DNA from: Rhodocaloribacter litoris
GTDB lineage: Bacteria > Bacteroidota > Rhodothermia > Rhodothermales > ISCAR-4553
Direction: 5' to 3'
DNA: 64,000 bases
NCBI RefSeq assembly: GCF_011682235.2
Contig: NZ_CP076718.1
Span: 2,339,793 to 2,403,792, forward strand
Position numbers and translations under genes: made by a program. Below are positions 1-64,000 of the stretch, in pieces (the stretch's first letter is position 1; every line of letters starts with the position of its first letter). Below the pieces are notes generated by a model. That model searched no databases. It was given only the letters and a program-made list of their open reading frames with translations, and was not told the DNA's origin.

Positions 1-353
1 AGCATGGCACAGATGCCGAAGTTCGAGGGATTCCAGAGATGACGCCCCCGAAAGCGGAGGACATACTTCGACGTGATCGTCAGCAGGCTGCAGACGACGA
101 ACGGCCAGTAGAGCGGTGTCCGGATCAGGATCCCGACGCTGATGCCGGAGATGTAGGCGCTGGCCAGGTGCGGCCACCGATCACGCAACAGGCGGGAGAG
201 CACGACCTCCGCCACCAGCGCCGTGAAGATGGCCAGCAGGATGGCCCGGTAGCTCTCCAGGATCCCGAAGGAGAGATGCCCGCCGATCAGGATCGAGGTG
301 ATCAGCAGGGGAGCGGTATAGCGCCCGTCGTACCGAAGCTTCCAGCGTGTCAT
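1..353 (-). CDS. RnfD/NqrB-like membrane protein, N-terminal part (runs off the left edge)
   Basis: The reading frame starts with ATG at 353 and stays open to base 1, so only the first 117 residues are present. It starts MTRWKLRYDGRYTAPLLI and has several hydrophobic stretches typical of a multi-pass inner-membrane protein. The end visible here reads HLWNPSNFGICAML, close to the conserved segment of the NQR2/RnfD family, whose members bind flavin covalently and pass electrons across the membrane. The ATG overlaps the stop of the CRTAC1 gene upstream (ATGA), so the two are translationally coupled. No other Rnf subunit is visible, so this is probably a stand-alone RnfD-like protein paired with the CRTAC1 protein rather than part of a full Rnf complex. 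The family call is moderately sure; the function is inferred. Confidence 0.7.
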   Translation of the reverse strand, partial: MTRWKLRYDGRYTAPLLITSILIGGHLSFGILESYRAILLAIFTALVAEVVLSRLLRDRWPHLASAYISGISVGILIRTPLYWPFVVCSLLTITSKYVLRFRGRHLWNPSNFGICAM

Positions 354-2143
354 GACGGCTCGACCACCCGGTGAATGCGGCCCGTCTCCAGGCCGGTCAG
401 GGTCTGTACCCGCCCCGAAGGCCATCGGATGACGGCTTTCTCGATGCGGGCTCCCCGCCCGAGCCCGAAGTGCAGGCGGCGCTGGTTCTGTGCACAGAAG
501 CCGCTCCCGCCCGAAACCTCCTGGCGCTGCCGCCGGCCGTCCCAGTAAAGCTCTACGGCGGCCCCGATGGCGCTTCGGTTGCTGGCCGTACCGGTCAGAT
601 CGAACGCCACCCAGTCGCGCCCGGCATCCACCGTGTTCCTGTAGACCAGCAGGGGGCCGCGCTGATGCGCCACCACGACGTCCAGCACGCCGCGGTTCCA
701 GAGATCGGCCAGGGCGACGGCCCGCCCGTCGAACGTTTCCCGCACACCGACTGCCTGCGCGACCTGTTGAAACCACCACTGCCCGGTGTTGAGCCAGAGC
801 TTCTTGTGCTGGTAGCCCGACAGGCTCCGGCCTTCCATCGCCGGCCAGTTCTTCGCGTCGGAGATGATCGCCCGGTTGCCACCGGCCACCTTGGAGAAGT
901 CATACCAGTAAGAGCGCTCGCGGTCGGCCGAGACGTAACCGTTCGTGACGAACAGATCGAGCCAGCCGTCGTTGTTGAAGTCTCCAAACTGGGCCCCGTA
1001 GCTCCAGCCCCCCATCTCGACGTTGAAGGCACCGGCCATATTCCGGTAGCGCAGGTCCTTGCCCGACGGCTCCGGCACCCACAGGTTGTTGCCCTGCACC
1101 AGGATGCCCGGTTCCGTAATGTTGGTCACATAGACCGAGAGCGTGCCGTTGTTGACGATGTCGCCGAAGGCCACATTCATCCCGCTTTTCGGGGTGAAGC
1201 CCACGCGCGTCGCCTCGCCGGCGGCCACGAACCCTTTCCCTTCCTGGTTGAGGTAGAGCTCGTCCGTGCCGTAGTCGTTCGCGATGAAGAGATCGGGGTA
1301 ACCGGTTCCCCGCAGGTCGGCGGCGGCAACGGCCATCATCCAGCGCCGCGTCTCCAGCAGGCCCATGGCTGCCGTGACGTCCTCGAACGTCCCGTCGCCG
1401 CGCCCGCGCAGCAGGTATTTGCGGCCGCCGTTGTTCGCATACTCGAAGCTTTCCGGCATGATGCGGGTGTGCTCGAGCCGCCAGAGGTTCACGTCTTCCG
1501 GGTAGTACCCGCCGAAGAACAGGTCAAGATGGCCGTCCCGGTCGTAATCGAGCCAGATGGCGGCATTCACGTTGGCCCAGGCGGGCAGGCCGGATCCGTC
1601 TGTCACGCGGGTGAAGGCGCGGCCGGCGTCGTTGTGGAAGAGCTCGGAACGTCCCCACTTGTAGAGAAAGAGGTCTTCATAGCCGTCGTTGTCGTAGTCG
1701 CCCCAGACGGCGCCCATCGAGACGCCGGTGCCTTCGCGGTTCACGTCTGCGAGGCCCACCTGGGGGGCCACGTTCTCGAAGGTGCCGTCGCCCCGGTTGC
1801 GGTAGAGCGCGTTTTCGGCACCGGTGCGGCTGGAGGTCACGTACAGGTCTGCCCACCCGTCCCGGTCGAAGTCCACGACCGACACGGCGGCGCCCATCGA
1901 GGCCACCTGGGGCATGATGTGGTCGAGCTTCGGATCCAGCACCGGTGCCTCGTGCCGGAAGCGGATGCCGGCGGCCGCCGAGACTTCCTCGAAGTAGAAA
2001 CCGTACCGGCTCAGGGCTTCCTCCGGCCGGAGCCCGGCCGCGCCCGTGGACGTGCGCGAACGCAGGTAGCGATCGGCCAGCGGGAAGGCCAGCAGGGCGA
2101 GGAAAAAGAGGACGACGCCGGCCCGTATCGTGCGTTTGGGCAT
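350..2143 (-). CDS. CRTAC1-type FG-GAP repeat protein with C-terminal ASPIC/UnbV domain
   Basis: 597 residues. An N-terminal hydrophobic segment (about residues 8-25, after MPKRTIR) is a signal peptide or anchor, so the protein is exported. The middle contains repeated FG-GAP/VCBS calcium-loop motifs such as VDFDRDGWADLYV, GDYDNDGYEDLFL, LDYDRDGHLDLFF and GDFNNDGWLDLFV, which form a beta-propeller. The last 75 residues match the ASPIC/UnbV domain (GAAVELYWDGRRQRQEVSGG, then IRWPSGRVQTL). The specific role is unknown; such proteins are often encoded next to RnfD-like membrane proteins, as here, where the stop overlaps the next start. The gene lies 13 bases after the AhpD-like gene, so the three form one operon. 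Confidence 0.88.
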   Translation of the reverse strand: MPKRTIRAGVVLFFLALLAFPLADRYLRSRTSTGAAGLRPEEALSRYGFYFEEVSAAAGIRFRHEAPVLDPKLDHIMPQVASMGAAVSVVDFDRDGWADLYVTSSRTGAENALYRNRGDGTFENVAPQVGLADVNREGTGVSMGAVWGDYDNDGYEDLFLYKWGRSELFHNDAGRAFTRVTDGSGLPAWANVNAAIWLDYDRDGHLDLFFGGYYPEDVNLWRLEHTRIMPESFEYANNGGRKYLLRGRGDGTFEDVTAAMGLLETRRWMMAVAAADLRGTGYPDLFIANDYGTDELYLNQEGKGFVAAGEATRVGFTPKSGMNVAFGDIVNNGTLSVYVTNITEPGILVQGNNLWVPEPSGKDLRYRNMAGAFNVEMGGWSYGAQFGDFNNDGWLDLFVTNGYVSADRERSYWYDFSKVAGGNRAIISDAKNWPAMEGRSLSGYQHKKLWLNTGQWWFQQVAQAVGVRETFDGRAVALADLWNRGVLDVVVAHQRGPLLVYRNTVDAGRDWVAFDLTGTASNRSAIGAAVELYWDGRRQRQEVSGGSGFCAQNQRRLHFGLGRGARIEKAVIRWPSGRVQTLTGLETGRIHRVVEPS

Positions 2144-2156
2144 GGCAAAGAAACGG

Positions 2157-2687
2157 TCAGAGGTACCCCTGGGCGGCCAGGCGGGCCCCCTGCTGGTCGT
2201 ACAGGCCCGGGTCCTCGGGCGTCCAGGTCGCCAGCCCGTCGACGTACCGGTTGTACATGCAGAAGGCCGCCGCGATCAGGACCGTGTGGTGGAGCTCTTC
2301 GTCCGTGGCGCCTTCGGCCCGGGCCCGTGCGACGTCCTCCGCCGTCACCTGCCGCCCGCCGAGCTGTACCTTCTTGGCAATGCGCAGGAGCGCCTTGAGC
2401 TTCTCGCTGACATCGGCCCCCTCGAAGTCCGCCCGAACCTGTTCCACCACCCCGGCCCGGTCGCCGAGCAGATGCCGGGCCGCCGCACCGTGCGAATGCA
2501 TGCAGAAAAAGCAATCGTTCTCCGAGGAAACGTATGCGGCGATGAGCTCCCGCTCGCCCGGGGAAAGCGAGGAGGGTCCCCGGAGAAGCTCCTGGGCCAG
2601 CGCCCGCAGGTGCCGGCCCGTTCCGGGAAATTGCTCGAGCAGCCCCACGATGCCGGGCAGCCCCTCCGGGAGAGATACGTGTGCCAT
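2157..2687 (-). CDS. Carboxymuconolactone decarboxylase / AhpD-like peroxidase-family protein
   Basis: 176 residues if started at the ATG at 2687 (MAHVSLPEG). The CxxC-xx-H motif in ENDCFFCMHSHGA is the AhpD-type redox-active site, with a preceding acidic residue that serves as part of the proton relay in this family. Members reduce peroxides or act as disulfide reductases; substrate specificity cannot be read from sequence. The open frame continues upstream without an in-frame ATG until 3056, but that extension is Arg/Pro-rich and overlaps the divergent promoter region, so the shorter start is preferred. No clear Shine-Dalgarno precedes it. It is the first gene of the operon with the CRTAC1 and RnfD-like genes. 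Confidence 0.85.
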   Translation of the reverse strand: MAHVSLPEGLPGIVGLLEQFPGTGRHLRALAQELLRGPSSLSPGERELIAAYVSSENDCFFCMHSHGAAARHLLGDRAGVVEQVRADFEGADVSEKLKALLRIAKKVQLGGRQVTAEDVARARAEGATDEELHHTVLIAAAFCMYNRYVDGLATWTPEDPGLYDQQGARLAAQGYL

Positions 2688-2948
2688 GGGCGTGAAGACG
2701 GTATGATGGATGATCCCGGGAATACACAAGATAGGACACCTCCCGCACCGACGAAAGGCCCTCTCTCGTACCTGAGACGACGCGGCCGTCCCCGGCCGGA
2801 AGGGAGGGCGGTCCAAGCGACCTCCCCGCACCGGTGCCGCACCCGGCAGGCCCCTCCCGAACGACGGCACGTCTTCCCCCCGGGATCGCGCACCATGCCT
2901 CCGGGGTTTCACCCCCGGCTTTTCTGCGAACCCGAACCCACCCGACCG

Positions 2949-3794
2949 ATGCACCGGCGCTTTCAACAGATCGACGTTTTCGGAGCCGAACCGTTTTCCG
3001 GTAACCCGCTCGCCGTCGTCCTGGACGGGACGGGGCTCTCGGACGAGGCGATGCAACGCTTCGCGCGCTGGATGAACCTGTCCGAAACCACGTTCATCCT
3101 CCCGCCCGCCTCACCGGAGGCGGACTACGCGGTGCGCATCTTCACGCCCGCCTGCGAGCTCCCCTTTGCCGGTCACCCCACGCTCGGCACCTGCCATGCC
3201 TGGCTGGCCGGCGGCGGGAGGCCGCGCCGGGCGGACCGGATCGTGCAGGAATGCCGGGCCGGCCTCGTGCCGATCCGGCGCACCGACCAGGGACTGGCCT
3301 TTGCCGCACCGCCACTCCGGCGCACGGGACCGGTGGACGAAGCTTTCCTTGAACACCTGGCGGCGATCCTCCGGCTCCACCGATCCGACCTCGTCGATGC
3401 CCGGTGGGTCGACAACGGCCCCGGGTGGGTGGGGGTGCTGCTGGAAGATGCGGAGCGGGTGCTTGCGCTGGAGCCCGACTTCGGCCGGTCTACGGACCGG
3501 CTCTACCTGGGCGTCGTGGGGCCTTACCCGCCGGGCTCACCGTGTGCCTTCGAGGTGCGGGCGTTCTTCGGCGAGGAGCCGGGCATCATGCGGGAAGACC
3601 CGGTCACCGGAAGCCTCAACGCTTCGCTGGCGCAGTGGCTCCTCGACACCGGCCGGGCCCGGGCGCCGTACGTGGCAAGCCAGGGGACGCGGCTCGGCTG
3701 CCGCGGCCGTGTACGGATCGAACGGGATGCGGAGGGCACCGTCTGGGTCGGCGGGGCCACCACCACGTTCATCCGGGGCGAGCTCGCACTTTGA
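2949..3794 (+). CDS. PhzF-family isomerase/epimerase
   Basis: 281 residues from ATG 2949 (MHRRFQQIDVFGAEPFSGNP). The N-terminal VDVF...F.GNPLAVV signature, the catalytic-Glu segment (NLSETTFILPP) and the AGHPTLGTCHAW segment are characteristic of PhzF-like enzymes, which have two diaminopimelate-epimerase-like halves and isomerise small metabolites. The C-terminal half carries the matching motif REDPVTGSLNASLAQWL. The family includes many members unrelated to phenazine synthesis, and no phenazine genes are nearby, so the substrate is unknown. An alternative ATG at 2895 would add 18 residues of atypical sequence. The gene is divergent from the AhpD-like gene and converges on copA. Confidence 0.88.
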   Translation: MHRRFQQIDVFGAEPFSGNPLAVVLDGTGLSDEAMQRFARWMNLSETTFILPPASPEADYAVRIFTPACELPFAGHPTLGTCHAWLAGGGRPRRADRIVQECRAGLVPIRRTDQGLAFAAPPLRRTGPVDEAFLEHLAAILRLHRSDLVDARWVDNGPGWVGVLLEDAERVLALEPDFGRSTDRLYLGVVGPYPPGSPCAFEVRAFFGEEPGIMREDPVTGSLNASLAQWLLDTGRARAPYVASQGTRLGCRGRVRIERDAEGTVWVGGATTTFIRGELAL

Positions 3795-3837
3795 CACCGC
3801 CCGCGGGCCGCCGCCTCGTCCGAGCGCGGCGATACTT

Positions 3838-6405
<2,568 letters not shown>

Positions 6406-6605
6406 ATCGCTCCCTCCATGAAGACGTGGCGGTTCCAGACAAATGACGCCCGAACCGGGGACCGGTTACACGGTCAGGGGTTCCGTTCGTTTCCTTCGAC
6501 CCGGTACAAACGCCGTGGAAGAGCATGTGAAAAGGGATTTGCCGGAGAACCCGACAGCCCTTAAATTGTAGATTTCGGGTGCCGGGTGTGCCTGGCACCT
6601 TACCT

Positions 6606-6676
6606 GGTGACGTGGCCGAGAGGTTAGGCAAGGGTCTGCAAAACCCTGTACGGCGGTTCGAATCCGCCCGTCACCT
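6606..6676 (+). tRNA. tRNA-Cys (GCA)
   Basis: Cloverleaf: the acceptor stem GGTGACG (6606-6612) pairs with CGTCACC (6669-6675). The anticodon stem AGGGT/ACCCT encloses the loop CTGCAAA with anticodon GCA. The T-arm is GGCGG-TTCGAAT-CCGCC. The discriminator base is T (6676), the known identity base for cysteine tRNA. CCA is not encoded. It stands alone between copA and the grpE terminator. Confidence 0.95.
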
Positions 6677-6885
6677 CATCCTGAAAACGGGGATCGCGAC
6701 GCGCTTTTCGCTGTTTTCCCGTCAACCTGGCAGCCCTTTCTCCTCCGGGAGACGGGGCTTTTCTTTTATCCCGCACCCCCGAAACCAACCCGTTTCGAGG
6801 GGTGGGCGCAGCGCGTACTGGCAATCGTGCTGACAGTAACGAGGCTCACCAGACCACACCGAACGGGTCCCTTCCTCCAAAACGA

Positions 6886-6920
6886 AACGCCCCGCCTCCC
6901 TCCGGGGGAAGCGGGGCGTT
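6886..6920 (-). terminator. Rho-independent terminator of the heat-shock operon
   Basis: A perfect 10-bp stem, AACGCCCCGC (6886-6895) with GCGGGGCGTT (6911-6920), lies just past the grpE stop. On the minus strand it is followed by a T-rich run (TTTCGTTTT). Confidence 0.85.
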
Positions 6921-6942
6921 GATGTGTGCGGCGGAGCCGGGT

Positions 6943-7485
6943 CTAGGCGGCCACGACGACGCGGGCGTGGCGGAGCACCTCGCCGTCGAGCAGGTAGCCG
7001 CGCTGCACCTCGCTGAGGATGGTGCCGGGGGCCACGCCCTCGGGCGCGGGCTGCCGCATCACGGCCTCGTGCAGGTGCTCGTCGAACGGGACGCCCTGCA
7101 CGTCGATGGGCTCGACGCCCAGCTGTTGCAGCGCCACGGAGAACTTCTGATAGACGAGCTCGAAGCCCTGGAACAACCCGGCACAGGCCTCGGGAAGGTC
7201 CTGCGTCCGGGCCGACTCCAGCGCCCGCGCCACGTCGTCGTAGACCTCGAGCACCGGCCCGAGCACCCGTTTCTTCGTGGCCTGCGCCGCGCGGGTCAAC
7301 TCCCGCTCGGTGCGCCGGCGGAAGTTCTGGAAGTCGGCGGCCGTGCGGAGCAACTGCTCCCGCATGCGTTCGAGGTCCGCCTGCACCTGCTCCAGCGTCG
7401 GCTCTTCCTCCTGCACCTCGGCGGCCGGCTGTTCCGTGGCCGCGGCTTCTGCCTCCACGTTCGGGTTGACGTGCTCTTTTTCCAT
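6943..7485 (-). CDS. grpE: Nucleotide exchange factor GrpE
   Basis: 180 residues. GrpE releases ADP from DnaK and so resets the Hsp70 cycle. The N-terminal 40 residues are acidic and low-complexity, followed by a long coiled coil (about 30-90) containing RTAADFQNFRRRTERE, the family's best-conserved segment. The C-terminal beta domain includes PFDEHLHEAVMRQP and VLRHARVVVA. It is the last gene of the minus-strand run after clpB (50-base gap), directly before a strong terminator. Neither dnaK nor hrcA is in the window. Confidence 0.95.
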   Translation of the reverse strand: MEKEHVNPNVEAEAAATEQPAAEVQEEEPTLEQVQADLERMREQLLRTAADFQNFRRRTERELTRAAQATKKRVLGPVLEVYDDVARALESARTQDLPEACAGLFQGFELVYQKFSVALQQLGVEPIDVQGVPFDEHLHEAVMRQPAPEGVAPGTILSEVQRGYLLDGEVLRHARVVVAA

Positions 7486-7535
7486 GGTTCTATCGGTTCA
7501 AAAGGTTATTCGCGTGGTTCGATCGAAGCGGGGAC

Positions 7536-10169
<2,634 letters not shown>

Positions 10170-10229
10170 GGTTCGTTGTCCGATCTGGTGTGTGGGACGG
10201 GTTGCGCGGTGCGGGGAAAGCCACACACG

Positions 10230-11216
10230 CTATGCACGACGCAGGTGTTTTTCGGCCCAGGTCTTCAGTTCGGCCCGGGCCTGTTCACTCAGGTGCTCGG
10301 GCACGTGGACTTCGATCTCCACGTAGAGGTCGCCGGTGTTCCGGTCGGTCTGGACGCCCTGGCCGCGCAGGCGGAGCTTCTGCCCGTGCTGCGTGCCGGG
10401 GGCGATGCGGAGGCGCACGTTCTGCCCGTAGGCGTTGGTGATGGTGCGCGTGGTGCCGAGCATGGCCTCGACGGCGTCGATGCGCTCGGTCACGTAGAGG
10501 TCGTCGCCGTCGCGGCGGAAGCGGGGGTGCGGCAGCACCTCGAAGGTGATGTAGAGGTCGCCGCGGGAGCCGTCGGGGCCGGGCTGGCCGTGCCCCTTGA
10601 GGCGGATGCGCGTGCCGGAGCGCACCCCTTTCGGGATGGTGATGCGCACCTTCTCGCCGCCGGGCAGCTCCACCTCGCGCTTGCCGCCGCGCAGGGCCTC
10701 GTCGAAGGTGAGGCGCATCACGGTGCGGACGTCGCGGCCGCCGGCCCGGCGCCGGCCGCGGGCCCCGAAGAACCCGTCGCCCAGGTCGGGTTCGTCGAAG
10801 TCGCGGGCCCGACCGCCGAAGAAGGTGCTGAAGATGTCGCCGATGCCGCCGAGGCCCTCGTCGTTGAAGATGAAGTCCGGCCCGGCCCCGGAAGTCTCGA
10901 CGCGGACGTAGGTGCCGTCCGGCGTGCGGTAGAAGCGCGTGCCGGCGCTGCGCCCGGCCCCGGTGAAGCCTTCGAAGCCGGCCCCCGCGAAGGGGTTGCG
11001 GCGGAGCGCGTCGTACTCTTTCCGTTTGGCCTCGTCGCTGAGGACGGCATAGGCCTCCTGGATCTCCTTGAAGCGCTCCTCGGCGTCGGGCTTGTCGGGG
11101 TTGCGGTCCGGGTGGTATTCCCGCGCCAGCTTCCGGTACGCCTTCTTGATCTCCTGGGGCGAGGCGTCCTCGGAGACCCCCAGGATGGCATAGTAATCTT
11201 TCGTGGCCGGGTTCAT
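10230..11216 (-). CDS. DnaJ-class co-chaperone without zinc fingers (CbpA/DnaJ type II)
   Basis: 328 residues from ATG 11216 ([15 protein letters not shown]); a GTG three bases upstream is also possible. The J-domain (about 5-70) contains the HPD tripeptide in [11 protein letters not shown] that stimulates DnaK ATPase. A Gly/Phe-rich linker follows ([11 protein letters not shown]), then directly the two C-terminal peptide-binding domains. The CxxCxGxG zinc-finger repeats of classical DnaJ are absent. No ribosome-binding site is visible, and 22 bases upstream of the start codon the sequence enters the 240-bp inverted-repeat element, so the leader and promoter must lie in or beyond that element. 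Confidence 0.93.
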
Positions 11217-11238
11217 CACGATGTATGCGTTTTGATCA

Positions 11239-11478
11239 CTGATGTTACGCAGTTAGGACCTGTGCGGTGGCGGAACTACCCCTCCGTCGCTGCGCGACAC
11301 CTCCCCTTCGCATGGGGAGGGGCTTGATGGTTGCCGCATCGCGCAACCCCAGGCCCTTCCGCCTGGCCGCACCCGGCGGCCCTGCAGGGGGAAGTACCCC
11401 GAAGGGGGTCGCTATCTCGCTGCCATGAAGCGAAAGGAGCGAAACGGGGTGGCTTCGCCGCCTACTGCGTAACATCAG
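11239..11478. mobile_element. 240-bp MITE-like non-coding element bounded by 14-bp inverted repeats
   Basis: CTGATGTTACGCAG at 11239-11252 is repeated perfectly inverted at 11465-11478. The interior has no convincing gene but holds a hairpin (CCTCCCC 11300-11306 with GGGGAGG 11314-11320). No target duplication is evident immediately outside. The structure resembles a miniature inverted-repeat element; its ends do not match those of the IS630 element at 15.1 kb. It separates hsp20 and its terminator from the dnaJ-like gene. No second copy is seen in this window, so mobility is inferred from shape only. Confidence 0.6.
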
Positions 11479-11505
11479 CCAGTTAATCATGGTCTCATCA
11501 ACAAA

Positions 11506-11540
11506 GAGCCCTGCGCCGACACACGGGCCGGGCAGGGCTC
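11506..11540 (-). terminator. Terminator of hsp20
   Basis: A 9-bp perfect stem GAGCCCTGC (11506-11514) / GCAGGGCTC (11532-11540), followed on the minus strand by TTTGTT, about 45 bases after the hsp20 stop. Confidence 0.75.
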
Positions 11541-11585
11541 GACCAGCGGCCGTCCGGCGGACGGCACGGTTCGAGGAAGGAGGGC

Positions 11586-12032
11586 TTACGAGATCTTGAT
11601 CCGAACCGGCTTGCTCTCCTCCCGCTTCGGCACCGTGATCATCAGCACGCCATCCTTGAACGTGGCCTTGATCTTGTCGGCGTCCACGTTCTGGCCGAGC
11701 TGGAACGAGCGGAAGAAGCGGCCCTGCCACCGCTCGATGCGATGGAACTGCTCGCCCTTCTCCTCACGCAGCTGCTTGCGCTCGCCGCTGACCATCAGCG
11801 TGCCGTTCTCGAACGTGACCGTCACGTCGTCACGGGACAGCCCCGGCAGATCCATCCGCACCAGGTAGGCATCGTCGGTCTCCGAAATATCGACGACCGG
11901 CGTCCACACCTGGGACAGCGCGCCTTCCTTCTCTTCGGTCAGGTTGCCGAAGAAGCGATCGAAGAGACGATCCACTTCACGTTGCAGGCGCGACATCTCG
12001 GTAACAGGAGCATAGGGCATGATGTTGGCCAT
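11586..12032 (-). CDS. Small heat-shock protein, Hsp20/alpha-crystallin family
   Basis: 148 residues starting MANIMPYAPVTEMSRLQ. It is an ATP-independent holdase that binds unfolding proteins. The alpha-crystallin domain (about 40-140) includes the typical DLPGLSRDDVTVTFENGTL segment and a C-terminal KPVRIKI tail that resembles the IXI oligomerisation motif. Start choice: an ideal Shine-Dalgarno AAAGGAGGTGATGG ends 8 bases before the ATG at 12032, whereas the in-frame ATG at 12038 and GTG at 12041 lie too close to it. It has its own terminator and so is separate from the dnaJ-clpB-grpE run. Confidence 0.95.
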   Translation of the reverse strand: MANIMPYAPVTEMSRLQREVDRLFDRFFGNLTEEKEGALSQVWTPVVDISETDDAYLVRMDLPGLSRDDVTVTFENGTLMVSGERKQLREEKGEQFHRIERWQGRFFRSFQLGQNVDADKIKATFKDGVLMITVPKREESKPVRIKIS

Positions 12033-12294
12033 AACCATCACCTCCTTTGCGTGTGTTTAAGGTTCCTGTTACAGTGATGCTGGACTGACTGCGGTTTGCC
12101 CGGCCCGAGGGCCGGGGGCCTCACCCTCGTGAAGCCGCCCGGTGGTATTTCAAAGGGCGTGCCAGCCCGTGGGTTCTGTCAATCCGTGAGGCTGTTTCTA
12201 GCATCCCGTCAGGGGAAAGGCGCCGCGCGCCTGTTCTCCTGTCAGGGGCTCGCCCGTGGTGTCAGGGGGCAGGGCGGGGCCGGGGGAGAGGCTG

Positions 12295-13242
12295 TCAGGA
12301 TGACAACGCAGCAGCGAGTGGGGCCTCCGGGGGCAACACAAAAGGGAGCACACGCGGGGCCAGCCCGAAGCGGTACGACCGGCTGCGCAGCGGCTCGCCG
12401 TCGAGGTTCACCAGGAGGTCGTCCGGGCTGTGTACCGCCAGCGCCGGGACGCGGGCATAGACCGCTCCGGTATCCGCCGGAGGGAGCCCCCGCAGCAACT
12501 CGGCCAGGGTAGCCAGCAACTGGCCCGCCGGCATCTCGGGCAGCACGAACACATCGAGCAGGCCGTCGTCGAGGCAGGCCCGGGGGCAGACCTGAAAGCC
12601 GCCGCCGGCCTGCCGGCCGTTGCCCACGGCAAAGACGAAGGCCGTGCCTTCCCAGGTAAAGTCGTCGCCGGTCAGGTGCAGGCGCCGGGCCTGCAGGGTG
12701 GTCATGTGGCGGAGCCCCGAGATGAGGTAGGCGGCGCGGCCCAGCAACTGCTTCTGGGCCGCCGGCGTCTCGGCGGTCACCTGAGCGCCGAAGCCTCCGC
12801 TGGCTACGTTGATGAAGGTGCGGCGCCCGGGGGCGTCTTCCGGGGCCTCGTCCACAGATACGTGCCCCACGTCGATGGGGCGAGCCGTCCCCTCGGCCGC
12901 CAGGCGCAGGGCCGCCTCGGGGTTGGCGGCGTCGAGGCCGCAGGCGGTGGCGAAGTCGTTGGCCGTGCCCTGGGGCACCACCCCCACGGCGCACCCCGCC
13001 GGGCCCGCCCGCATCACCCCCTGCACCACCTCGCTGAGCGTGCCGTCGCCACCGGCGGCCACCACCCGGGGGACGCCGGCGCGCACCGCCTCTTCGGCGA
13101 AGAACGCGGCATCCCCGCCTTCCCACGTAACGCGTACCTCCACGCGGTGCCCCGCTCCCCGTACGGCCTCGACAGCCGCCCGCAAGGCGGGGCGCGCGGC
13201 GACCTTTCCGTTAACGATCAGGCGAAGCATACGAGGGGCCAT
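12295..13242 (-). CDS. Diacylglycerol/lipid kinase, YegS/DgkB-like
   Basis: 315 residues. The N-terminal Rossmann-like half starts with LRLIVNGKVAA and contains the nucleotide-binding GGDGT motif (VVAAGGDGTLSEVV) and PQGTANDFA, both diagnostic of the DAG-kinase catalytic domain (PF00781). The C-terminal beta-sandwich includes NVASGGFGAQV and LLVNLDGEPL, the latter normal for the family. These enzymes phosphorylate diacylglycerol or related lipids at the inner membrane. An internal ATG at 13230 would shorten the protein by 4 residues. The 253 bases between it and hsp20 contain no gene. Confidence 0.9.
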   Translation of the reverse strand: MAPRMLRLIVNGKVAARPALRAAVEAVRGAGHRVEVRVTWEGGDAAFFAEEAVRAGVPRVVAAGGDGTLSEVVQGVMRAGPAGCAVGVVPQGTANDFATACGLDAANPEAALRLAAEGTARPIDVGHVSVDEAPEDAPGRRTFINVASGGFGAQVTAETPAAQKQLLGRAAYLISGLRHMTTLQARRLHLTGDDFTWEGTAFVFAVGNGRQAGGGFQVCPRACLDDGLLDVFVLPEMPAGQLLATLAELLRGLPPADTGAVYARVPALAVHSPDDLLVNLDGEPLRSRSYRFGLAPRVLPFVLPPEAPLAAALSS

Positions 13243-13331
13243 GGCGACGGGACGGCGACAGGGAAGAGCAAGGTATCGGATCGAAAGAAGACATACCAGC
13301 CCTGGATCGTTCGAGAGAACGTCGTTTTTTT

Positions 13332-13353
13332 TTGAATATCAATTGAATATCAA
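13332..13353. promoter_or_regulatory. Two perfect tandem 11-bp AT-rich repeats upstream of the HdeD-like gene
   Basis: TTGAATATCAA occurs twice head to tail (13332-13342 and 13343-13353). Each unit has mirrored arms (TTGA...TCAA), as an operator half-site pair would. The block follows a run of ten T and is strongly AT-rich against the GC-rich surroundings. It lies about 70 bases upstream of the HdeD-like start and about 90 bases upstream of the divergent lipid kinase. The regulator is unknown. Confidence 0.5.
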
Positions 13354-13421
13354 TGCTTTTGGATTCGACCCCTTTTATCTTCTTTTTCGCCCTCTTCCGC
13401 ACCCAGCCCGTACGTGAGACC

Positions 13422-13994
13422 ATGATTCTGATTTTCACCCGCTCGTGGACCAGCCTGCTGCTTCGCGGGCTGCTGGCGATTCTGTTCGGTGTGCTGGCGC
13501 TGCTGTGGCCGCAGCTGACGTTGCACGTGCTCGTGATCCTGTTCGGCGCCTTCGCCCTCATCGATGGGGTGCTCGGCGTGACGGCTGCCGTGCGCGGGCG
13601 CCGGGTGCACCCCCTCTGGTGGCTGCTCCTGCTCGACGGGGTGCTGAGCCTGCTCTTCGGGGTGGCGGCGCTGGTATGGCCGCAGATCACGGCCATCGTG
13701 CTGGTCTACCTGATCGCGTTCTGGGCCCTGTTCACGGGGTTCGTCGAGCTGCTGGCGGCCTGGCGGCTGCGCAAGGTGGTGAAAGGGGAGTGGCTGCTGG
13801 CCCTCAGCGGGGTGCTCTCGGTGCTGTTCGGCTTCGGGCTGGCGCTCTTCCCCGGCGCCGGGGCCCTGGCCCTGGTGACCGTCATCGCCGTCTTCGCCAT
13901 CCTCTACGGCGCGGTGCTGGTGGCGCTGGCCCTGAAGGTGCGCCGGCTGCGGCGCTGGGCCGAAGAGCAGTTTGCCGCCACCCTGCCAGGATGA
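13422..13994 (+). CDS. HdeD-family (DUF308) six-helix membrane protein
   Basis: 190 residues from ATG 13422 (MILIFTRSWTSLLLRG). Six hydrophobic helices in three related pairs; the W-x-L-LLRGLLAILFGVLALLWP pattern and its repeats are typical of HdeD/DUF308 proteins, known in enterobacteria for acid resistance. The C-terminal helix ends in a basic tail (KVRRLRRW). It is followed by the DUF5335 and DUF1931 genes on the same strand, a probable stress-related set. Confidence 0.85.
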   Translation: MILIFTRSWTSLLLRGLLAILFGVLALLWPQLTLHVLVILFGAFALIDGVLGVTAAVRGRRVHPLWWLLLLDGVLSLLFGVAALVWPQITAIVLVYLIAFWALFTGFVELLAAWRLRKVVKGEWLLALSGVLSVLFGFGLALFPGAGALALVTVIAVFAILYGAVLVALALKVRRLRRWAEEQFAATLPG

Positions 13995-14099
13995 CGAGCC
14001 GGGCGAAAAAGTGACGCACTGGCATGGTTTTTAAAGGGCCGGCGGGTGATGACCCATCAGGCATCATTCCTTCGAATCCCATAGAACGAGGTGAACATT

Positions 14100-14456
14100 A
14101 TGGCCACGACGAAACAGTTACCCCGCGAACAGTGGAAGGAGTACTTCGATACCTTTACCAAGAACTTCCTGAGGGACCCCAACCCGGAAGCCGCCGTCAT
14201 CGAACTGGTGTCTCCGGAGCTGGGCGACCAGGTGGAGGCAGACCACGTCCGGGTGATCGGGGTCACCTACGATCATAAGGACAACGTGCTCGAGGTGGCC
14301 CTGGAGGACCTCGATCATCTGATCTACAACCCCAAGGAGATCTGGGTGCTCGAAGAGGATAATGGCTTCGTGAGCTCGATCGAGGTCGTCCGGGACGACG
14401 ACACCCGCGAGATCATCCGGCTGCAGAGTGTAGGGATCGTGCCGGCGAAGCAATAG
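14100..14456 (+). CDS. DUF5335-like small protein
   Basis: 118 residues from ATG 14100 (MATTKQLPREQWKEYFDTFT); GAGG lies 8 bases upstream. It is acidic and probably soluble. The pattern W..YFD.F, then a strand-rich middle (VIGVTYDHKDNVLEVALEDL) and YNPKEIWVLE matches what is remembered of DUF5335 proteins, which have no assigned function. It sits between the HdeD-like and DUF1931 genes. The family call is from memory and not certain. Confidence 0.7.
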   Translation: MATTKQLPREQWKEYFDTFTKNFLRDPNPEAAVIELVSPELGDQVEADHVRVIGVTYDHKDNVLEVALEDLDHLIYNPKEIWVLEEDNGFVSSIEVVRDDDTREIIRLQSVGIVPAKQ

Positions 14457-14566
14457 CGCCGGCCGGCATCATGCGTTAAGGCGTGACCATGGACACCGGA
14501 GGCTGCCTGGCCCCCGGTGTCCGTGCTTTTAGTTTCACAGCAAGTCTGACAGGAGGAAATAGAACC

Positions 14567-15019
14567 ATGGCAAAAATTATCGGCGTTTCGAAGTTTGAAC
14601 GGCTCTTTCGGGAGGCGGCCAGCCTGGACGTGGACAAGAACGACCTGGCGCGGCTGAACGACTTCGTACGGCAGAAGGTGTATGACCTGTTGCTGGCGGC
14701 CCAGGCCACGGCCAAGGCCAACCAGCGGGATATCATCCAGCTGCACGATCTGCCGCTGACGCTCGGCTTCAAGGAGAGCATGCGGGCCTTCGACGGGCTG
14801 GACACCGAACTGGAGCTCCAGCCGATCCTGGATCAGCTGGCGGCCCTGCCCCCGCTCGACCTGGAGTACAGCTATGAGGTGGAGGCGGAGTTGCCGCGCC
14901 TGGTCGGCGGGCTGACGGTGGCGCTGGCGCGCGCCTTCAAAATCCTCGATCCCACGGTCAAGAACCCGCAGACCGAGCACTGGGAGCGGGCCATGGCTAT
15001 CTTTGACCTGCTCTTTTAG
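14567..15019 (+). CDS. DUF1931-family protein with a double histone-like fold
   Basis: 150 residues from ATG 14567 (MAKIIGVSKFERLFREAA) behind a clear AGGAGG at 14551. The length and helical pattern, including the strings LARLNDFVRQKVYDLLLAA and RDIIQLHDLPLTLGF, match the DUF1931 family known from Thermus and Aquifex, whose structure shows two histone folds in one chain. DNA binding has been suggested by fold only. The C-terminal half is also helical (LVGGLTVALARAFKILDP). The next gene downstream (50 bases) is the SDH-family protease broken by IS630. Confidence 0.8.
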   Translation: MAKIIGVSKFERLFREAASLDVDKNDLARLNDFVRQKVYDLLLAAQATAKANQRDIIQLHDLPLTLGFKESMRAFDGLDTELELQPILDQLAALPPLDLEYSYEVEAELPRLVGGLTVALARAFKILDPTVKNPQTEHWERAMAIFDLLF

Positions 15020-15069
15020 CCTGCCCAAGACCGCCTCTTCGGCACGCTCCACCCAGCCCCGCCACGTCC

Positions 15070-15106
15070 ATGAACGACCTATTCTTTCTTTTTCTGATCC
15101 TCTCTA
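15070..15106 (+). pseudogene. 5' fragment of the SDH-family membrane protease gene, cut by IS630
   Basis: ATG at 15070 begins MNDLFFLFLILS, a membrane anchor, and stops being protease sequence exactly at the IS boundary (TA at 15105-15106). Joining 15106 to 16322 restores one open frame of 280 residues: ...LILSSLSPIFRQQILEA.... The rest of the gene is at 16322-17127. Confidence 0.9.
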
Positions 15107-15119
15107 GTGCTGTGTCAAG
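15104..15119. repeat. Left terminal inverted repeat of the IS630 element
   Basis: CTAGTGCTGTGTCAAG matches the reverse complement of 16307-16322 at 15 of 16 positions. The TA target lies at 15105-15106. Confidence 0.9.
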
Positions 15120-16321
15120 TTATAATTGACGGGTATAGCCGCTTCAACTTCACCCGCGCATCCGCCGTCGTGAACTGCCAGTCTACACCCCGCTGCTTTG
15201 CGTTGCGCGCCTCGTACCAGGCGGCGATCTCGCCCTCTAACTGCGATGCATTGCCGATGCGGCGACAGAGACCCTGACGAACCAGCACCGAAAGCTCGAT
15301 CTCGGCCATGTTCAACCACGAACCATGCACCGGCGTCGAGACTATCTCCAACTTGCGCACGATGCGCCGGGCGCGCTCGGCGTCGAAGACCTCGTAGAGC
15401 GCCGAGGCGGTGTGCGCGGAGAGGTTGTCCTGAACCAGCGTGATCGTCTCGGCGTCTGGATAGAGGTCTTCGACGAGGTGGGCCACCACACGAGCCCAGG
15501 TCAAACGGTCCTGACGCTCCTTGACGAGCACCTTCCGGAAGCCGCCCAGGGGCTCGCAGAGCATATAGAGCGTGCGGGTCCCTTCGCGTTTGTACTCGTA
15601 ATCCACGTGCCGCACCCCGTCGGCACGCGTGAAGGGCTGTCGCACCTCGCTGATGAGTTGCTTGCGCGCTTCGTCGAGGCACACAACCGGTCGGAGCGGG
15701 TCGTAGGGCCGGGCGTAGACATCGAGCACTTGCTCCATCTGGCAGACGAAGGCGGCATCGGCCTGAGGAATTACCCACGACTTAACGCGCCAGGGCTTGA
15801 GTTCGTTTTTTTAAGCAACTGCCGCACGCTCTCATGCGAGATCGATTCGACGTAACCGAGTTCGATCATACGGTCAGCCAGAAGGCGGAGCGACCACCGG
15901 GCAAAGCCTTCCGGCGGCTCTGAACAGCGCAGGGCCACCAGATGAGCCTCGACCTGCCCGTCGAAGATCTTCTCTTTAACCGGTTCGCGTTTTTTGCCGT
16001 AGAGAGCCACCTCGAAGCCTTCTTCGACGAAGCGCCGACGTAAGCGCTCGACGGTTCGGACACTGACGTTGTAGCTTTCGGCGATGCGTTCATCGGTCCA
16101 GGCCGGTGCGCCCTGGCTCTGGTCTGCTTTGAGCAGCATGAAGGCTCGTTTGACCGGCGGGACACCTTTTGAACGCCGCTCAATGAGGTCATCGAGGTGC
16201 TGGCGTTCACTGTCATTGAGCGTGACGCAGTATTTTTTGGCCATGGCAGGAAGTGGCTTCAGGAGTGAGCGACTGTTGAAGCTACTATCCTACCCGGCAG
16301 ATGATCCTTGACGCAGCACTA
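15105..16321 (-). mobile_element. IS630-family insertion sequence, complete
   Basis: About 1.2 kb. The ends are near-perfect 16-bp inverted repeats, and a TA dinucleotide flanks both sides (15105-15106 and 16320-16321), the target duplication specific to the IS630/Tc1-mariner group. One transposase gene in two frames fills it, on the minus strand, antisense to the interrupted gene. Intact ends, an intact transposase and an undecayed target gene all suggest a recent insertion. Confidence 0.95.
15115..16244 (-). CDS. IS630-family transposase in two overlapping frames joined at an A7 run
   Basis: The upstream frame (15771-16244, starts MAKKYCVTLNDSERQ) holds the helix-turn-helix/winged-helix DNA-binding part, ending HESVRQLLKKTNSS. 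The downstream frame (through 15115) holds the DDE catalytic core: PVVCLDEARKQL (first Asp), LVQDNLSAH (second Asp) and GSWLNMAEIE (third acidic residue). At 15806-15812 the minus strand has seven A. A -1 slip there turns the frame into LLKKNELKPWRVKSWVIP..., the expected family sequence, and runs without a stop into the catalytic half. So the two frames are one protein made by frameshifting or transcript slippage, or else an inactivated gene; the first is more likely because the slip lies exactly on the A run. Confidence 0.9.
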
Positions 16322-16322
16322 G
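16307..16322. repeat. Right terminal inverted repeat of the IS630 element
   Basis: CTTGACGCAGCACTAG, inverted partner of 15104-15119 with one mismatch; TA target at 16320-16321. Confidence 0.9.
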
Positions 16323-17127
16323 CCTGTCGCCGATCTTCCGACAGCAGATCCTGGAGGCCCGCCGGGCGGGGATCATGCGCCTGATCGAGAAGCAGCGCGG
16401 CTCGCGGGTGATCTCGATGATCCACCGGCAGGAGACCCTCTCCTTCCTGGGGATCGGGTTCAACCGGTACATCTCCATCGAAGACGCCGAGGAGGTGCTG
16501 CGGGCCATCCGCCTGACCGACCCGAGCCGGCCCATCGACCTGATCGTGCACACGCCGGGCGGGCTGGTGCTGGCCGCCGGGCAGATTGCCTGGGCGCTGG
16601 CCGACCACCCGGCCAAGGTGACGGTCTTCGTGCCGCACTATGCCATGAGCGGCGGCACGCTGCTGGCCCTGGCCGCCGACGAGGTGGTGATGGACCGCAA
16701 CGCCGTCCTCGGGCCGGTGGACCCGCAGCTGGGGCACCAGGCCGCCGCCTCCATCGTGGCGGCCGTACGCCGTAAGGACCCCAACCACGTCTCGGACGAG
16801 ACGCTCATCCTGGCCGACATGGCCGAGAAGGCCCTGGGACAGGTGGAGCACAGCGTCCGGCAGCTGCTGGCGCGGAAGATGGACCCGGACCGCGCCGCCG
16901 AGACGGCCCACCTGCTGGCCTCCGGTGTGTGGACGCACGACCACCCCCTGCGCGTCGACGATGCCCGCGCCCTGGGCCTGAACGTCTCGACGGACATGCC
17001 GCCGGAGATCTATTCGCTCATGGCGCTCTACCCGCAGCCCACCCGCCAGCGGCCCTCCGTGGAATACGTGCCCATCCCGGACCGTACGACGCGCCCGGCC
17101 CAGCAACCCGGAGGAGGTGCGCGATGA
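16322..17127 (+). pseudogene. SDH-family ClpP-fold serine protease (main part), separated from its start by IS630
   Basis: With the 37-base fragment at 15070-15106 this forms a 280-residue protein: an N-terminal membrane anchor, then a Clp-crotonase fold related to SppA/ClpP. Visible motifs are LIVHTPGG (oxyanion loop), HYAMSGGTLLALAADE with the nucleophilic serine in SGG, and the following VMDRNAVLGPVDPQ. Family members are membrane-bound proteases of unknown substrate, often called SDH-family proteinases. After the insertion, translation could only start inside the gene, for example at ATG 16375 (MRLIEKQRGSRV), giving a product of about 250 residues without the anchor. The stop overlaps the rhomboid start (ATGA), so the two were coupled. 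Confidence 0.9.
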
Positions 17128-17861
17128 TTCCGATTGGCGACGACGTACCTGAAAGGCGCTATCCGTTCGTGACGTACACCCTCATCGGGCTGAACGTCCT
17201 GTTTTTCTTCGTGGAGCTGGCGCAGGGGCCCCGGCTGCAGGAGTTCATCTACCGGTGGGGCACCGTGCCGGCGCTGGTGACCCGGTGGCCGGATCAGCCG
17301 GAGGTGCTGTGGACGCTCTTCACGTCGATGTTCCTGCACGGCGGCATCGCCCACCTGGTGGGGAACATGCTCTACCTGAACGTCTACGGCAAGTCGCTCG
17401 AGGGCAACATGGGGCCGGTCCGGTTCCTGCTGTTCTACCTGCTGTGCGGGCTGGCCGGCGGGGTGGCCCACGTAATGATGAACCCGGCCAGCACGGTGCC
17501 GGCCGTCGGGGCCAGCGGCGCCATCTCGGGGGTGCTGGGAGCCTACCTTCTGTTCTTCCCCCGTGCCACGGTCTACCTGGTGGTTCCGCTGTTCCTGTTC
17601 TTCCCGGTGGTGGCGCTTCCCGCCTCGTTCGTGCTCACGTGGTGGTTCGCCCTCCAGATCATCGGGGGGATGACCTCGTCGGCCTTCATGCAGGTCGGCG
17701 GTGGTGTGGCCTACTGGGCCCACATCGGCGGCTTCGTGGCCGGCATGGCGCTGATCTACCTCTTCCGGCGGCGCGAGGACCAGCCGTTCCGCTACTACGG
17801 TCGCCCGGACCGGCATTACTTCGAGCGCTACCGGCGGCACGCCGGGCCGATGCCGTTCTGA
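17124..17861 (+). CDS. Rhomboid-family intramembrane serine protease
   Basis: 245 residues from ATG 17124, with GGAGGAGGTG just upstream and a 4-base overlap with the preceding protease gene. About six or seven membrane helices. The active-site serine lies in VGASGAISGVLGAYLL and the partner histidine in YWAHIGGFVAGM; HGGIAHLVGNMLYLNVYG is the conserved helix-2 segment with its His/Asn. It cleaves membrane proteins within the bilayer. The C-terminus is basic and cytosolic-looking (YYGRPDRHYFERYRRH). Its expression may be affected by the IS630 insertion upstream in the same operon. Confidence 0.95.
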   Translation: MIPIGDDVPERRYPFVTYTLIGLNVLFFFVELAQGPRLQEFIYRWGTVPALVTRWPDQPEVLWTLFTSMFLHGGIAHLVGNMLYLNVYGKSLEGNMGPVRFLLFYLLCGLAGGVAHVMMNPASTVPAVGASGAISGVLGAYLLFFPRATVYLVVPLFLFFPVVALPASFVLTWWFALQIIGGMTSSAFMQVGGGVAYWAHIGGFVAGMALIYLFRRREDQPFRYYGRPDRHYFERYRRHAGPMPF

Positions 17862-17868
17862 GGCTCGG

Positions 17869-18336
17869 TCACGCCACGGCGGCCGTCGCTTCGGCGGGGG
17901 TCGCCTGGCCGTCGGCCCCGGTGGCCGCGGCGACCAGCGCGGGCGGCAGCTCGCCCAGCGTGGTGTGCACGGCGTCGCGGGCGACGTAGTAGCCCTGCAG
18001 GGCCTGCTCGCGGTCGGCCACGGAGAGGGTTTCCTTGCTCGCCAGCGCCAGGAAGTGGGCCTCGAGGCCCGGGGCCAGGTCCACCCACAGGCGCAGGATA
18101 CTGGCCAGCTCGTCGGCCTGCTCGCCCAGCCGGACCAGCGGCGCGGACGCCTCGTGAGGCACGTCGTGATAGGTCAGCAGGGCCCGCCAGGCCGAACGCA
18201 TCGCCGCCAGGCTCTGGCCCAGCAGGCGGTGGTAATCCGGCGAAGGCTTTCCTTTCTCGGCACGGGCCGCCTCCAGGTGCTTCAGGGCCTCACGGATCAG
18301 GTGGGCCACTTCGTCCATACGTGCGCGCGTATTCAT
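17869..18336 (-). CDS. Small helical protein of unknown function (HEPN-like layout)
   Basis: 155 residues. Almost entirely alpha-helical by composition, with charged amphipathic helices (MDEVAHLIREALKHLEAARA; LVRLGEQADELASILRLW; DREQALQGYYVARDAVH) and an Ala/Thr-rich tail of about 25 residues. The spacing of helices resembles HEPN four-helix bundles, but no clear R-x(4-6)-H nuclease motif is present, so no function is claimed. No signal peptide. It converges on the rhomboid gene (7-base gap) and is divergent from the archaemetzincin-like gene. Confidence 0.65.
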   Translation of the reverse strand: MNTRARMDEVAHLIREALKHLEAARAEKGKPSPDYHRLLGQSLAAMRSAWRALLTYHDVPHEASAPLVRLGEQADELASILRLWVDLAPGLEAHFLALASKETLSVADREQALQGYYVARDAVHTTLGELPPALVAAATGADGQATPAEATAAVA

Positions 18337-18529
18337 CTCGGCAACGGACTTGATTAAACTTTCACGGGTCGATGCGACGTTCTGACAGGCTCAACGGCCA
18401 TGCCTCGGGGAGTCAAACGGTGTGCCGGAAGGCCCCGCACCATCTGCCCCAAACTAAGGAAGCCGTTTCGTATGTTCATCCCCGTGCCTGGAAACCTGCG
18501 GATGGCCTCCCGCCCTCCTTTTGCCGCCG

Positions 18530-19762
18530 ATGAACGAGCCGCTGCTCCAGCCCGCTGCCGAACAGGCCGTACCGCCGCGCCCCCGGATCGAGATCGGGCT
18601 GATGGTGGCCGGCCGGTTCGACGCCGTCGACCGCGCCGCCATCCAGCTGATGCGGAAGGACCTGCTGGCCACGCTTCAGACGCTGTTCCCCGCGTTTACC
18701 TGGCGGCTCCCGGTGGTGCGGCGGCGGGAGCTGTACCTGGAGGCCCCGGCCGAACCGGTGGACCTGATCGAACGGGTGCTGACCGAGCGCGACGCCTACC
18801 GGTGGGACCTGGGGATGGTGGTCACCAGCCTGGATCTGCGCAGCCACTTCAAGCCGTACATGGTGGGCGCGCCGGCCTCCTCGCTCGACGTCGCCGTGCT
18901 CTCCACGGCCCGCCTCGACCCGCTCGATGCGCTCGAAGGGGACGACGAGGAGTCGGTCCGCACGGCGCTGCTGGCCCGGCGGCTGAAGGCGCTGGCCCTC
19001 CACCTCTTCGGCCACCTGAACGAGCTGCCGCACCAGGAGGACCCGGAGGACGTGATGTACGACTTCAACACCGTGGAGGACCTCGACCGGATGCACCGGT
19101 TGGCCGACCGGGAGCGGCTGGAGGAGACGCTCCGCGAGGTGGCCGACCAGCGGCTGGAGGAGACCGAAGCCTACCGGCGCGGCGGGCAACGGCTGGGCTT
19201 TGCCCTGCGGGTGCTCTGGCGCGAGCGGCGCAACCTGACCCACGCCGTGCGCGAGGTGGAGCCCTGGCGCTTCCCGCTCCGCTTCAGCCGCATGACCACC
19301 GCGGCCGTCTCCACGTTGCTGGTCTTTCTGCTGACGGCCGAGGCGTGGGAGTTCGGGATGGGGCAGCCGCCGGGCCGGATGGCCGGGCTCGCCCTGGCGG
19401 CGCTGGTGGGGGCCAGCACCTACGTGCTCCATCGCCAGCACCTGCTCACGCGCCGCCGCCGGGCCCGCCTGAGCGAGCAGCGGGTGGTGGCCACCCTGTC
19501 GGCCGTCGTGGCGGTGGCGCTGGGCCTGGTCACCACCTACGGCCTGCTCTTCGGCATGGGCCTGGCCGCCGGCCTCGCCCTCTTTGCGCCCGAGGTGGTG
19601 CAGGCGTGGACGGCTTCGCTGGGGAGTCCCCCGGCCCTGCGGCACTACCTCGTCCTGGCCGCCTTCCTCGCCACGCTGGGTCTGCTCACGGGCGCCCTCG
19701 GCGCCTCCTTCGAGGAGGAGCACTATTTCCGGCACGTCCTCCTGCTCGACGAGGAGACGTGA
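18530..19762 (+). CDS. Archaemetzincin-like domain fused to a C-terminal multi-helix membrane domain
   Basis: 410 residues from ATG 18530 (MNEPLLQPAA). Residues 18-190 look like the archaemetzincin (M54) fold: DLGMVVTSLDLRSHFKPY, then VAVLSTARLDP, matching the family's strand that precedes the metal site. Residues 158-168 read HLFGHLNELPH, keeping the three zinc-ligand spacings of HExxHxxGxxH but with Leu in place of the catalytic Glu and Glu in place of the Gly. VMYDF follows, with Met176 at the Met-turn position. The family's cysteines are absent. Residues 255-395 hold four or five hydrophobic helices. It may be a zinc-binding or pseudo-protease sensor anchored in the membrane. The assignment is by motif reading only. 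Confidence 0.65.
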   Translation: MNEPLLQPAAEQAVPPRPRIEIGLMVAGRFDAVDRAAIQLMRKDLLATLQTLFPAFTWRLPVVRRRELYLEAPAEPVDLIERVLTERDAYRWDLGMVVTSLDLRSHFKPYMVGAPASSLDVAVLSTARLDPLDALEGDDEESVRTALLARRLKALALHLFGHLNELPHQEDPEDVMYDFNTVEDLDRMHRLADRERLEETLREVADQRLEETEAYRRGGQRLGFALRVLWRERRNLTHAVREVEPWRFPLRFSRMTTAAVSTLLVFLLTAEAWEFGMGQPPGRMAGLALAALVGASTYVLHRQHLLTRRRRARLSEQRVVATLSAVVAVALGLVTTYGLLFGMGLAAGLALFAPEVVQAWTASLGSPPALRHYLVLAAFLATLGLLTGALGASFEEEHYFRHVLLLDEET

Positions 19763-19786
19763 GGTGCCGCCTCAGGCGGGACCTCA
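19760..19786. terminator. Hairpin shared by two convergent genes
   Basis: TGAGGT-g-CCGCC (19760-19771) pairs with GGCGG-g-ACCTCA (19775-19786). The stem contains the stop codons of both convergent genes. There is no T-run, so it is at best a weak bidirectional terminator. Confidence 0.4.
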
Positions 19787-20431
19787 GTCCTCCGCCTGGC
19801 GCCCGGCGCGGACCTGCTCGCGGGCCTCGCGCAGGATCGTCACCGTCTCGGCGACGGAGAGTTGCAGGGCGTAGGCCACCTCGGGGATGGTGAGCTTGTG
19901 CACGTCGCGCAGCAGCAGCGCCTGACGCGGCACCGTGGCCAGCCGGTCGATGGCCTCCTCGTCGGCCAGCTGCTCGTCGGGCAGGGGCACATCGTCCGGG
20001 AAGACGTCCTCCCACTTGGTGATGTCGTCGGGCTGGTACCATTCCCAGAACGACTCCTCGTCGTCGTAGAGCGGCTCAGGCGGCAGCGGCGCCTCCAGCG
20101 AGACGGCCCACAGGGCCCGGTTCGTCTTCTCCCGCTCGATCAGCTTCTGCAGCACCCGATGCTGGGTGCCCAGCAGCCAGGCCCGCAGGCGCACCGCCTC
20201 GGGCTTCTCCCGGCGGCTGTACCAGGCCCGCACCAGCGTCTCGCCGACGAGCTCTTCCGGCGTCAGGTCGGCCGGCAGCAGGTCCTTCATGAAGCGATGG
20301 TAGCCGATGTCCCTGCGGGCGGCGCGAAGGAGTTCGTTCAGGTGGGGCTCCACCAGGCGGTTGAAGGCCGCCCGGTCGCCGTCGAGGGCGGCCTGCCAGA
20401 GGGTCTCCTGTGAAGGCGAGGTCGTGGTCAT
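19784..20431 (-). CDS. ECF-like sigma-70 family RNA polymerase sigma factor
   Basis: 215 residues. The N-terminal part (QAALDGDRAAFNRLVEPHLNELLRAA) and PEELVGETLVRAWYSRR resemble sigma region 2; the C-terminal RLATVPRQALLLRDVHKLTIPEVAYALQLSVAETVTILREA is a region-4 helix-turn-helix that would bind the -35 element. An unusually long acidic linker (about 115-165, rich in D, E, W and P) separates them. No anti-sigma gene is adjacent, so control is unclear. It is divergent from the terC-like gene. Confidence 0.8.
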   Translation of the reverse strand: MTTTSPSQETLWQAALDGDRAAFNRLVEPHLNELLRAARRDIGYHRFMKDLLPADLTPEELVGETLVRAWYSRREKPEAVRLRAWLLGTQHRVLQKLIEREKTNRALWAVSLEAPLPPEPLYDDEESFWEWYQPDDITKWEDVFPDDVPLPDEQLADEEAIDRLATVPRQALLLRDVHKLTIPEVAYALQLSVAETVTILREAREQVRAGRQAED

Positions 20432-20645
20432 AACAGTCAGCGGGTTTGACGTCGTGTGATGCGGGCCTGGTGCCGCGTGCCGGCCCCTGGCTCCACGCTA
20501 GATACGCATTTTTTTTCATTATCTGCCACGGGACCGGTTCCCTGGCGCAGGCCCGGGACGGGGCCCGGCCGTGTTCTTCGCGATAAATTACCGGCGCGTT
20601 GTATATTGGCCCGTCCGCCGCCCTTCTCCTCAACCCCGCACCGTT

Positions 20646-21410
20646 TTGGACTGGCTCACCGACCCGGAAATCTGGATCGCGCTGGCGACGCTCACCTCGC
20701 TGGAGATCGTCCTCGGCATCGATAACATCGTCTTCATCTCCATCCTGGCGGGCAAGCTGCCGGCGCACCAGCAGGCCCGGGCGCGCACGCTGGGGCTGGC
20801 GCTGGCCCTCATCGGGCGGCTGGTGCTGTTGTTCTCGCTGGCCTGGATCATGCGGCTGACCACCCCCCTGTTCGAGGTCTTCAGCTACGAGATCTCGGGG
20901 CGCGACCTGATCCTCATCGGGGGCGGGCTGTTCCTGCTGGCCAAGAGCACCCACGAGATCCACAACAAACTCGAAGGGGAGGAGAACGGTCAGGAAGCCG
21001 GGCAGGGCGTCACCTTCGCCGGCGTGCTGACCCAGATCCTGCTGCTCGACCTCGTCTTCTCGCTCGACTCGGTCATCACGGCCGTCGGCATGGTCGAGCA
21101 GGTCCCCGTGATGGTGGCGGCCATCGTGATCGCCATCATTATCATGATGCTCAGCGCCCGGGCCGTCTCGGCGTTCATCCACCGGCACCCGACGGTGAAG
21201 ATGCTGGCGCTGTCGTTCCTGCTGCTCGTGGGCGTGGCCCTCATCGCCGAGGGGCTGGACCTGCACATTCCGCGCGGCTACATCTACTTCGCGATGGCCT
21301 TCTCGGTGTTCGTCGAGATGCTCAACCTGAAGGTGCGCCAGCGCAAGGCCCGGGCCGCCGCCCGGCCGGTGGAGCTACGCAAGATGCCGGTGCTCGAAGA
21401 GAAGCCGTGA
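20646..21410 (+). CDS. TerC-family integral membrane protein
   Basis: About 254 residues, probably from TTG 20646 (DWLTDPEIWIALATL), the family's usual opening. Seven or so membrane helices carry the two conserved acidic repeats LEIVLGIDNIVFISIL and LLDLVFSLDSVITAVGMV; related proteins take part in metal export or membrane protein metalation. The frame is open further upstream, but that part is Arg/Pro-rich and not family-like; no Shine-Dalgarno decides the start. The C-terminus is basic (RKARAAARPVELRK). Confidence 0.9.
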   Translation: MDWLTDPEIWIALATLTSLEIVLGIDNIVFISILAGKLPAHQQARARTLGLALALIGRLVLLFSLAWIMRLTTPLFEVFSYEISGRDLILIGGGLFLLAKSTHEIHNKLEGEENGQEAGQGVTFAGVLTQILLLDLVFSLDSVITAVGMVEQVPVMVAAIVIAIIIMMLSARAVSAFIHRHPTVKMLALSFLLLVGVALIAEGLDLHIPRGYIYFAMAFSVFVEMLNLKVRQRKARAAARPVELRKMPVLEEKP

Positions 21411-21426
21411 CGCCCGGCGACGGGCC

Positions 21427-24400
21427 TCAGAACGGCGCCTCGTCGTCCGGCGGGATAGGGGGCGCCCCGAAGCCGTCGCCACGCCCCAGGCCGGCGTCGT
21501 CGTGCCCGTCGGGCGTGTAGTGCATCGTCAGGTTCTCGAAGCGGGCGAAGTGCTTGACGAAGGCCAGGCGGACGTCGCCGATGGGGCCGTTACGCTGTTT
21601 GCCGATGATGATCTCGGCCAGCCCCTCGGTGGAGTTGCCGTGCTCGTCGACCGTGATGCCGTAGCGCTCGGGCCGGTAGATGAACATCACCACGTCGGCG
21701 TCCTGCTCGATCGAGTTATGCACGACGATGTCGTTGGCGACGAAATTGTGCGGACCGGGGACGGTGAGGTCGAATACCTCCTCCACGCCATCGGGTTCGA
21801 TGGAGACGATCTGGTCCCAGTAGAGATCGCTTTCCGCCAGGCGGGCGAGCAGGCCCGCCCCCACCACGGCAGCGACGCGGCGTGCGCGATCCCGGCTCAG
21901 GTTGGTCTGATACAGAGCCGTTCCACAATACTGATGGCCCAGGCGGGCCTGCATCTGGCGGGTGGTGAGGCCGGCGCGTTTCATGGCCGGCACCACCAGC
22001 GCCTGCCAGACGCTCCGGGGGATCACGTCCCGGTTGGTATTCGCCTCGTGGGTGTGCAGAGATGCTTGCCCGGATCGTTCCGGCTGGGCGACGTGCCGGG
22101 GGAGCGCAAGGTGTTCTTCCGGGGAGAGGGCATCCAGGCGTTTCCAGCCCTCCACCGTCAGGAATTTGTGGTTGGCCGTTGCGCGGATGGTGCGGCCGAG
22201 GCGGGTCGTGATCTTGTAGACCGGCTTGACGCCCGTGGGAAAGGCCCGGCTGACGGGGGCTCGGACCAGCTTGAGGGTCGCGGGATCTACCGCCCACACG
22301 TCGAACCCGCCGTGGGGATAGCGTTCCACCAGGTCGCGGAGGGGGACGCGTCGGCCCGTATCGGCCCGCGTGACGAGCGTGTCGCCGGTGAGGCAGCCGG
22401 ACTCGCGGAGGTCGGAGAGCTGCGGGCGTTTGTCGCCGCCGCGCGTCTCAACGGCGCGGCTGAGCTGCGAGAGGGCGATGACGGGCACGTCCAGCTCTTT
22501 GGCCAGGCTCTTGAGCGAGCGCGAGATCTGGGCGATCTCCTGCTCGCGGTTGGCGCTACGCGAGAGGTTGGTCCCGTGCATGAGCTGGAGGTAGTCCACG
22601 ATGACGAGCCCGATATCGTGCTCGGCTTTGAGGCGGCGGCACTTGGCGCGGAGCTCCAGGATGGAGAGGCCCGGCGTGTCGTCGATGAAGATGGGGGCGG
22701 CCGAGAGGCGGCCGGCGGCCCGGGCCAGGCGCGGCCAGTCGTCTTCACTGAGGCGGCCGGTGCGGGCCGCCTGTGCGTCGACGCGGGCCTCGGACGTGAG
22801 CAGGCGCTGCGCCAGCTGCTGGGCGCTCATCTCCAGCGAGAAGATCGCCACGCCGGTGCCCATCGTGGGGTGCAACGCCGCGTTCCGCGCACAGGCCAGC
22901 GAAAAGGCGGTGTTATGCACGCAGATGTCGTTGGCAACGAAGTTGTGCGTCTCCGGAATGGTCAGGTCGTAGACCTGCTTCACCCCCACGGCCTCGATGG
23001 CCACGATCTCGTCCCAGTACACCTCGCTCTCGGCCAGATTTTTCAGGCCGGCATGGTCCAGCGCCCCGGCCAGGCGCCGGAGCCGATCCCGGCTGAGCGC
23101 GCGTTTCCCAACGTGCAGGTTCGTATAGCCCCGGAGGCCGGCCTTCTGGCCCAGCGCCTGCCACGACGCCGCCCCTTTCGCGGCCCGCAGCTGCTCCCAG
23201 ACCCCGACCGGGACCAGATCGCGGTTGGTCTGGTACCGTCGCCCTCGGAGCGCTTCCCGGACGCACGCCAGCGCCTCCTCTTTGCCGAACATACCAATCT
23301 CCCGCACGAACGTCTCGATGGAGCGGGCGTCGGTGATGTCGAGCTGCCAGGCCGTGCGCCGCCCCGCCCGGTATTTCACCCGGCGCTCTTTCAGGCGCGC
23401 GATGATGCCGAAACGCAGCAACAGGTGCTGGACCTGACGCGCCAGCCGCTCGCTGGCCGTGGCATAGCCGAGCTGCGGCTGCCCGCTGCGGAGCACCGTC
23501 GCCCAGCCATCGGTGGCAAACAGGCGGTTCAGGAACAGCGCGACGAGTGGCTTCTGGAGGGTGAAGACCACGGCCGGGATGTGCTTGGTGTGGGCCGAGC
23601 ATCCCCAGAGGCCCAGGGCCTGGAGCCACCGGGTGAGGGCGTTCTGGCTGGACCGGCTCATGGCCGCATGTCCCTCGGGCGCCAGCGTGGCCGCCGGCAC
23701 GTCCAGCGCGTCGCAGAAGCGCTCGAAAGGTGCGGCACGGGGAGCCGGCGTCCCGGCCTGCCATTCCTCCACGGCCCTGCGCGTCACGCCAACGGCCCCC
23801 GCTACGTCTGCCGTGCCAGCAGGATGATCCTGCAGCATCGACGTGAGGGTGCGTGCAAAAGCCCGGCGGTTCCGGATCGTCGCGGCCGCATCGCTCGCCA
23901 CACGGAGGGTGGACGTGCGCCGCCCGCCCGAGGTCGATACCGTCGTGGTCAGCCCGCCGAAGGCCTCCACGGCCCGGGCGAAATCCTCGCGGAGGGCCGG
24001 GTTGCCGTTGGTGAACTCGGGGCACGTCTTGGTCAGACAGCCGTCACCGATGAGGTAGGCCAGCAGCTTGACCCGGTGCGCCGGAAGGGTTACGCTGCCG
24101 AAGACGTCGAGGCGGCGCGGGACGGCCACATGGTCGCCCACCCGCAGGGCCGAGAGCGGCTTCCAGCCTTCGATGGTGAGGAACGGATGGGTCAGGGTGG
24201 TCTCGATCGAGCGCCCCAGCCGGGTGCGCACCCGGAAGACCGGCTTGAGGCCATCGTCGACGTACGCCGAGGGCTCGGTGAACCCGAAGCGCCCGTTGGC
24301 GTGCAGGGTCAGCAGCCGGGCCCGCCGCCGCCGGTAGAGCGCTTCGATGGTGACCAGGCTCCCGTCTTCCAGAAGGATCTCACTGTCATACGCCAGGCAT

Positions 24401-25152
24401 TTCCCCATCGACGGGCGCGCGGCGATGATGATCAGGTCCGACTTCTGCCAGCCGCCGGTCATCTCGTCGAGGCGGGTGAAGCCGCTGGGCACGCCGGTGA
24501 TGCCGCCCTCGCGCCCGTGGATCGCCTCGAGTTGCGCCAGCGTCTCCTTGAGCACCTCGTTCATCGACGCGGCGGCCCGGCGAAGCTGCGTGTCCGAGAT
24601 GCGGAAGATCTCGGCCTCGGCCTGGTCGAGCAGCTCGAAGGCATCCGCCCCGGGGTCGTAGCCCCGGCCGATCAGCCCGGTCATCGTCTCGATCATCTTT
24701 CGCAGGAGCGACTTCTCGGCGATGATCCGGGCGTGATACTCCACGTTGGCCGCCGAGGCCACCTTCGTCGTCAGCTCGGAGATGTAGTAGGCCCCGCCGA
24801 CGTCGTCGAGTTCGCCCCGGCGCCGGAGCTCTTCCGTGAGCGTGATCAGGTCGACGGGATTACCGCGTTCGAAGAGGCTCAGGATGGCCAGGTAGATCTT
24901 CTGATGCTTCGCGCTGTAGAAGGCGTCCGGCGGCAGGATCTCGATGGCGCGGGGGATGGCTTCCCGCTCGATGAGCATCGCCCCGAGGACGGACTGCTCC
25001 ACGTCGACCGCCTGCGGCGGCACACGCCCGCCCGGGGAAGCGGCCTCGGCACGATGGCGCCGGCCCCCGCGCATCAGCTTTTCGAGCGGGTACGGCTGGC
25101 CCTCGTCGTCGATGTTGAAGGGTCGCTGGGGAAGGTCTTCGTGGTCCGCCAT
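21427..25152 (-). CDS. dnaB: Replicative DNA helicase DnaB containing two inteins
   Basis: 1241-residue precursor; the spliced helicase would be 518 residues (1-251 + 748-919 + 1147-1241). It unwinds DNA ahead of the replication fork. The N-terminal domain starts at about 42 ([20 protein letters not shown]). The RecA-like motor has Walker A ARPSMGK-T, split by intein 1 after Lys251, Walker [11 protein letters not shown], and the H3/H4 segment [12 protein letters not shown]...[19 protein letters not shown], split by intein 2 after Gly919. Both insertion points are catalytic motifs and known intein sites in DnaB proteins. The helicase is inactive unless both are removed. The Ala/Pro/Gly-rich C-terminus ([13 protein letters not shown]) is disordered-looking. 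Confidence 0.95.
21715..22395 (-). other. DnaB intein 2 (227 residues, endonuclease core lost)
   Basis: Precursor residues 920-1146. It begins [14 protein letters not shown] and ends [12 protein letters not shown], followed by Ser1147 of the C-extein (SIEQDAD). Block B is [14 protein letters not shown] with the conserved His. It sits at the same site as the Rhodothermus marinus and Synechocystis DnaB inteins and resembles the former closely. No LAGLIDADG motif remains; about 100 residues (1038-1146) align with the C-terminal part of intein 1, so this is a decayed, probably still splicing, mini-intein. Confidence 0.93.
22912..24399 (-). other. DnaB intein 1 (496 residues, with LAGLIDADG homing endonuclease) in the P-loop
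   Basis: Precursor residues 252-747. It begins [13 protein letters not shown] and ends [12 protein letters not shown], followed by Thr748, so it splits the Walker A GK-T. Block B is [14 protein letters not shown]. The two endonuclease helices are [11 protein letters not shown] (363-373) and [13 protein letters not shown] (539-551), which keep the acidic residues. An extra helix-turn-helix-like segment ([16 protein letters not shown], about 452-467) lies between them and could aid DNA recognition. It is probably a full-length, mobile-type intein. Confidence 0.93.
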
Positions 25153-25164
25153 GCCGGGTTCGGG

Positions 25165-26055
25165 TCAGCCGTTCGAGGGATGCGGGGGGGCCTGGGTGTG
25201 CCCGGTGAGCTGGTCGTAGCGCGTGCGGAGCAGCTTAACGTCCTCCCAGGTCGGACGTTTCCACTGCGGGTTGCGCAAAAGCGCCGCCGGATGGTAGGTC
25301 ACCATCAACGGTAACCCGTGGAAATCGTGGAACTTGCCACGCAACGATGCCAGCGATGACTGCCGCCCGAGCAGGGCATTGCCGGCGGTTTTGCCCACAC
25401 ACAGCAGGAGCCTGGGCCGGACGAGTTCGATCTGCTTGTAGAGGATGGGAAGGTGCGCCTCGATCTCGGCGGGCAGCGGGTCCCGGTTGTTGGGAGGACG
25501 GCTCTTCAGAATGTTGCAGATGTAGACCTGGTCCCGCCTGAAGTGGATGGCTTCCAGGATCTTGTTGAGCAGCTGCCCGGCCCGTCCCACGAAGGGTTCG
25601 CCCTGCCGGTCTTCATCCGCCCCCGGCGCCTCGCCGATGACCATCAGGTCCGCGTTCGGGTCGCCCGTGCCGAAGACGGGGTTGAGCCGCTGCGCGTCGA
25701 GGGGGATGAGGACCGTCTCCGCCACATAACGGGCCACCTCGTCGAGCGTGTTCATGCGGCGCAGGGGAGATTCCGGCGGGATGAGCGCGGCGATCCGTTC
25801 GTAGGGCGAGAGGGCAGGGTCTTCATCCGGGGCGACGGGGTTGCCGAACAGATCGAGCGTGGGCATGACTTCCGGGGGCGTGGGTGGGGAAGACGAGCGG
25901 CCGGCGGCAGGCGACGCGGCGAGCCGGCCCGCCACGGCACCGGACACCGGTGCGGAGGGAACAGGCGCTTCTGCCTCCTCCAGGGGAACGAAAGCACCGG
26001 AGAGGGCCATTTCGAAACGCAGGGCCGATCGAAGTTCGTCCAGCAGGGTTTGCAT
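25165..26055 (-). CDS. Family-4-like uracil-DNA glycosylase lacking the Fe-S cysteines
   Basis: 296 residues from ATG 26055 ([12 protein letters not shown]); an ATG at 26100 would add 15. The first 100 residues are a low-complexity Pro/Ala linker. The catalytic core has motif 1 [20 protein letters not shown] (141-160), [11 protein letters not shown] and motif 2 HPAALLR (255-261), as in UDG family 4, which removes uracil from DNA. The four Cys that normally hold the 4Fe-4S cluster are not seen: the expected positions are Val115, Pro118, Ser185 and His201. Cys180 and Cys219 lie elsewhere. It follows dnaB on the same strand (12-base gap) and may be cotranscribed with it. Confidence 0.88.
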
Positions 26056-26261
26056 GGTGCCGGGGCCTCGCCCCTCGTTGGGTCCGGTGCCTGCCTCCAT
26101 AAGCCCGGTAAACTTAGGCCCGGCAGCACGAATTTCTCAAGGCCGCCGGGCCCTTCGACCGGCTTTTCACACGGAGACGAAGAGCCCTCGAGGCCATGGC
26201 GCAAACCACCGGGCCGCGCGGGCGTATAGGGACCGGACCGTCCCACCCTCTCCCTGACGTC

Positions 26262-26690
26262 ATGCGCATCCGTACCCTGCCGCTCCTGTTCACGCTCGTG
26301 CTCTCCGGCGCGGCCTGCCGGGACGAGGCCCCCCAGGCGCCGGAGCCCGCCCCCGAAGCCACGGCCACCGTCGTGCGCGAGGTGCCGCCGGACACGCTCG
26401 CCGCCCGCCTCGCCGCCGAAAGGCCCCCCCTCGTCCTCGACGTGCGGACGCCGGAGGAATACGCCGGGGGGCACGTCCCCGGCGCGCTGAACATCCCGCA
26501 CACCGAGGTGGCCGCCCGGCTCGGCGAGCTGGCGCCGTACCGGGACCGGGAGATCGTCCTCTACTGCCGCAGCGGCCGCCGCGCCGGAATCGCCGCCGAC
26601 GTGCTGAAAGAGGCGGGCTTCTCCCGGCTGGCCCACCTCTCGGGCGACATGCCGGGCTGGGCCGCCCGGGGGCTGCCGGTGGAGCAATGA
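26262..26690 (+). CDS. Exported rhodanese-domain protein
   Basis: 142 residues from ATG 26262. The N-terminal hydrophobic segment (LPLLFTLVLSGAAC) ends in a Cys at 19, so it is possibly a lipoprotein, though the lipobox is imperfect. The rhodanese domain shows PLVLDVRTPEEYAGGHVPGA and the active-site Cys102 in YCRSGRRAG. It could move sulfur or act as a disulfide/persulfide carrier in the cell envelope. Its stop overlaps the start of the pentaheme cytochrome gene (ATGA), so the two products may work together. Confidence 0.9.
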   Translation: MRIRTLPLLFTLVLSGAACRDEAPQAPEPAPEATATVVREVPPDTLAARLAAERPPLVLDVRTPEEYAGGHVPGALNIPHTEVAARLGELAPYRDREIVLYCRSGRRAGIAADVLKEAGFSRLAHLSGDMPGWAARGLPVEQ

Positions 26691-28093
26691 GCCATCTCGC
26701 GTCGCTGCTCGGCCTGTGCGTGTTTCTTCTGGCCGCGTGCCGCACCACGCCGGACGTCCCCCCCGGCGTGGTGCCGCTCTCGGCCCGGTTCGATTCGCTG
26801 GCCCAGCCCTATGCCTTTGCCCTGCCCGTGCTGGCCCCGGTGGAGGGCGTGGGCGGCGTGCGGGCCGGGGACTGCGGCCGGTGCCACGAGGCCCACTACG
26901 CCGAGTGGCGGGGCTCGACGCACGCCCGCGCCCTGCACGACCTCCAGTTCCAGGCCGAGATCACCAAACCCGACGCGCCGAAGTGGCTCTGCCTGAACTG
27001 CCACGCCCCCGCCGGCAACCAGCGGGCCAGCCTGGTGACAGGCCTCGACGGCGGCGACGTCCTCCGCCCCGTGACGCGGCCCAACCCCGCCTTCGACGCG
27101 CAGATGCAGGCCGAGGGGGTGACATGCGCCGCCTGCCACGTGCGCCCCGACCCGGAAACGGGCCGGAGCGTCATCGTCGGCGCGTTCGAGACGGACCGGG
27201 CGCCGCACCCGGTGCGCGTGGACCCGGCCGCCCTGCGCGACGTGTGCCGCCGCTGCCACGACCCGCAGGGCGAGCCCCTCACGCGCAACCTGGTATGCTG
27301 GTTCGAGACGTACCGCGAGCTGGAGGAAGGACGGGCGGCCCTGCCGCCGCCGCTCCGCTCGGCGGACTGCGTGACGTGCCACATGCCCGCGACGCGCCGC
27401 CGCCTGGCCGTCGGGTTCGACGACCTGCCCCTCCGCACGAGTCACCGTCACTGGTGGACGGGCGGCGGCGTGCCCAAGACGTTCGGCGCCTACGACAGCC
27501 TCCTGGCGCGGGGTTTCGCGCCGGCCCTGGACGTGGCCTGGGCCGGCCTCGACGGGGTGGACGGCGGCGACTCCCTCCGCCTCACCCTGCACCTTACCAA
27601 CCGGGCGGCCGGCCACCACCTGCCCACCGCCGACCCCGAGCGCTTCCTCCTCGCGCTCGTCTCCCTCCACGACGCCGGCGGCGACACGCTGGCCTCGACC
27701 CGCCTCCGCATCGGGCAGACGTGGGCCTGGAACCCCGCCCGCAAGCTCGCCGACCACCGCCTGCGCCAGGGCGAGACGCGGGTGTGGACGGCCACGCTCC
27801 CCCGCCCGCCCGGCCCGCCCCGGGGCCGCCTCGACGTGACCGTCCTCCACGTCCGTCTCACCACGTCGAACGCCCGCCACATGATGACCGGAGCCCCCGC
27901 GGTGGACGAAGCGCTGCTGCCCGGCGGGCGCCGCCTCGTGGCCGAGCTGCCCGCCCACTATCCGTTCGCCACGTACATCTACGCGGCCTCGCTCGACCTC
28001 GCCACCGGCGCACGACGGGTCGCCACGCCGGAGGAGTTGATCGCCCGCTCGAAGGCCGAGCAGGGACGCCCCCTCCCGGAACGCGTGTACTGA
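26687..28093 (+). CDS. Pentaheme c-type cytochrome, probable lipoprotein
   Basis: 468 residues. LLGLCVFLLAACRT at the N-terminus gives a lipobox Cys. Five heme-binding motifs are visible: CGRCH (63-67), CLNCH (102-106), CAACH (147-151), CRRCH (187-191) and CVTCH (228-232), all in the first half. The second half (about 250-468) has none and looks like a beta-rich domain (LRLTLHLTNRAAGHHLPTAD) found in some cytochrome-c554-like proteins. It is expected in the periplasm or on the outer membrane, carrying electrons; the partner is unknown. It is translationally coupled to the rhodanese gene. Confidence 0.93.
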   Translation: MSHLASLLGLCVFLLAACRTTPDVPPGVVPLSARFDSLAQPYAFALPVLAPVEGVGGVRAGDCGRCHEAHYAEWRGSTHARALHDLQFQAEITKPDAPKWLCLNCHAPAGNQRASLVTGLDGGDVLRPVTRPNPAFDAQMQAEGVTCAACHVRPDPETGRSVIVGAFETDRAPHPVRVDPAALRDVCRRCHDPQGEPLTRNLVCWFETYRELEEGRAALPPPLRSADCVTCHMPATRRRLAVGFDDLPLRTSHRHWWTGGGVPKTFGAYDSLLARGFAPALDVAWAGLDGVDGGDSLRLTLHLTNRAAGHHLPTADPERFLLALVSLHDAGGDTLASTRLRIGQTWAWNPARKLADHRLRQGETRVWTATLPRPPGPPRGRLDVTVLHVRLTTSNARHMMTGAPAVDEALLPGGRRLVAELPAHYPFATYIYAASLDLATGARRVATPEELIARSKAEQGRPLPERVY

Positions 28094-28211
28094 GCCGGCT
28101 CCGTGCCCGCTTCCGGCGAGACAACCGGAACCTGTTTATCTTCCCTCGACGAGAAGCACGGTAGACGTGCCGGTGCAGGGCATAGAAAACCGGGAAAAAA
28201 CCCGGAATGCG

Positions 28212-28979
28212 ATGAAAACGAGAACATGGTGCCTGTTGCTGTGCGTGGTGGCCTGGTGGCCGGCCCTTCCGGCCGGTGCCCAGGAGCTGTCGGCTACCGA
28301 GATCGTGCGCCGCGCCGACGAAAAGATGCGCGGCACCGAAAGCAGCACCGGCGAGGTGAAGATGACCATCGTGCGCCCCACCTGGACGCGCGAAATGCAA
28401 CTCAAGACCTGGGTCAAAGGGACGGACTATGCCCTCATCCTGGTCACCGCGCCGGCCCGCGAGCGAGGCACCGCCTTCCTCAAGCGCGGCAACGAGATCT
28501 GGAACTGGCAGCCGAGCATCGACCGCGTGGTCAAGCTGCCGCCCTCGATGATGAGCCAGTCGTGGATGGGCTCCGACTTCACCAACGACGACCTGGTCAA
28601 AGAGTCGAGCATGGTCGAGGACTTCGAGCACCGGCTCCTGGGCAGAGAGGAGGTCGGCGGCAGGCTGTGCTACCAGATCGAGCTGACGCCCCGACCCGAC
28701 GCGGCCGTGGTGTGGGGCAAGATCCTCACCTGGATCGACCGGCAGGATTTCGTGCAGATGAAGGCCGAGTTCTACGACGAAGACGGCTGGCTGGTCAACA
28801 CCATGGTCACGACCCGGGCCGGAGAAATGGGCGGCAAGGTGATCCCCATCGTCATGGAGGTGATTCCCGCCGACAAGCCCGGCCACAAGACCGTGATGGA
28901 GCAGTTGAGCATCGAATTCGACAAACCCATACCCGACGACTTCTTCTCGATCCAGAATATGAAACGGCTGCGCCTCTGA
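28212..28979 (+). CDS. Outer-membrane lipoprotein-sorting (LolA-like) protein
   Basis: 255 residues from ATG 28212. A signal peptide (LLLCVVAWWPALPAGAQ) is followed by the LolA/LolB-type half-barrel: EIVRRADEKMRGTES, LKTWVKGTDYALILVTAP and FLKRGNEIWNWQPSI. The family carries lipid-modified cargo across the periplasm. It heads a cluster of two FtsX-type permeases, a LolD-like ATPase and an outer-membrane barrel on the same strand, so it is probably the periplasmic carrier of that export system. The substrate is not known. Confidence 0.9.
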   Translation: MKTRTWCLLLCVVAWWPALPAGAQELSATEIVRRADEKMRGTESSTGEVKMTIVRPTWTREMQLKTWVKGTDYALILVTAPARERGTAFLKRGNEIWNWQPSIDRVVKLPPSMMSQSWMGSDFTNDDLVKESSMVEDFEHRLLGREEVGGRLCYQIELTPRPDAAVVWGKILTWIDRQDFVQMKAEFYDEDGWLVNTMVTTRAGEMGGKVIPIVMEVIPADKPGHKTVMEQLSIEFDKPIPDDFFSIQNMKRLRL

Positions 28980-29057
28980 TGGGCGCGGCCGTGCCGGACG
29001 GGCCGGTGCGAAGCCGGTGCCGGCGGGCCGATGCTTTTTCCGAAAAAGGCTTTCGCC

Positions 29058-30287
29058 ATGCGAACCCTTGTCGTACTGGCCTGGCGCAACATCTGGCGGA
29101 ACAAGCGCCGCACGTGGATCACGGCGGCTTCCATCTTTTTCGCCGTGCTGCTCTCGACCCTGATGGTGTCCATCCAGAAGGGGGCCTGGGATCGCATGGA
29201 AGAGAGCGTGGTCAACTATTACTTCGGCTACGTGCAGATCCACGGCCGGGGCTACTGGGAAGACCGGTCCATCGACCGGGCTTTTGCCGAGACCGACAGC
29301 CTGCGGCGCCTGGTCGAGGAGATACCGGGCGTGGAGACGACCGTGCCGCGGCTCGAATCCTTCGCGCTGGCGGCCCACGGCGAGCGCACCCTCGGCGTGA
29401 TGGCGGTGGGCATAGATCCGGAGCGAGAGCACGCCATGACCCGGTTGCGCGAGCGCCTCGTGCAGGGCAGCTACTTCGAAGACGACGAAGAAGCCGTGCT
29501 GGTAGCCGAGGGCATGGCCGAACGCCTGAACACGCAGGTGGGGGATACGCTCGTGCTGTTGAGCCAGGGCTACCATGGCGTCAACGCGGCCGGCAAATAT
29601 GTGGTGAAGGGCCTGATCCACTTCGGCTCGCCCGAGCTCAACCGGCTGATGGTCTATCTACCCCTGCCGGTGGCCCAGTACTTCTACGGTGCCGACGGGC
29701 TGATCACTTCCATTGCACTGAAGGTGACCGAAAAAGACGACGTACCGCAGATCCTGGCCACCCTGCAACAGAGGCTCGACACCACGCGCTACGAGGTGAT
29801 GGACTGGCACCAGATGATGCCCGAACTGGTGGAGGCGCGTGCCGTGGACACCGCCGGCAACTACCTGATGCTGCTCATTCTGTACCTGATCGTGTCGTTC
29901 GGCATCTTCGGCACCATCCTGATGATGACGGCCGAGCGCACGTACGAGTTCGGCGTGCTGGTGGCCATCGGCATGCGGCGCCTCCAGCTCTCGGTCGAGG
30001 TGTGGCTGGAGGTCCTGTTCATCGCCTTTCTGGGCACGCTGCTGGGCTTTCTGGCCAGCTTCCCGCTGGTGTACTACTTTCACCGGCACCCGATCGACCT
30101 GTCGGGCTCCAGAGAGCTGGCCGAGACCTACGCGCAGTTCGGCTTCGAGCCGGTTTTCCCGGCGGCCTTCGAGCCGATGGTGTTTCTGGGCCAGGCCATC
30201 GTGGTGTTCATCATCACCTCGGTGCTGGCGTTGTACCCGTTCTGGAAAATCGGCCGCCTGCAGCCGGTGACGGCCATGCGCCACTGA
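29058..30287 (+). CDS. FtsX/LolE-type ABC transporter permease
   Basis: 409 residues from ATG 29058 (MRTLVVLAWRNIWRNKRRTW), the typical opening. One membrane helix near the N-terminus, a large periplasmic region (about 45-270), then three C-terminal helices with the FtsX-family segment (IVSFGIFGTILMMTAERTYE, FGVLVAIGMRR). It works as half of an ABC machine with the neighbouring permease and ATPase. It lies 78 bases after the LolA-like gene and 48 bases before the second permease. Confidence 0.93.
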   Translation: MRTLVVLAWRNIWRNKRRTWITAASIFFAVLLSTLMVSIQKGAWDRMEESVVNYYFGYVQIHGRGYWEDRSIDRAFAETDSLRRLVEEIPGVETTVPRLESFALAAHGERTLGVMAVGIDPEREHAMTRLRERLVQGSYFEDDEEAVLVAEGMAERLNTQVGDTLVLLSQGYHGVNAAGKYVVKGLIHFGSPELNRLMVYLPLPVAQYFYGADGLITSIALKVTEKDDVPQILATLQQRLDTTRYEVMDWHQMMPELVEARAVDTAGNYLMLLILYLIVSFGIFGTILMMTAERTYEFGVLVAIGMRRLQLSVEVWLEVLFIAFLGTLLGFLASFPLVYYFHRHPIDLSGSRELAETYAQFGFEPVFPAAFEPMVFLGQAIVVFIITSVLALYPFWKIGRLQPVTAMRH

Positions 30288-30335
30288 GGTCCATGTGCGG
30301 CACCCCGGCGGATCCGGTTTGCAAAAGCCCGAATC

Positions 30336-31553
30336 ATGCTGCTGAAGATAGCCTGGCGAAATATCTGGCGAAGCCCCGTACGCAGCTGGGTGGTGATCGT
30401 GGCCATCGCCCTGGGCGTGTGGGCGGTGATCTTCCTGATGGGCTTTTCTACCGGGATGGCCAACAGCTACGTGGACAGCGCCATCCGCCTGGAGGTGGGC
30501 CACCTCCAGGTGCACCACCCGGAGTACCTGACCGACCGCGAGGTGCAGTTCGTGCTGCCGCAAGCCGACTCGGTGGCGAACCTGATTGCCGCCGGGCCGG
30601 GCGTGCAGGCCGTGAGCGTGCGCACGCTCGTCGGCGGCATGCTGTCGTCGGCGCGGGGTAGCCATGGCCTGCGGGTGCGTGGTGTAGATCCTGCCGAAGA
30701 GGCAGCCCTCTCGCAGCTCGACCGGAAGCTGGTGGAGGGCGCCTACCTGCCCGAAGGGCGCCGCAATGCCCTCTACCTGGGAAAGAAGCTGGCCGACCGG
30801 CTGGGCGTGCGCCTGCGCTCGCGGGTGGTGCTCACCTTCCAGGACCTGGAGGGCAACATCACCTCGGCGGCTTTTCGCGTGGCCGGCCTGTTCGACGTGG
30901 AGAACAATGCCTTCGAGGAGGGCACGGCCCTGGTACGCCGTGAAGACCTGAACCGCGTGCTGGGCCGGCCCGGCGCCGCCCACGAAATCGCCGTCTTGCT
31001 GGAGGATGCCGCTCTGGCCGACACGGTGGCGGCCCGCCTGCGCAACCGCCTGCCCGGGCTCGACGTGCAGACCTACATGCAGCTCTCGCCCGAGATCCGG
31101 CTGTTCGAGTCGCAGATTTCCGCCTCGGTCTATATCATCATGGTCATTGTGATGCTGGGGCTCATCTTCGGCATCATCAACACCATGCTGATGGCGGTGC
31201 TGGAGCGCGTGCGGGAGCTGGGCATGCTCATGGCTATCGGCATGAACAAGCTGCGTGTCTTTGCCATGATCATGCTCGAGACCCTCCTGCTGGGACTGGT
31301 GGGGGCACCCCTGGGCATCGCCGTGGGCTCGGTTATGATCCGGTGGTATGCCCGCCACGGGCTGGACTTGAGCCGCTATGCGCAGGAAGGCCTCAGCGAG
31401 TTCGGCATGTCGGCCGTGATTTTTCCCGACGTCTACCCGGGCATGTATGTCGAACTGGCCGCCGCCGTGCTGATTACGGCCGTCCTGGGCAGCCTCTATC
31501 CGGCCTGGAAGGCCGTCCGGCTGCGGCCCGTGGAGGCCCTGCGCAAGCTCTGA
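30336..31553 (+). CDS. FtsX/LolC-type ABC transporter permease
   Basis: 405 residues, MLLKIAWRNIWRSPVRSWVV at the start. Same architecture as the gene before: an N-terminal helix, a large periplasmic loop and three C-terminal helices with the MacB/FtsX core (IIMVIVMLGLIFGIINTMLM, LERVRELGMLMAIGMNK). Different from its neighbour in most positions, so it is a heteromeric partner rather than a duplicate. Confidence 0.93.
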   Translation: MLLKIAWRNIWRSPVRSWVVIVAIALGVWAVIFLMGFSTGMANSYVDSAIRLEVGHLQVHHPEYLTDREVQFVLPQADSVANLIAAGPGVQAVSVRTLVGGMLSSARGSHGLRVRGVDPAEEAALSQLDRKLVEGAYLPEGRRNALYLGKKLADRLGVRLRSRVVLTFQDLEGNITSAAFRVAGLFDVENNAFEEGTALVRREDLNRVLGRPGAAHEIAVLLEDAALADTVAARLRNRLPGLDVQTYMQLSPEIRLFESQISASVYIIMVIVMLGLIFGIINTMLMAVLERVRELGMLMAIGMNKLRVFAMIMLETLLLGLVGAPLGIAVGSVMIRWYARHGLDLSRYAQEGLSEFGMSAVIFPDVYPGMYVELAAAVLITAVLGSLYPAWKAVRLRPVEALRKL

Positions 31554-31651
31554 CGGGGCGTGCACCGGCCCCGCACCATGACGCCTGGAACCGGATGAAC
31601 CCCACACGCCCCGGCGGCCCATGGCCGCCGGGACCCTGACCCCTACCCACC

Positions 31652-32341
31652 ATGAACGTGCTCGACATTACCGGCGTGACGAAGGTGTACAACCCCGATA
31701 CCGTGCCCGTGCATGCCTTGCGCGGGGTGGACCTCGAGGTGTCGGCGGGCGAGTTTACGGCCATCGTGGGACCGTCGGGCTCGGGCAAGACGACCCTGCT
31801 GAACCTCATCGGCGGGCTGGACCGGCCCACCGCGGGCCAGATACGCATCAACGGCATCGACCTGGCCACGCTGTCGGCGAACAAGCTCATCGACTTCCGG
31901 CGCGACCACATCGGCTTCGTCTTCCAGTCGTACAACCTCATCCCGGTGCTGACGGCGCGCGAGAATGCCGAGTTCGTCATGCTGCTGCAGAAAAGGCCGC
32001 GGGCCGAGCGCGAGGCGCGCGTGACGCAGTTGCTGCGCGAGGTGGGGCTGGAAGACAGGATGGACTACCGGCCCACCCAGCTCTCGGGCGGGCAGCAACA
32101 GCGCGTGGCCGTGGTGCGCGCCCTGGCGCCCCGGCCGCGCTTCATCCTGGCCGACGAACCCACGGCCAACCTCGACTCGGTGTCCACGGCCAACCTGCTC
32201 GACATCATGGCACGCCTCAACCGCGAAGAGGGCGTCACCTTCCTGTTTTCAACCCACGATCAACGCGTCATCGACCGGGCCCGCCGCGTGGTGCGCCTCG
32301 AGGACGGCCAAATCGTTTCGGATGAGGTCTTTGACCGGTAA
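31652..32341 (+). CDS. LolD/MacB-type ABC transporter ATP-binding protein
   Basis: 229 residues. Walker [11 protein letters not shown]-loop [14 protein letters not shown], signature LSGGQQQR and Walker [14 protein letters not shown] are all intact, followed by the H-loop STHDQRV. It drives the two FtsX permeases. The [12 protein letters not shown] segment and length are typical of the LolD family. The end overlaps the start of the porin-like gene by 20 bases. Confidence 0.95.
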
Positions 32342-33515
32342 GGTACTGCTGCTGGGGCTGCTGCTCGGCCCGGTTCCCCTGGTCGGCTCGGCTCAGACGC
32401 CCGACGCGGGCGGCTCCCTTGACCCGTGGCAGGCTTCGGGCTACGTCAAGATCCTGCAATCGGCCATCTTCCTGGAGCCGGTGTCGCCCCGGCTTCCCTT
32501 CGAGACGCAACTCTATGACAACCTTCTGCACCAGCGCCTCAACCTCGACTGGTACGCCAGCGAGCATTTGAGCCTGCAACTGGGGTGGCGCAACCGCCTG
32601 TTCTGGGGCGACCAGGTGCGCCTCTTCGGTGCGTCCTTTATCGAACTGCAGGAGGAGGGCGACGAGCTACTCGACCTGAGCTGGGGCCATGCCTCTCCCA
32701 GCGGCGTGGCCGTGCACAGCGCCATCGACCGCCTCTACGCCACCTGGACCCGGGGCCTCTGGGAGGTGCGCCTCGGCCGCCAGCGCATCAACTGGGGCAT
32801 CAGCACCATCTGGAACCCCAACGACCTGTTCAACACCTTCTCGTTCGTCGACTTCGACTACGAGGAGCGGCCCGGCAGCGATGCCCTGCGCATCCAGCGC
32901 TACCTGGGCTTCGCCGCGCGCCTCGAACTGGCCGTCCGCCCGGCCGGCCGCCTCGACGAGGCCGTCATCGCCGGCCTCTACGCCTTCAACAGGGCCGAAT
33001 ACGACGTCCAGATACTGGCCGGCCGCATGCGAACCGACTGGGTGCTGGGGGCCGGCTGGGCCGGCGCCCTCGGCGAGGCCGGCTTCAAGGGCGAGTGGAC
33101 AGCCTTCTACGACCCCGAGGCCGACCGCATCGACCTGGCAGCCACCGTCGCCCTGGACTACATGTGGCCCGGCGCCTTCTACCTCAACGCCGGCTTCCTC
33201 TACACCAGCACCGGCACCACCGACGGCGCCCTCGACCTGTTCGGCTACCGCCCCTCGGCCAAAACCCTCTACCCCTTCACGTACTCGCTGCTGCTCACGA
33301 GTTCCTACGCCTTCACCCCCCTGCTCAACGGCAGCCTCACCCTCATCTACAGCCCGGGCCCCAGCCATACCACCTTCCTCAACCCCACCCTCACCCTCTC
33401 GATAGCCGACAACTGGGACCTGGCGCTCGTCGGCCAGCTCGAGGCGCTGCGCCGCGACGGCACCGGGACCTTGCCCGTCAAGGCGGCCTTCCTGCGCCTG
33501 AAGTTTTCGTACTGA
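32322..33515 (+). CDS. Outer-membrane beta-barrel protein
   Basis: 397 residues from ATG 32322, overlapping the ABC ATPase. A signal peptide (LLLGLLLGPVPLVGSAQ) is followed by alternating amphipathic strands ending in a C-terminal aromatic residue (LRLKFSY), as barrel proteins do. WEVRLGRQRINWG and IWNPNDLFNTFSF are reminiscent of porin-like DUF1302 proteins. It is probably the outer-membrane partner of the LolA/FtsX/LolD-like set. The family name is uncertain. Confidence 0.75.
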   Translation: MRSLTGKVLLLGLLLGPVPLVGSAQTPDAGGSLDPWQASGYVKILQSAIFLEPVSPRLPFETQLYDNLLHQRLNLDWYASEHLSLQLGWRNRLFWGDQVRLFGASFIELQEEGDELLDLSWGHASPSGVAVHSAIDRLYATWTRGLWEVRLGRQRINWGISTIWNPNDLFNTFSFVDFDYEERPGSDALRIQRYLGFAARLELAVRPAGRLDEAVIAGLYAFNRAEYDVQILAGRMRTDWVLGAGWAGALGEAGFKGEWTAFYDPEADRIDLAATVALDYMWPGAFYLNAGFLYTSTGTTDGALDLFGYRPSAKTLYPFTYSLLLTSSYAFTPLLNGSLTLIYSPGPSHTTFLNPTLTLSIADNWDLALVGQLEALRRDGTGTLPVKAAFLRLKFSY

Positions 33516-33520
33516 CGCCC

Positions 33521-33539
33521 GGGCACACCATGCCCTTTT
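33521..33539 (+). terminator. Weak terminator after the beta-barrel gene
   Basis: A 5-bp stem GGGCA/TGCCC (33521-33525, 33531-33535) followed by TTTT, between convergent genes. Confidence 0.35.
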
Positions 33540-33559
33540 AGCGGGCCAACGACCGTGCT

Positions 33560-36067
33560 TCAGGAATCCCCGGGGGCACGGTAGGCGAGCAGCCGCAGGG
33601 CGTTGAAGACGACCACGAGGGTGCTCCCCTCATGGAGCGCCACCGCCGGACCGATGCCGAGGCCAAAGAGCGTGGCCGGGATGAGGAAAACGACCATCCC
33701 CAGGCTCATCCACAGGTTCTGCCGGATAATGCGGCTCGTCTGGCGCGAGAGGCCGACGGCAAAGGGCAGGTGCTCCAGCCGGTCGGCCATGAGCGCCACG
33801 TCGGCCGTCTCCAGCGCCACGTCCGATCCGGCAGCTCCCATCGCGATGCCGACGGTGGCATTCGCCATGGCGGGGGCATCGTTGACGCCGTCGCCCACCA
33901 TCGCCACCTTCTCTTCGCGGCTGAGTCGCTGGATGATGTCCACCTTGTCGTCGGGCATGAGGTCGCCGTAGGCCTCGTCCAGGCCGACTTGCCGGGCGAT
34001 GGCGTCGACCACCCGCTGGTTGTCGCCCGAGATCATCACCATGCGGCGCATGCCCAGTTCGCGGAGCCGGACCACGGTTTCGGCGGCGGCCTCGCGCGGG
34101 GTATCCATCAGGCCCAGCACCCCCAGGTACCGCTCGCCGCGGCGGACAATCATCGTGGTGCGGCCTTCCGTCTCCAGCCGCTCGACGGTTTCACGGATCG
34201 TCTCGGGCAGCGGCAGACCTTCGACCTCGCGGAAGAGATCATCCTTGCCGATGTAGACAACCTCACCATCCAGCCGGGCCCGGACGCCGCGCCCGGTGAT
34301 GCTCTCCAGGTCGTGCGCCTCCTCCATGGCCTCTCCGTTCAGACGTTCTCTTCCAAGTCGAACGACGGCCCGCGCGAGGGGGTGATCGGAGAGCTTCTCG
34401 ACGGCGACGGCCGTTCGGAGGAGCGCTGCTTCTTCGACGTCCTCGGCAGGCACCACGTCCGTCACACGCGGATTGCCCTCGGTGAGCGTGCCGGTCTTGT
34501 CGAAGGCGATGGCCGAGAGCGTGCCCAGGTTTTCGAGCGGGCCGCCGCCCTTGACGAGCACGCCACCGCGCCCGGCGCGGGCCACGCCACTGAGCACCGC
34601 GCTGGGTGTGGCGATGGCAAGCGCGCACGGGCTGGCGGCCACCAGCACCGCCATCGCCCGGTAGAAGCTGGCCGCGAACGGCTCGTCGAGGACGACCCAG
34701 GCAAAGAGCAGCAACACCACGAAGCCCAGCACGGCCGGCACGAACACCCGTTCGAACCGGTCGGTGAAGCGCTGGGTAGGCGACTTCTGCGTCTCGGCCT
34801 CGGTCACCAGCTGCACCACCCGGGCCAGCGTCGACTCGGTCGAGCGACGCGCCACGACGACCTCCAGGGCGCCGCTGCCGTTGATCGTGCCGGCAAAGAC
34901 GCGATGCTCGGGGTCGAGTTGCTGCCAGCGCTCCAGGGCTTGCTCGGGATCCTCGACCGGCTTTTTATCCACGGGCACGCTCTCGCCCGTGACGGGAGCC
35001 TGATTGACGGCGCTCGTGCCCTTCAGGACGAAGCCGTCCGCCGGGATGCGCTCGTCGGGGCGCACGATGACCACGTCCCCGACCTCCAGTTCTTCGACGG
35101 GAATCTCGCGTTCTTCCCCCCCGCGGTGCACGATGGCGGTGTCGGGCGCGAGGTCGGCCAGCGCCTCGATGGCCCTGCGAGCGCGGCCCATGGCGTAGTG
35201 CTCCAGGGCGTGGCCCATCGAGAAGAGGAAAAGCAAGAGCGCCCCCTCGAACCACTCGCCCAGCACGGCGGCTCCGGCGGCGGCGACGAGCATCAGGAAG
35301 TCGATCTCGAAGCGGCCCACCCGGATGTTGTCGATGGCCTCACGGAGCGTGAAGAAGCCGCCGAAGAAGTACCCGCCCAGGTAAAGTGCGAAGGGAATCC
35401 ATGCCATGACGCCCGTGAAGGTCTCCAGCCCCCAGCCGAGCCCGACGCAGACGCCGGAGATGATGGCGAAGATGAGCTCGGTTTTTTCGCCGAAAACGCC
35501 CCCGTGGTCATGCTCTGGCTCCGCCTCGGGGCGATGCTCCGGCCGGGGGGCAGCAGGTTCTTCCGGTGCGGCAGACACGCCTTCCTCCTTTTCGAGGGGG
35601 CGTACCGGATGCGGCTCACGCTCCACCACCCGGACGCCCATCTCGCGGAGCACCTCGCGGAGGGCCTCTTTATCGATCCGCATCCTGTCGAACTCCACCC
35701 GCAGCAGGCCGGCTGCGGTGGCCTCGGCCTCCAGCACGCCGGGACGGTGCCGGAGCCGCTCGGCGACGGTGCGCGCCCGGCGCTGATGGAGGATTCCTCT
35801 GACCTCCCAGAGCACATGCCCGTACTGATCGGTGATGCGCGCACCCTGCCGGAGCGCCAGTTGTCGGATGCGCGGCAGGGGCAGCCCATCCGGGTCGTAG
35901 TGGATGCAGAGTTTCGCCGGCTCACCGTCGGTAGCGGTGAGGACATGGACGTGCTCCACACCCTCCTGTGCTTCCAGACTGGCGGTAAGCCGTCGCACAC
36001 AGGCGTCGCGGGCGTCCGGCACGTCGGGCAGGAGGATGGGCAGGTCGAGTTGCAGCTTGTCAGGCAT
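33560..36067 (-). CDS. P1B-4-type metal-translocating ATPase (SPC motif)
   Basis: 835 residues from ATG 36067. The transmembrane motif is SPC (VAASPCALAIATPSAVL), not CPC, and the C-terminal helix carries HEGST; both mark subgroup P1B-4 (Co/Fe/Zn-type export). The phosphorylation loop DKTGTLTEG and hinge GDGVNDAPAMA are intact. The 180-residue N-terminal region looks like two HMA-type ferredoxin folds, but the metal CxxC is absent in both; a His/Glu-rich linker (EHRPEAEPEHDHGG) follows. It overlaps the CDF gene by 8 bases and is last in the metal-efflux operon. Which metal it moves cannot be decided here. Confidence 0.9.
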   Translation of the reverse strand: MPDKLQLDLPILLPDVPDARDACVRRLTASLEAQEGVEHVHVLTATDGEPAKLCIHYDPDGLPLPRIRQLALRQGARITDQYGHVLWEVRGILHQRRARTVAERLRHRPGVLEAEATAAGLLRVEFDRMRIDKEALREVLREMGVRVVEREPHPVRPLEKEEGVSAAPEEPAAPRPEHRPEAEPEHDHGGVFGEKTELIFAIISGVCVGLGWGLETFTGVMAWIPFALYLGGYFFGGFFTLREAIDNIRVGRFEIDFLMLVAAAGAAVLGEWFEGALLLFLFSMGHALEHYAMGRARRAIEALADLAPDTAIVHRGGEEREIPVEELEVGDVVIVRPDERIPADGFVLKGTSAVNQAPVTGESVPVDKKPVEDPEQALERWQQLDPEHRVFAGTINGSGALEVVVARRSTESTLARVVQLVTEAETQKSPTQRFTDRFERVFVPAVLGFVVLLLFAWVVLDEPFAASFYRAMAVLVAASPCALAIATPSAVLSGVARAGRGGVLVKGGGPLENLGTLSAIAFDKTGTLTEGNPRVTDVVPAEDVEEAALLRTAVAVEKLSDHPLARAVVRLGRERLNGEAMEEAHDLESITGRGVRARLDGEVVYIGKDDLFREVEGLPLPETIRETVERLETEGRTTMIVRRGERYLGVLGLMDTPREAAAETVVRLRELGMRRMVMISGDNQRVVDAIARQVGLDEAYGDLMPDDKVDIIQRLSREEKVAMVGDGVNDAPAMANATVGIAMGAAGSDVALETADVALMADRLEHLPFAVGLSRQTSRIIRQNLWMSLGMVVFLIPATLFGLGIGPAVALHEGSTLVVVFNALRLLAYRAPGDS

Positions 36068-36869
36068 GGTTCTTTCCGTTTGCGAGGGCAAGGATCTGCC
36101 GGGCGCCGCGCGCGACGATGAGGAAGATGAGCGCGCCGGCAAGGAGGTCCGGAAGGCGTGAGGACGTCGCCCAGACGAGCAGGCCCGCCACGATGACGAG
36201 CCCGTTCACCTTGATGTCGTTGGAGGTGAAGATCCAGCTGGCCTCTACATGGGCCTCGCCCCGGCGGGCGCGGGTCAGAACGAGGAGCGTCGCCACATTG
36301 CCGACGAGCGCGAGGGCGGCGACGACAATCATCGTGGTTACGTCCGGGACGCCTTCCCCCATCACAAACCGGCGGGCGACCTCGACGAGGCCGAAGACGG
36401 CGAGGCCGAACTGGAGATACCCGCTGTAGCGCGCGAGCCGCTTCTTGCGCAGCATCGGGCCGCCGACGGCCGCGAGGCTCAGGGCATAGACGAGTGCGTC
36501 GGCCAGCATGTCGAGCGAATCGGCCACGAGGCCCATCGAGCCCGCGAGAAAGCCGGCCGTGATCTCGCCCACGAAGAAGGCGGCGTTGATGGCAAGGGCG
36601 ACCGCCAGCGGGCGTTTCTCGTCGTCGGAGGTGGCCTCCAACGGATCGTCTACCGCCTCGGTCGTGCCAACTTGAATGGCACCCAGCCCGAGCCTTTCCA
36701 GCGCCGCGGTGATGCCGGCTGCCTCACGGCGGTGGTACACGGTGAGGCGCCGCGCCGGGAGGTCGAAGACCAGGCGCTCGACGCCGTCCATGCCTTCGAG
36801 GCGCATCCGGACCATCTGCTCCTCGGCGGCACAGTCCATCTTTTCGATGTGGTAGGTCGTCCGGAGCAT
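36060..36869 (-). CDS. CDF-family cation transporter with an N-terminal HMA-like domain
   Basis: 269 residues. Residues 1-70 are an HMA-like domain with MDCAAEE. Six membrane helices follow; helix 2 has the CDF metal site DSLDMLADAL. The usual C-terminal cytoplasmic domain is missing, the chain ending shortly after helix 6 (GARQILALANGKNHA). It exports divalent metals such as Zn or Co by proton antiport in the family. It overlaps the P1B-4 ATPase gene, so it is translated together with it. Confidence 0.85.
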   Translation of the reverse strand: MLRTTYHIEKMDCAAEEQMVRMRLEGMDGVERLVFDLPARRLTVYHRREAAGITAALERLGLGAIQVGTTEAVDDPLEATSDDEKRPLAVALAINAAFFVGEITAGFLAGSMGLVADSLDMLADALVYALSLAAVGGPMLRKKRLARYSGYLQFGLAVFGLVEVARRFVMGEGVPDVTTMIVVAALALVGNVATLLVLTRARRGEAHVEASWIFTSNDIKVNGLVIVAGLLVWATSSRLPDLLAGALIFLIVARGARQILALANGKNHA

Positions 36870-36914
36870 TGGGTCAGAAGTTGTCGTGGGGCTCCCTCTC
36901 TGCTAAGACAGCGT

Positions 36915-37256
36915 TCATACGGCCACCTCCCCGCGCTCGCCCGTCGAGATGCGCACGGCGTCTTCCACGGGCCAGACGAAGATCTTTCCGTCGCCGCGCA
37001 GGCCCGTGTGCGCTTCCCGGCGGATGGTCTCGACGATCGGCTCGACGAGCGCGTCGCGGCAGACGATCTCGAGCCGTACGTGCGGGATAAAGTCCGCGAG
37101 TCCTTCCTTGATCGTATGCGGCGCGCCACCGGCACGCCCGCGCCCGAAGCCCCGAACGTCGGATACACTCACCCCGGAGAGCCCTTCCACATGGTGCAAT
37201 GCGAGCGTCACGGATTCCAGTTTGTGCGGTTTGATGTAGGCTACGATGGCTTTCAT
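36915..37256 (-). CDS. PII-like signalling protein of the metal-efflux-associated group (PII-NG)
   Basis: 113 residues from ATG 37256 (MKAIVAYIKPHKLESVTLAL). The PII fold is clear: SVSDVRGFGRGRAGG leading into the T-loop, then VRLEIVCRDALVEPIVETI and GDGKIFVWPVEDAVRISTGERG, which carries the ATP-binding segment. The T-loop is shorter than in GlnB and lacks the usual uridylylated Tyr region, as in the group known as PII-NG, found beside CusA-type pumps. It lies 71 bases after cusA. It probably links energy or metabolite state to metal efflux; this is inference. Confidence 0.85.
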   Translation of the reverse strand: MKAIVAYIKPHKLESVTLALHHVEGLSGVSVSDVRGFGRGRAGGAPHTIKEGLADFIPHVRLEIVCRDALVEPIVETIRREAHTGLRGDGKIFVWPVEDAVRISTGERGEVAV

Positions 37257-37327
37257 GAGGAACACCTGGTTGCGGGAGAGGAAAGTGAAAGGCGCACCCG
37301 CCCGGGCGGATGCGCGGGTTTCGGGGA

Positions 37328-40300
37328 TCAGGCCTCGGAGGCGCCCGGTCCGTCCGGCGCATCCGGAGAGGGATGGACGGGCAGGGCGCGTTCCGGCGCG
37401 ACGGAGAACCATTTGTAGAAGGCCGGGAGCACCAGCAGCGTGAGGACCGTCGAGGTGACGAGACCGCCGACCACCACGGTGGCCAGGGGCCGTTGCACCT
37501 CCGAGCCGGTGCCCGTGGAAAAGAGCAGCGGGATGAGCCCGAGCGCCGTGGTGAGGGCCGTCATGAGCACCGGGCGCAGGCGCAGGAGCGCCCCCTCCAC
37601 CGACGCGCGGTCCATCTCTACGCCGTCCTCGATGAGCTGGTTGAGGTACGTCACGAGCACCATCCCGTTTTCGAGCGCGATGCCGAAGAGGGCGATGAAG
37701 CCCACCGACGCCGGCACCGACAGGTTCTGCCCGGTGATGAAGAGCGCCACGATGCCGCCTACGAGAGCCAGCGGGATGTTGAGCACGATCAGCGCCGCGT
37801 TCCGGAGCGAGTTGAAGCTCGCATAGAGCAGCAGAAAAAGCAGCAGCAGCGTGATCGGCACGACCACGGCGAGGCGCTTGTTCGCCTCCTGCTGAAGCCG
37901 GAACTGCCCGCCCCACGTCGTGAAATAGCCCGTCGGCAGGTCCACGCGTTGCCGGATCACCTCCTGCGCTTCCTCGACGAAGGAGCCGATGTCGCGTCCC
38001 TCCACGTTGAGCTGGATGGTGATGAAGCGCTGGTTGTTCTCGCGCGTGATCTGGCGCGGGCCGATGATCTCGTCGATCTCGGCGAGGTCGCTCAGGGGCA
38101 CGATCGCACCGCCGGGTGTGGGGATGAGCAGCCCCGCGATGGCCTCCGGCGTTGCGCGATACTCGGGCTTGAAGCGCACGTAGATGTCGAAGCGCCGGAT
38201 GCCCTCGAAGATCTGCCCTGCCGTCTCGCCTCCGATGGCGGCGCGGATGGTCCGTTGCACGTCGGCCACGCTCGCGCCGTAACGGGCGATGGCCTGGCGG
38301 TCCACCCGGATGCGGAGCTGCGGCGTGCCGCTGATCTGGTCGGCCTGCACGTCGGCGGCACCCGGCACCTGCTGCACGGCGGCGGCGATCTCGTCCGCCT
38401 TCTCCTTGAGCACGTCGAGGTCGTCGCCGAAGAGCTTGATCGCCAGTTCGGCACGGACGCCTTCGAGCAGTTCGTCCACCGTCATCTGGATGGGCTGCGT
38501 GAAGTTCGTCAGCACGCCGGGGATCTCGCCGACGTCCCGGCGGATGCCTTCGAGCAGGGCTTCCTGATCCTCGAACCGCCAGGTGTCCTCGGGTTCGAGG
38601 ATCAGGTACATCTCGGCGCTGTTGACCGGGTCCGTATGCGCCCCGACCTCGCCCCGCCCGATGCGGCTGACGACGTGGCGGATCTCCGGGATCTGCATCA
38701 GGCGGCGTTCCACGCGAAGCGTCGTCTCCGTGCTCTCCCGGAGCGAGATCGAGGGGGCCATGGTCAGCCGGAGCACGAGCGTCCCCTCCTGAAGCGTGGG
38801 CGTAAACTCGGAGCCCAGGAACGGGAAGATGGCCATGCCGATCAGGAGCAGTGTCACCGCCAGTGCGACGGCCCATTTCCGCGAGCGAACGAAGAACGTC
38901 ACCAGTGGGCGGTAGGCCGCCATGGCCCACGCCAGGGCGCGCTCGGCAATACCCGGCTTCTTCTTCGAACCGTCCGCCTGCCGGGGCACGCGCCGCATCA
39001 GGAGGTCCGAGAGTACCGGGGCCACGAACAGGGCGAAGAGGAGGGAGCCGAACATCGCCAGGGCCACGGTATAGGCCAGCGGGCGGAACGTCTTGCCCTC
39101 GACGCCCTGCAACGTGAACAGCGGCAGAAAGACGACCACGATGATCAGGATGGCGAAGGCGACGGGCCGCGCCACTTCCCTGCACGCCCGCGCCACCACA
39201 TGGACGCGCGGCTCATCCGGATCCGCCTCCCGCAGCATCCGGTCCACGTTCTCCACCATCACGATGGCCCCGTCCACCATCATGCCGATGGCGATGGCCA
39301 GCCCGCCGAGCGACATCAGGTTGGCCGAGATGCCGAACTGCTTCATCCAGATCATGGCGAAGAGCACCGAGAACGGGATCGCCAGCGCCACCACCACACT
39401 CGGGCGGAAGCTGCCGAGAAAGACGAACAGCACCACCACCACCAGCACGATCCCCTGCAACAGCGCATCCGTGACCGTGGCCACGGCGGACTCGACGAGC
39501 GTCTTTTGCTCGTAATACGGCACGATCCGCACCCCTTCGGGCAGGATGTCGTTGATTTCTCGCACCTTCTCCTCCACCCGCCCGATGACCGTCGAGGCGT
39601 TGGTGCCGAAGAGCTTGATCACCATCCCGGCCACGATCTCGCCGAGGCCGTCCATGGTCTGTACGCCGCGCCGGATGGCCCCGCCGATGGTCACCTCGGC
39701 CAGATCCCGCACGAAGACGGGTGTGCCGTCCACCGTCTTGACGACGATGTTTTCGAGGTCCGAGCGCCCTGTCGCCAGGCCCACCGAGCGCACGATGAAC
39801 TCCTCGCTGTTCTGCTCGATGAACTGCGCGCCGACGTTCAGGTTGTTCGCCTCGATGACTTCCAGCAGCTCCTGGATGGTCACATCGTACTGCAGGAGCG
39901 CCGCCGGATCGACCTGCACCTGAAACTGCTTCTCGTAGCCGCCGATGCCCAGCACCTCCGTCACCCCTGGCACGGTCTGGAGGTTGTACTTGACGATCCA
40001 GTCCTGTATCGTGCGGAGTTCTTCGAGGCTGTACTGCCCGGTGGTGTCGTCGAGGTAATAGAAGAGCACGAGCCCCATGCCGGTGGAGATCGGCCCCATC
40101 TCAGGCTCACCGAAGCCCTCGGGGATCTGATCCCGGGCCTCTTGCAGGCGCTCGCCCACGAGTTGGCGGGCGAAGTAGATGTCCGTCCCGTCTTTGAAAT
40201 AAATGTTGACCACCGAGAGCCCGAAGTTGGACACCGACCGGATCCGCTCCAGGTTCGGCAGGCCGTTCATGGCCGTCTCGATGGGGTAGGTGACGTACTG

Positions 40301-40483
40301 CTCGATCTCCTCGGGTGCGAGCCCGCTGGTAACGGTAAAGACCTGCACGAGCGAAGGCGACACGTCCGGGAACGCATCGACGGGCAGCTGCCGGTAACTG
40401 AGCCAGCCCCCGGCCATCACCAGCACCGCCAGCACGAGCACGAGCAACGGGCTCCGCAGGGATTGTTCTATGAGTTTATTCAT
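37328..40483 (-). CDS. CusA/CzcA-type heavy-metal efflux RND pump
   Basis: 1051 residues, MNKLIEQSLRSPLLVLVLAV at the start. Twelve membrane helices and two large periplasmic domains; PVDAFPDVSPSLVQVFTVT and the proton-relay helix LAIAIGMMVDGAIVMVEN are typical of the HME-RND family. That helix has Ala at the position where Zn/Co pumps (CzcA) have an extra Asp, as in the Cu/Ag pump CusA, so a monovalent substrate is favoured but not proven. It forms a tripartite exporter with the adaptor and TolC encoded just upstream. Confidence 0.93.
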   Translation of the reverse strand: MNKLIEQSLRSPLLVLVLAVLVMAGGWLSYRQLPVDAFPDVSPSLVQVFTVTSGLAPEEIEQYVTYPIETAMNGLPNLERIRSVSNFGLSVVNIYFKDGTDIYFARQLVGERLQEARDQIPEGFGEPEMGPISTGMGLVLFYYLDDTTGQYSLEELRTIQDWIVKYNLQTVPGVTEVLGIGGYEKQFQVQVDPAALLQYDVTIQELLEVIEANNLNVGAQFIEQNSEEFIVRSVGLATGRSDLENIVVKTVDGTPVFVRDLAEVTIGGAIRRGVQTMDGLGEIVAGMVIKLFGTNASTVIGRVEEKVREINDILPEGVRIVPYYEQKTLVESAVATVTDALLQGIVLVVVVLFVFLGSFRPSVVVALAIPFSVLFAMIWMKQFGISANLMSLGGLAIAIGMMVDGAIVMVENVDRMLREADPDEPRVHVVARACREVARPVAFAILIIVVVFLPLFTLQGVEGKTFRPLAYTVALAMFGSLLFALFVAPVLSDLLMRRVPRQADGSKKKPGIAERALAWAMAAYRPLVTFFVRSRKWAVALAVTLLLIGMAIFPFLGSEFTPTLQEGTLVLRLTMAPSISLRESTETTLRVERRLMQIPEIRHVVSRIGRGEVGAHTDPVNSAEMYLILEPEDTWRFEDQEALLEGIRRDVGEIPGVLTNFTQPIQMTVDELLEGVRAELAIKLFGDDLDVLKEKADEIAAAVQQVPGAADVQADQISGTPQLRIRVDRQAIARYGASVADVQRTIRAAIGGETAGQIFEGIRRFDIYVRFKPEYRATPEAIAGLLIPTPGGAIVPLSDLAEIDEIIGPRQITRENNQRFITIQLNVEGRDIGSFVEEAQEVIRQRVDLPTGYFTTWGGQFRLQQEANKRLAVVVPITLLLLFLLLYASFNSLRNAALIVLNIPLALVGGIVALFITGQNLSVPASVGFIALFGIALENGMVLVTYLNQLIEDGVEMDRASVEGALLRLRPVLMTALTTALGLIPLLFSTGTGSEVQRPLATVVVGGLVTSTVLTLLVLPAFYKWFSVAPERALPVHPSPDAPDGPGASEA

Positions 40484-40500
40484 GATGCTGCGTACCTGGC

Positions 40501-41715
40501 TTAGTGGGCGTGACCTTCATCCAACTGATCTTTCTCGAGTTCGGCCTTGAGCGCAAAGCCGCCGCGCGCCACGTACCGATCACCCGGCTTCAGTCCCGAA
40601 GTGATTTCCACGTGGGCCTCGTTCCCGCGCCCGAGGGTGACCGGCCGCGCGACGAAGCCCTCCGGCGTCTCGACGAAGATGACCGTATCGCCGCCCATCG
40701 TGATGACGGCAGATTTCGGCACCAGCATCGGGACCTCCACGGCGTCGACGGTGATCGTCCCGTTGACGAACAGGCCGGGCCGCCACCGCCCGTCGGGGTT
40801 CGGCAACACGATGCGGGCGATGGCCGTCCGCGTCTCCTCCCCCACGATGGGGCGGACGTACGAGATGACGCCCTCCCCGCGCAGCTGCCCGCCGGTGGTG
40901 ACGAGGGCCACCTGCTGCCCTTCCCGGACGAAGTCGAGGTCCTTCTGGAACACGTTCAGATCCACCCACACCGTGCGCAGGTCGGCGATGGCGAAGGCGT
41001 CGGCGTCGGCATTGAGCGCCTCGCCCTGGCTCACGTGCTTCTCGACGACCACGCCGGCGATCGGCGCCGTGAGTTCGTAGTGCACCAGCGCGTGTTCCGG
41101 CTGTTCGGCCAGGGCGTCGATGTATGCCTCCGAGAACCCGAGCGCGAGGAGCTTCTGCCGCACCGAACGCAACGCGATGCGCGCTTCGGTAAGGGCCTGA
41201 CGGGCTTCGAGGTATTCCTGCTCGGAGGTGATCTTCTTCCCGAAGAGCGTCTCTTCTCGCCAGTAGTTCGACGCGGCGATGTCCAGCCGTTCGAGGTTCG
41301 CCAGATACATCGCCTTCAGATCGGCCAGTTCGCGGCTGTCGAGGACGGCCAGCACATCGCCGGCCCGCACCCGGTCGCCGACGGATCTGTCCACCGAATG
41401 CACCACGCCGGAGACGCGGGGCACGATGTGGGCGAAGTGGTCCTCATTGACCTTCACCTCGCCGGGGAACGTGAGCGTGAGGTGGAGCGCGCCGGGGCCC
41501 GCCGTCGCCACCTCGATGTCGAACTCCGCCAGCGTCTCGGGCGACATCCGCACGACCGGCGTCTCGTCGAGATCGCTTCCGGCTTCTTTGTGTGTGTCGG
41601 CGGGCGGCGGTTCGTCGTCGCCGCAGCCGGTCAGCGCGACGACGCTCAGGAACAGGAAGGCCAGGAGGGGCCGCACAAAAGCCCACTTCAATCTGAATCT
41701 ATGGTACGTGTTCAT
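40501..41715 (-). CDS. RND efflux periplasmic adaptor (CusB/CzcB-like), lipoprotein
   Basis: 404 residues. The signal segment LLAFLFLSVVALTGC gives a lipobox Cys. Barrel-sandwich and hairpin regions are seen: HIVPRVSGVVHSVDRSVGD, a coiled-coil hairpin at about 130-200, then YELTAPIAGVVVEKHVSQGE. The C-terminus ends EGHAH, a possible metal site. It links the RND pump to the TolC channel. It lies 17 bases before cusA and 6 bases after the TolC gene. Confidence 0.92.
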   Translation of the reverse strand: MNTYHRFRLKWAFVRPLLAFLFLSVVALTGCGDDEPPPADTHKEAGSDLDETPVVRMSPETLAEFDIEVATAGPGALHLTLTFPGEVKVNEDHFAHIVPRVSGVVHSVDRSVGDRVRAGDVLAVLDSRELADLKAMYLANLERLDIAASNYWREETLFGKKITSEQEYLEARQALTEARIALRSVRQKLLALGFSEAYIDALAEQPEHALVHYELTAPIAGVVVEKHVSQGEALNADADAFAIADLRTVWVDLNVFQKDLDFVREGQQVALVTTGGQLRGEGVISYVRPIVGEETRTAIARIVLPNPDGRWRPGLFVNGTITVDAVEVPMLVPKSAVITMGGDTVIFVETPEGFVARPVTLGRGNEAHVEITSGLKPGDRYVARGGFALKAELEKDQLDEGHAH

Positions 41716-41721
41716 GGGTAT

Positions 41722-43089
41722 TCACTGGTTTGAGACGTCGGAGAGAGGCGTGCCGATGAGGCGCTCGACTTCGGCGCGGGCCGCGTGGTAGGCGGCCAGC
41801 GCGTCGACGTACTGGTTCGTGGTTTCGAAGAGGATGCGCTGGGCATCGAGCACCGTGAGGAGGTCGAACTTGCCTTCGCGGTAGCCTTCCTGCGTGGCGG
41901 CGAAGTTCTCCCGCGCTGCGGGCAACACCGCTTCCCGCAGCGTGCGGACCTCGCCGTATGCGGCGGCCAGCAACGCGTAGGCTTCGGCAAGCATGCGCCG
42001 CGCGCGCGTCGCTTCGGAGCGGCGCAGTTCTTCCCCCTGCCGGAGCCGGTACTCGGCCTCGCGGATGGCCCCCTGGTTGCGGTCGAAGATGGAGAGGGGA
42101 ATCGAGACGCCGGTGGTCAGGGCCGTCTCGCCGAGGTCGCGGAGGCGCCGGACGCCCAGGAGAAGGCTCGGGTTGGGGATGCGACGCGCCTTTTCGAGTG
42201 CCACATTGGCGCGGCGAAGCGCCATCTCGGCGCTCCACCGGGCCACGTCGGGGTTGCGCTCGACGAAGGCTTCGAGGGTTGCCATCGGGGGCGGCGGTAC
42301 GACGACCGAGAGGTCGCCGACGACGCGCTCGAAGGTGGGGTCGGTCCGGCCCCAGGTGGCGGAGAGGCGCACGCGGGCCGCCGCCAGCTCGCGCGCGGCG
42401 CGTTCGCGCTGTATGGCCGCCGTCGAGCGGACGACCTGCGCCCGGCGTTCTTCGAGCGCCGACACCTTGCCGGCCTCCACGCGCGCGGCCACACTCTCGT
42501 AGAATAGCTCTGCCTGCCGGGACAGGCTGTCGGCCAGCAACATCCGCTGTTGCGCCGCGAGCAGGTCCGTGAAGGCCTGCGCCGTCTCGGTGAGCACGTC
42601 GAGGCGGACGGTCTCGTAGTCCCAGCCGGCGAGGTCGCGTTCGAGGGCCGCCACGTCCCGACGCCTGCGCCGGTCTCCTCCGAGTTCGATGAGTTGGCTC
42701 AATCCCACCGTGAGCTCGGCGGCATCGGTGCCGCTCACGGGACCGCCCCCGGCGAAGTTCTCCAGGTCGGTCCCGATCTCCGGGTTGGGCGGCAGCCCGG
42801 CCTGCAGCGTGTGGGCCTCACGGGCGCGCACCTCCCATCCGAAGGCGCGGAGGTCGGGGTTGTGCAGAAGGGCCAGCGCGAGCACTTCACGCAACGTGAG
42901 GACGCCTTCCGGGGAAGGATCGCGCGCGACTAGGGAGTCGGCGCTTGCCGGGGATTGGGGGGGATGGTATGCGGAAACAGCATCGCCGAGCGGTCGGGGC
43001 GGCGGCCAGGCTGCGTCGTACGTCGTCGCGCAGCCGGAAAGCACCGCCAGCAACCCCAGCGCGGCCGGCGCCAGGTAGAGCAGTCTCAT
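41722..43089 (-). CDS. TolC-family outer-membrane efflux lipoprotein (CusC-like)
   Basis: 455 residues from ATG 43089; GGAG lies about 9 bases upstream. LGLLAVLSGCATT gives a lipobox Cys. Two TolC repeats of long helices follow (LREVLALALLHNPDLRAFGWE; LEAFVERNPDVARWSAEMAL). It forms the outer-membrane channel of the metal exporter. The open frame continues upstream to 43191 but without family-like sequence. Confidence 0.92.
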   Translation of the reverse strand: MRLLYLAPAALGLLAVLSGCATTYDAAWPPPRPLGDAVSAYHPPQSPASADSLVARDPSPEGVLTLREVLALALLHNPDLRAFGWEVRAREAHTLQAGLPPNPEIGTDLENFAGGGPVSGTDAAELTVGLSQLIELGGDRRRRRDVAALERDLAGWDYETVRLDVLTETAQAFTDLLAAQQRMLLADSLSRQAELFYESVAARVEAGKVSALEERRAQVVRSTAAIQRERAARELAAARVRLSATWGRTDPTFERVVGDLSVVVPPPPMATLEAFVERNPDVARWSAEMALRRANVALEKARRIPNPSLLLGVRRLRDLGETALTTGVSIPLSIFDRNQGAIREAEYRLRQGEELRRSEATRARRMLAEAYALLAAAYGEVRTLREAVLPAARENFAATQEGYREGKFDLLTVLDAQRILFETTNQYVDALAAYHAARAEVERLIGTPLSDVSNQ

Positions 43090-43243
43090 AACGTCACTCC
43101 GGGTCGTGATGGAAAAGCCGGGACGGCAAGCCCCACCGGCAGGCGGGTGCGGCCGTGGCGCACGGATACACCACGGCCCGGGCCGTCCCATCAGGAAGAA
43201 GCGGACGCGAAAGACACACGCGCCCGAAACGATCCGGAGTGGA

Positions 43244-43708
43244 TCAGATCAACAGCACGACGGTGCTGAGAGAGAAGAGCGAAGAGGGGTCGTGAGAAGC
43301 GGGATGCGCCGGCCACATCGCCACCGACGGACGGGGCTGGGCGGGCAGCAGGGCGGTCACCGGCAGCGCCATCGCAGGAACGGCCGCTGCCTTGACCGGG
43401 AAGAACGCCTGCGCGTCGAAGAAACTCACGAAGAGTGGCACATCTACGCAGTCCTCGCAGATTTCCTCGGGCGTCGTGCCCGCCTGCAAGGCCGCGTGCT
43501 CCTTGTGGATCTCCGTCACTATCGACCAGAAGTCGGAGCCGCAATCGTTGAGGTGCGCGGTTTCGATTTCCACCCGTCCGTCCCCCTCGAAGCAGAGCAC
43601 GATGCCCGCCAGCGCGTGCCGGCCCACCGGGAAGAGCAGAAACAGGCCGGTGAGCAGCCACACGACGGGGGCGCTTCGCTTCCTGATCTGTCGAAGGTTG
43701 AACGACAT
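43244..43708 (-). CDS. Exported Cys-containing protein heading the metal-efflux operon
   Basis: 154 residues from ATG 43708 (MSFNLRQIRKRSAPVVWLLT). One N-terminal membrane segment or signal peptide is followed by a short region with paired acidic and Cys residues (LCFEGDG, NDCGSDF, ICEDCVD). The C-terminal half is Pro/Ala-rich and ends hydrophobic (SLFSLSTVVLLI). It is not assigned to a named family. Its place at the head of the TolC-CusB-CusA run suggests a periplasmic metal-binding or sensing role, which is inference. No Shine-Dalgarno is seen. Confidence 0.7.
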   Translation of the reverse strand: MSFNLRQIRKRSAPVVWLLTGLFLLFPVGRHALAGIVLCFEGDGRVEIETAHLNDCGSDFWSIVTEIHKEHAALQAGTTPEEICEDCVDVPLFVSFFDAQAFFPVKAAAVPAMALPVTALLPAQPRPSVAMWPAHPASHDPSSLFSLSTVVLLI

Positions 43709-43832
43709 GGGCGCAAAGGGGAGGAGCGTATCGGAGTGATCGACACGCGCGACGTTTTCTAACCCCCGTCTATTGCTCTCCCCTCGTACTTGTTTCTCGG
43801 AGCCCCTTCTCTTTGCGAGATCTTTACGATAA

Positions 43833-43848
43833 TGACTCCCAGGGGTCA
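43833..43848. promoter_or_regulatory. Operator-like imperfect palindrome upstream of the metal-efflux operon
   Basis: TGACTCCCAGGGGTCA is self-complementary at 12 of 16 positions and lies about 125 bases upstream of the first gene of the metal operon, in the gap with coaBC. A metal-responsive regulator could bind here, but none is encoded nearby. Confidence 0.3.
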
Positions 43849-43883
43849 GGAGTGGCCAGCGCAGTATGCTGGAAGCGAGGGGA

Positions 43884-45140
43884 TCAAAGCGATACCGCCA
43901 CGCGGTCCAGGATGGCCTCGGCGACGGCACGTTTGGGCATCCGCGGCAGGTCTTCGACGGTGCCGTCGCGGGCGAGGAGGGTGACGCGGTTCGTGCCGGG
44001 GCCAAAGCCCGCGCCGGGCTCCTTCGGGTCGTTCAGCACGATCCAGTCGAGGTTCTTCGCTTCGAGCTTGCGCCGGGCGTTGGCCGGGCCGTCGTCGGTC
44101 TCCAGGGCGAAGCCGACAAGCACCTGCCCGGGGCGTTTCTCGCGGCCGAGGGCGGCCAGGATGTCCGGCGTGGGACGCAGGCGCAGCACCATCTCCGCGC
44201 CCGTCTTCTTGATCTTCGAGGCCGAGATGGCCTCCGGCGCGAAGTCGGAGACGGCGGCGGCCCCGATGACGAGGTCGGCGTCCCGGTGGGCCTGCACGGC
44301 GGCGTGCATCTCCTCGGCCGTCACCACGTCGACGCGGGTGACGCCGGGCGGGGTGGGGAGCGCGGTGGGGCCGGCCACGAGCGTGACGCGGGCACCGCGC
44401 CGGGCGGCAGCCTCCGCCAGCGCGAAGCCCATCGTGCCGGTGGAGTGGTTGGTCAGGTACCGCACGGGGTCGAGGGCCTCGCGCGTGGGGCCGGCGGTGA
44501 CGAGCACGTGGCGGCCCGCCAGCGATCCGGCCGCCTCCGTGGCGCCGGCGAGCATCGCCACCACCCGGTCGAAGATGGCCTCCGGCTCGGGCAGGCGCCC
44601 CTCGCCTACGAGGCCGCTGGCGAGCTCGCCGTGGGCCGCCTCCATCACCTCATAGCCGTAGGAGCGCAGCCGCTCCAGGTTGGCCCGCGTGGCCGGGTGG
44701 CGGTACATGTCGTGGTCCATCGCCGGGCAGATGAGCAGCGGGCAGCGGGCCGCCAGCGCCGTGGCCGTGAGCATCGTGTCGCAGAAGCCGTGGGCCAGCT
44801 TCGCCACCGTCTGCGCCGTGGCCGGGGCGACGACGAACAGGTCCGCCCACAGGCCCAGCCCCACGTGCTTCGTCCACGACCCGTCCGCGTTCTCGGGGAA
44901 GATCTCGATGAGCACCTCGCGTTCGGAGAGGGTGCCCAGCGTCAGCGGGGTGATGAAGCGCGTGGCGTCGGGCGTCATGAGCACCTGCACCTCGGCGCCG
45001 GCCTTCTTGAACAGCCGCACCAGCACCGCCGCCTTGTACGCAGCGATGCCGCCGGTGACGCCGAGCAGCAGCCGGCGGCCTTCGAGCGGGCGAGGGTCGG
45101 GGACGTCGGGCATGGGCGCGCAGGGGAATAGGGAAGGCAT
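43884..45140 (-). CDS. coaBC: Bifunctional phosphopantothenoylcysteine decarboxylase / phosphopantothenate-cysteine ligase
   Basis: 418 residues. It carries out two successive steps of coenzyme A synthesis. The N-terminal flavoprotein half (CoaC) has LLLGVTGGIAAYKAAVLVR and the active-site region PAMDHDMYRHPATRAN; the C-terminal half (CoaB) has VLVTAGPTREALDPVRYLTN and STGTMGFALAEAA. Start choice: ATG 45140 overlaps the gmk stop (TGATG) and GGAG lies 5 bases before it, while ATG 45113 lacks any ribosome-binding site. It follows gmk and yicC in a housekeeping operon. Confidence 0.95.
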   Translation of the reverse strand: MPSLFPCAPMPDVPDPRPLEGRRLLLGVTGGIAAYKAAVLVRLFKKAGAEVQVLMTPDATRFITPLTLGTLSEREVLIEIFPENADGSWTKHVGLGLWADLFVVAPATAQTVAKLAHGFCDTMLTATALAARCPLLICPAMDHDMYRHPATRANLERLRSYGYEVMEAAHGELASGLVGEGRLPEPEAIFDRVVAMLAGATEAAGSLAGRHVLVTAGPTREALDPVRYLTNHSTGTMGFALAEAAARRGARVTLVAGPTALPTPPGVTRVDVVTAEEMHAAVQAHRDADLVIGAAAVSDFAPEAISASKIKKTGAEMVLRLRPTPDILAALGREKRPGQVLVGFALETDDGPANARRKLEAKNLDWIVLNDPKEPGAGFGPGTNRVTLLARDGTVEDLPRMPKRAVAEAILDRVAVSL

Positions 45141-45709
45141 CAGCGCTCCAGAAACGAGCGGACGAGCCGCAACGTTTCTTCGGTGGCCCGGTCGAGCTCG
45201 TCGTTGACCACCACGGCGTCGAAGCGGTCGGCATATTCGAGTTCTTGGGCGGCGCGCTCCAGGCGGGTGCGAAGCGACGCCTCCGTCTCGGTGCCGCGCC
45301 GCCGGAGCCGCTCGGCCAGCACCGCCAGCGAGGGCGGGCGGATGAAGATCACGAGGGCGTCGTCGCCGAAGAGCCGCTTTACGTTCATGGCCCCCTTTAC
45401 CTCGACGTCGAGCAGCACCGGGCCGGTGCGGGCGGCCTCGCGCACCTCCCGCACGAGCGTCCCGTAGAAGCGCCCGGGATAAACCTCCTCGTACTCGATG
45501 AACGCGCCCTCGTCGATCAACCGGCGAAATTCCTCTTCCGAGACGAAGTGATAGTGTACCCCGTCGACCTCCCCGGGCCGCGGCGGTCGTGTGGTGGCCG
45601 AGACGGAGAAGTGCATTCCGGGAAAGGCATCGAGCACCCGCCGGGCGATGGTGGTCTTGCCCGACCCGCTGGGTGCCGTCAGGACGACGATCTTGTTTGT
45701 CGTGCGCAC
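45140..45709 (-). CDS. gmk: Guanylate kinase
   Basis: 189 residues from a GTG at 45709 ([20 protein letters not shown]). It converts GMP to GDP. The P-loop APSGSGKT, the GMP-binding segment SATTRPPRPGEVDGVHYHFV and the lid region RRRGTETEASLRTRL are all standard. The start lies one base after the yicC stop; the end overlaps coaBC. Confidence 0.97.
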   Translation of the reverse strand: MRTTNKIVVLTAPSGSGKTTIARRVLDAFPGMHFSVSATTRPPRPGEVDGVHYHFVSEEEFRRLIDEGAFIEYEEVYPGRFYGTLVREVREAARTGPVLLDVEVKGAMNVKRLFGDDALVIFIRPPSLAVLAERLRRRGTETEASLRTRLERAAQELEYADRFDAVVVNDELDRATEETLRLVRSFLER

Positions 45710-45710
45710 G

Positions 45711-46601
45711 TCACTCCGTGTTCTCGATCTGCTCCCGGATCTTCTCCAGCTCTTCCTTCATCCGGACGACCAGGTGGGCGATGGTGGCATCGTTGGCTTT
45801 CGACCCGATGGTGTTCACCTCCCGGTTCATTTCCTGCGCCAGGAAGTTCAGCTTCCGCCCGACGGGCTCGTCGCCGGCCAGGGACTCGCGGAAGAGGGCC
45901 AGGTGGGACCGCAGGCGGACGCACTCCTCGGTGACGTCGAGCTTGTCGGCCAGCAGGGCGATCTCGAATTCGAGGCGTTCGGCGTCGAGGCGGTCGTCGC
46001 CGAGCAGCTCTTCGAGGCGGTCGTGGAGGCGCCGGCGGGCCTGCTCGACGCGCGCGGGCGCCTGTGCCTCGACCGCCTCCAGCAGCGTCTCGATCGCGTC
46101 GATGCGGCCGGCCAGCTCGGCCTGCAGGGCCTGGCCTTCCTGCCGGCGCATGGCCCGGAGCGCCTCGACGGCCGTCTCCAGGGCGGCGCGAACCACCGCC
46201 CAGGCCTGCTCGCTGCGCCCGGTCACGTCCTCCTCGGCCTCCACCGGGATGAAGATGTCGGAGAACTGGAGCAGGTGCTCGAGGCGAACCGGCCCGTCGA
46301 GGCCGGCGGCGTCGCGCGCGCTTTCCAGCAGGCGGGCATAGGCCCGGGCGGCTTCGGGATTCACCCGCAGGGGCAGCACGTCGTCCCCGGTCTGGGTCAG
46401 TTGAACGTTCACGTTGATGCGGCCCCGGGCGAAGGCCTGTTTGACCAGGCGCTGGATCTCCCCCTCGTATTCGCTCAGCACGCGCGGCAGGCGCACCGAC
46501 ACCTCACAGAACCGGCTGTTGACGGAGCGCATCTCCACGGTGGCCGCAAAGCCGTCGGCCTCGGCGCTGCCGCGCCCGAAGCCCGTCATGCTCGCAATCA
46601 T
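45711..46601 (-). CDS. YicC/YloC-family endoribonuclease
   Basis: 296 residues from ATG 46601 (MIASMTGFGRGSAEADG), the family's diagnostic opening. The N-terminal domain contains VEMRSVNSRFCEVSVRLPR; the C-terminal domain ends LNFLAQEMNREVNTIGSKAND with a helical tail. Members cut RNA and are linked to stress or stationary phase. The usual order yicC-gmk is kept here, followed by coaBC. Confidence 0.93.
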   Translation of the reverse strand: MIASMTGFGRGSAEADGFAATVEMRSVNSRFCEVSVRLPRVLSEYEGEIQRLVKQAFARGRINVNVQLTQTGDDVLPLRVNPEAARAYARLLESARDAAGLDGPVRLEHLLQFSDIFIPVEAEEDVTGRSEQAWAVVRAALETAVEALRAMRRQEGQALQAELAGRIDAIETLLEAVEAQAPARVEQARRRLHDRLEELLGDDRLDAERLEFEIALLADKLDVTEECVRLRSHLALFRESLAGDEPVGRKLNFLAQEMNREVNTIGSKANDATIAHLVVRMKEELEKIREQIENTE

Positions 46602-46679
46602 AGCGTCCTCGGTTTCGGAATGGCCGGGAGCCGTCCGGGTATGAGAAAAGCCGGAATGCGGCGACACTCCGGCTTTCCG

Positions 46680-46771
<92 letters not shown>

Positions 46772-46844
46772 GGGGATGATTCCTTCAATATGCTTCGAAA
46801 GGAGAATTTGTTCTGGAAAGAAAAGGTGGAGACGCACCGGTGCC

Positions 46845-47414
46845 TCACACCTCCATGATCTCGGCCTCCTTGTGTTCCAGGAGCCGGTCCACCTTTTCGA
46901 TGTACGCGTCGGTCAGTTTCTGCAGTTCTTCTTCGCCCTCGTAGCGCATGTCCTCCGGGAGGTTCTCCTCCTTCTGTACCGACTTGATCTCGTCCCGGGC
47001 GTGCCGGCGGATGTTGCGGATGGCGATGCGGGCGTCTTCCCCGCGCAGGCGGGCGGTACGGGCCAGGTCGCGCCGGCGCTCCTCCGAGGGAGGCGGGACG
47101 GGGATGCGGATGACGTTGCCGTCGTTCGAAGGGTTGAGGCCCAGGTTGGCCGCCATGATGGCCCGTTCGATCTCGTTCAGGGCGGAGCGGTCCCAGGGCT
47201 GCACCACGAGCAGGTCCGGCTGCGGAGCGCTGATGCTGGCCATCTGGTTGAGCGGCGTGTGCGTGCCGTAGTATTCGACCCGTACCGAGTCGAGCATGGC
47301 CGGGGTGGCGCGGCCGGCCCGGATGGTGCTCAGCTCGTGACGCAGGTGCTCCAGCGTCTTTTCCATGTGCTCACGAGCATCTTCGAGGATCAGTTGAATG
47401 CTCTCGTGTAACAT
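46845..47414 (-). CDS. frr: Ribosome recycling factor
   Basis: 189 residues from ATG 47414 (MLHESIQLILEDAREHMEKT). It splits ribosomes after termination together with EF-G. The conserved helix LRHELSTIRAGRATPAMLDS and the PLNQMASISAPQPDLLVVQP domain-2 segment are present, ending with the long C-terminal helix of the three-helix bundle. It follows pyrH by 37 bases, the usual pyrH-frr order. Confidence 0.97.
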   Translation of the reverse strand: MLHESIQLILEDAREHMEKTLEHLRHELSTIRAGRATPAMLDSVRVEYYGTHTPLNQMASISAPQPDLLVVQPWDRSALNEIERAIMAANLGLNPSNDGNVIRIPVPPPSEERRRDLARTARLRGEDARIAIRNIRRHARDEIKSVQKEENLPEDMRYEGEEELQKLTDAYIEKVDRLLEHKEAEIMEV

Positions 47415-47451
47415 CGTGGCCTCCGGACTACGGTTGATGTGCACGGGGACG

Positions 47452-48222
47452 TCAGATCCGGGCGACGTCGGCCGGCTTCGGGTCGTTCCAGTGCACCAGC
47501 GTCCCGACCCGCTGGCCCTGAACCACCTTGAGCAGGTTGCCCGGCGTTTTCATGTTGAAGACGATGATGGGTTTCCGGGATTCCTGGCACAGCGTGAAGG
47601 CCGTCATATCCATCACGCGCAGCCCCCGCCGGATAACCTCGCTGCCGTGGATCGTGGTGAACCGCTCGGCCGTGGGGTCTTTCTCCGGATCGGCCGAGAA
47701 GACCCCGTCGACACGGGTCCCTTTGAGGATCACCTCGGCGTCGATCTCCAGGGCCCGGAGGGCGGCCGCCGTGTCCGTGGTGAAATACGGGTTGCCGGTG
47801 CCGGCGCCGAAGATCACCACACGGCCCTTTTCGAGGTGCCGGATGGCACGCCGCCGGATGAACGGCTCGGCGATCTCCTCCATCTTGATGCTCGACTGCA
47901 GGCGCGTCCACACGCCGATCTGTTCGAGGGCGTCCTGCAGGGCCATGGCGTTGATCATCGTGGCCAGCATGCCCATGTAGTCCGCATGCGCCCGCGTCAT
48001 TCCCTTCGTGGCATTGGTCACGCCGCGAAAGATGTTGCCCCCGCCGATGACCACGGCCACCTCGACGCCGTGCTCGACGACCTGCCTGATCTCCCGGGCG
48101 TAGAGCGTGAGCACCTCCTCGTCGATGCCGTAGGGCTCCCGGCCCAGGAGGGCCTCTCCGCTGAGCTTCAACAGCACGCGCCGGTACCGCAACGCGTCGC
48201 TTTTCGTCGAACCGTCGGCCAT
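47452..48222 (-). CDS. pyrH: UMP kinase
   Basis: 256 residues from ATG 48222, with GAGGAG just upstream. It phosphorylates UMP to [27 protein letters not shown] and [18 protein letters not shown] are the standard amino-acid-kinase-family motifs, and ADPEKDP and [12 protein letters not shown] complete the fold. It follows the tsf terminator and precedes frr. Confidence 0.97.
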
Positions 48223-48303
48223 CCTGGCTCCTCTTTTCCGTTCGTACGCGGCAGGCAAGCTACAGCCTCCGCCACTTCTTTGCAATGCGCGCCCGGGCCG
48301 CCC

Positions 48304-48341
48304 AAAAAAAGGGCACGCCTCGCGGTGCGCGAAACGTGCCC
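48304..48341 (-). terminator. Rho-independent terminator of tsf
   Basis: A 7-bp stem GGGCACG (48311-48317) / CGTGCCC (48335-48341), followed on the minus strand by seven T (48304-48310). It separates tsf from pyrH. Confidence 0.9.
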
Positions 48342-48363
48342 GGATTTGGTGACGGCACGGAAC

Positions 48364-49194
<831 letters not shown>

Positions 49195-49242
49195 GATGCT
49201 TCTATCTAAAACGGATTTCGCTGGAAAAACGGAAGGGCCGTC

Positions 49243-50031
49243 TCAATCGGCCTCCTCGGCTTCCTGTTTGCGCTTGGCCTTCTCTTCCTTGCCGGCCGCC
49301 TCCTGAAGTTCTTTCTCCTTGGAGCCCTCGTTCACCGCGTTGGCGATGATGGCCGTCACCAGGTCGATGGACTTCAGGGCATCGTCGTTGGCCGGGATCG
49401 GGTAGTCGACCAGATCCGGATCGCAGTTCGTATCCACCATGGCGATGATGGGGATGCCGAGCTTGCGGGCCTCGCTGACGGCGATGTGTTCGCGGTTGAT
49501 GTCGACGACGTAGAGGGCGCCGGGCAGCCGGGCCATGTCCTTGATGCCGGTGAGCACCTTCTCCAGCTTCTCGCGCTCGCGGCGTTTCATGAGCCGCTCC
49601 TTCTTCTTGAGCTGGTCCAGCGTGCCGTCTTCCTCCATCTTGGCCAGCTCCTCCATGCGGCGGATGCTCTTGCGGATGGTCTGGAAGTTGGTCAGCGTCC
49701 CACCGAGCCAGCGCTCGACGACGTAGGGCGACTGGCACGCTTCGGCATGGCGGCGGATGATCTCGCGGGCCTGTTTCTTGGTGCCGACGAAGAGGATCTT
49801 CTTCCCGCGCCGGGCGAAGCGGGCCGCAGCGTCGGCGGCCCTGTCCAGCAGGGCCTGCGTCTGCGTCAGGTCGATGATGTGGATGCCGTTGCGTTCCATG
49901 AAGATGAAGGGCCTCATCTTCGGATTCCAACGGCTCGTAAGGTGGCCGAAATGGGTGCCGGCCTTGAGCAGATCTTCGATGGAGGCGCGGTGCGCGCTCT
50001 GCCGGGTTTCCTGTACGTCCTGCGTTTCCAT
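49243..50031 (-). CDS. rpsB: 30S ribosomal protein S2
   Basis: 262 residues. [40 protein letters not shown] and [20 protein letters not shown] are S2 signatures. The C-terminus has a 35-residue charged, Lys/Glu-rich extension. An 18-residue leader ([18 protein letters not shown]) is present. It follows rpsI with a hairpin between them and precedes tsf. Confidence 0.97.
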
Positions 50032-50143
50032 GACTTTCTCCGGGTTGAAACCGCTACGACCCTCGCCTGCACCGCAAAACGAACCCGGCCGGGGCCGGGA
50101 CCGCCACCCTGTGGTGCATCAGGTCGTATGAGGGATGACAAAG

Positions 50144-50171
50144 CCTCGCCGGGCCATCCGACCCGGCGGGG
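50144..50171 (-). terminator. Hairpin between rpsI and rpsB
   Basis: Stem CCTCGCCGGG (50144-50153) / CCCGGCGGGG (50162-50171), nine Watson-Crick pairs and one wobble. On the minus strand only a short T-run (CTTTGTCA) follows, so it may attenuate rather than fully stop transcription. Confidence 0.5.
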
Positions 50172-50184
50172 GGAATACTGCCGC

Positions 50185-50583
50185 TTACCGCTTCGAGAAC
50201 TGGAAGCGTTTGCGCGCCTTGGGCTGGCCGTACTTCTTGCGCTCGACCATGCGCGGGTCCCGCGTGAGGAAGCCGGCGTCGCGCAGCGGCTTGCGCAGCT
50301 CCTCGTTGTGCTCGACCAGCGCCCGCGCAATGCCGAGCCGGATCGCCTCGGCCTGCCCGGTCAGCCCGCCGCCCCGCGCGTTGACCACTACGTCGAACTT
50401 CCCCTGCGTGCCGGTCACCTCGAAGGGCGAGAGCACCACCGTGCGCCGCCAGGCGAGCGGAAAGTAGGCCTCCAGCGGCCGCTTGTTGATGATGATCTTT
50501 CCGCTCCCTCCCGGGCGCAGGTACACGCGGGCCACGGAAGTCTTTCGGCGCCCGACCGCCGTGTGTTGAGCCAGTGTTGCCAT
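50185..50583 (-). CDS. rpsI: 30S ribosomal protein S9
   Basis: 132 residues from ATG 50583 ([20 protein letters not shown]). [12 protein letters not shown], the [19 protein letters not shown] segment and the basic end [11 protein letters not shown] that reaches the ribosomal P site are typical. It is coupled with rplM (40-base gap), the normal order. Confidence 0.97.
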
Positions 50584-50623
50584 GATGTAGCCTGATGAGA
50601 TCAAGAAAAACGAGGCACGAAGG

Positions 50624-51067
50624 TTACAGCGTGAGCGGTTCCGGCTGCTGGGCCTCATGCGGGTGATCGGGGCCGGCGTAGACCTTCAGTTTCTTGAACA
50701 TCCGGCGCCCGAGCGGGCCCTTCGGCAGCATGCCCCGCACGGCGTTCTCCACGATGAACGCCGGCCGGCGCTCACGCATCTGTTTCGGCGTGCGGACCTT
50801 CTCGCCGCCGGGATAGCCGGTGTGGTAGAAGTATTCCTTCTCCGTCTCCTTCTTCCCGGTGAAGCGCACCTTGTCCGCATTGATCACGATGACGAAGTCG
50901 CCGGTGTCGACGTGGGGCGTGAAGACCGGCTTGTGCTTGCCGCGCAGGATCGCCGCCACACGCGAGGCCAGCCGGCCCACCGTCTGGTTCTCCGCGTCGA
51001 TCACGTACCAGCGACGCTCGATCTCGCCGGCTTTCGCGCTGTAGGTCTTAAAGCTGTTGGCATCCAT
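50624..51067 (-). CDS. rplM: 50S ribosomal protein L13
   Basis: 147 residues ([20 protein letters not shown]). [38 protein letters not shown] and [18 protein letters not shown] are L13 signatures. GGAG lies 8 bases before the ATG. It is the first gene of the rplM-rpsI-rpsB-tsf run. Confidence 0.97.
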
Positions 51068-51529
51068 GAGGATCTCCGGCTCACGGGAGCAGGACCGCCC
51101 GGGGCTCCACCCCCGCCGGCCCGGCTCCGCGGGCTCTCTTGACGTCAGACAAATAAGATCCGGGTCCGGACGACCGGATGAATGGTCATGGCCCCGGCAA
51201 CGGGCGCAGCTATGGCGCTAGTCTCGCAAAATACGACCTTTGCGCCACGCTGTCAAATCCGGAACGCCACCTTCGCGATACCCTTCAGACGCCCCGGAAA
51301 CGCCGTGCGGGCGCGTGACACGCGCAAACCTCCTTCAGGTTTTGGGGCCGGAAACGTCTTCCTGCAATTTTAACCGGAACGACGCGCCCGTTCCTTCCCG
51401 GACTCCCGTGGATGAAACGGGCACAATCCCTATCTTGTACTCCCCCACCCACCCCAAGGCATGCCGTACAGGAAAGCGCCCGGTCCGGCAAGGAACCGGG
51501 CGTGCGGTTCCCCCGGCATGCACCGGCCT
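51068..51529. other. 462-bp divergent intergenic region
   Basis: Between rplM (minus) and the sigma-factor gene (plus). Frames here are short and without family resemblance. Promoters for both sides should be here; no clear -35/-10 pair or Bacteroidetes-type TAnnTTTG box could be fixed. Nothing else is seen. Confidence 0.5.
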
Positions 51530-52165
51530 ATGTTTACCCAGGCATTGCATGCAATCCAGGCCGTCGCCGCCCAGCTCCCGTTCCACCTCGACGACACGGA
51601 ACGGGTCAACGAGGTTTTCCGAACGTGGCGCACCCGGGAAACACCGGAGACCCGGCGCCTCGTCGACGTGTGGACCTACTGCTACACCTGGCGCTACTTC
51701 CTCATGAAGTTCATGCAGGAGCCGGCCTACGACACCGCCGACTTCGACGTGCTGGTGGAGAATGCCTACCGGAAGATCGAAAGGCACCGCGGCGAGCTCG
51801 ACGCCGACAACCTGTATGCCCAGTGGGTGAGCGTCGTATGCAAGAACACCTTTCTCAACTACGTCCGGCGCCGCCGCCGGAAACTTCCCCTGGACAACCT
51901 GGACGACACCCGGAACGTCCCGCCCCCCTCACCCGACAGCCTCGACGCCGGCACCGTCTACCTGGCGGTACGGCATGCCATCGACCGCCTGCCGCCGGCC
52001 CTGCAGGAGGCGGCCCGGATGCGGTTGCTGGAAAACGCGACCTACGAGGAGATGGGAAACCGCCTGGGAAAACCGCTGCCGACGCTCCGCACCTACGTCA
52101 ACAAGGCCATCAAACGATTGCGAAAAGACCCCGGGCTCCGGCACCTGTTAACCGGTCTATCTTGA
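51530..52165 (+). CDS. Sigma-70 family RNA polymerase sigma factor
   Basis: 211 residues from ATG 51530 (MFTQALHAIQAVAAQLPFHL); the ATG at 51518 is also possible. Region-2-like helices (DFDVLVENAYRKIERHRGEL, WVSVVCKNTFLNYVRRRRRK) and a region-4 helix-turn-helix (AIDRLPPALQEAARMRLLEN, then YEEMGNRLGKPLPTLRTYVNKAIKRLRK) are visible. The next gene is a membrane protein that could hold this factor at the membrane, so an extracytoplasmic-function type is likely. Confidence 0.85.
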   Translation: MFTQALHAIQAVAAQLPFHLDDTERVNEVFRTWRTRETPETRRLVDVWTYCYTWRYFLMKFMQEPAYDTADFDVLVENAYRKIERHRGELDADNLYAQWVSVVCKNTFLNYVRRRRRKLPLDNLDDTRNVPPPSPDSLDAGTVYLAVRHAIDRLPPALQEAARMRLLENATYEEMGNRLGKPLPTLRTYVNKAIKRLRKDPGLRHLLTGLS

Positions 52166-52292
52166 ATTTTCATAGAAGGAGGTTAGATGCACACAGGTCA
52201 GGGTGTTTGGATGGCAAGAGATCCTGGCGCCGGTATATGCAACCCCCGCCCGGCCACCGACTGATCGAATTCTTTTCTGCGAGGAGTTACGC

Positions 52293-53237
52293 ATGACGAA
52301 GATCGAGGAAAAGCTGCTCCTGTACACGGAGCTCTCGCCGGCGGAGCGGCGCGAGGTGGATGCCTACGTGGCCGGGCACCCCGAATGGAAAGCTCCGTGG
52401 GAGGAGGCGCGCGCCTTCGCAGCGTTGTTGCACCGCGCCGGCACACTGCGGCAAGACCCGCCCTCGGACGAAGTGCTCGCCTACTACGTCGCCACACGGC
52501 GAATGGAACGGCATCCGGGCCCCGCTCCGCTCCAGGAAGTGTTCGAGTGGCTGGAGGCACGCCTTGCCGGAGACGCCGGGCTGCAACAGCGGTGCAACCA
52601 GCTGGAACAGCGGATGTACCAGATCGAAGCGGCCGGTGACTTCGCCCGCCGGTTCGAGGAACTGACCGGCCACACCCTGGGGCCGCCGGCGACGTCCCGG
52701 GCGCCGGACCGCCCCGCCCGCCCGGCCGCACGCCTGCATCGCCTTATCGCGCGGCCGCTGGGACGCATGGCGGCCGTCGTCTGCCTCCTCGTCCTGTGCT
52801 ACGGCACCCTCTTCCTCGCAAGCGAACTCACAACGAGCGACCTGACCCAGGCCGCTCTCACCACCGACGAGGCCCTCGAGGCGTTCGGACCCCGCCTCCG
52901 GGCCACGTTCGACGCCTCGGACGACGCCCGGGCCGACAGCCTCTATCTCCTGGGCCTCGAGGCACTGCGGGACAGCCGCCGCTCATTCCTGGGCCTTTTC
53001 CCCCGCTTCGACCCCGACCGGCTCCGGCAGGCCGCCGGCTATTTCGAGGCTGCCGGCGAACTGGTGCCCCGCAACTCCTATCTGGACCTGGAGATACAGT
53101 TCTACCTCGGCAAGATCCACCTGGCCCGGCAGGACACCGCCGCCGCAATCGCCGCGTTCGAGCAGGTCGTGGAGGAGGGCGGCAGCCAGAGCGCCGAAGC
53201 CCGGGCCATTCTGGAGATGCTGCACGCGCGTCCCTGA
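52293..53237 (+). CDS. Single-pass membrane protein with TPR-like C-terminus, candidate anti-sigma factor
   Basis: 314 residues from ATG 52293, with GAGGAG nine bases upstream. The N-terminal 180 residues are cytoplasmic-looking: TELSPAERREVDAYVAGHPE resembles the start of anti-sigma domains, with no zinc-finger Cys. One helix (MAAVVCLLVLCYGTLFLASEL region, about 183-203) is followed by an outside part with TPR-like helices (RQAAGYFEAAGELVPRN, IHLARQDTAAAIAAFEQVV). Directly after the sigma-factor gene, so it probably regulates it. Function by context only. Confidence 0.65.
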   Translation: MTKIEEKLLLYTELSPAERREVDAYVAGHPEWKAPWEEARAFAALLHRAGTLRQDPPSDEVLAYYVATRRMERHPGPAPLQEVFEWLEARLAGDAGLQQRCNQLEQRMYQIEAAGDFARRFEELTGHTLGPPATSRAPDRPARPAARLHRLIARPLGRMAAVVCLLVLCYGTLFLASELTTSDLTQAALTTDEALEAFGPRLRATFDASDDARADSLYLLGLEALRDSRRSFLGLFPRFDPDRLRQAAGYFEAAGELVPRNSYLDLEIQFYLGKIHLARQDTAAAIAAFEQVVEEGGSQSAEARAILEMLHARP

Positions 53238-53245
53238 GGCCCGGC

Positions 53246-54085
53246 CTAGCTGTCCAGAAACAGCGGGGCAGGGCACGACTTGAGCAGGGCTACCGTCGTG
53301 GAGCCGAAAGCGATCTCCCGGATCTTGGAAACCGAGTGGGCACCCGCCACCACCAGATCGGCGCCATACTCCTCGGCGTGCTTGACGATCAGGTCGGTCG
53401 GGTTGTCTCCCTTCATGCTCTGCGCCTGCACGGGAAAGCCGTGTGCCTTCAGGTAGGCCTGCGCCAGCCGCAGGATCAGCTCCGATTCGGAGGCGCTGTC
53501 CCTGTGTATGTTCAGCAGCTTCACCTCGAGGTCGTCGCCAAAGGGACGCAGGTGTATGAACCGGCGGAGGGCGCGTGCGGACGCCCTGCTGCCGTCGTAA
53601 GCCACCAGCACCCGCTTCACCGGGTGGTAGGCTCCTCCCACCACCAGCGTCGGCGCAATGGTGTTTTTGACGACACGCGCCAGGGTGTTGGTGTCCTGTT
53701 TCGAATGGCCGTAGAAGAAGTGCGGATCCTTGCCGACGACGAGGAGATCGTGGTAGTTCATGTCTTCCACGATGCGTTCGAACGGAACGCCTTCCTCCAC
53801 CACTTCCGTGTGCGGCAACCCGGCCTTTTCGACCTCCTTCTGAAACGAGGCAATCAGCTGCTGCGCGACGGCGCGCGTCTCCTCGGTCAGCCGCTCGCGA
53901 AGCTTCTCGGCGTAATACATGCTGCCGATGCCCCCGCCGCGCGCGCTGGCCTCGATGCTACCCAGGTCTACGACGGCCAGGCCGGTCACCTCGGCACCAT
54001 ACCGCCGGGCAATGTCCTCGGCATACCGGATGGCCACCAGGGTGTCCGAGTCGGGATCCAGCGCCACAAGAATTCTTTTGATCAT
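53246..54085 (-). CDS. Universal stress protein with two USP domains
   Basis: 279 residues from ATG 54085 (MIKRILVALDPDSDTLVAIR). Two tandem USP domains: the first ends VVKNTIAPTLVVG, the second begins VKRVLVAYDGSRASARALRR and ends STTVALLKSCPAPLF. The segments GxxGS and VAYDGS are ATP-binding-type. It acts in the cytoplasm in stress survival. It converges on the TPR protein gene, 8 bases apart. Confidence 0.93.
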   Translation of the reverse strand: MIKRILVALDPDSDTLVAIRYAEDIARRYGAEVTGLAVVDLGSIEASARGGGIGSMYYAEKLRERLTEETRAVAQQLIASFQKEVEKAGLPHTEVVEEGVPFERIVEDMNYHDLLVVGKDPHFFYGHSKQDTNTLARVVKNTIAPTLVVGGAYHPVKRVLVAYDGSRASARALRRFIHLRPFGDDLEVKLLNIHRDSASESELILRLAQAYLKAHGFPVQAQSMKGDNPTDLIVKHAEEYGADLVVAGAHSVSKIREIAFGSTTVALLKSCPAPLFLDS

Positions 54086-54289
54086 GGCAGACCCATGCTG
54101 CATTGTGGGGATTCGGTCCACAAACTTAAGCGAAGGAGACGGCGCGCACAATCGGTCCGGTGAGAAAACCGTACAAAGGCGCCCTGCATATTCCTTTCCG
54201 GTAATACAACGGCAACCCGGACACAGGCACCGGTATACCGGCGTGTATCAATCCTCTCCCTGCCTGTCCCCCGCGTTTCCCACACCCTT

Positions 54290-54690
54290 TTCTATAACAG
54301 TTTTTTTAAAGAATCGGATGTTTTAGTAGTAGTAGGATCTGTGGAAATGTGGACAACGGAAAAATCCACATCGGGGTGGGTGATGGGTGGATAAAAAGGA
54401 GGGTTGATCCCCAGCCTGTCCACACGGAGGGTGCGTTTTGAAGTCGCGGGCGTACGTGTTTTGCGCGGAAAGGGCGGGTTATGCACGTTTCCACCGTTGT
54501 CCACAGAAAAGAGGGGAACGACGGCCGGAATTTGTCCACCGTGGCGGGGGATGTGGATCGATCCGGATAACGTGTGCGGGAGGAGGGGGAAAATCCACAC
54601 GTGTCCACATCGTGGATAACCCGGCGGGTTTATCCAGACCTCGTCCCCCGGCTTATCAACGGGTTGTCCACGGTGTGGAAAGCGAAAAGG
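54290..54690. other. Probable chromosomal replication origin (oriC): cluster of DnaA boxes
   Basis: No gene lies in 54086-54718. Some 16 sites match TTATCCACA or its complement at 7-8 of 9 bases. Those at 8 of 9 are 54348-54356, 54386-54394, 54497-54505, 54611-54619 and 54630-54638; others include 54362, 54416, 54479, 54532, 54552, 54591, 54601, 54653 and 54664. They lie on both strands in about 340 bases. An AT-rich stretch (54296-54325) with a DnaA-trio stands at the left end, as the unwinding element. Genes to the left run mainly leftward and to the right mainly rightward. dnaA itself is not in the window. Confidence 0.85.
54324..54335 (+). promoter_or_regulatory. DnaA-trio element
   Basis: TAGTAGTAGTAG, that is four 3'-GAT-5' trinucleotides in a row, placed next to DnaA boxes at 54340-54356 and adjoining the AT-rich tract. 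This is the arrangement described for the bacterial origin unwinding region, where DnaA loads on single strand from the box into the trios. Confidence 0.8.
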
Positions 54691-54718
54691 GCGGCTGCGG
54701 ATGGCCGGCGCGGGGCCG

Positions 54719-56008
54719 TCACGGTTTTCCGAGAAGGGCGAACATCTCTTTCTTGTAGGCCTCGACGCCCGGCTGATCGAAGGGGTTGATGCCGAGCAGG
54801 TAGCCGCCGACGGCCACGGCGTGCTCGAAGAAGTAGAGGCAGGCCCCCAGGTCGCCGGGGGCGATGCGGTCGAGCCAGAGGGTCATGGCCGGCACGCCGC
54901 CGGCGACGTGCGCGCGGAGGGTTCCCTCGTAGGCCTGGCGGTTGATGTGGCGCATCGTCTGTCCGGCGAGGTAGTCGAGCCCGTCCAGGTTGTCGCCGGT
55001 GGCGGGCACCGGCAGGTCGCCGCCGTCGTGCTCGGCCATGAGGAACGTCTCGATGAGCAGGCGTTTGCCATCTTGCACGTACTGGCCGAGCGAGTGGAGG
55101 TCGGTCGAGTACTGGACGACGGCGGGGAAGAGGCCTTTGTGGTCCTTCCCCTCACTCTCGCCGAAGAGCTGTTGCCACCACCCGCCGATGCCGGCCAGGC
55201 GCGGCTCGAAGACGGCCAGCACTTCGACGGCATAGCCGTGCTCGTGGAGCAGGTAGCGCCGGGCGGCATAGTCGAGCGCGGGGTTGTCCCCGGTGCCGGA
55301 GAACCGGCGGCAGGCGTCGACGGCGCCATAGAAAAGGGCGTGGATGTCGATGCCGGCGACGGCGATGGGAAGGAGGCCGACGGGGGTGAGGACGGAGAAG
55401 CGCCCGCCCACGTCTGGCGGGATGACGTATTTCTTATAGCCCTTCTCCGCCCGGAGTTGGTTGAGGGCACCGCGTTCCGGGTCGGTGGTGACGATGATGC
55501 GGCGGTCGGCGTCGTCGAACCGGGCTTCGAGCCACTGCCGGAGGAAGCGGAAGGCCAGCGCGGGCTCCAGCGTGGTGCCGCTCTTGGAGATGACGTTCAG
55601 GTAGACCGACTTTCCTTCGAGGTAGGCCATCAACTCGCGCAGGTAGGCGCCGCTCATGTGGTGGCCGGCGAAGAGGATCTCGGGCGTGCGGGGGGCGTCG
55701 TCCCCGCGGCGGGCCGGGAAGTAAGGCGTGAGGGCGTCGATGACCGCCTTCGCGCCGAGGTAGGACCCGCCGATACCGATACAGACGAGCACGTCCGCAC
55801 GCTCGCGGATCTCGGCGGCCGTCGCGGCGAGGTCTTCGAGCAGGGCGTCGTTCGGAGAGAGCAACAGGTCGCGCCAGCCCGTAAATTCGTGTCCGGCGCC
55901 CGTCTTTTCGATGAGGGCGCGATGGGCTGCCTCCACCCGGGGGCGCAGGGTCTCCAGGGCACTTTTCTCTATGAAAGCGTCAACCGGCGTCGGGTCGAAT
56001 CGGAGCAT
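54719..56008 (-). CDS. pgi: Glucose-6-phosphate isomerase
   Basis: 429 residues from ATG 56008 (MLRFDPTPVDAFIEKSALET). It interconverts glucose-6-phosphate and fructose-6-phosphate. LVCIGIGGSYLGAKAVIDAL, NVISKSGTTLEPALAF and the C-terminal GGYLLGINPFDQPGVEAYK are family signatures. The size matches the shorter bacterial type. The open frame continues to 56134 without family-like sequence. It reads toward the origin, against the trend of its neighbours. Confidence 0.96.
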   Translation of the reverse strand: MLRFDPTPVDAFIEKSALETLRPRVEAAHRALIEKTGAGHEFTGWRDLLLSPNDALLEDLAATAAEIRERADVLVCIGIGGSYLGAKAVIDALTPYFPARRGDDAPRTPEILFAGHHMSGAYLRELMAYLEGKSVYLNVISKSGTTLEPALAFRFLRQWLEARFDDADRRIIVTTDPERGALNQLRAEKGYKKYVIPPDVGGRFSVLTPVGLLPIAVAGIDIHALFYGAVDACRRFSGTGDNPALDYAARRYLLHEHGYAVEVLAVFEPRLAGIGGWWQQLFGESEGKDHKGLFPAVVQYSTDLHSLGQYVQDGKRLLIETFLMAEHDGGDLPVPATGDNLDGLDYLAGQTMRHINRQAYEGTLRAHVAGGVPAMTLWLDRIAPGDLGACLYFFEHAVAVGGYLLGINPFDQPGVEAYKKEMFALLGKP

Positions 56009-56133
56009 CGCGGAAGGGGATCGGGTTGGTAGGGACCGTGGAAGGTGTCGCCGCATGAACAGACGCAGCGGGTGTTTGTACATCCAAAATTCTAAATTCG
56101 AGAACCGAAAAATCCGGGAGGGGGAGAATAACA

Positions 56134-57348
56134 ATGCGTGAATTCATTTCGGTGGAGGAGGCCCGTGCGCTGGTGCTGGAGGCGGTGGCAGCGCAGCCGG
56201 TGGAGCGTGTCCCGCTGGCGCAGGCCTACGGGCGGACGCTGGCGGAGCCGGTGGTGAGCCGCGAGCACATCCCGCCGTTCGACAACGCGGCGATGGACGG
56301 GTTTGCCGTGCGGAGCGCGGATCTGGCGACGTTGCCGTCTTCGCTGCGGGTGATCGAGGACGTGCGGGCAGGGGGAATCCCTTCGCACGCCATCGTGCCG
56401 GGCACGTGCGCGCGCATCATGACCGGGGCCCCCGTGCCGGAGGGGGCGGACACGGTCGTGCCGGTGGAGTGGACGGAGACCGGTGAGGACGCGGGTTCGG
56501 TCCGGATGCTGCGGGTGCCGCCGGCAGGAGGGCACGTGCGCCGGGCGGGCGAGGACGTGCGGGCGGGCGAGACGGTGCTCGGGGCGGGGGCGGTCGTGAC
56601 GCCGCCCGTGGTGGGCCTGCTGGCGACGCTGGGGTATGCCGAGGTGGCCGTGCGCGTGCCGCCGCGGGTGGCCGTCGTCGCCACGGGCGACGAGCTGGTG
56701 CCCCCGGAGGCGACGCCGGGGCCGGGGCAGATCCGAAACGCCAACGGGCCGGCCCTCGCCGCGCAGGCCCAGGCCGCCGGCGCCGAGGTCCTGCCGCCCC
56801 TGCACGCCCGCGACACGCTCGAGGACATCCGCACCGCCGTCGAGCGGGCCCTGGAAGCCGACGTGCTCGTCTTCTCCGGCGGGGTGTCGGTGGGGGACTA
56901 CGACTTCGTGAAGCAGGTGCTCGACGAGATGGGCCTGACGCTGCGGTTCTGGAAGGTGCGGCAGCGCCCGGGCAAGCCCCTGGCCTTCGGGCTGCTCGGC
57001 GGCAAGCCCGTCTTTGGCCTGCCCGGCAACCCGGTTTCCTCGGCGGTGTGCTTCGAGCAGTACGTCCGCCCGGCGCTGGCGAAGATGCTGGGGCGGGCCG
57101 CGGTGCTGCGCCCGTGCCTGCGGGCCGTCCTGGCGGCGCCGGCGAAGAAGGTGGCCGGGCTGCACTATTTCGCCCGCGGCGTCGCCGCCACCGGCGCGGA
57201 CGGGCGCCTCACGGTGCACCTGGCCGGGCCGCAGGGCTCACACGTCTATACCTCGGTCGTACGGGCGAACTGCCTCGTTCACCTGCCTGAAACGATGGTG
57301 GATCCGGAAGCCGGCACGCTTGTTGACGTGGAATGGTTGAACTGGTGA
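56134..57348 (+). CDS. moeA: Molybdopterin molybdotransferase MoeA
   Basis: 404 residues, with GGGAGGGGGAG before the ATG. It inserts molybdate into molybdopterin. PPFDNAAMDGFAV, RIMTGAPVPEGADTVVP, VAVVATGDELVPP, FSGGVSVGDYDFVK and VFGLPGNPVSSAVCF are the standard segments in order. No other molybdenum-cofactor gene is in the window. Confidence 0.96.
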   Translation: MREFISVEEARALVLEAVAAQPVERVPLAQAYGRTLAEPVVSREHIPPFDNAAMDGFAVRSADLATLPSSLRVIEDVRAGGIPSHAIVPGTCARIMTGAPVPEGADTVVPVEWTETGEDAGSVRMLRVPPAGGHVRRAGEDVRAGETVLGAGAVVTPPVVGLLATLGYAEVAVRVPPRVAVVATGDELVPPEATPGPGQIRNANGPALAAQAQAAGAEVLPPLHARDTLEDIRTAVERALEADVLVFSGGVSVGDYDFVKQVLDEMGLTLRFWKVRQRPGKPLAFGLLGGKPVFGLPGNPVSSAVCFEQYVRPALAKMLGRAAVLRPCLRAVLAAPAKKVAGLHYFARGVAATGADGRLTVHLAGPQGSHVYTSVVRANCLVHLPETMVDPEAGTLVDVEWLNW

Positions 57349-57402
57349 ACACGCCGGCAACCTGCCGGAATGTCCAGCCTGCAGACCATACGGTACGGAA
57401 TA

Positions 57403-58017
57403 ATGCATAGACGATCCCTGCAAGCCATCCTTTTCGCGTTGCTCCTGCTGCCGCTTCCGGACGCCCCGGCGCAGGACCGCCTGGCGGTGGGGAGCAAGGT
57501 GCCGCTGGTCGACCTGCCCCTGCCGGGCGTGGACGGCGACACGATCACCCTGGCGGCGGCCGCCGGGGAGAACGGGCTGCTCGTTCTCTTCTCTTCGAAC
57601 ACCTGCCCGTGGGTCGATGCCTGGGAGGATCGCTACCGGGTCGTTGCAGAGACGGCCCGCTCGCTCGGCATCGGCATGGTCGTCGTCAACCCGAATGCGG
57701 GATACCGGGACCGGGGCGACGGGCCGGCGGAGATGAGGGCCCGGGCGGAGGAGAAGGGCTACGCGTTCCCCTACGTGGTGGACCCGGATCATCGCCTCGC
57801 CGACGCGTTCGGGGCCGAGCGCACGCCGGAGGTGTTTCTGTTCGACGGCACCCTGACGCTCGTCTACGAGGGCGCCATCGACGACAGCCCCCGCGATCCG
57901 GAGGCGGTGCAGCAGCCCTACCTGCTCGACGCTCTCCATGCCCTGGCCGAGGGCCGTCCCGTCCCCGCCGCGTCGACGCGGTCCATGGGCTGCACCATCC
58001 GCCGCACGCAGGATTGA
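57403..58017 (+). CDS. Exported thioredoxin-family/redoxin protein
   Basis: 204 residues from ATG 57403; a signal peptide (AILFALLLLPLPDAPAQ) is followed by a thioredoxin fold. The active site is SSNTCPWVDAWEDRY with Cys68 and no second Cys in CxxC form; a late Cys in MGCTIRR near the end may be the resolving one, as in related redoxin-family proteins. An ATG at 57370 would add 11 residues. It acts in the envelope as a thiol oxidoreductase. Confidence 0.85.
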   Translation: MHRRSLQAILFALLLLPLPDAPAQDRLAVGSKVPLVDLPLPGVDGDTITLAAAAGENGLLVLFSSNTCPWVDAWEDRYRVVAETARSLGIGMVVVNPNAGYRDRGDGPAEMRARAEEKGYAFPYVVDPDHRLADAFGAERTPEVFLFDGTLTLVYEGAIDDSPRDPEAVQQPYLLDALHALAEGRPVPAASTRSMGCTIRRTQD

Positions 58018-58057
58018 CACGGCGGCAACAATTGGCGGGGCGTGCCGTTTTTTCGGT

Positions 58058-60319
58058 ATGGTAGCCCGTTACGCCCTGTTGCCCGTGTGCCGGCTCCTTG
58101 CCGTGATGCTTGTGCTCGCCGTGCCGGCGGCCGTGCGGGCGCAGCCCGCCGGCGGCTGGCTGGTCCGGGGCGACTCGCTCCGGGACGCCGGGGCCTACGA
58201 GCTGGCCCGCAAGGCCTACGAGCGGGCCCGCGATGCCCGCTTCGTCGAGGCGACGCTCCGCCTCGGCACGCTCGCCCTCGACCTGGGCCGCTGGGGTGAG
58301 GCCGGCGACCGCTTCGACGAGGTGCTCGAACGCGACCCCGACCACCTGGCCGCCCACTACTACCGCGCCATCGCCCACCGCGAGGCCGGCCTCTTTCGCC
58401 CACCCTTCGGTCCGTTGCGCGAGGCGCTCGCATGGCGGAAGGCCGAAGCCCACTTCGAACACGTGCTTGCGCGCGACTCCGCGTTTCAGGACGTGCTCGT
58501 GCAGTACGCCCGGCTCGAAGCCTATCGGGGCAACCACGAAAGGGCGATCGGCCTCGGCTATGCCGGGCTTCGCCTCCGCCCCGAACTCCCCGAAGTCCAC
58601 CTCGGGCTCGTCGTCCTCTACCGGCGCTTCCTTCGCGAAGACGAGGACACGGCGACGGCCTGGCTCGCCGCGCACGAGGACCCCTATGCCGCCTTCTTCC
58701 GGGCGGAGCGCCTGCGCCGGGCGGGAGACCTCGCCGCCGCGGCGGCGGCGTACCTCGATCTGCTCGGCCGGACCGGTCCGATGCCCCGCACGCTCGTGCT
58801 GCTGGCGCTGGCGCGCGTGGAGGCTGCCCGCGGCCACCCGGACCGCTGCGAGGCCTGGTACCTCCGCGCCGTCGACGGGATCGCCTCGCCCGTCGAGGCG
58901 GCCTTCGTCTTTGCTGACACCGGCTACATCCTCGCGCCGGACGAGTTGCGGGCCTACCGCCGGCTCGCCGACCCCGCCGCCCTCCGTGCCTTCTTCCGGC
59001 GCGTGTGGGCCCGGCGCGACCCGCTGCCCGCCGCCCCGGAGAACCCGCGCCTCGCCGAGCACTACCGCCGGCTCGTCTACGTCGAAGAACAGTTCGCCTA
59101 CCACGGACGCCTGGCCTGGTGGAACGACCCCGACAAGGTCAACCGGCTCGCGTTCGCCGAGGTCTACCGCCTGCCCCGCGACTTCAACGACAAAGGGCTG
59201 ATCTACCTGCGCCACGGCCCGCCGGACGACCGGGTCGCCACGCTCGAAGCCGAGACGCCGAACGAATCGTGGCGCTACGCGGCCACGGGCGACGAACCCC
59301 CGATGATTTTCCACTTCGCCACGCTCGGCGGAGCTGCCTGGCGGCTCGTGCCGGTGCTCCTCGGCGCTGAGGTCATGAACGACCGCCTCGACTGGGGCGC
59401 CCCCTTCATGCGCGGCTACCTGATCTACCAGGACGAGCCCCGGCGGCGCGAGCTCGACCTGCTCGGCTTCGAGCAGGAGATGCGCGCGCAGAGCCAGGCC
59501 GACGTCGACCGCGGCCTCACCACCGACCGGCACACCTGGGTGCCGCCCGTCGAGCGGCTCGACCTGCCCGCCGTGACGGCGGCGTTCCGCGACGGGGACG
59601 GCCGTACGCGCCTGGAGGTGCATTTTGCCTTCCCGGCAGCGACCCTGGCCCGGCACGCCCCCGCGCACGCGCGCCATGTGAACGTGGAGGCCGGCCTGAG
59701 CCTGCGCACGACGACCTTCGACGACGTCGCCACGGAGCGCGTCCGGCGGCGCGTGCCCCGCTCCGCCGATCCCACCGGCGGCGTCCTCGACGCTCTCGCC
59801 GTCACGGCTCCGCCGGACTCGTACCGCGTTGACCTCCACGTGCGCACGGAGGACGGGCGCGTCCTCGGCACCGCCCGCCTCGACCGCCGCCTGCCCGGCT
59901 TCTCCGGCCCGGGGCTCGCCGTGAGCGACCTGCTCCTGGCCCATGACATCGCACCGGTACCGCCCGGCGAGACGGGCACCCACCACGACCTGCGCGTAAA
60001 GGCCGCTCCCACGCTCCGTTTCCCGCGCCGCCGTCCCTTCTTCGTCTACTTCGAAATCTACCACCTCACCCCCGGCGACGACGGACGGGCGCGCTACACG
60101 CTCGAATACACGCTCACGCCCGAGCGGGGAAAGCGGCGGGCCAGGGCGTCGCTCACCCTCCGGGTCGACCATGAGGTGCCGGGGAGCACGGCCGTCGAGT
60201 ACACCGAGATCGATGCCGGCCGGGTGGAGCCGGGGGCCTACGTGCTGGCCGTCACCGTCACCGACCGGCGGACGGATCGCTCCGCCACCTCCATACGGCG
60301 AATCGAGATCGAAAAATGA
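58058..60319 (+). CDS. Exported TPR protein with a GWxTD-like C-terminal part
   Basis: 753 residues from ATG 58058. A signal peptide (LLAVMLVLAVPAAVRAQ) comes first; TPR-type helices fill about 35-270 (AYELARKAYERARDARFVEA, AGDRFDEVLERDPDHLAAHY). Next is a domain like the GWxTD family: YRLPRDFNDKGLIYLRHGPP resembles its core, where others have the W-x-TD-x-G motif, which is not exact here. The last 300 residues are beta-rich. Family role unknown; such proteins occur in Bacteroidetes-type lineages. It is followed by the NUDIX gene. Confidence 0.75.
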   Translation: MVARYALLPVCRLLAVMLVLAVPAAVRAQPAGGWLVRGDSLRDAGAYELARKAYERARDARFVEATLRLGTLALDLGRWGEAGDRFDEVLERDPDHLAAHYYRAIAHREAGLFRPPFGPLREALAWRKAEAHFEHVLARDSAFQDVLVQYARLEAYRGNHERAIGLGYAGLRLRPELPEVHLGLVVLYRRFLREDEDTATAWLAAHEDPYAAFFRAERLRRAGDLAAAAAAYLDLLGRTGPMPRTLVLLALARVEAARGHPDRCEAWYLRAVDGIASPVEAAFVFADTGYILAPDELRAYRRLADPAALRAFFRRVWARRDPLPAAPENPRLAEHYRRLVYVEEQFAYHGRLAWWNDPDKVNRLAFAEVYRLPRDFNDKGLIYLRHGPPDDRVATLEAETPNESWRYAATGDEPPMIFHFATLGGAAWRLVPVLLGAEVMNDRLDWGAPFMRGYLIYQDEPRRRELDLLGFEQEMRAQSQADVDRGLTTDRHTWVPPVERLDLPAVTAAFRDGDGRTRLEVHFAFPAATLARHAPAHARHVNVEAGLSLRTTTFDDVATERVRRRVPRSADPTGGVLDALAVTAPPDSYRVDLHVRTEDGRVLGTARLDRRLPGFSGPGLAVSDLLLAHDIAPVPPGETGTHHDLRVKAAPTLRFPRRRPFFVYFEIYHLTPGDDGRARYTLEYTLTPERGKRRARASLTLRVDHEVPGSTAVEYTEIDAGRVEPGAYVLAVTVTDRRTDRSATSIRRIEIEK

Positions 60320-60389
60320 GCGGTCCCGCCGGGTTGGAGAGTTCGCGTTTCGTGGGATATGTTGTGCGCTGCGTGGGGAGCGCAACGGG

Positions 60390-61082
60390 ATGAGCCGGAT
60401 CGTTCGTACGGAGGACAACGTGTTGCTGTTTTATTGTACAGAGAAGGGCAGGCTGGACGTGCTTCGGGAGCGGGGCATCGAGGAGGAGGCGCGCCTGTGG
60501 ACCACGCTTGACGCCGCCCGGCAGGCCTGCCGCGACGCGCTGGTCGTGGTCGACGCGACGCGGCTGGCGGAGGCGCCGGTTGAGGTGGGTGACGGTCAGG
60601 TGCGGGTGCCGCAGGTGCCGCCCGGAGCGCTGTGCAACGTTACGCCCTACCTGCCGCCGGAGCCGGTGACGGCCGCGGGCGGCTACGTGGTACGCGCCGG
60701 AACGCCCGAGCCTGCATTGCTGCTCATCTTCCGGCGCGGCGTCTGGGATCTCCCCAAGGGCAAGTGCGATCCCGGCGAGTGCCCCCCGGACTGCGCGTTG
60801 CGGGAGGTACGTGAAGAGGTCGGTGCCGGCGACCTGCGTATCGTCTGTCCGCTGGGCGTCACGCGGCACGGTTATCCCCGGGACGGGCGCTACGAGGTCA
60901 AGACGACGCACTGGTATCTGATGGAGACCGTCGCCACGGCGTTCACGCCGCAGGCCGAGGAAGACATCGAGGCGGTGGCCTGGGTGCCGTGGTCCGAGGC
61001 CCGGGCGCGGCTCGGCTTCGAGACGCTCCGCCGTCACGCCGCGACCGTCGAGCCGGTGGTTTTCGACCGGTTGATCCGGTGA
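60390..61082 (+). CDS. NUDIX-family hydrolase
   Basis: 230 residues from ATG 60390 (MSRIVRTEDNVLLFYCTEKG). The NUDIX box is complete: GKCDPGECPPDCALREVREE, then VGAGD (G-x5-E-x7-RE-x2-EE-x-G). The N-terminal 80 residues are a separate domain, and VWDLPKGKCDPGE precedes the box. It cleaves a nucleoside diphosphate linked to another moiety; the substrate is unknown. GGGGAG lies about 10 bases upstream. Confidence 0.9.
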   Translation: MSRIVRTEDNVLLFYCTEKGRLDVLRERGIEEEARLWTTLDAARQACRDALVVVDATRLAEAPVEVGDGQVRVPQVPPGALCNVTPYLPPEPVTAAGGYVVRAGTPEPALLLIFRRGVWDLPKGKCDPGECPPDCALREVREEVGAGDLRIVCPLGVTRHGYPRDGRYEVKTTHWYLMETVATAFTPQAEEDIEAVAWVPWSEARARLGFETLRRHAATVEPVVFDRLIR

Positions 61083-61089
61083 GCGGCGC

Positions 61090-62214
61090 TCAGGGTTCCT
61101 CGACGGCCTCGACGAACAGGGCAAGCACCTCCCGGCCCAGGCGCAGGTCGGCCCCCGAGAGGTTGACCAGGGCCACCACCACGACGCTTGTCTCGGGCTG
61201 GATGAGCAGGATCGACGTGCCGCCGACGGAGCCGCCGCTGTGAGAGACGATGCGCCGTCCGACGTCGTCCGTGCCCAGGGCCCAGCCAAACCCGTAGCCG
61301 ACCCCCTCGCCGGCCCTCGTCCGCTGTTCGGTGAACAGGAGCGCCCGGGCCTCCGTCGGGAGGAAGTCGCCGCTCAGGTGGGCGTTGGCGAAGCGGAGCA
61401 GGTCCTCGGTGGTCGAGAGGAAGCCGCCGCCGGCCCACTTATAGCTGTTGTCCACGAACGGCGCGTTGACGAGCCGCCCGGCCTCGTCCCGCACGTAGAA
61501 GCGGACGCGCTGCGCGATGAGGCTGTCCACATGGTCGGCGACGGTATGGCGCATGCCGAGCGGGTCGAAGACGCGCTCCTGCATGACGCGGAGGAAGTCC
61601 TGCCCGGCCGCCCCTTCGATGACGGCGCTGATCAGGTTCCAGCCGTAGCTCGTGTAGCTGTAGCGCGTGCCCGGCTCGAAGAGGAGCGTGTCGGCGGCGA
61701 AGATCGCCAGGCCGTCGGCCACCGTGGCGAAGTGCTCCCGCAGGAGGAACTCGTCGCCGCGGTAGTGGCGGATGCCGGCCAGGTGGCCGCCGAGCTGGCG
61801 CGTGGTGATCGGCCACCGCTTCTCGGGAAAGGCGGGGACGTAGCGCTGCACGGGCGCGTCCACGTCCAGCCGGCCCTCGGCGTAGAGCAGGGCCGCGGCC
61901 GCCGCCGTGAGCGGCTTCGAGATGGAGCCGATACGGAACTTCGTCGTGGGCCAGACCGGCACGCGCTGCTCCAGGTCGGCGTACCCGAAGCCCTCGGCCC
62001 AGACCGTCTGGCCGTCGACCGAGACGGCGATGGAGAGGCCGGGCCAGCCCTGTTCGAGGTAGTGCCGCCAGGCCAGCGCCCGGGCCTCGGCCACGACGCC
62101 CGCGTAGCGGGACGGGGCCGGCGCCGTCGCGGGCGGGGCGGGCACCGGCTGCGCCCCCGCCGTCACGGCGAGGGTCAGGAGCAGAAAGACGGGGAGGCGG
62201 AGGAAGAGCTTCAT
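61090..62214 (-). CDS. Exported serine hydrolase, class-C beta-lactamase/DD-peptidase fold
   Basis: 374 residues. The signal peptide LLLTLAVTAGAQ leads to the catalytic SxxK (SISK, Ser97) in FRIGSISKPLTAAAAAL. The YxN-type motif lies in YSYTSYGWNL, and HSGGSVGG is the KTG-type third motif. Members include esterases, peptidases and LACTB-like proteins; antibiotic hydrolysis is not implied. It converges on the NUDIX gene (7-base gap). Confidence 0.9.
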   Translation of the reverse strand: MKLFLRLPVFLLLTLAVTAGAQPVPAPPATAPAPSRYAGVVAEARALAWRHYLEQGWPGLSIAVSVDGQTVWAEGFGYADLEQRVPVWPTTKFRIGSISKPLTAAAAALLYAEGRLDVDAPVQRYVPAFPEKRWPITTRQLGGHLAGIRHYRGDEFLLREHFATVADGLAIFAADTLLFEPGTRYSYTSYGWNLISAVIEGAAGQDFLRVMQERVFDPLGMRHTVADHVDSLIAQRVRFYVRDEAGRLVNAPFVDNSYKWAGGGFLSTTEDLLRFANAHLSGDFLPTEARALLFTEQRTRAGEGVGYGFGWALGTDDVGRRIVSHSGGSVGGTSILLIQPETSVVVVALVNLSGADLRLGREVLALFVEAVEEP

Positions 62215-62304
62215 GGCGCGACGCGGTCTGAGGGCGTTTCGTTCAGGTCAGGAAAAAACGAATCCCGCGCGGCAACCACAATTGCCCCTTCCGGAGGGTG
62301 CCCG

Positions 62305-62514
62305 TCACAGCTGACCGGCCAGCTCGCGGAGGAGGGCCTCGCGTTCGGTTTCGGGCAGGTCGTCGGCCTCCACCTGGAGCGACTGCGGCGGCGCGTCAGG
62401 GGCGGGAGCGGTGGCCGGGTGCGGGGTGGGACGGCGGCGCGTGTAGTGCAGCGCCAGGGCCAGGCCGCCCGTGAAGGCGGCCGAGATCAGCAGGAGGCGG
62501 AAGAAGCGGGACAT
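62305..62514 (-). CDS. Small membrane-anchored protein of unknown function
   Basis: 69 residues. One N-terminal helix (FFRLLLISAAFTGGLALALHY), then a Pro/Ala-rich stretch and an acidic end (DDLPETEREALLRELAGQL). No Cys and no known domain. It is upstream of the serine hydrolase in the same direction. No ribosome-binding site is visible, so expression is likely but unproven. Confidence 0.55.
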   Translation of the reverse strand: MSRFFRLLLISAAFTGGLALALHYTRRRPTPHPATAPAPDAPPQSLQVEADDLPETEREALLRELAGQL

Positions 62515-62833
62515 GGAGATGACCGTCTTGTGTGTCTGAGCCTGTCAGGTGCCTGTTGCGTTTCTTGCCACGGAGACACAAAGGCACGAAGGTGGTTTCG
62601 GGGGGCGGGGCCTCCAGGTTCTCTGGTGGCCGGATGGGGGGTCAACGCGGCGGGTACCGGCGGGTTCGCGCCGGGTCAGCGAGAATTTCGGCGAAAGCGG
62701 GGTAGCCGGTTTCGAGCGGAACCGGCTACCCGGCGCGATACGCGCAAGGTGGCCGGCGGGCGGCGGCCGGGCCTCCAGGAACCTGCCTTTTGCTACGTCG
62801 TAACCGGCCCCGTCCTTTCTCTTTTGAGGCATC
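62515..62833. other. 319-bp intergenic region, no gene
   Basis: Divergent region between the small membrane protein and the exported Met/His protein. It holds a perfect 12-bp hairpin (62700-62731) and no other structure noticed. Promoters for both sides probably lie here. Confidence 0.5.
62700..62731. repeat. Perfect 12-bp inverted repeat
   Basis: GGGTAGCCGGTT (62700-62711) pairs with AACCGGCTACCC (62720-62731) around an 8-base loop. Without a T-run. It could be an operator, a REP-like repeat or a structured leader; no second copy was seen. Confidence 0.6.
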
Positions 62834-63298
62834 ATGCTCGTTATCCGCCGGACTCTTCGCGTTGCGGCCGCCGCGATGGCCGCGTTGCTGCTCGTCGGCG
62901 TCGCCGCGCCGCTGATCCGGCAGGCGTGTGCGCAGGCGCACCGGGCGGCCATGGAGGCTACGGCGGATCGCTCCCACGAGGCGCCGGCCCATGCGATGCC
63001 GGTTCCGCCCGCGGCGACGCACGACGGTGCCGTGCCTGCGTGCGTGCACGCCGATCAGGGTCCGGCGGCGATGCAGCCGTCCCTCCCGCCCTGCTGCTTC
63101 ATGTCGATGGCGGGCGACGACCCCGGCACGGCCACGATGACGAAGTCCTCCGGGGTGCCGGTGCCTCCGGTTGTGCCCGGAGTTCTTGGGGTGCCGCCCG
63201 CACCGCCGCCGGCCGTCCCCTCGCTTCGCGCCAGCGGTGAGGATCCGCCCGCTCCGCCCTTCGCCCTGCACCTGTTGTACGCGGTCTTTTTGCGTTGA
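62834..63298 (+). CDS. Exported His/Met/Cys-containing protein, possibly metal-related
   Basis: 154 residues from ATG 62834 (MLVIRRTLRVAAAAMAALLL). A signal peptide or anchor is followed by a middle rich in His, Met and Cys (HAMPVPPAATHDGAVPACVH, LPPCCFMSMAG) and a Pro-rich end. Not a named family. It stands before a TolC-family gene, as the Cys-containing protein stands before the cus-like operon; a metal-binding role is inferred. Confidence 0.6.
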   Translation: MLVIRRTLRVAAAAMAALLLVGVAAPLIRQACAQAHRAAMEATADRSHEAPAHAMPVPPAATHDGAVPACVHADQGPAAMQPSLPPCCFMSMAGDDPGTATMTKSSGVPVPPVVPGVLGVPPAPPPAVPSLRASGEDPPAPPFALHLLYAVFLR

Positions 63299-63433
63299 GA
63301 CCCTTCCGGTTCGGCCCTCCGCACATCCCGGCCGAACCGTTGCACGCCGCCCTGCCTGACGCCGCACCCCGAGAGCGGGGGGTGTCGTTCGGTATGCCCG
63401 TTGGTTTGATTCCCGTCTCAACGCTGTCAGGCT

Positions 63434-64000
63434 ATGCCTTTCCCTTTGTCTGGCCGGAGCCCGGTGCTCCTGCTTGCTTTGCTCTTTGCCGGGCCGGTGC
63501 ATGTTCGGGCCCAGGTTCCGGACACCGTGCGGGTGCACGACCTGCCCACCCTGCTGGCCGTCGTCCGGGCCGAGAATCCGGCTTTGCGGGCGGCCCGCCT
63601 GCAGGCCGAAGCCCTCGGGACGCGCCGCGATCAGGTGGCCGCGCTGCCCGACCCGATGGTCATGTTCACGTACCAGCCGTTTCCCGTGCTGACGGCGCGG
63701 GGCACGCAGCGCACCCAGCTCCGCCTCGAGCAGTCGATCCCGTTTCCCGGCAAGCTGGGCCTGGGCGGCGAGGTTGCGGGCCTGGGGGCCGAGGTCGCCG
63801 GCTACGAGGCCGACGCCCTGGCCCAGGACCTTGCCTTCCAGGTCAAGGAGGCCTATTACGAGCTGTACCGTCTCCAGCGGCAGGAGGCGCTCCTCCGCGC
63901 CTTCCAGGACCGCCTGCGCGACTATGAGGCGGTGGCCGCCACCCGCTATGCCGTCGGCGAGGGGATGCAACAGGCCATCCTCAAGGCCCAGCTCGAACGC
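63434..64000 (+). CDS. TolC-family outer-membrane efflux protein, N-terminal part (runs off the right edge)
   Basis: 189 residues visible from ATG 63434 (MPFPLSGRSPVLLLALLFAG). A signal peptide ending HVRAQ is followed by LPTLLAVVRAENPALRAARL and LRLEQSIPFPGKLGLGGEVA, typical of TolC-family channels, especially those of metal efflux systems. The stop is beyond 64000. It is probably the first gene of a second efflux operon. Confidence 0.88.
   Translation, partial: MPFPLSGRSPVLLLALLFAGPVHVRAQVPDTVRVHDLPTLLAVVRAENPALRAARLQAEALGTRRDQVAALPDPMVMFTYQPFPVLTARGTQRTQLRLEQSIPFPGKLGLGGEVAGLGAEVAGYEADALAQDLAFQVKEAYYELYRLQRQEALLRAFQDRLRDYEAVAATRYAVGEGMQQAILKAQLER

Follow-up and report, generated by a model that had tools for sequence, protein, structure and literature searches.

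The intergenic stretch at positions 54290-54690 of the window (the whole 64,000-nucleotide stretch of DNA that was analyzed) is, with a probability of roughly 90%, the chromosomal replication origin (oriC) of this Rhodothermales bacterium, and its sequence predicts a basal unwinding system (BUS). The preliminary description had proposed an oriC here, and the proposal was supported by the fit to the BUS, by the uniqueness of the element in the genome sequence sampled, by a locus that recurs across the order and by a GC-skew switch in three relatives. Confidence stays short of certainty because the skew test was not borne out in the organism's own genome. Three observations stand against the oriC reading, namely the offset of the own-genome skew minimum, parS sites that lie nearer to dnaA than to the element, and one relative (G030) without a clear skew switch. 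The novelty very probably lies in the location: an origin of a known kind at a locus that is conserved across the order and uncoupled from dnaA.

Architecture of the usp-pgi element

The source genome consists of a single contig (C1) of 4,502,320 bases. The window covers C1:2,339,793-2,403,792 and places the candidate oriC at C1 ~2,394,082-2,394,482. The element occupies a gene-free gap of ~630 bases (~54086-54718) between usp, coding for a universal stress protein (53246-54085, minus strand; Pfam PF00582, E=2.5e-28), and pgi, coding for glucose-6-phosphate isomerase (54719-56134, minus strand; Pfam PF00342, E=3.5e-21). Close matches to usp in named genomes came from Rhodothermales and from metagenome bins of other Bacteroidota. 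No RNA family, promoter or terminator was found in the gap. Since both flanking genes are on the minus strand, there is no change of gene direction at the element itself, and the earlier statement that direction changes across it was wrong; plus-strand genes begin beyond pgi.

Eighteen DnaA-box-like sites that differ from TTATCCACA at no more than two positions were counted in 54291-54690, five of them with at most one mismatch and none perfect. This bore out the preliminary estimate of about 16 sites within ~340 gene-free bases. Dinucleotide shuffles of the same stretch (n=2000) gave a mean of 1.2 boxes and a maximum of 5, and 18 was reached in none of them. The loose-box scan covered 781 kb of the own genome rather than every base, and within this sample the gene-free cluster had no equal, as the runner-up held 7 sites per 400 bp (versus 18). 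Similar clusters in many other places, which the preliminary description had named as evidence against an origin, were not seen in the 781 kb. By strict boxes alone (TTNTCCACA) the usp-pgi site is unremarkable; ~4 pairs of such boxes lie within 400 bp of each other genome-wide, one of them before dnaA. The distinctive trait of the site is the density of near-matches combined with the trio layout.

The succession of AT-rich tract, trios and boxes reported earlier was confirmed and fits the published BUS. The AT-rich tract, the proposed DNA unwinding element, extends over 54290-54323 and contains TTTTTTTAAA at 54301-54310. Its AT content is 77% at 54290-54319 versus ~40% upstream, in a genome with 65-70% GC. 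The tract is followed by four DnaA-trios on the plus strand, 5'-TAGTAGTAGTAG-3' (54324-54335; 3'-GAT-5' four times), apparent in the sequence and recovered by the BUS-style scan, and by a 4-bp spacer, GATC (54336-54339), which is GC-rich in most relatives (GGGC, GGCC or GGCG). The DnaA box adjoining the trios, ATTTCCACA (54340-54348, minus strand), was found by the box scan, the BUS-style scan and the alignment. A second, tandem box, TTGTCCACA (54348-54356, minus strand), follows at an 8-bp offset and overlaps the first by one base. The box scan and the alignment also placed a third box, AAATCCACA, in the opposite orientation (54362-54370, plus strand), and beyond it the box scan detected an array of 15 further box-like sites with at most two mismatches, in both orientations (54386-54682).

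Under the published search rule for a BUS, three or more NAN trios must lie no farther than 16 bp from a box that has up to two mismatches (PMC8287927). A script following this rule was applied to 485 kb of the own genome, the dnaA region included. At 54324-54356, which conforms to the rule, it returned a run of four CTA read on the opposite strand, at distances of 4 bp and 12 bp from the two boxes, and in the 485 kb around the element no other site had at least three CTA trios; the stretch upstream of dnaA yielded no hit. The four TAG repeats agree with the trio consensus, 3'-GAT-5' with its central adenine, from which the TTG-bearing part of family f12 departs. The polarity of the trios relative to the boxes is that of the published BUS, and the tract of 77% AT adjoins them as the BUS unwinding element does.

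The element resembles the BUS of Bacillus subtilis oriC/incC and its predicted homologues (PMC6669920, PMC8287927, PMC10721633) in its tandem boxes, its spacer of ~4 bp, its 3'-GAT-5' trios of the same polarity and the AT-rich tract beyond them. It differs from the B. subtilis BUS in lying away from dnaA, in having boxes that share one base and in a spacer that is not wholly GC-rich. Escherichia coli oriC is an example of a bacterial origin distant from dnaA. The element is likewise intergenic, rich in DnaA boxes and tens of kb from dnaA, whereas the flanking usp and pgi genes and the regular TAG trios beside tandem boxes set it apart from the E. coli origin.

The sequence elements, their conservation and the skew match in relatives were observed, and by analogy with B. 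subtilis we infer that DnaA would bind, unwind and initiate at this site. On the model of the B. subtilis BUS (PMC6669920, PMC8287927, PMC10721633), DnaA would bind the box array, and the tandem boxes at 54340-54356 would set its position. DnaA would then form an oligomer that crosses the 4-bp spacer, extends along the TAG trios in their single-stranded form (54324-54335) and stretches and melts the AT-rich tract (54290-54323), where the helicase could then be loaded.

Conservation across the order

From relatives at the family and order level, a DNA search with the element recovered the trio-box core next to pgi. Both neighbors are conserved, usp on the side of the unwinding element and pgi on the side of the box array. 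The pgi orthologues had the same cluster downstream, and at least nine boxes per 400 bp adjoined pgi in 24 of the 30 pgi loci. In G030 the element was flanked by usp and pgi, as in the source genome. In G006 the pgi orthologue was absent from the locus, and the element was flanked by usp and by moeA, which comes after pgi in the window; in G009 and G029 it was still located beside usp, with pgi elsewhere.

Thirty-two loci were aligned without gaps, and TGTGGA was present at the first-box position in all 32, this box being the anchor of the alignment. The spacing from the unwinding tract to the second box was constant. Many relatives had a counterpart of the third box (ATCCACA-, ATGCACA- or CCCACA-like) at the same distance and the TTTAAAA-like core of the AT-rich tract at a similar one. 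The strict pattern TAGTAG-N(2-12)-TGTGGANNTGTG occurred at a single place in the own genome, in three registers of one repeat, and was found in 29 of 114 genomes of the order, with controls near zero. In the same 114-genome search, neither f4 nor f14 contained a match to the trio-box patterns; to the extent that the patterns can show, the locus is thus not shared by all families. Judged by sequence comparison, most families of the order keep the architecture of the element, with usp and/or pgi next to it.

GC skew, dnaA and alternative readings

GC skew was sampled in stretches of each genome. In three single-contig relatives (G003, G007 and G022) its sign changed near the element and not at dnaA, at a distance of no more than 10 kb in G003 and G022 and of ~30 kb in G007. 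The skew of G003 was -0.042 at 20-30 kb and +0.036 at 30-40 kb, with the element at ~32 kb and dnaA at ~1 kb. In G022 it switched from -0.044 to +0.047 at ~585 kb, and the element is located at 586 kb. G007 went from -0.055 to +0.015 within 1145-1165 kb, and from 1185 kb onward its values were clearly positive; ahead of the switch, the final half-sample with a strongly negative value stops at the element (1154.6 kb), and dnaA lies at 923 kb. Extra skew wiggles were present in G007 at 1025-1075 kb, and the skew of G030 was noisy.

In the own genome, dnaA is located at C1 2323.5-2325.1 kb, ~70 kb from the element, in agreement with the preliminary remark that the two are not adjacent. An origin directly upstream of dnaA (C1 ~2,323.2-2,323.5 kb), with the usp-pgi cluster in a secondary role, is improbable. 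dnaA is the classical origin marker, from which the G003 and G016 assemblies are numbered, and five boxes, two of them perfect TTATCCACA, lie within ~240 bp upstream of it (L013:8243-8479). These boxes are without trios, however, and no TAG (CTA) trio beside a box was found upstream of dnaA in the own genome or in 20 regions from relatives. DnaA boxes ahead of dnaA are expected from autoregulation, and the five boxes are probably autoregulatory. Among genomes, moreover, dnaA lay anywhere from ~9 to 400 kb from the element, which stayed conserved regardless, and the three relatives described above have no skew switch at dnaA.

Palindromes resembling parS (TGTTTCACGTGAAACA; one copy has a mismatch) were located at three positions, C1 2284006, 2289474 and 2296548. 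In the own genome parS is ~27-40 kb from dnaA versus 98-110 kb from the element, which favors an origin at dnaA. In all nine genomes searched (the source and eight relatives) parS was found on the side of the element that faces usp, at a distance of 25-110 kb, and its distance from dnaA was ~265 kb in G007, ~380 kb in G030 and ~199 kb in G044.

It is very unlikely that the usp-pgi cluster is a DnaA titration or reactivation site (datA-like or DARS-like) instead of an origin. Sites of the datA and DARS type are clusters of DnaA boxes away from dnaA, which is in keeping with the position of the cluster, but neither fixed-spacing trios with an unwinding element nor a skew switch would be expected at them, and both are present across the order.

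Up to ~2.3 Mb the own-genome skew was mostly negative and beyond 2.5 Mb it was positive; the broad, flat trough between the two includes the element. The preliminary description had predicted a GC-skew minimum at the element; in the own genome this prediction failed, as the regional cumulative minimum is a sharp turn at C1:2,494,744, ~100 kb to the right, within a rearranged trough. An origin at C1 ~2.495-2.500 Mb, where the regional cumulative GC and GC+TA skews both have their minima, is extremely unlikely: neither a BUS-like site nor a dense cluster of boxes was found there, and the regional skew is noisy and the gene order rearranged with respect to relatives. The sharp turn is thus not explained by a box cluster. 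An rRNA operon as the cause of the turn was rejected, with 0 Rfam matches in 2,475-2,515 kb.

Gene order was compared by blastp. A ~65-kb segment between dnaA and usp (C1 ~2,326-2,391 kb, which includes window positions 1 to ~51600) is inverted relative to G003, and because the adjacencies in G007 match those in G003, the inversion probably took place on the source lineage. A computed re-inversion left the skew minimum at 2.495-2.500 Mb, and the inversion therefore does not explain the ~100-kb offset.

TTG trios, a second DnaA and the probable place of the origin

In 13 of the 114 genomes, all from family f12, TTGTTG replaced TAGTAG at the same distance to the same tandem boxes (G031, G044, G050, G056, G076, G077, G083-G087, G089 and G090; L240-L249). 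The genera concerned are g13, g30, g40 and g43. The TTG element was confirmed beside pgi in three genomes (G044, G050 and G056) and was 12-14 kb from a dnaA gene in G031, G084 and G090. The DnaA of B. subtilis captures the central adenine of the trio via Asn187, and a thymine at this position impairs opening (PMC10721633). A central T, at a position where adenine is regarded as conserved and is captured in B. subtilis, would imply that DnaA recognizes a different base or that it uses the opposite strand. We tentatively consider it possible, from the trio sequences, that a recoding of the single-strand motif that DnaA reads has occurred within the order, to TTG in f12 as opposed to TAG.

In an alignment by motif with the B. 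subtilis sequence, Asn187 corresponded to Thr in the source organism, a further difference from the B. subtilis system. Thr occupied this position in most DnaA proteins examined, the source organism with its TAG trios included. As TAG-bearing genomes also carry Thr, residue 187 does not explain the TTG switch.

A second, divergent DnaA was observed in many Rhodothermales genomes (L264, L265, L267, L276, L279, L281, L283, L285, L287, L289, L294 and L297-L299), and in a tree the second copies formed separate, long-branched groups by family. Among the f12 genomes checked, four with TAG trios have one DnaA each; the TTG genomes checked have at least two, except G083 (62% complete). The second DnaA was rejected as a simple rule for TTG trios, since families f5 and f8 also have one and f5 carries TAG trios. 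The association of TTG trios with a second DnaA in f12 is suggestive only, the genomes of one family not being independent.

No oriC description for Rhodothermus or Salinibacter was found in the literature searched, a search that lay outside DoriC and leaves the absence of such a description unproven. Under the usp-pgi reading, an order of bacteria from marine, hot-spring and salt-lake habitats would have its origin at a conserved locus between usp and pgi and not at dnaA, the usual origin landmark of annotators, at which some assemblies of the order start, two of them ~31 kb off. The reading also makes an origin unwinding region available for comparison in a sharp alignment without gaps, and the natural TTG trio variants are directly relevant to the question of which base DnaA has to read.
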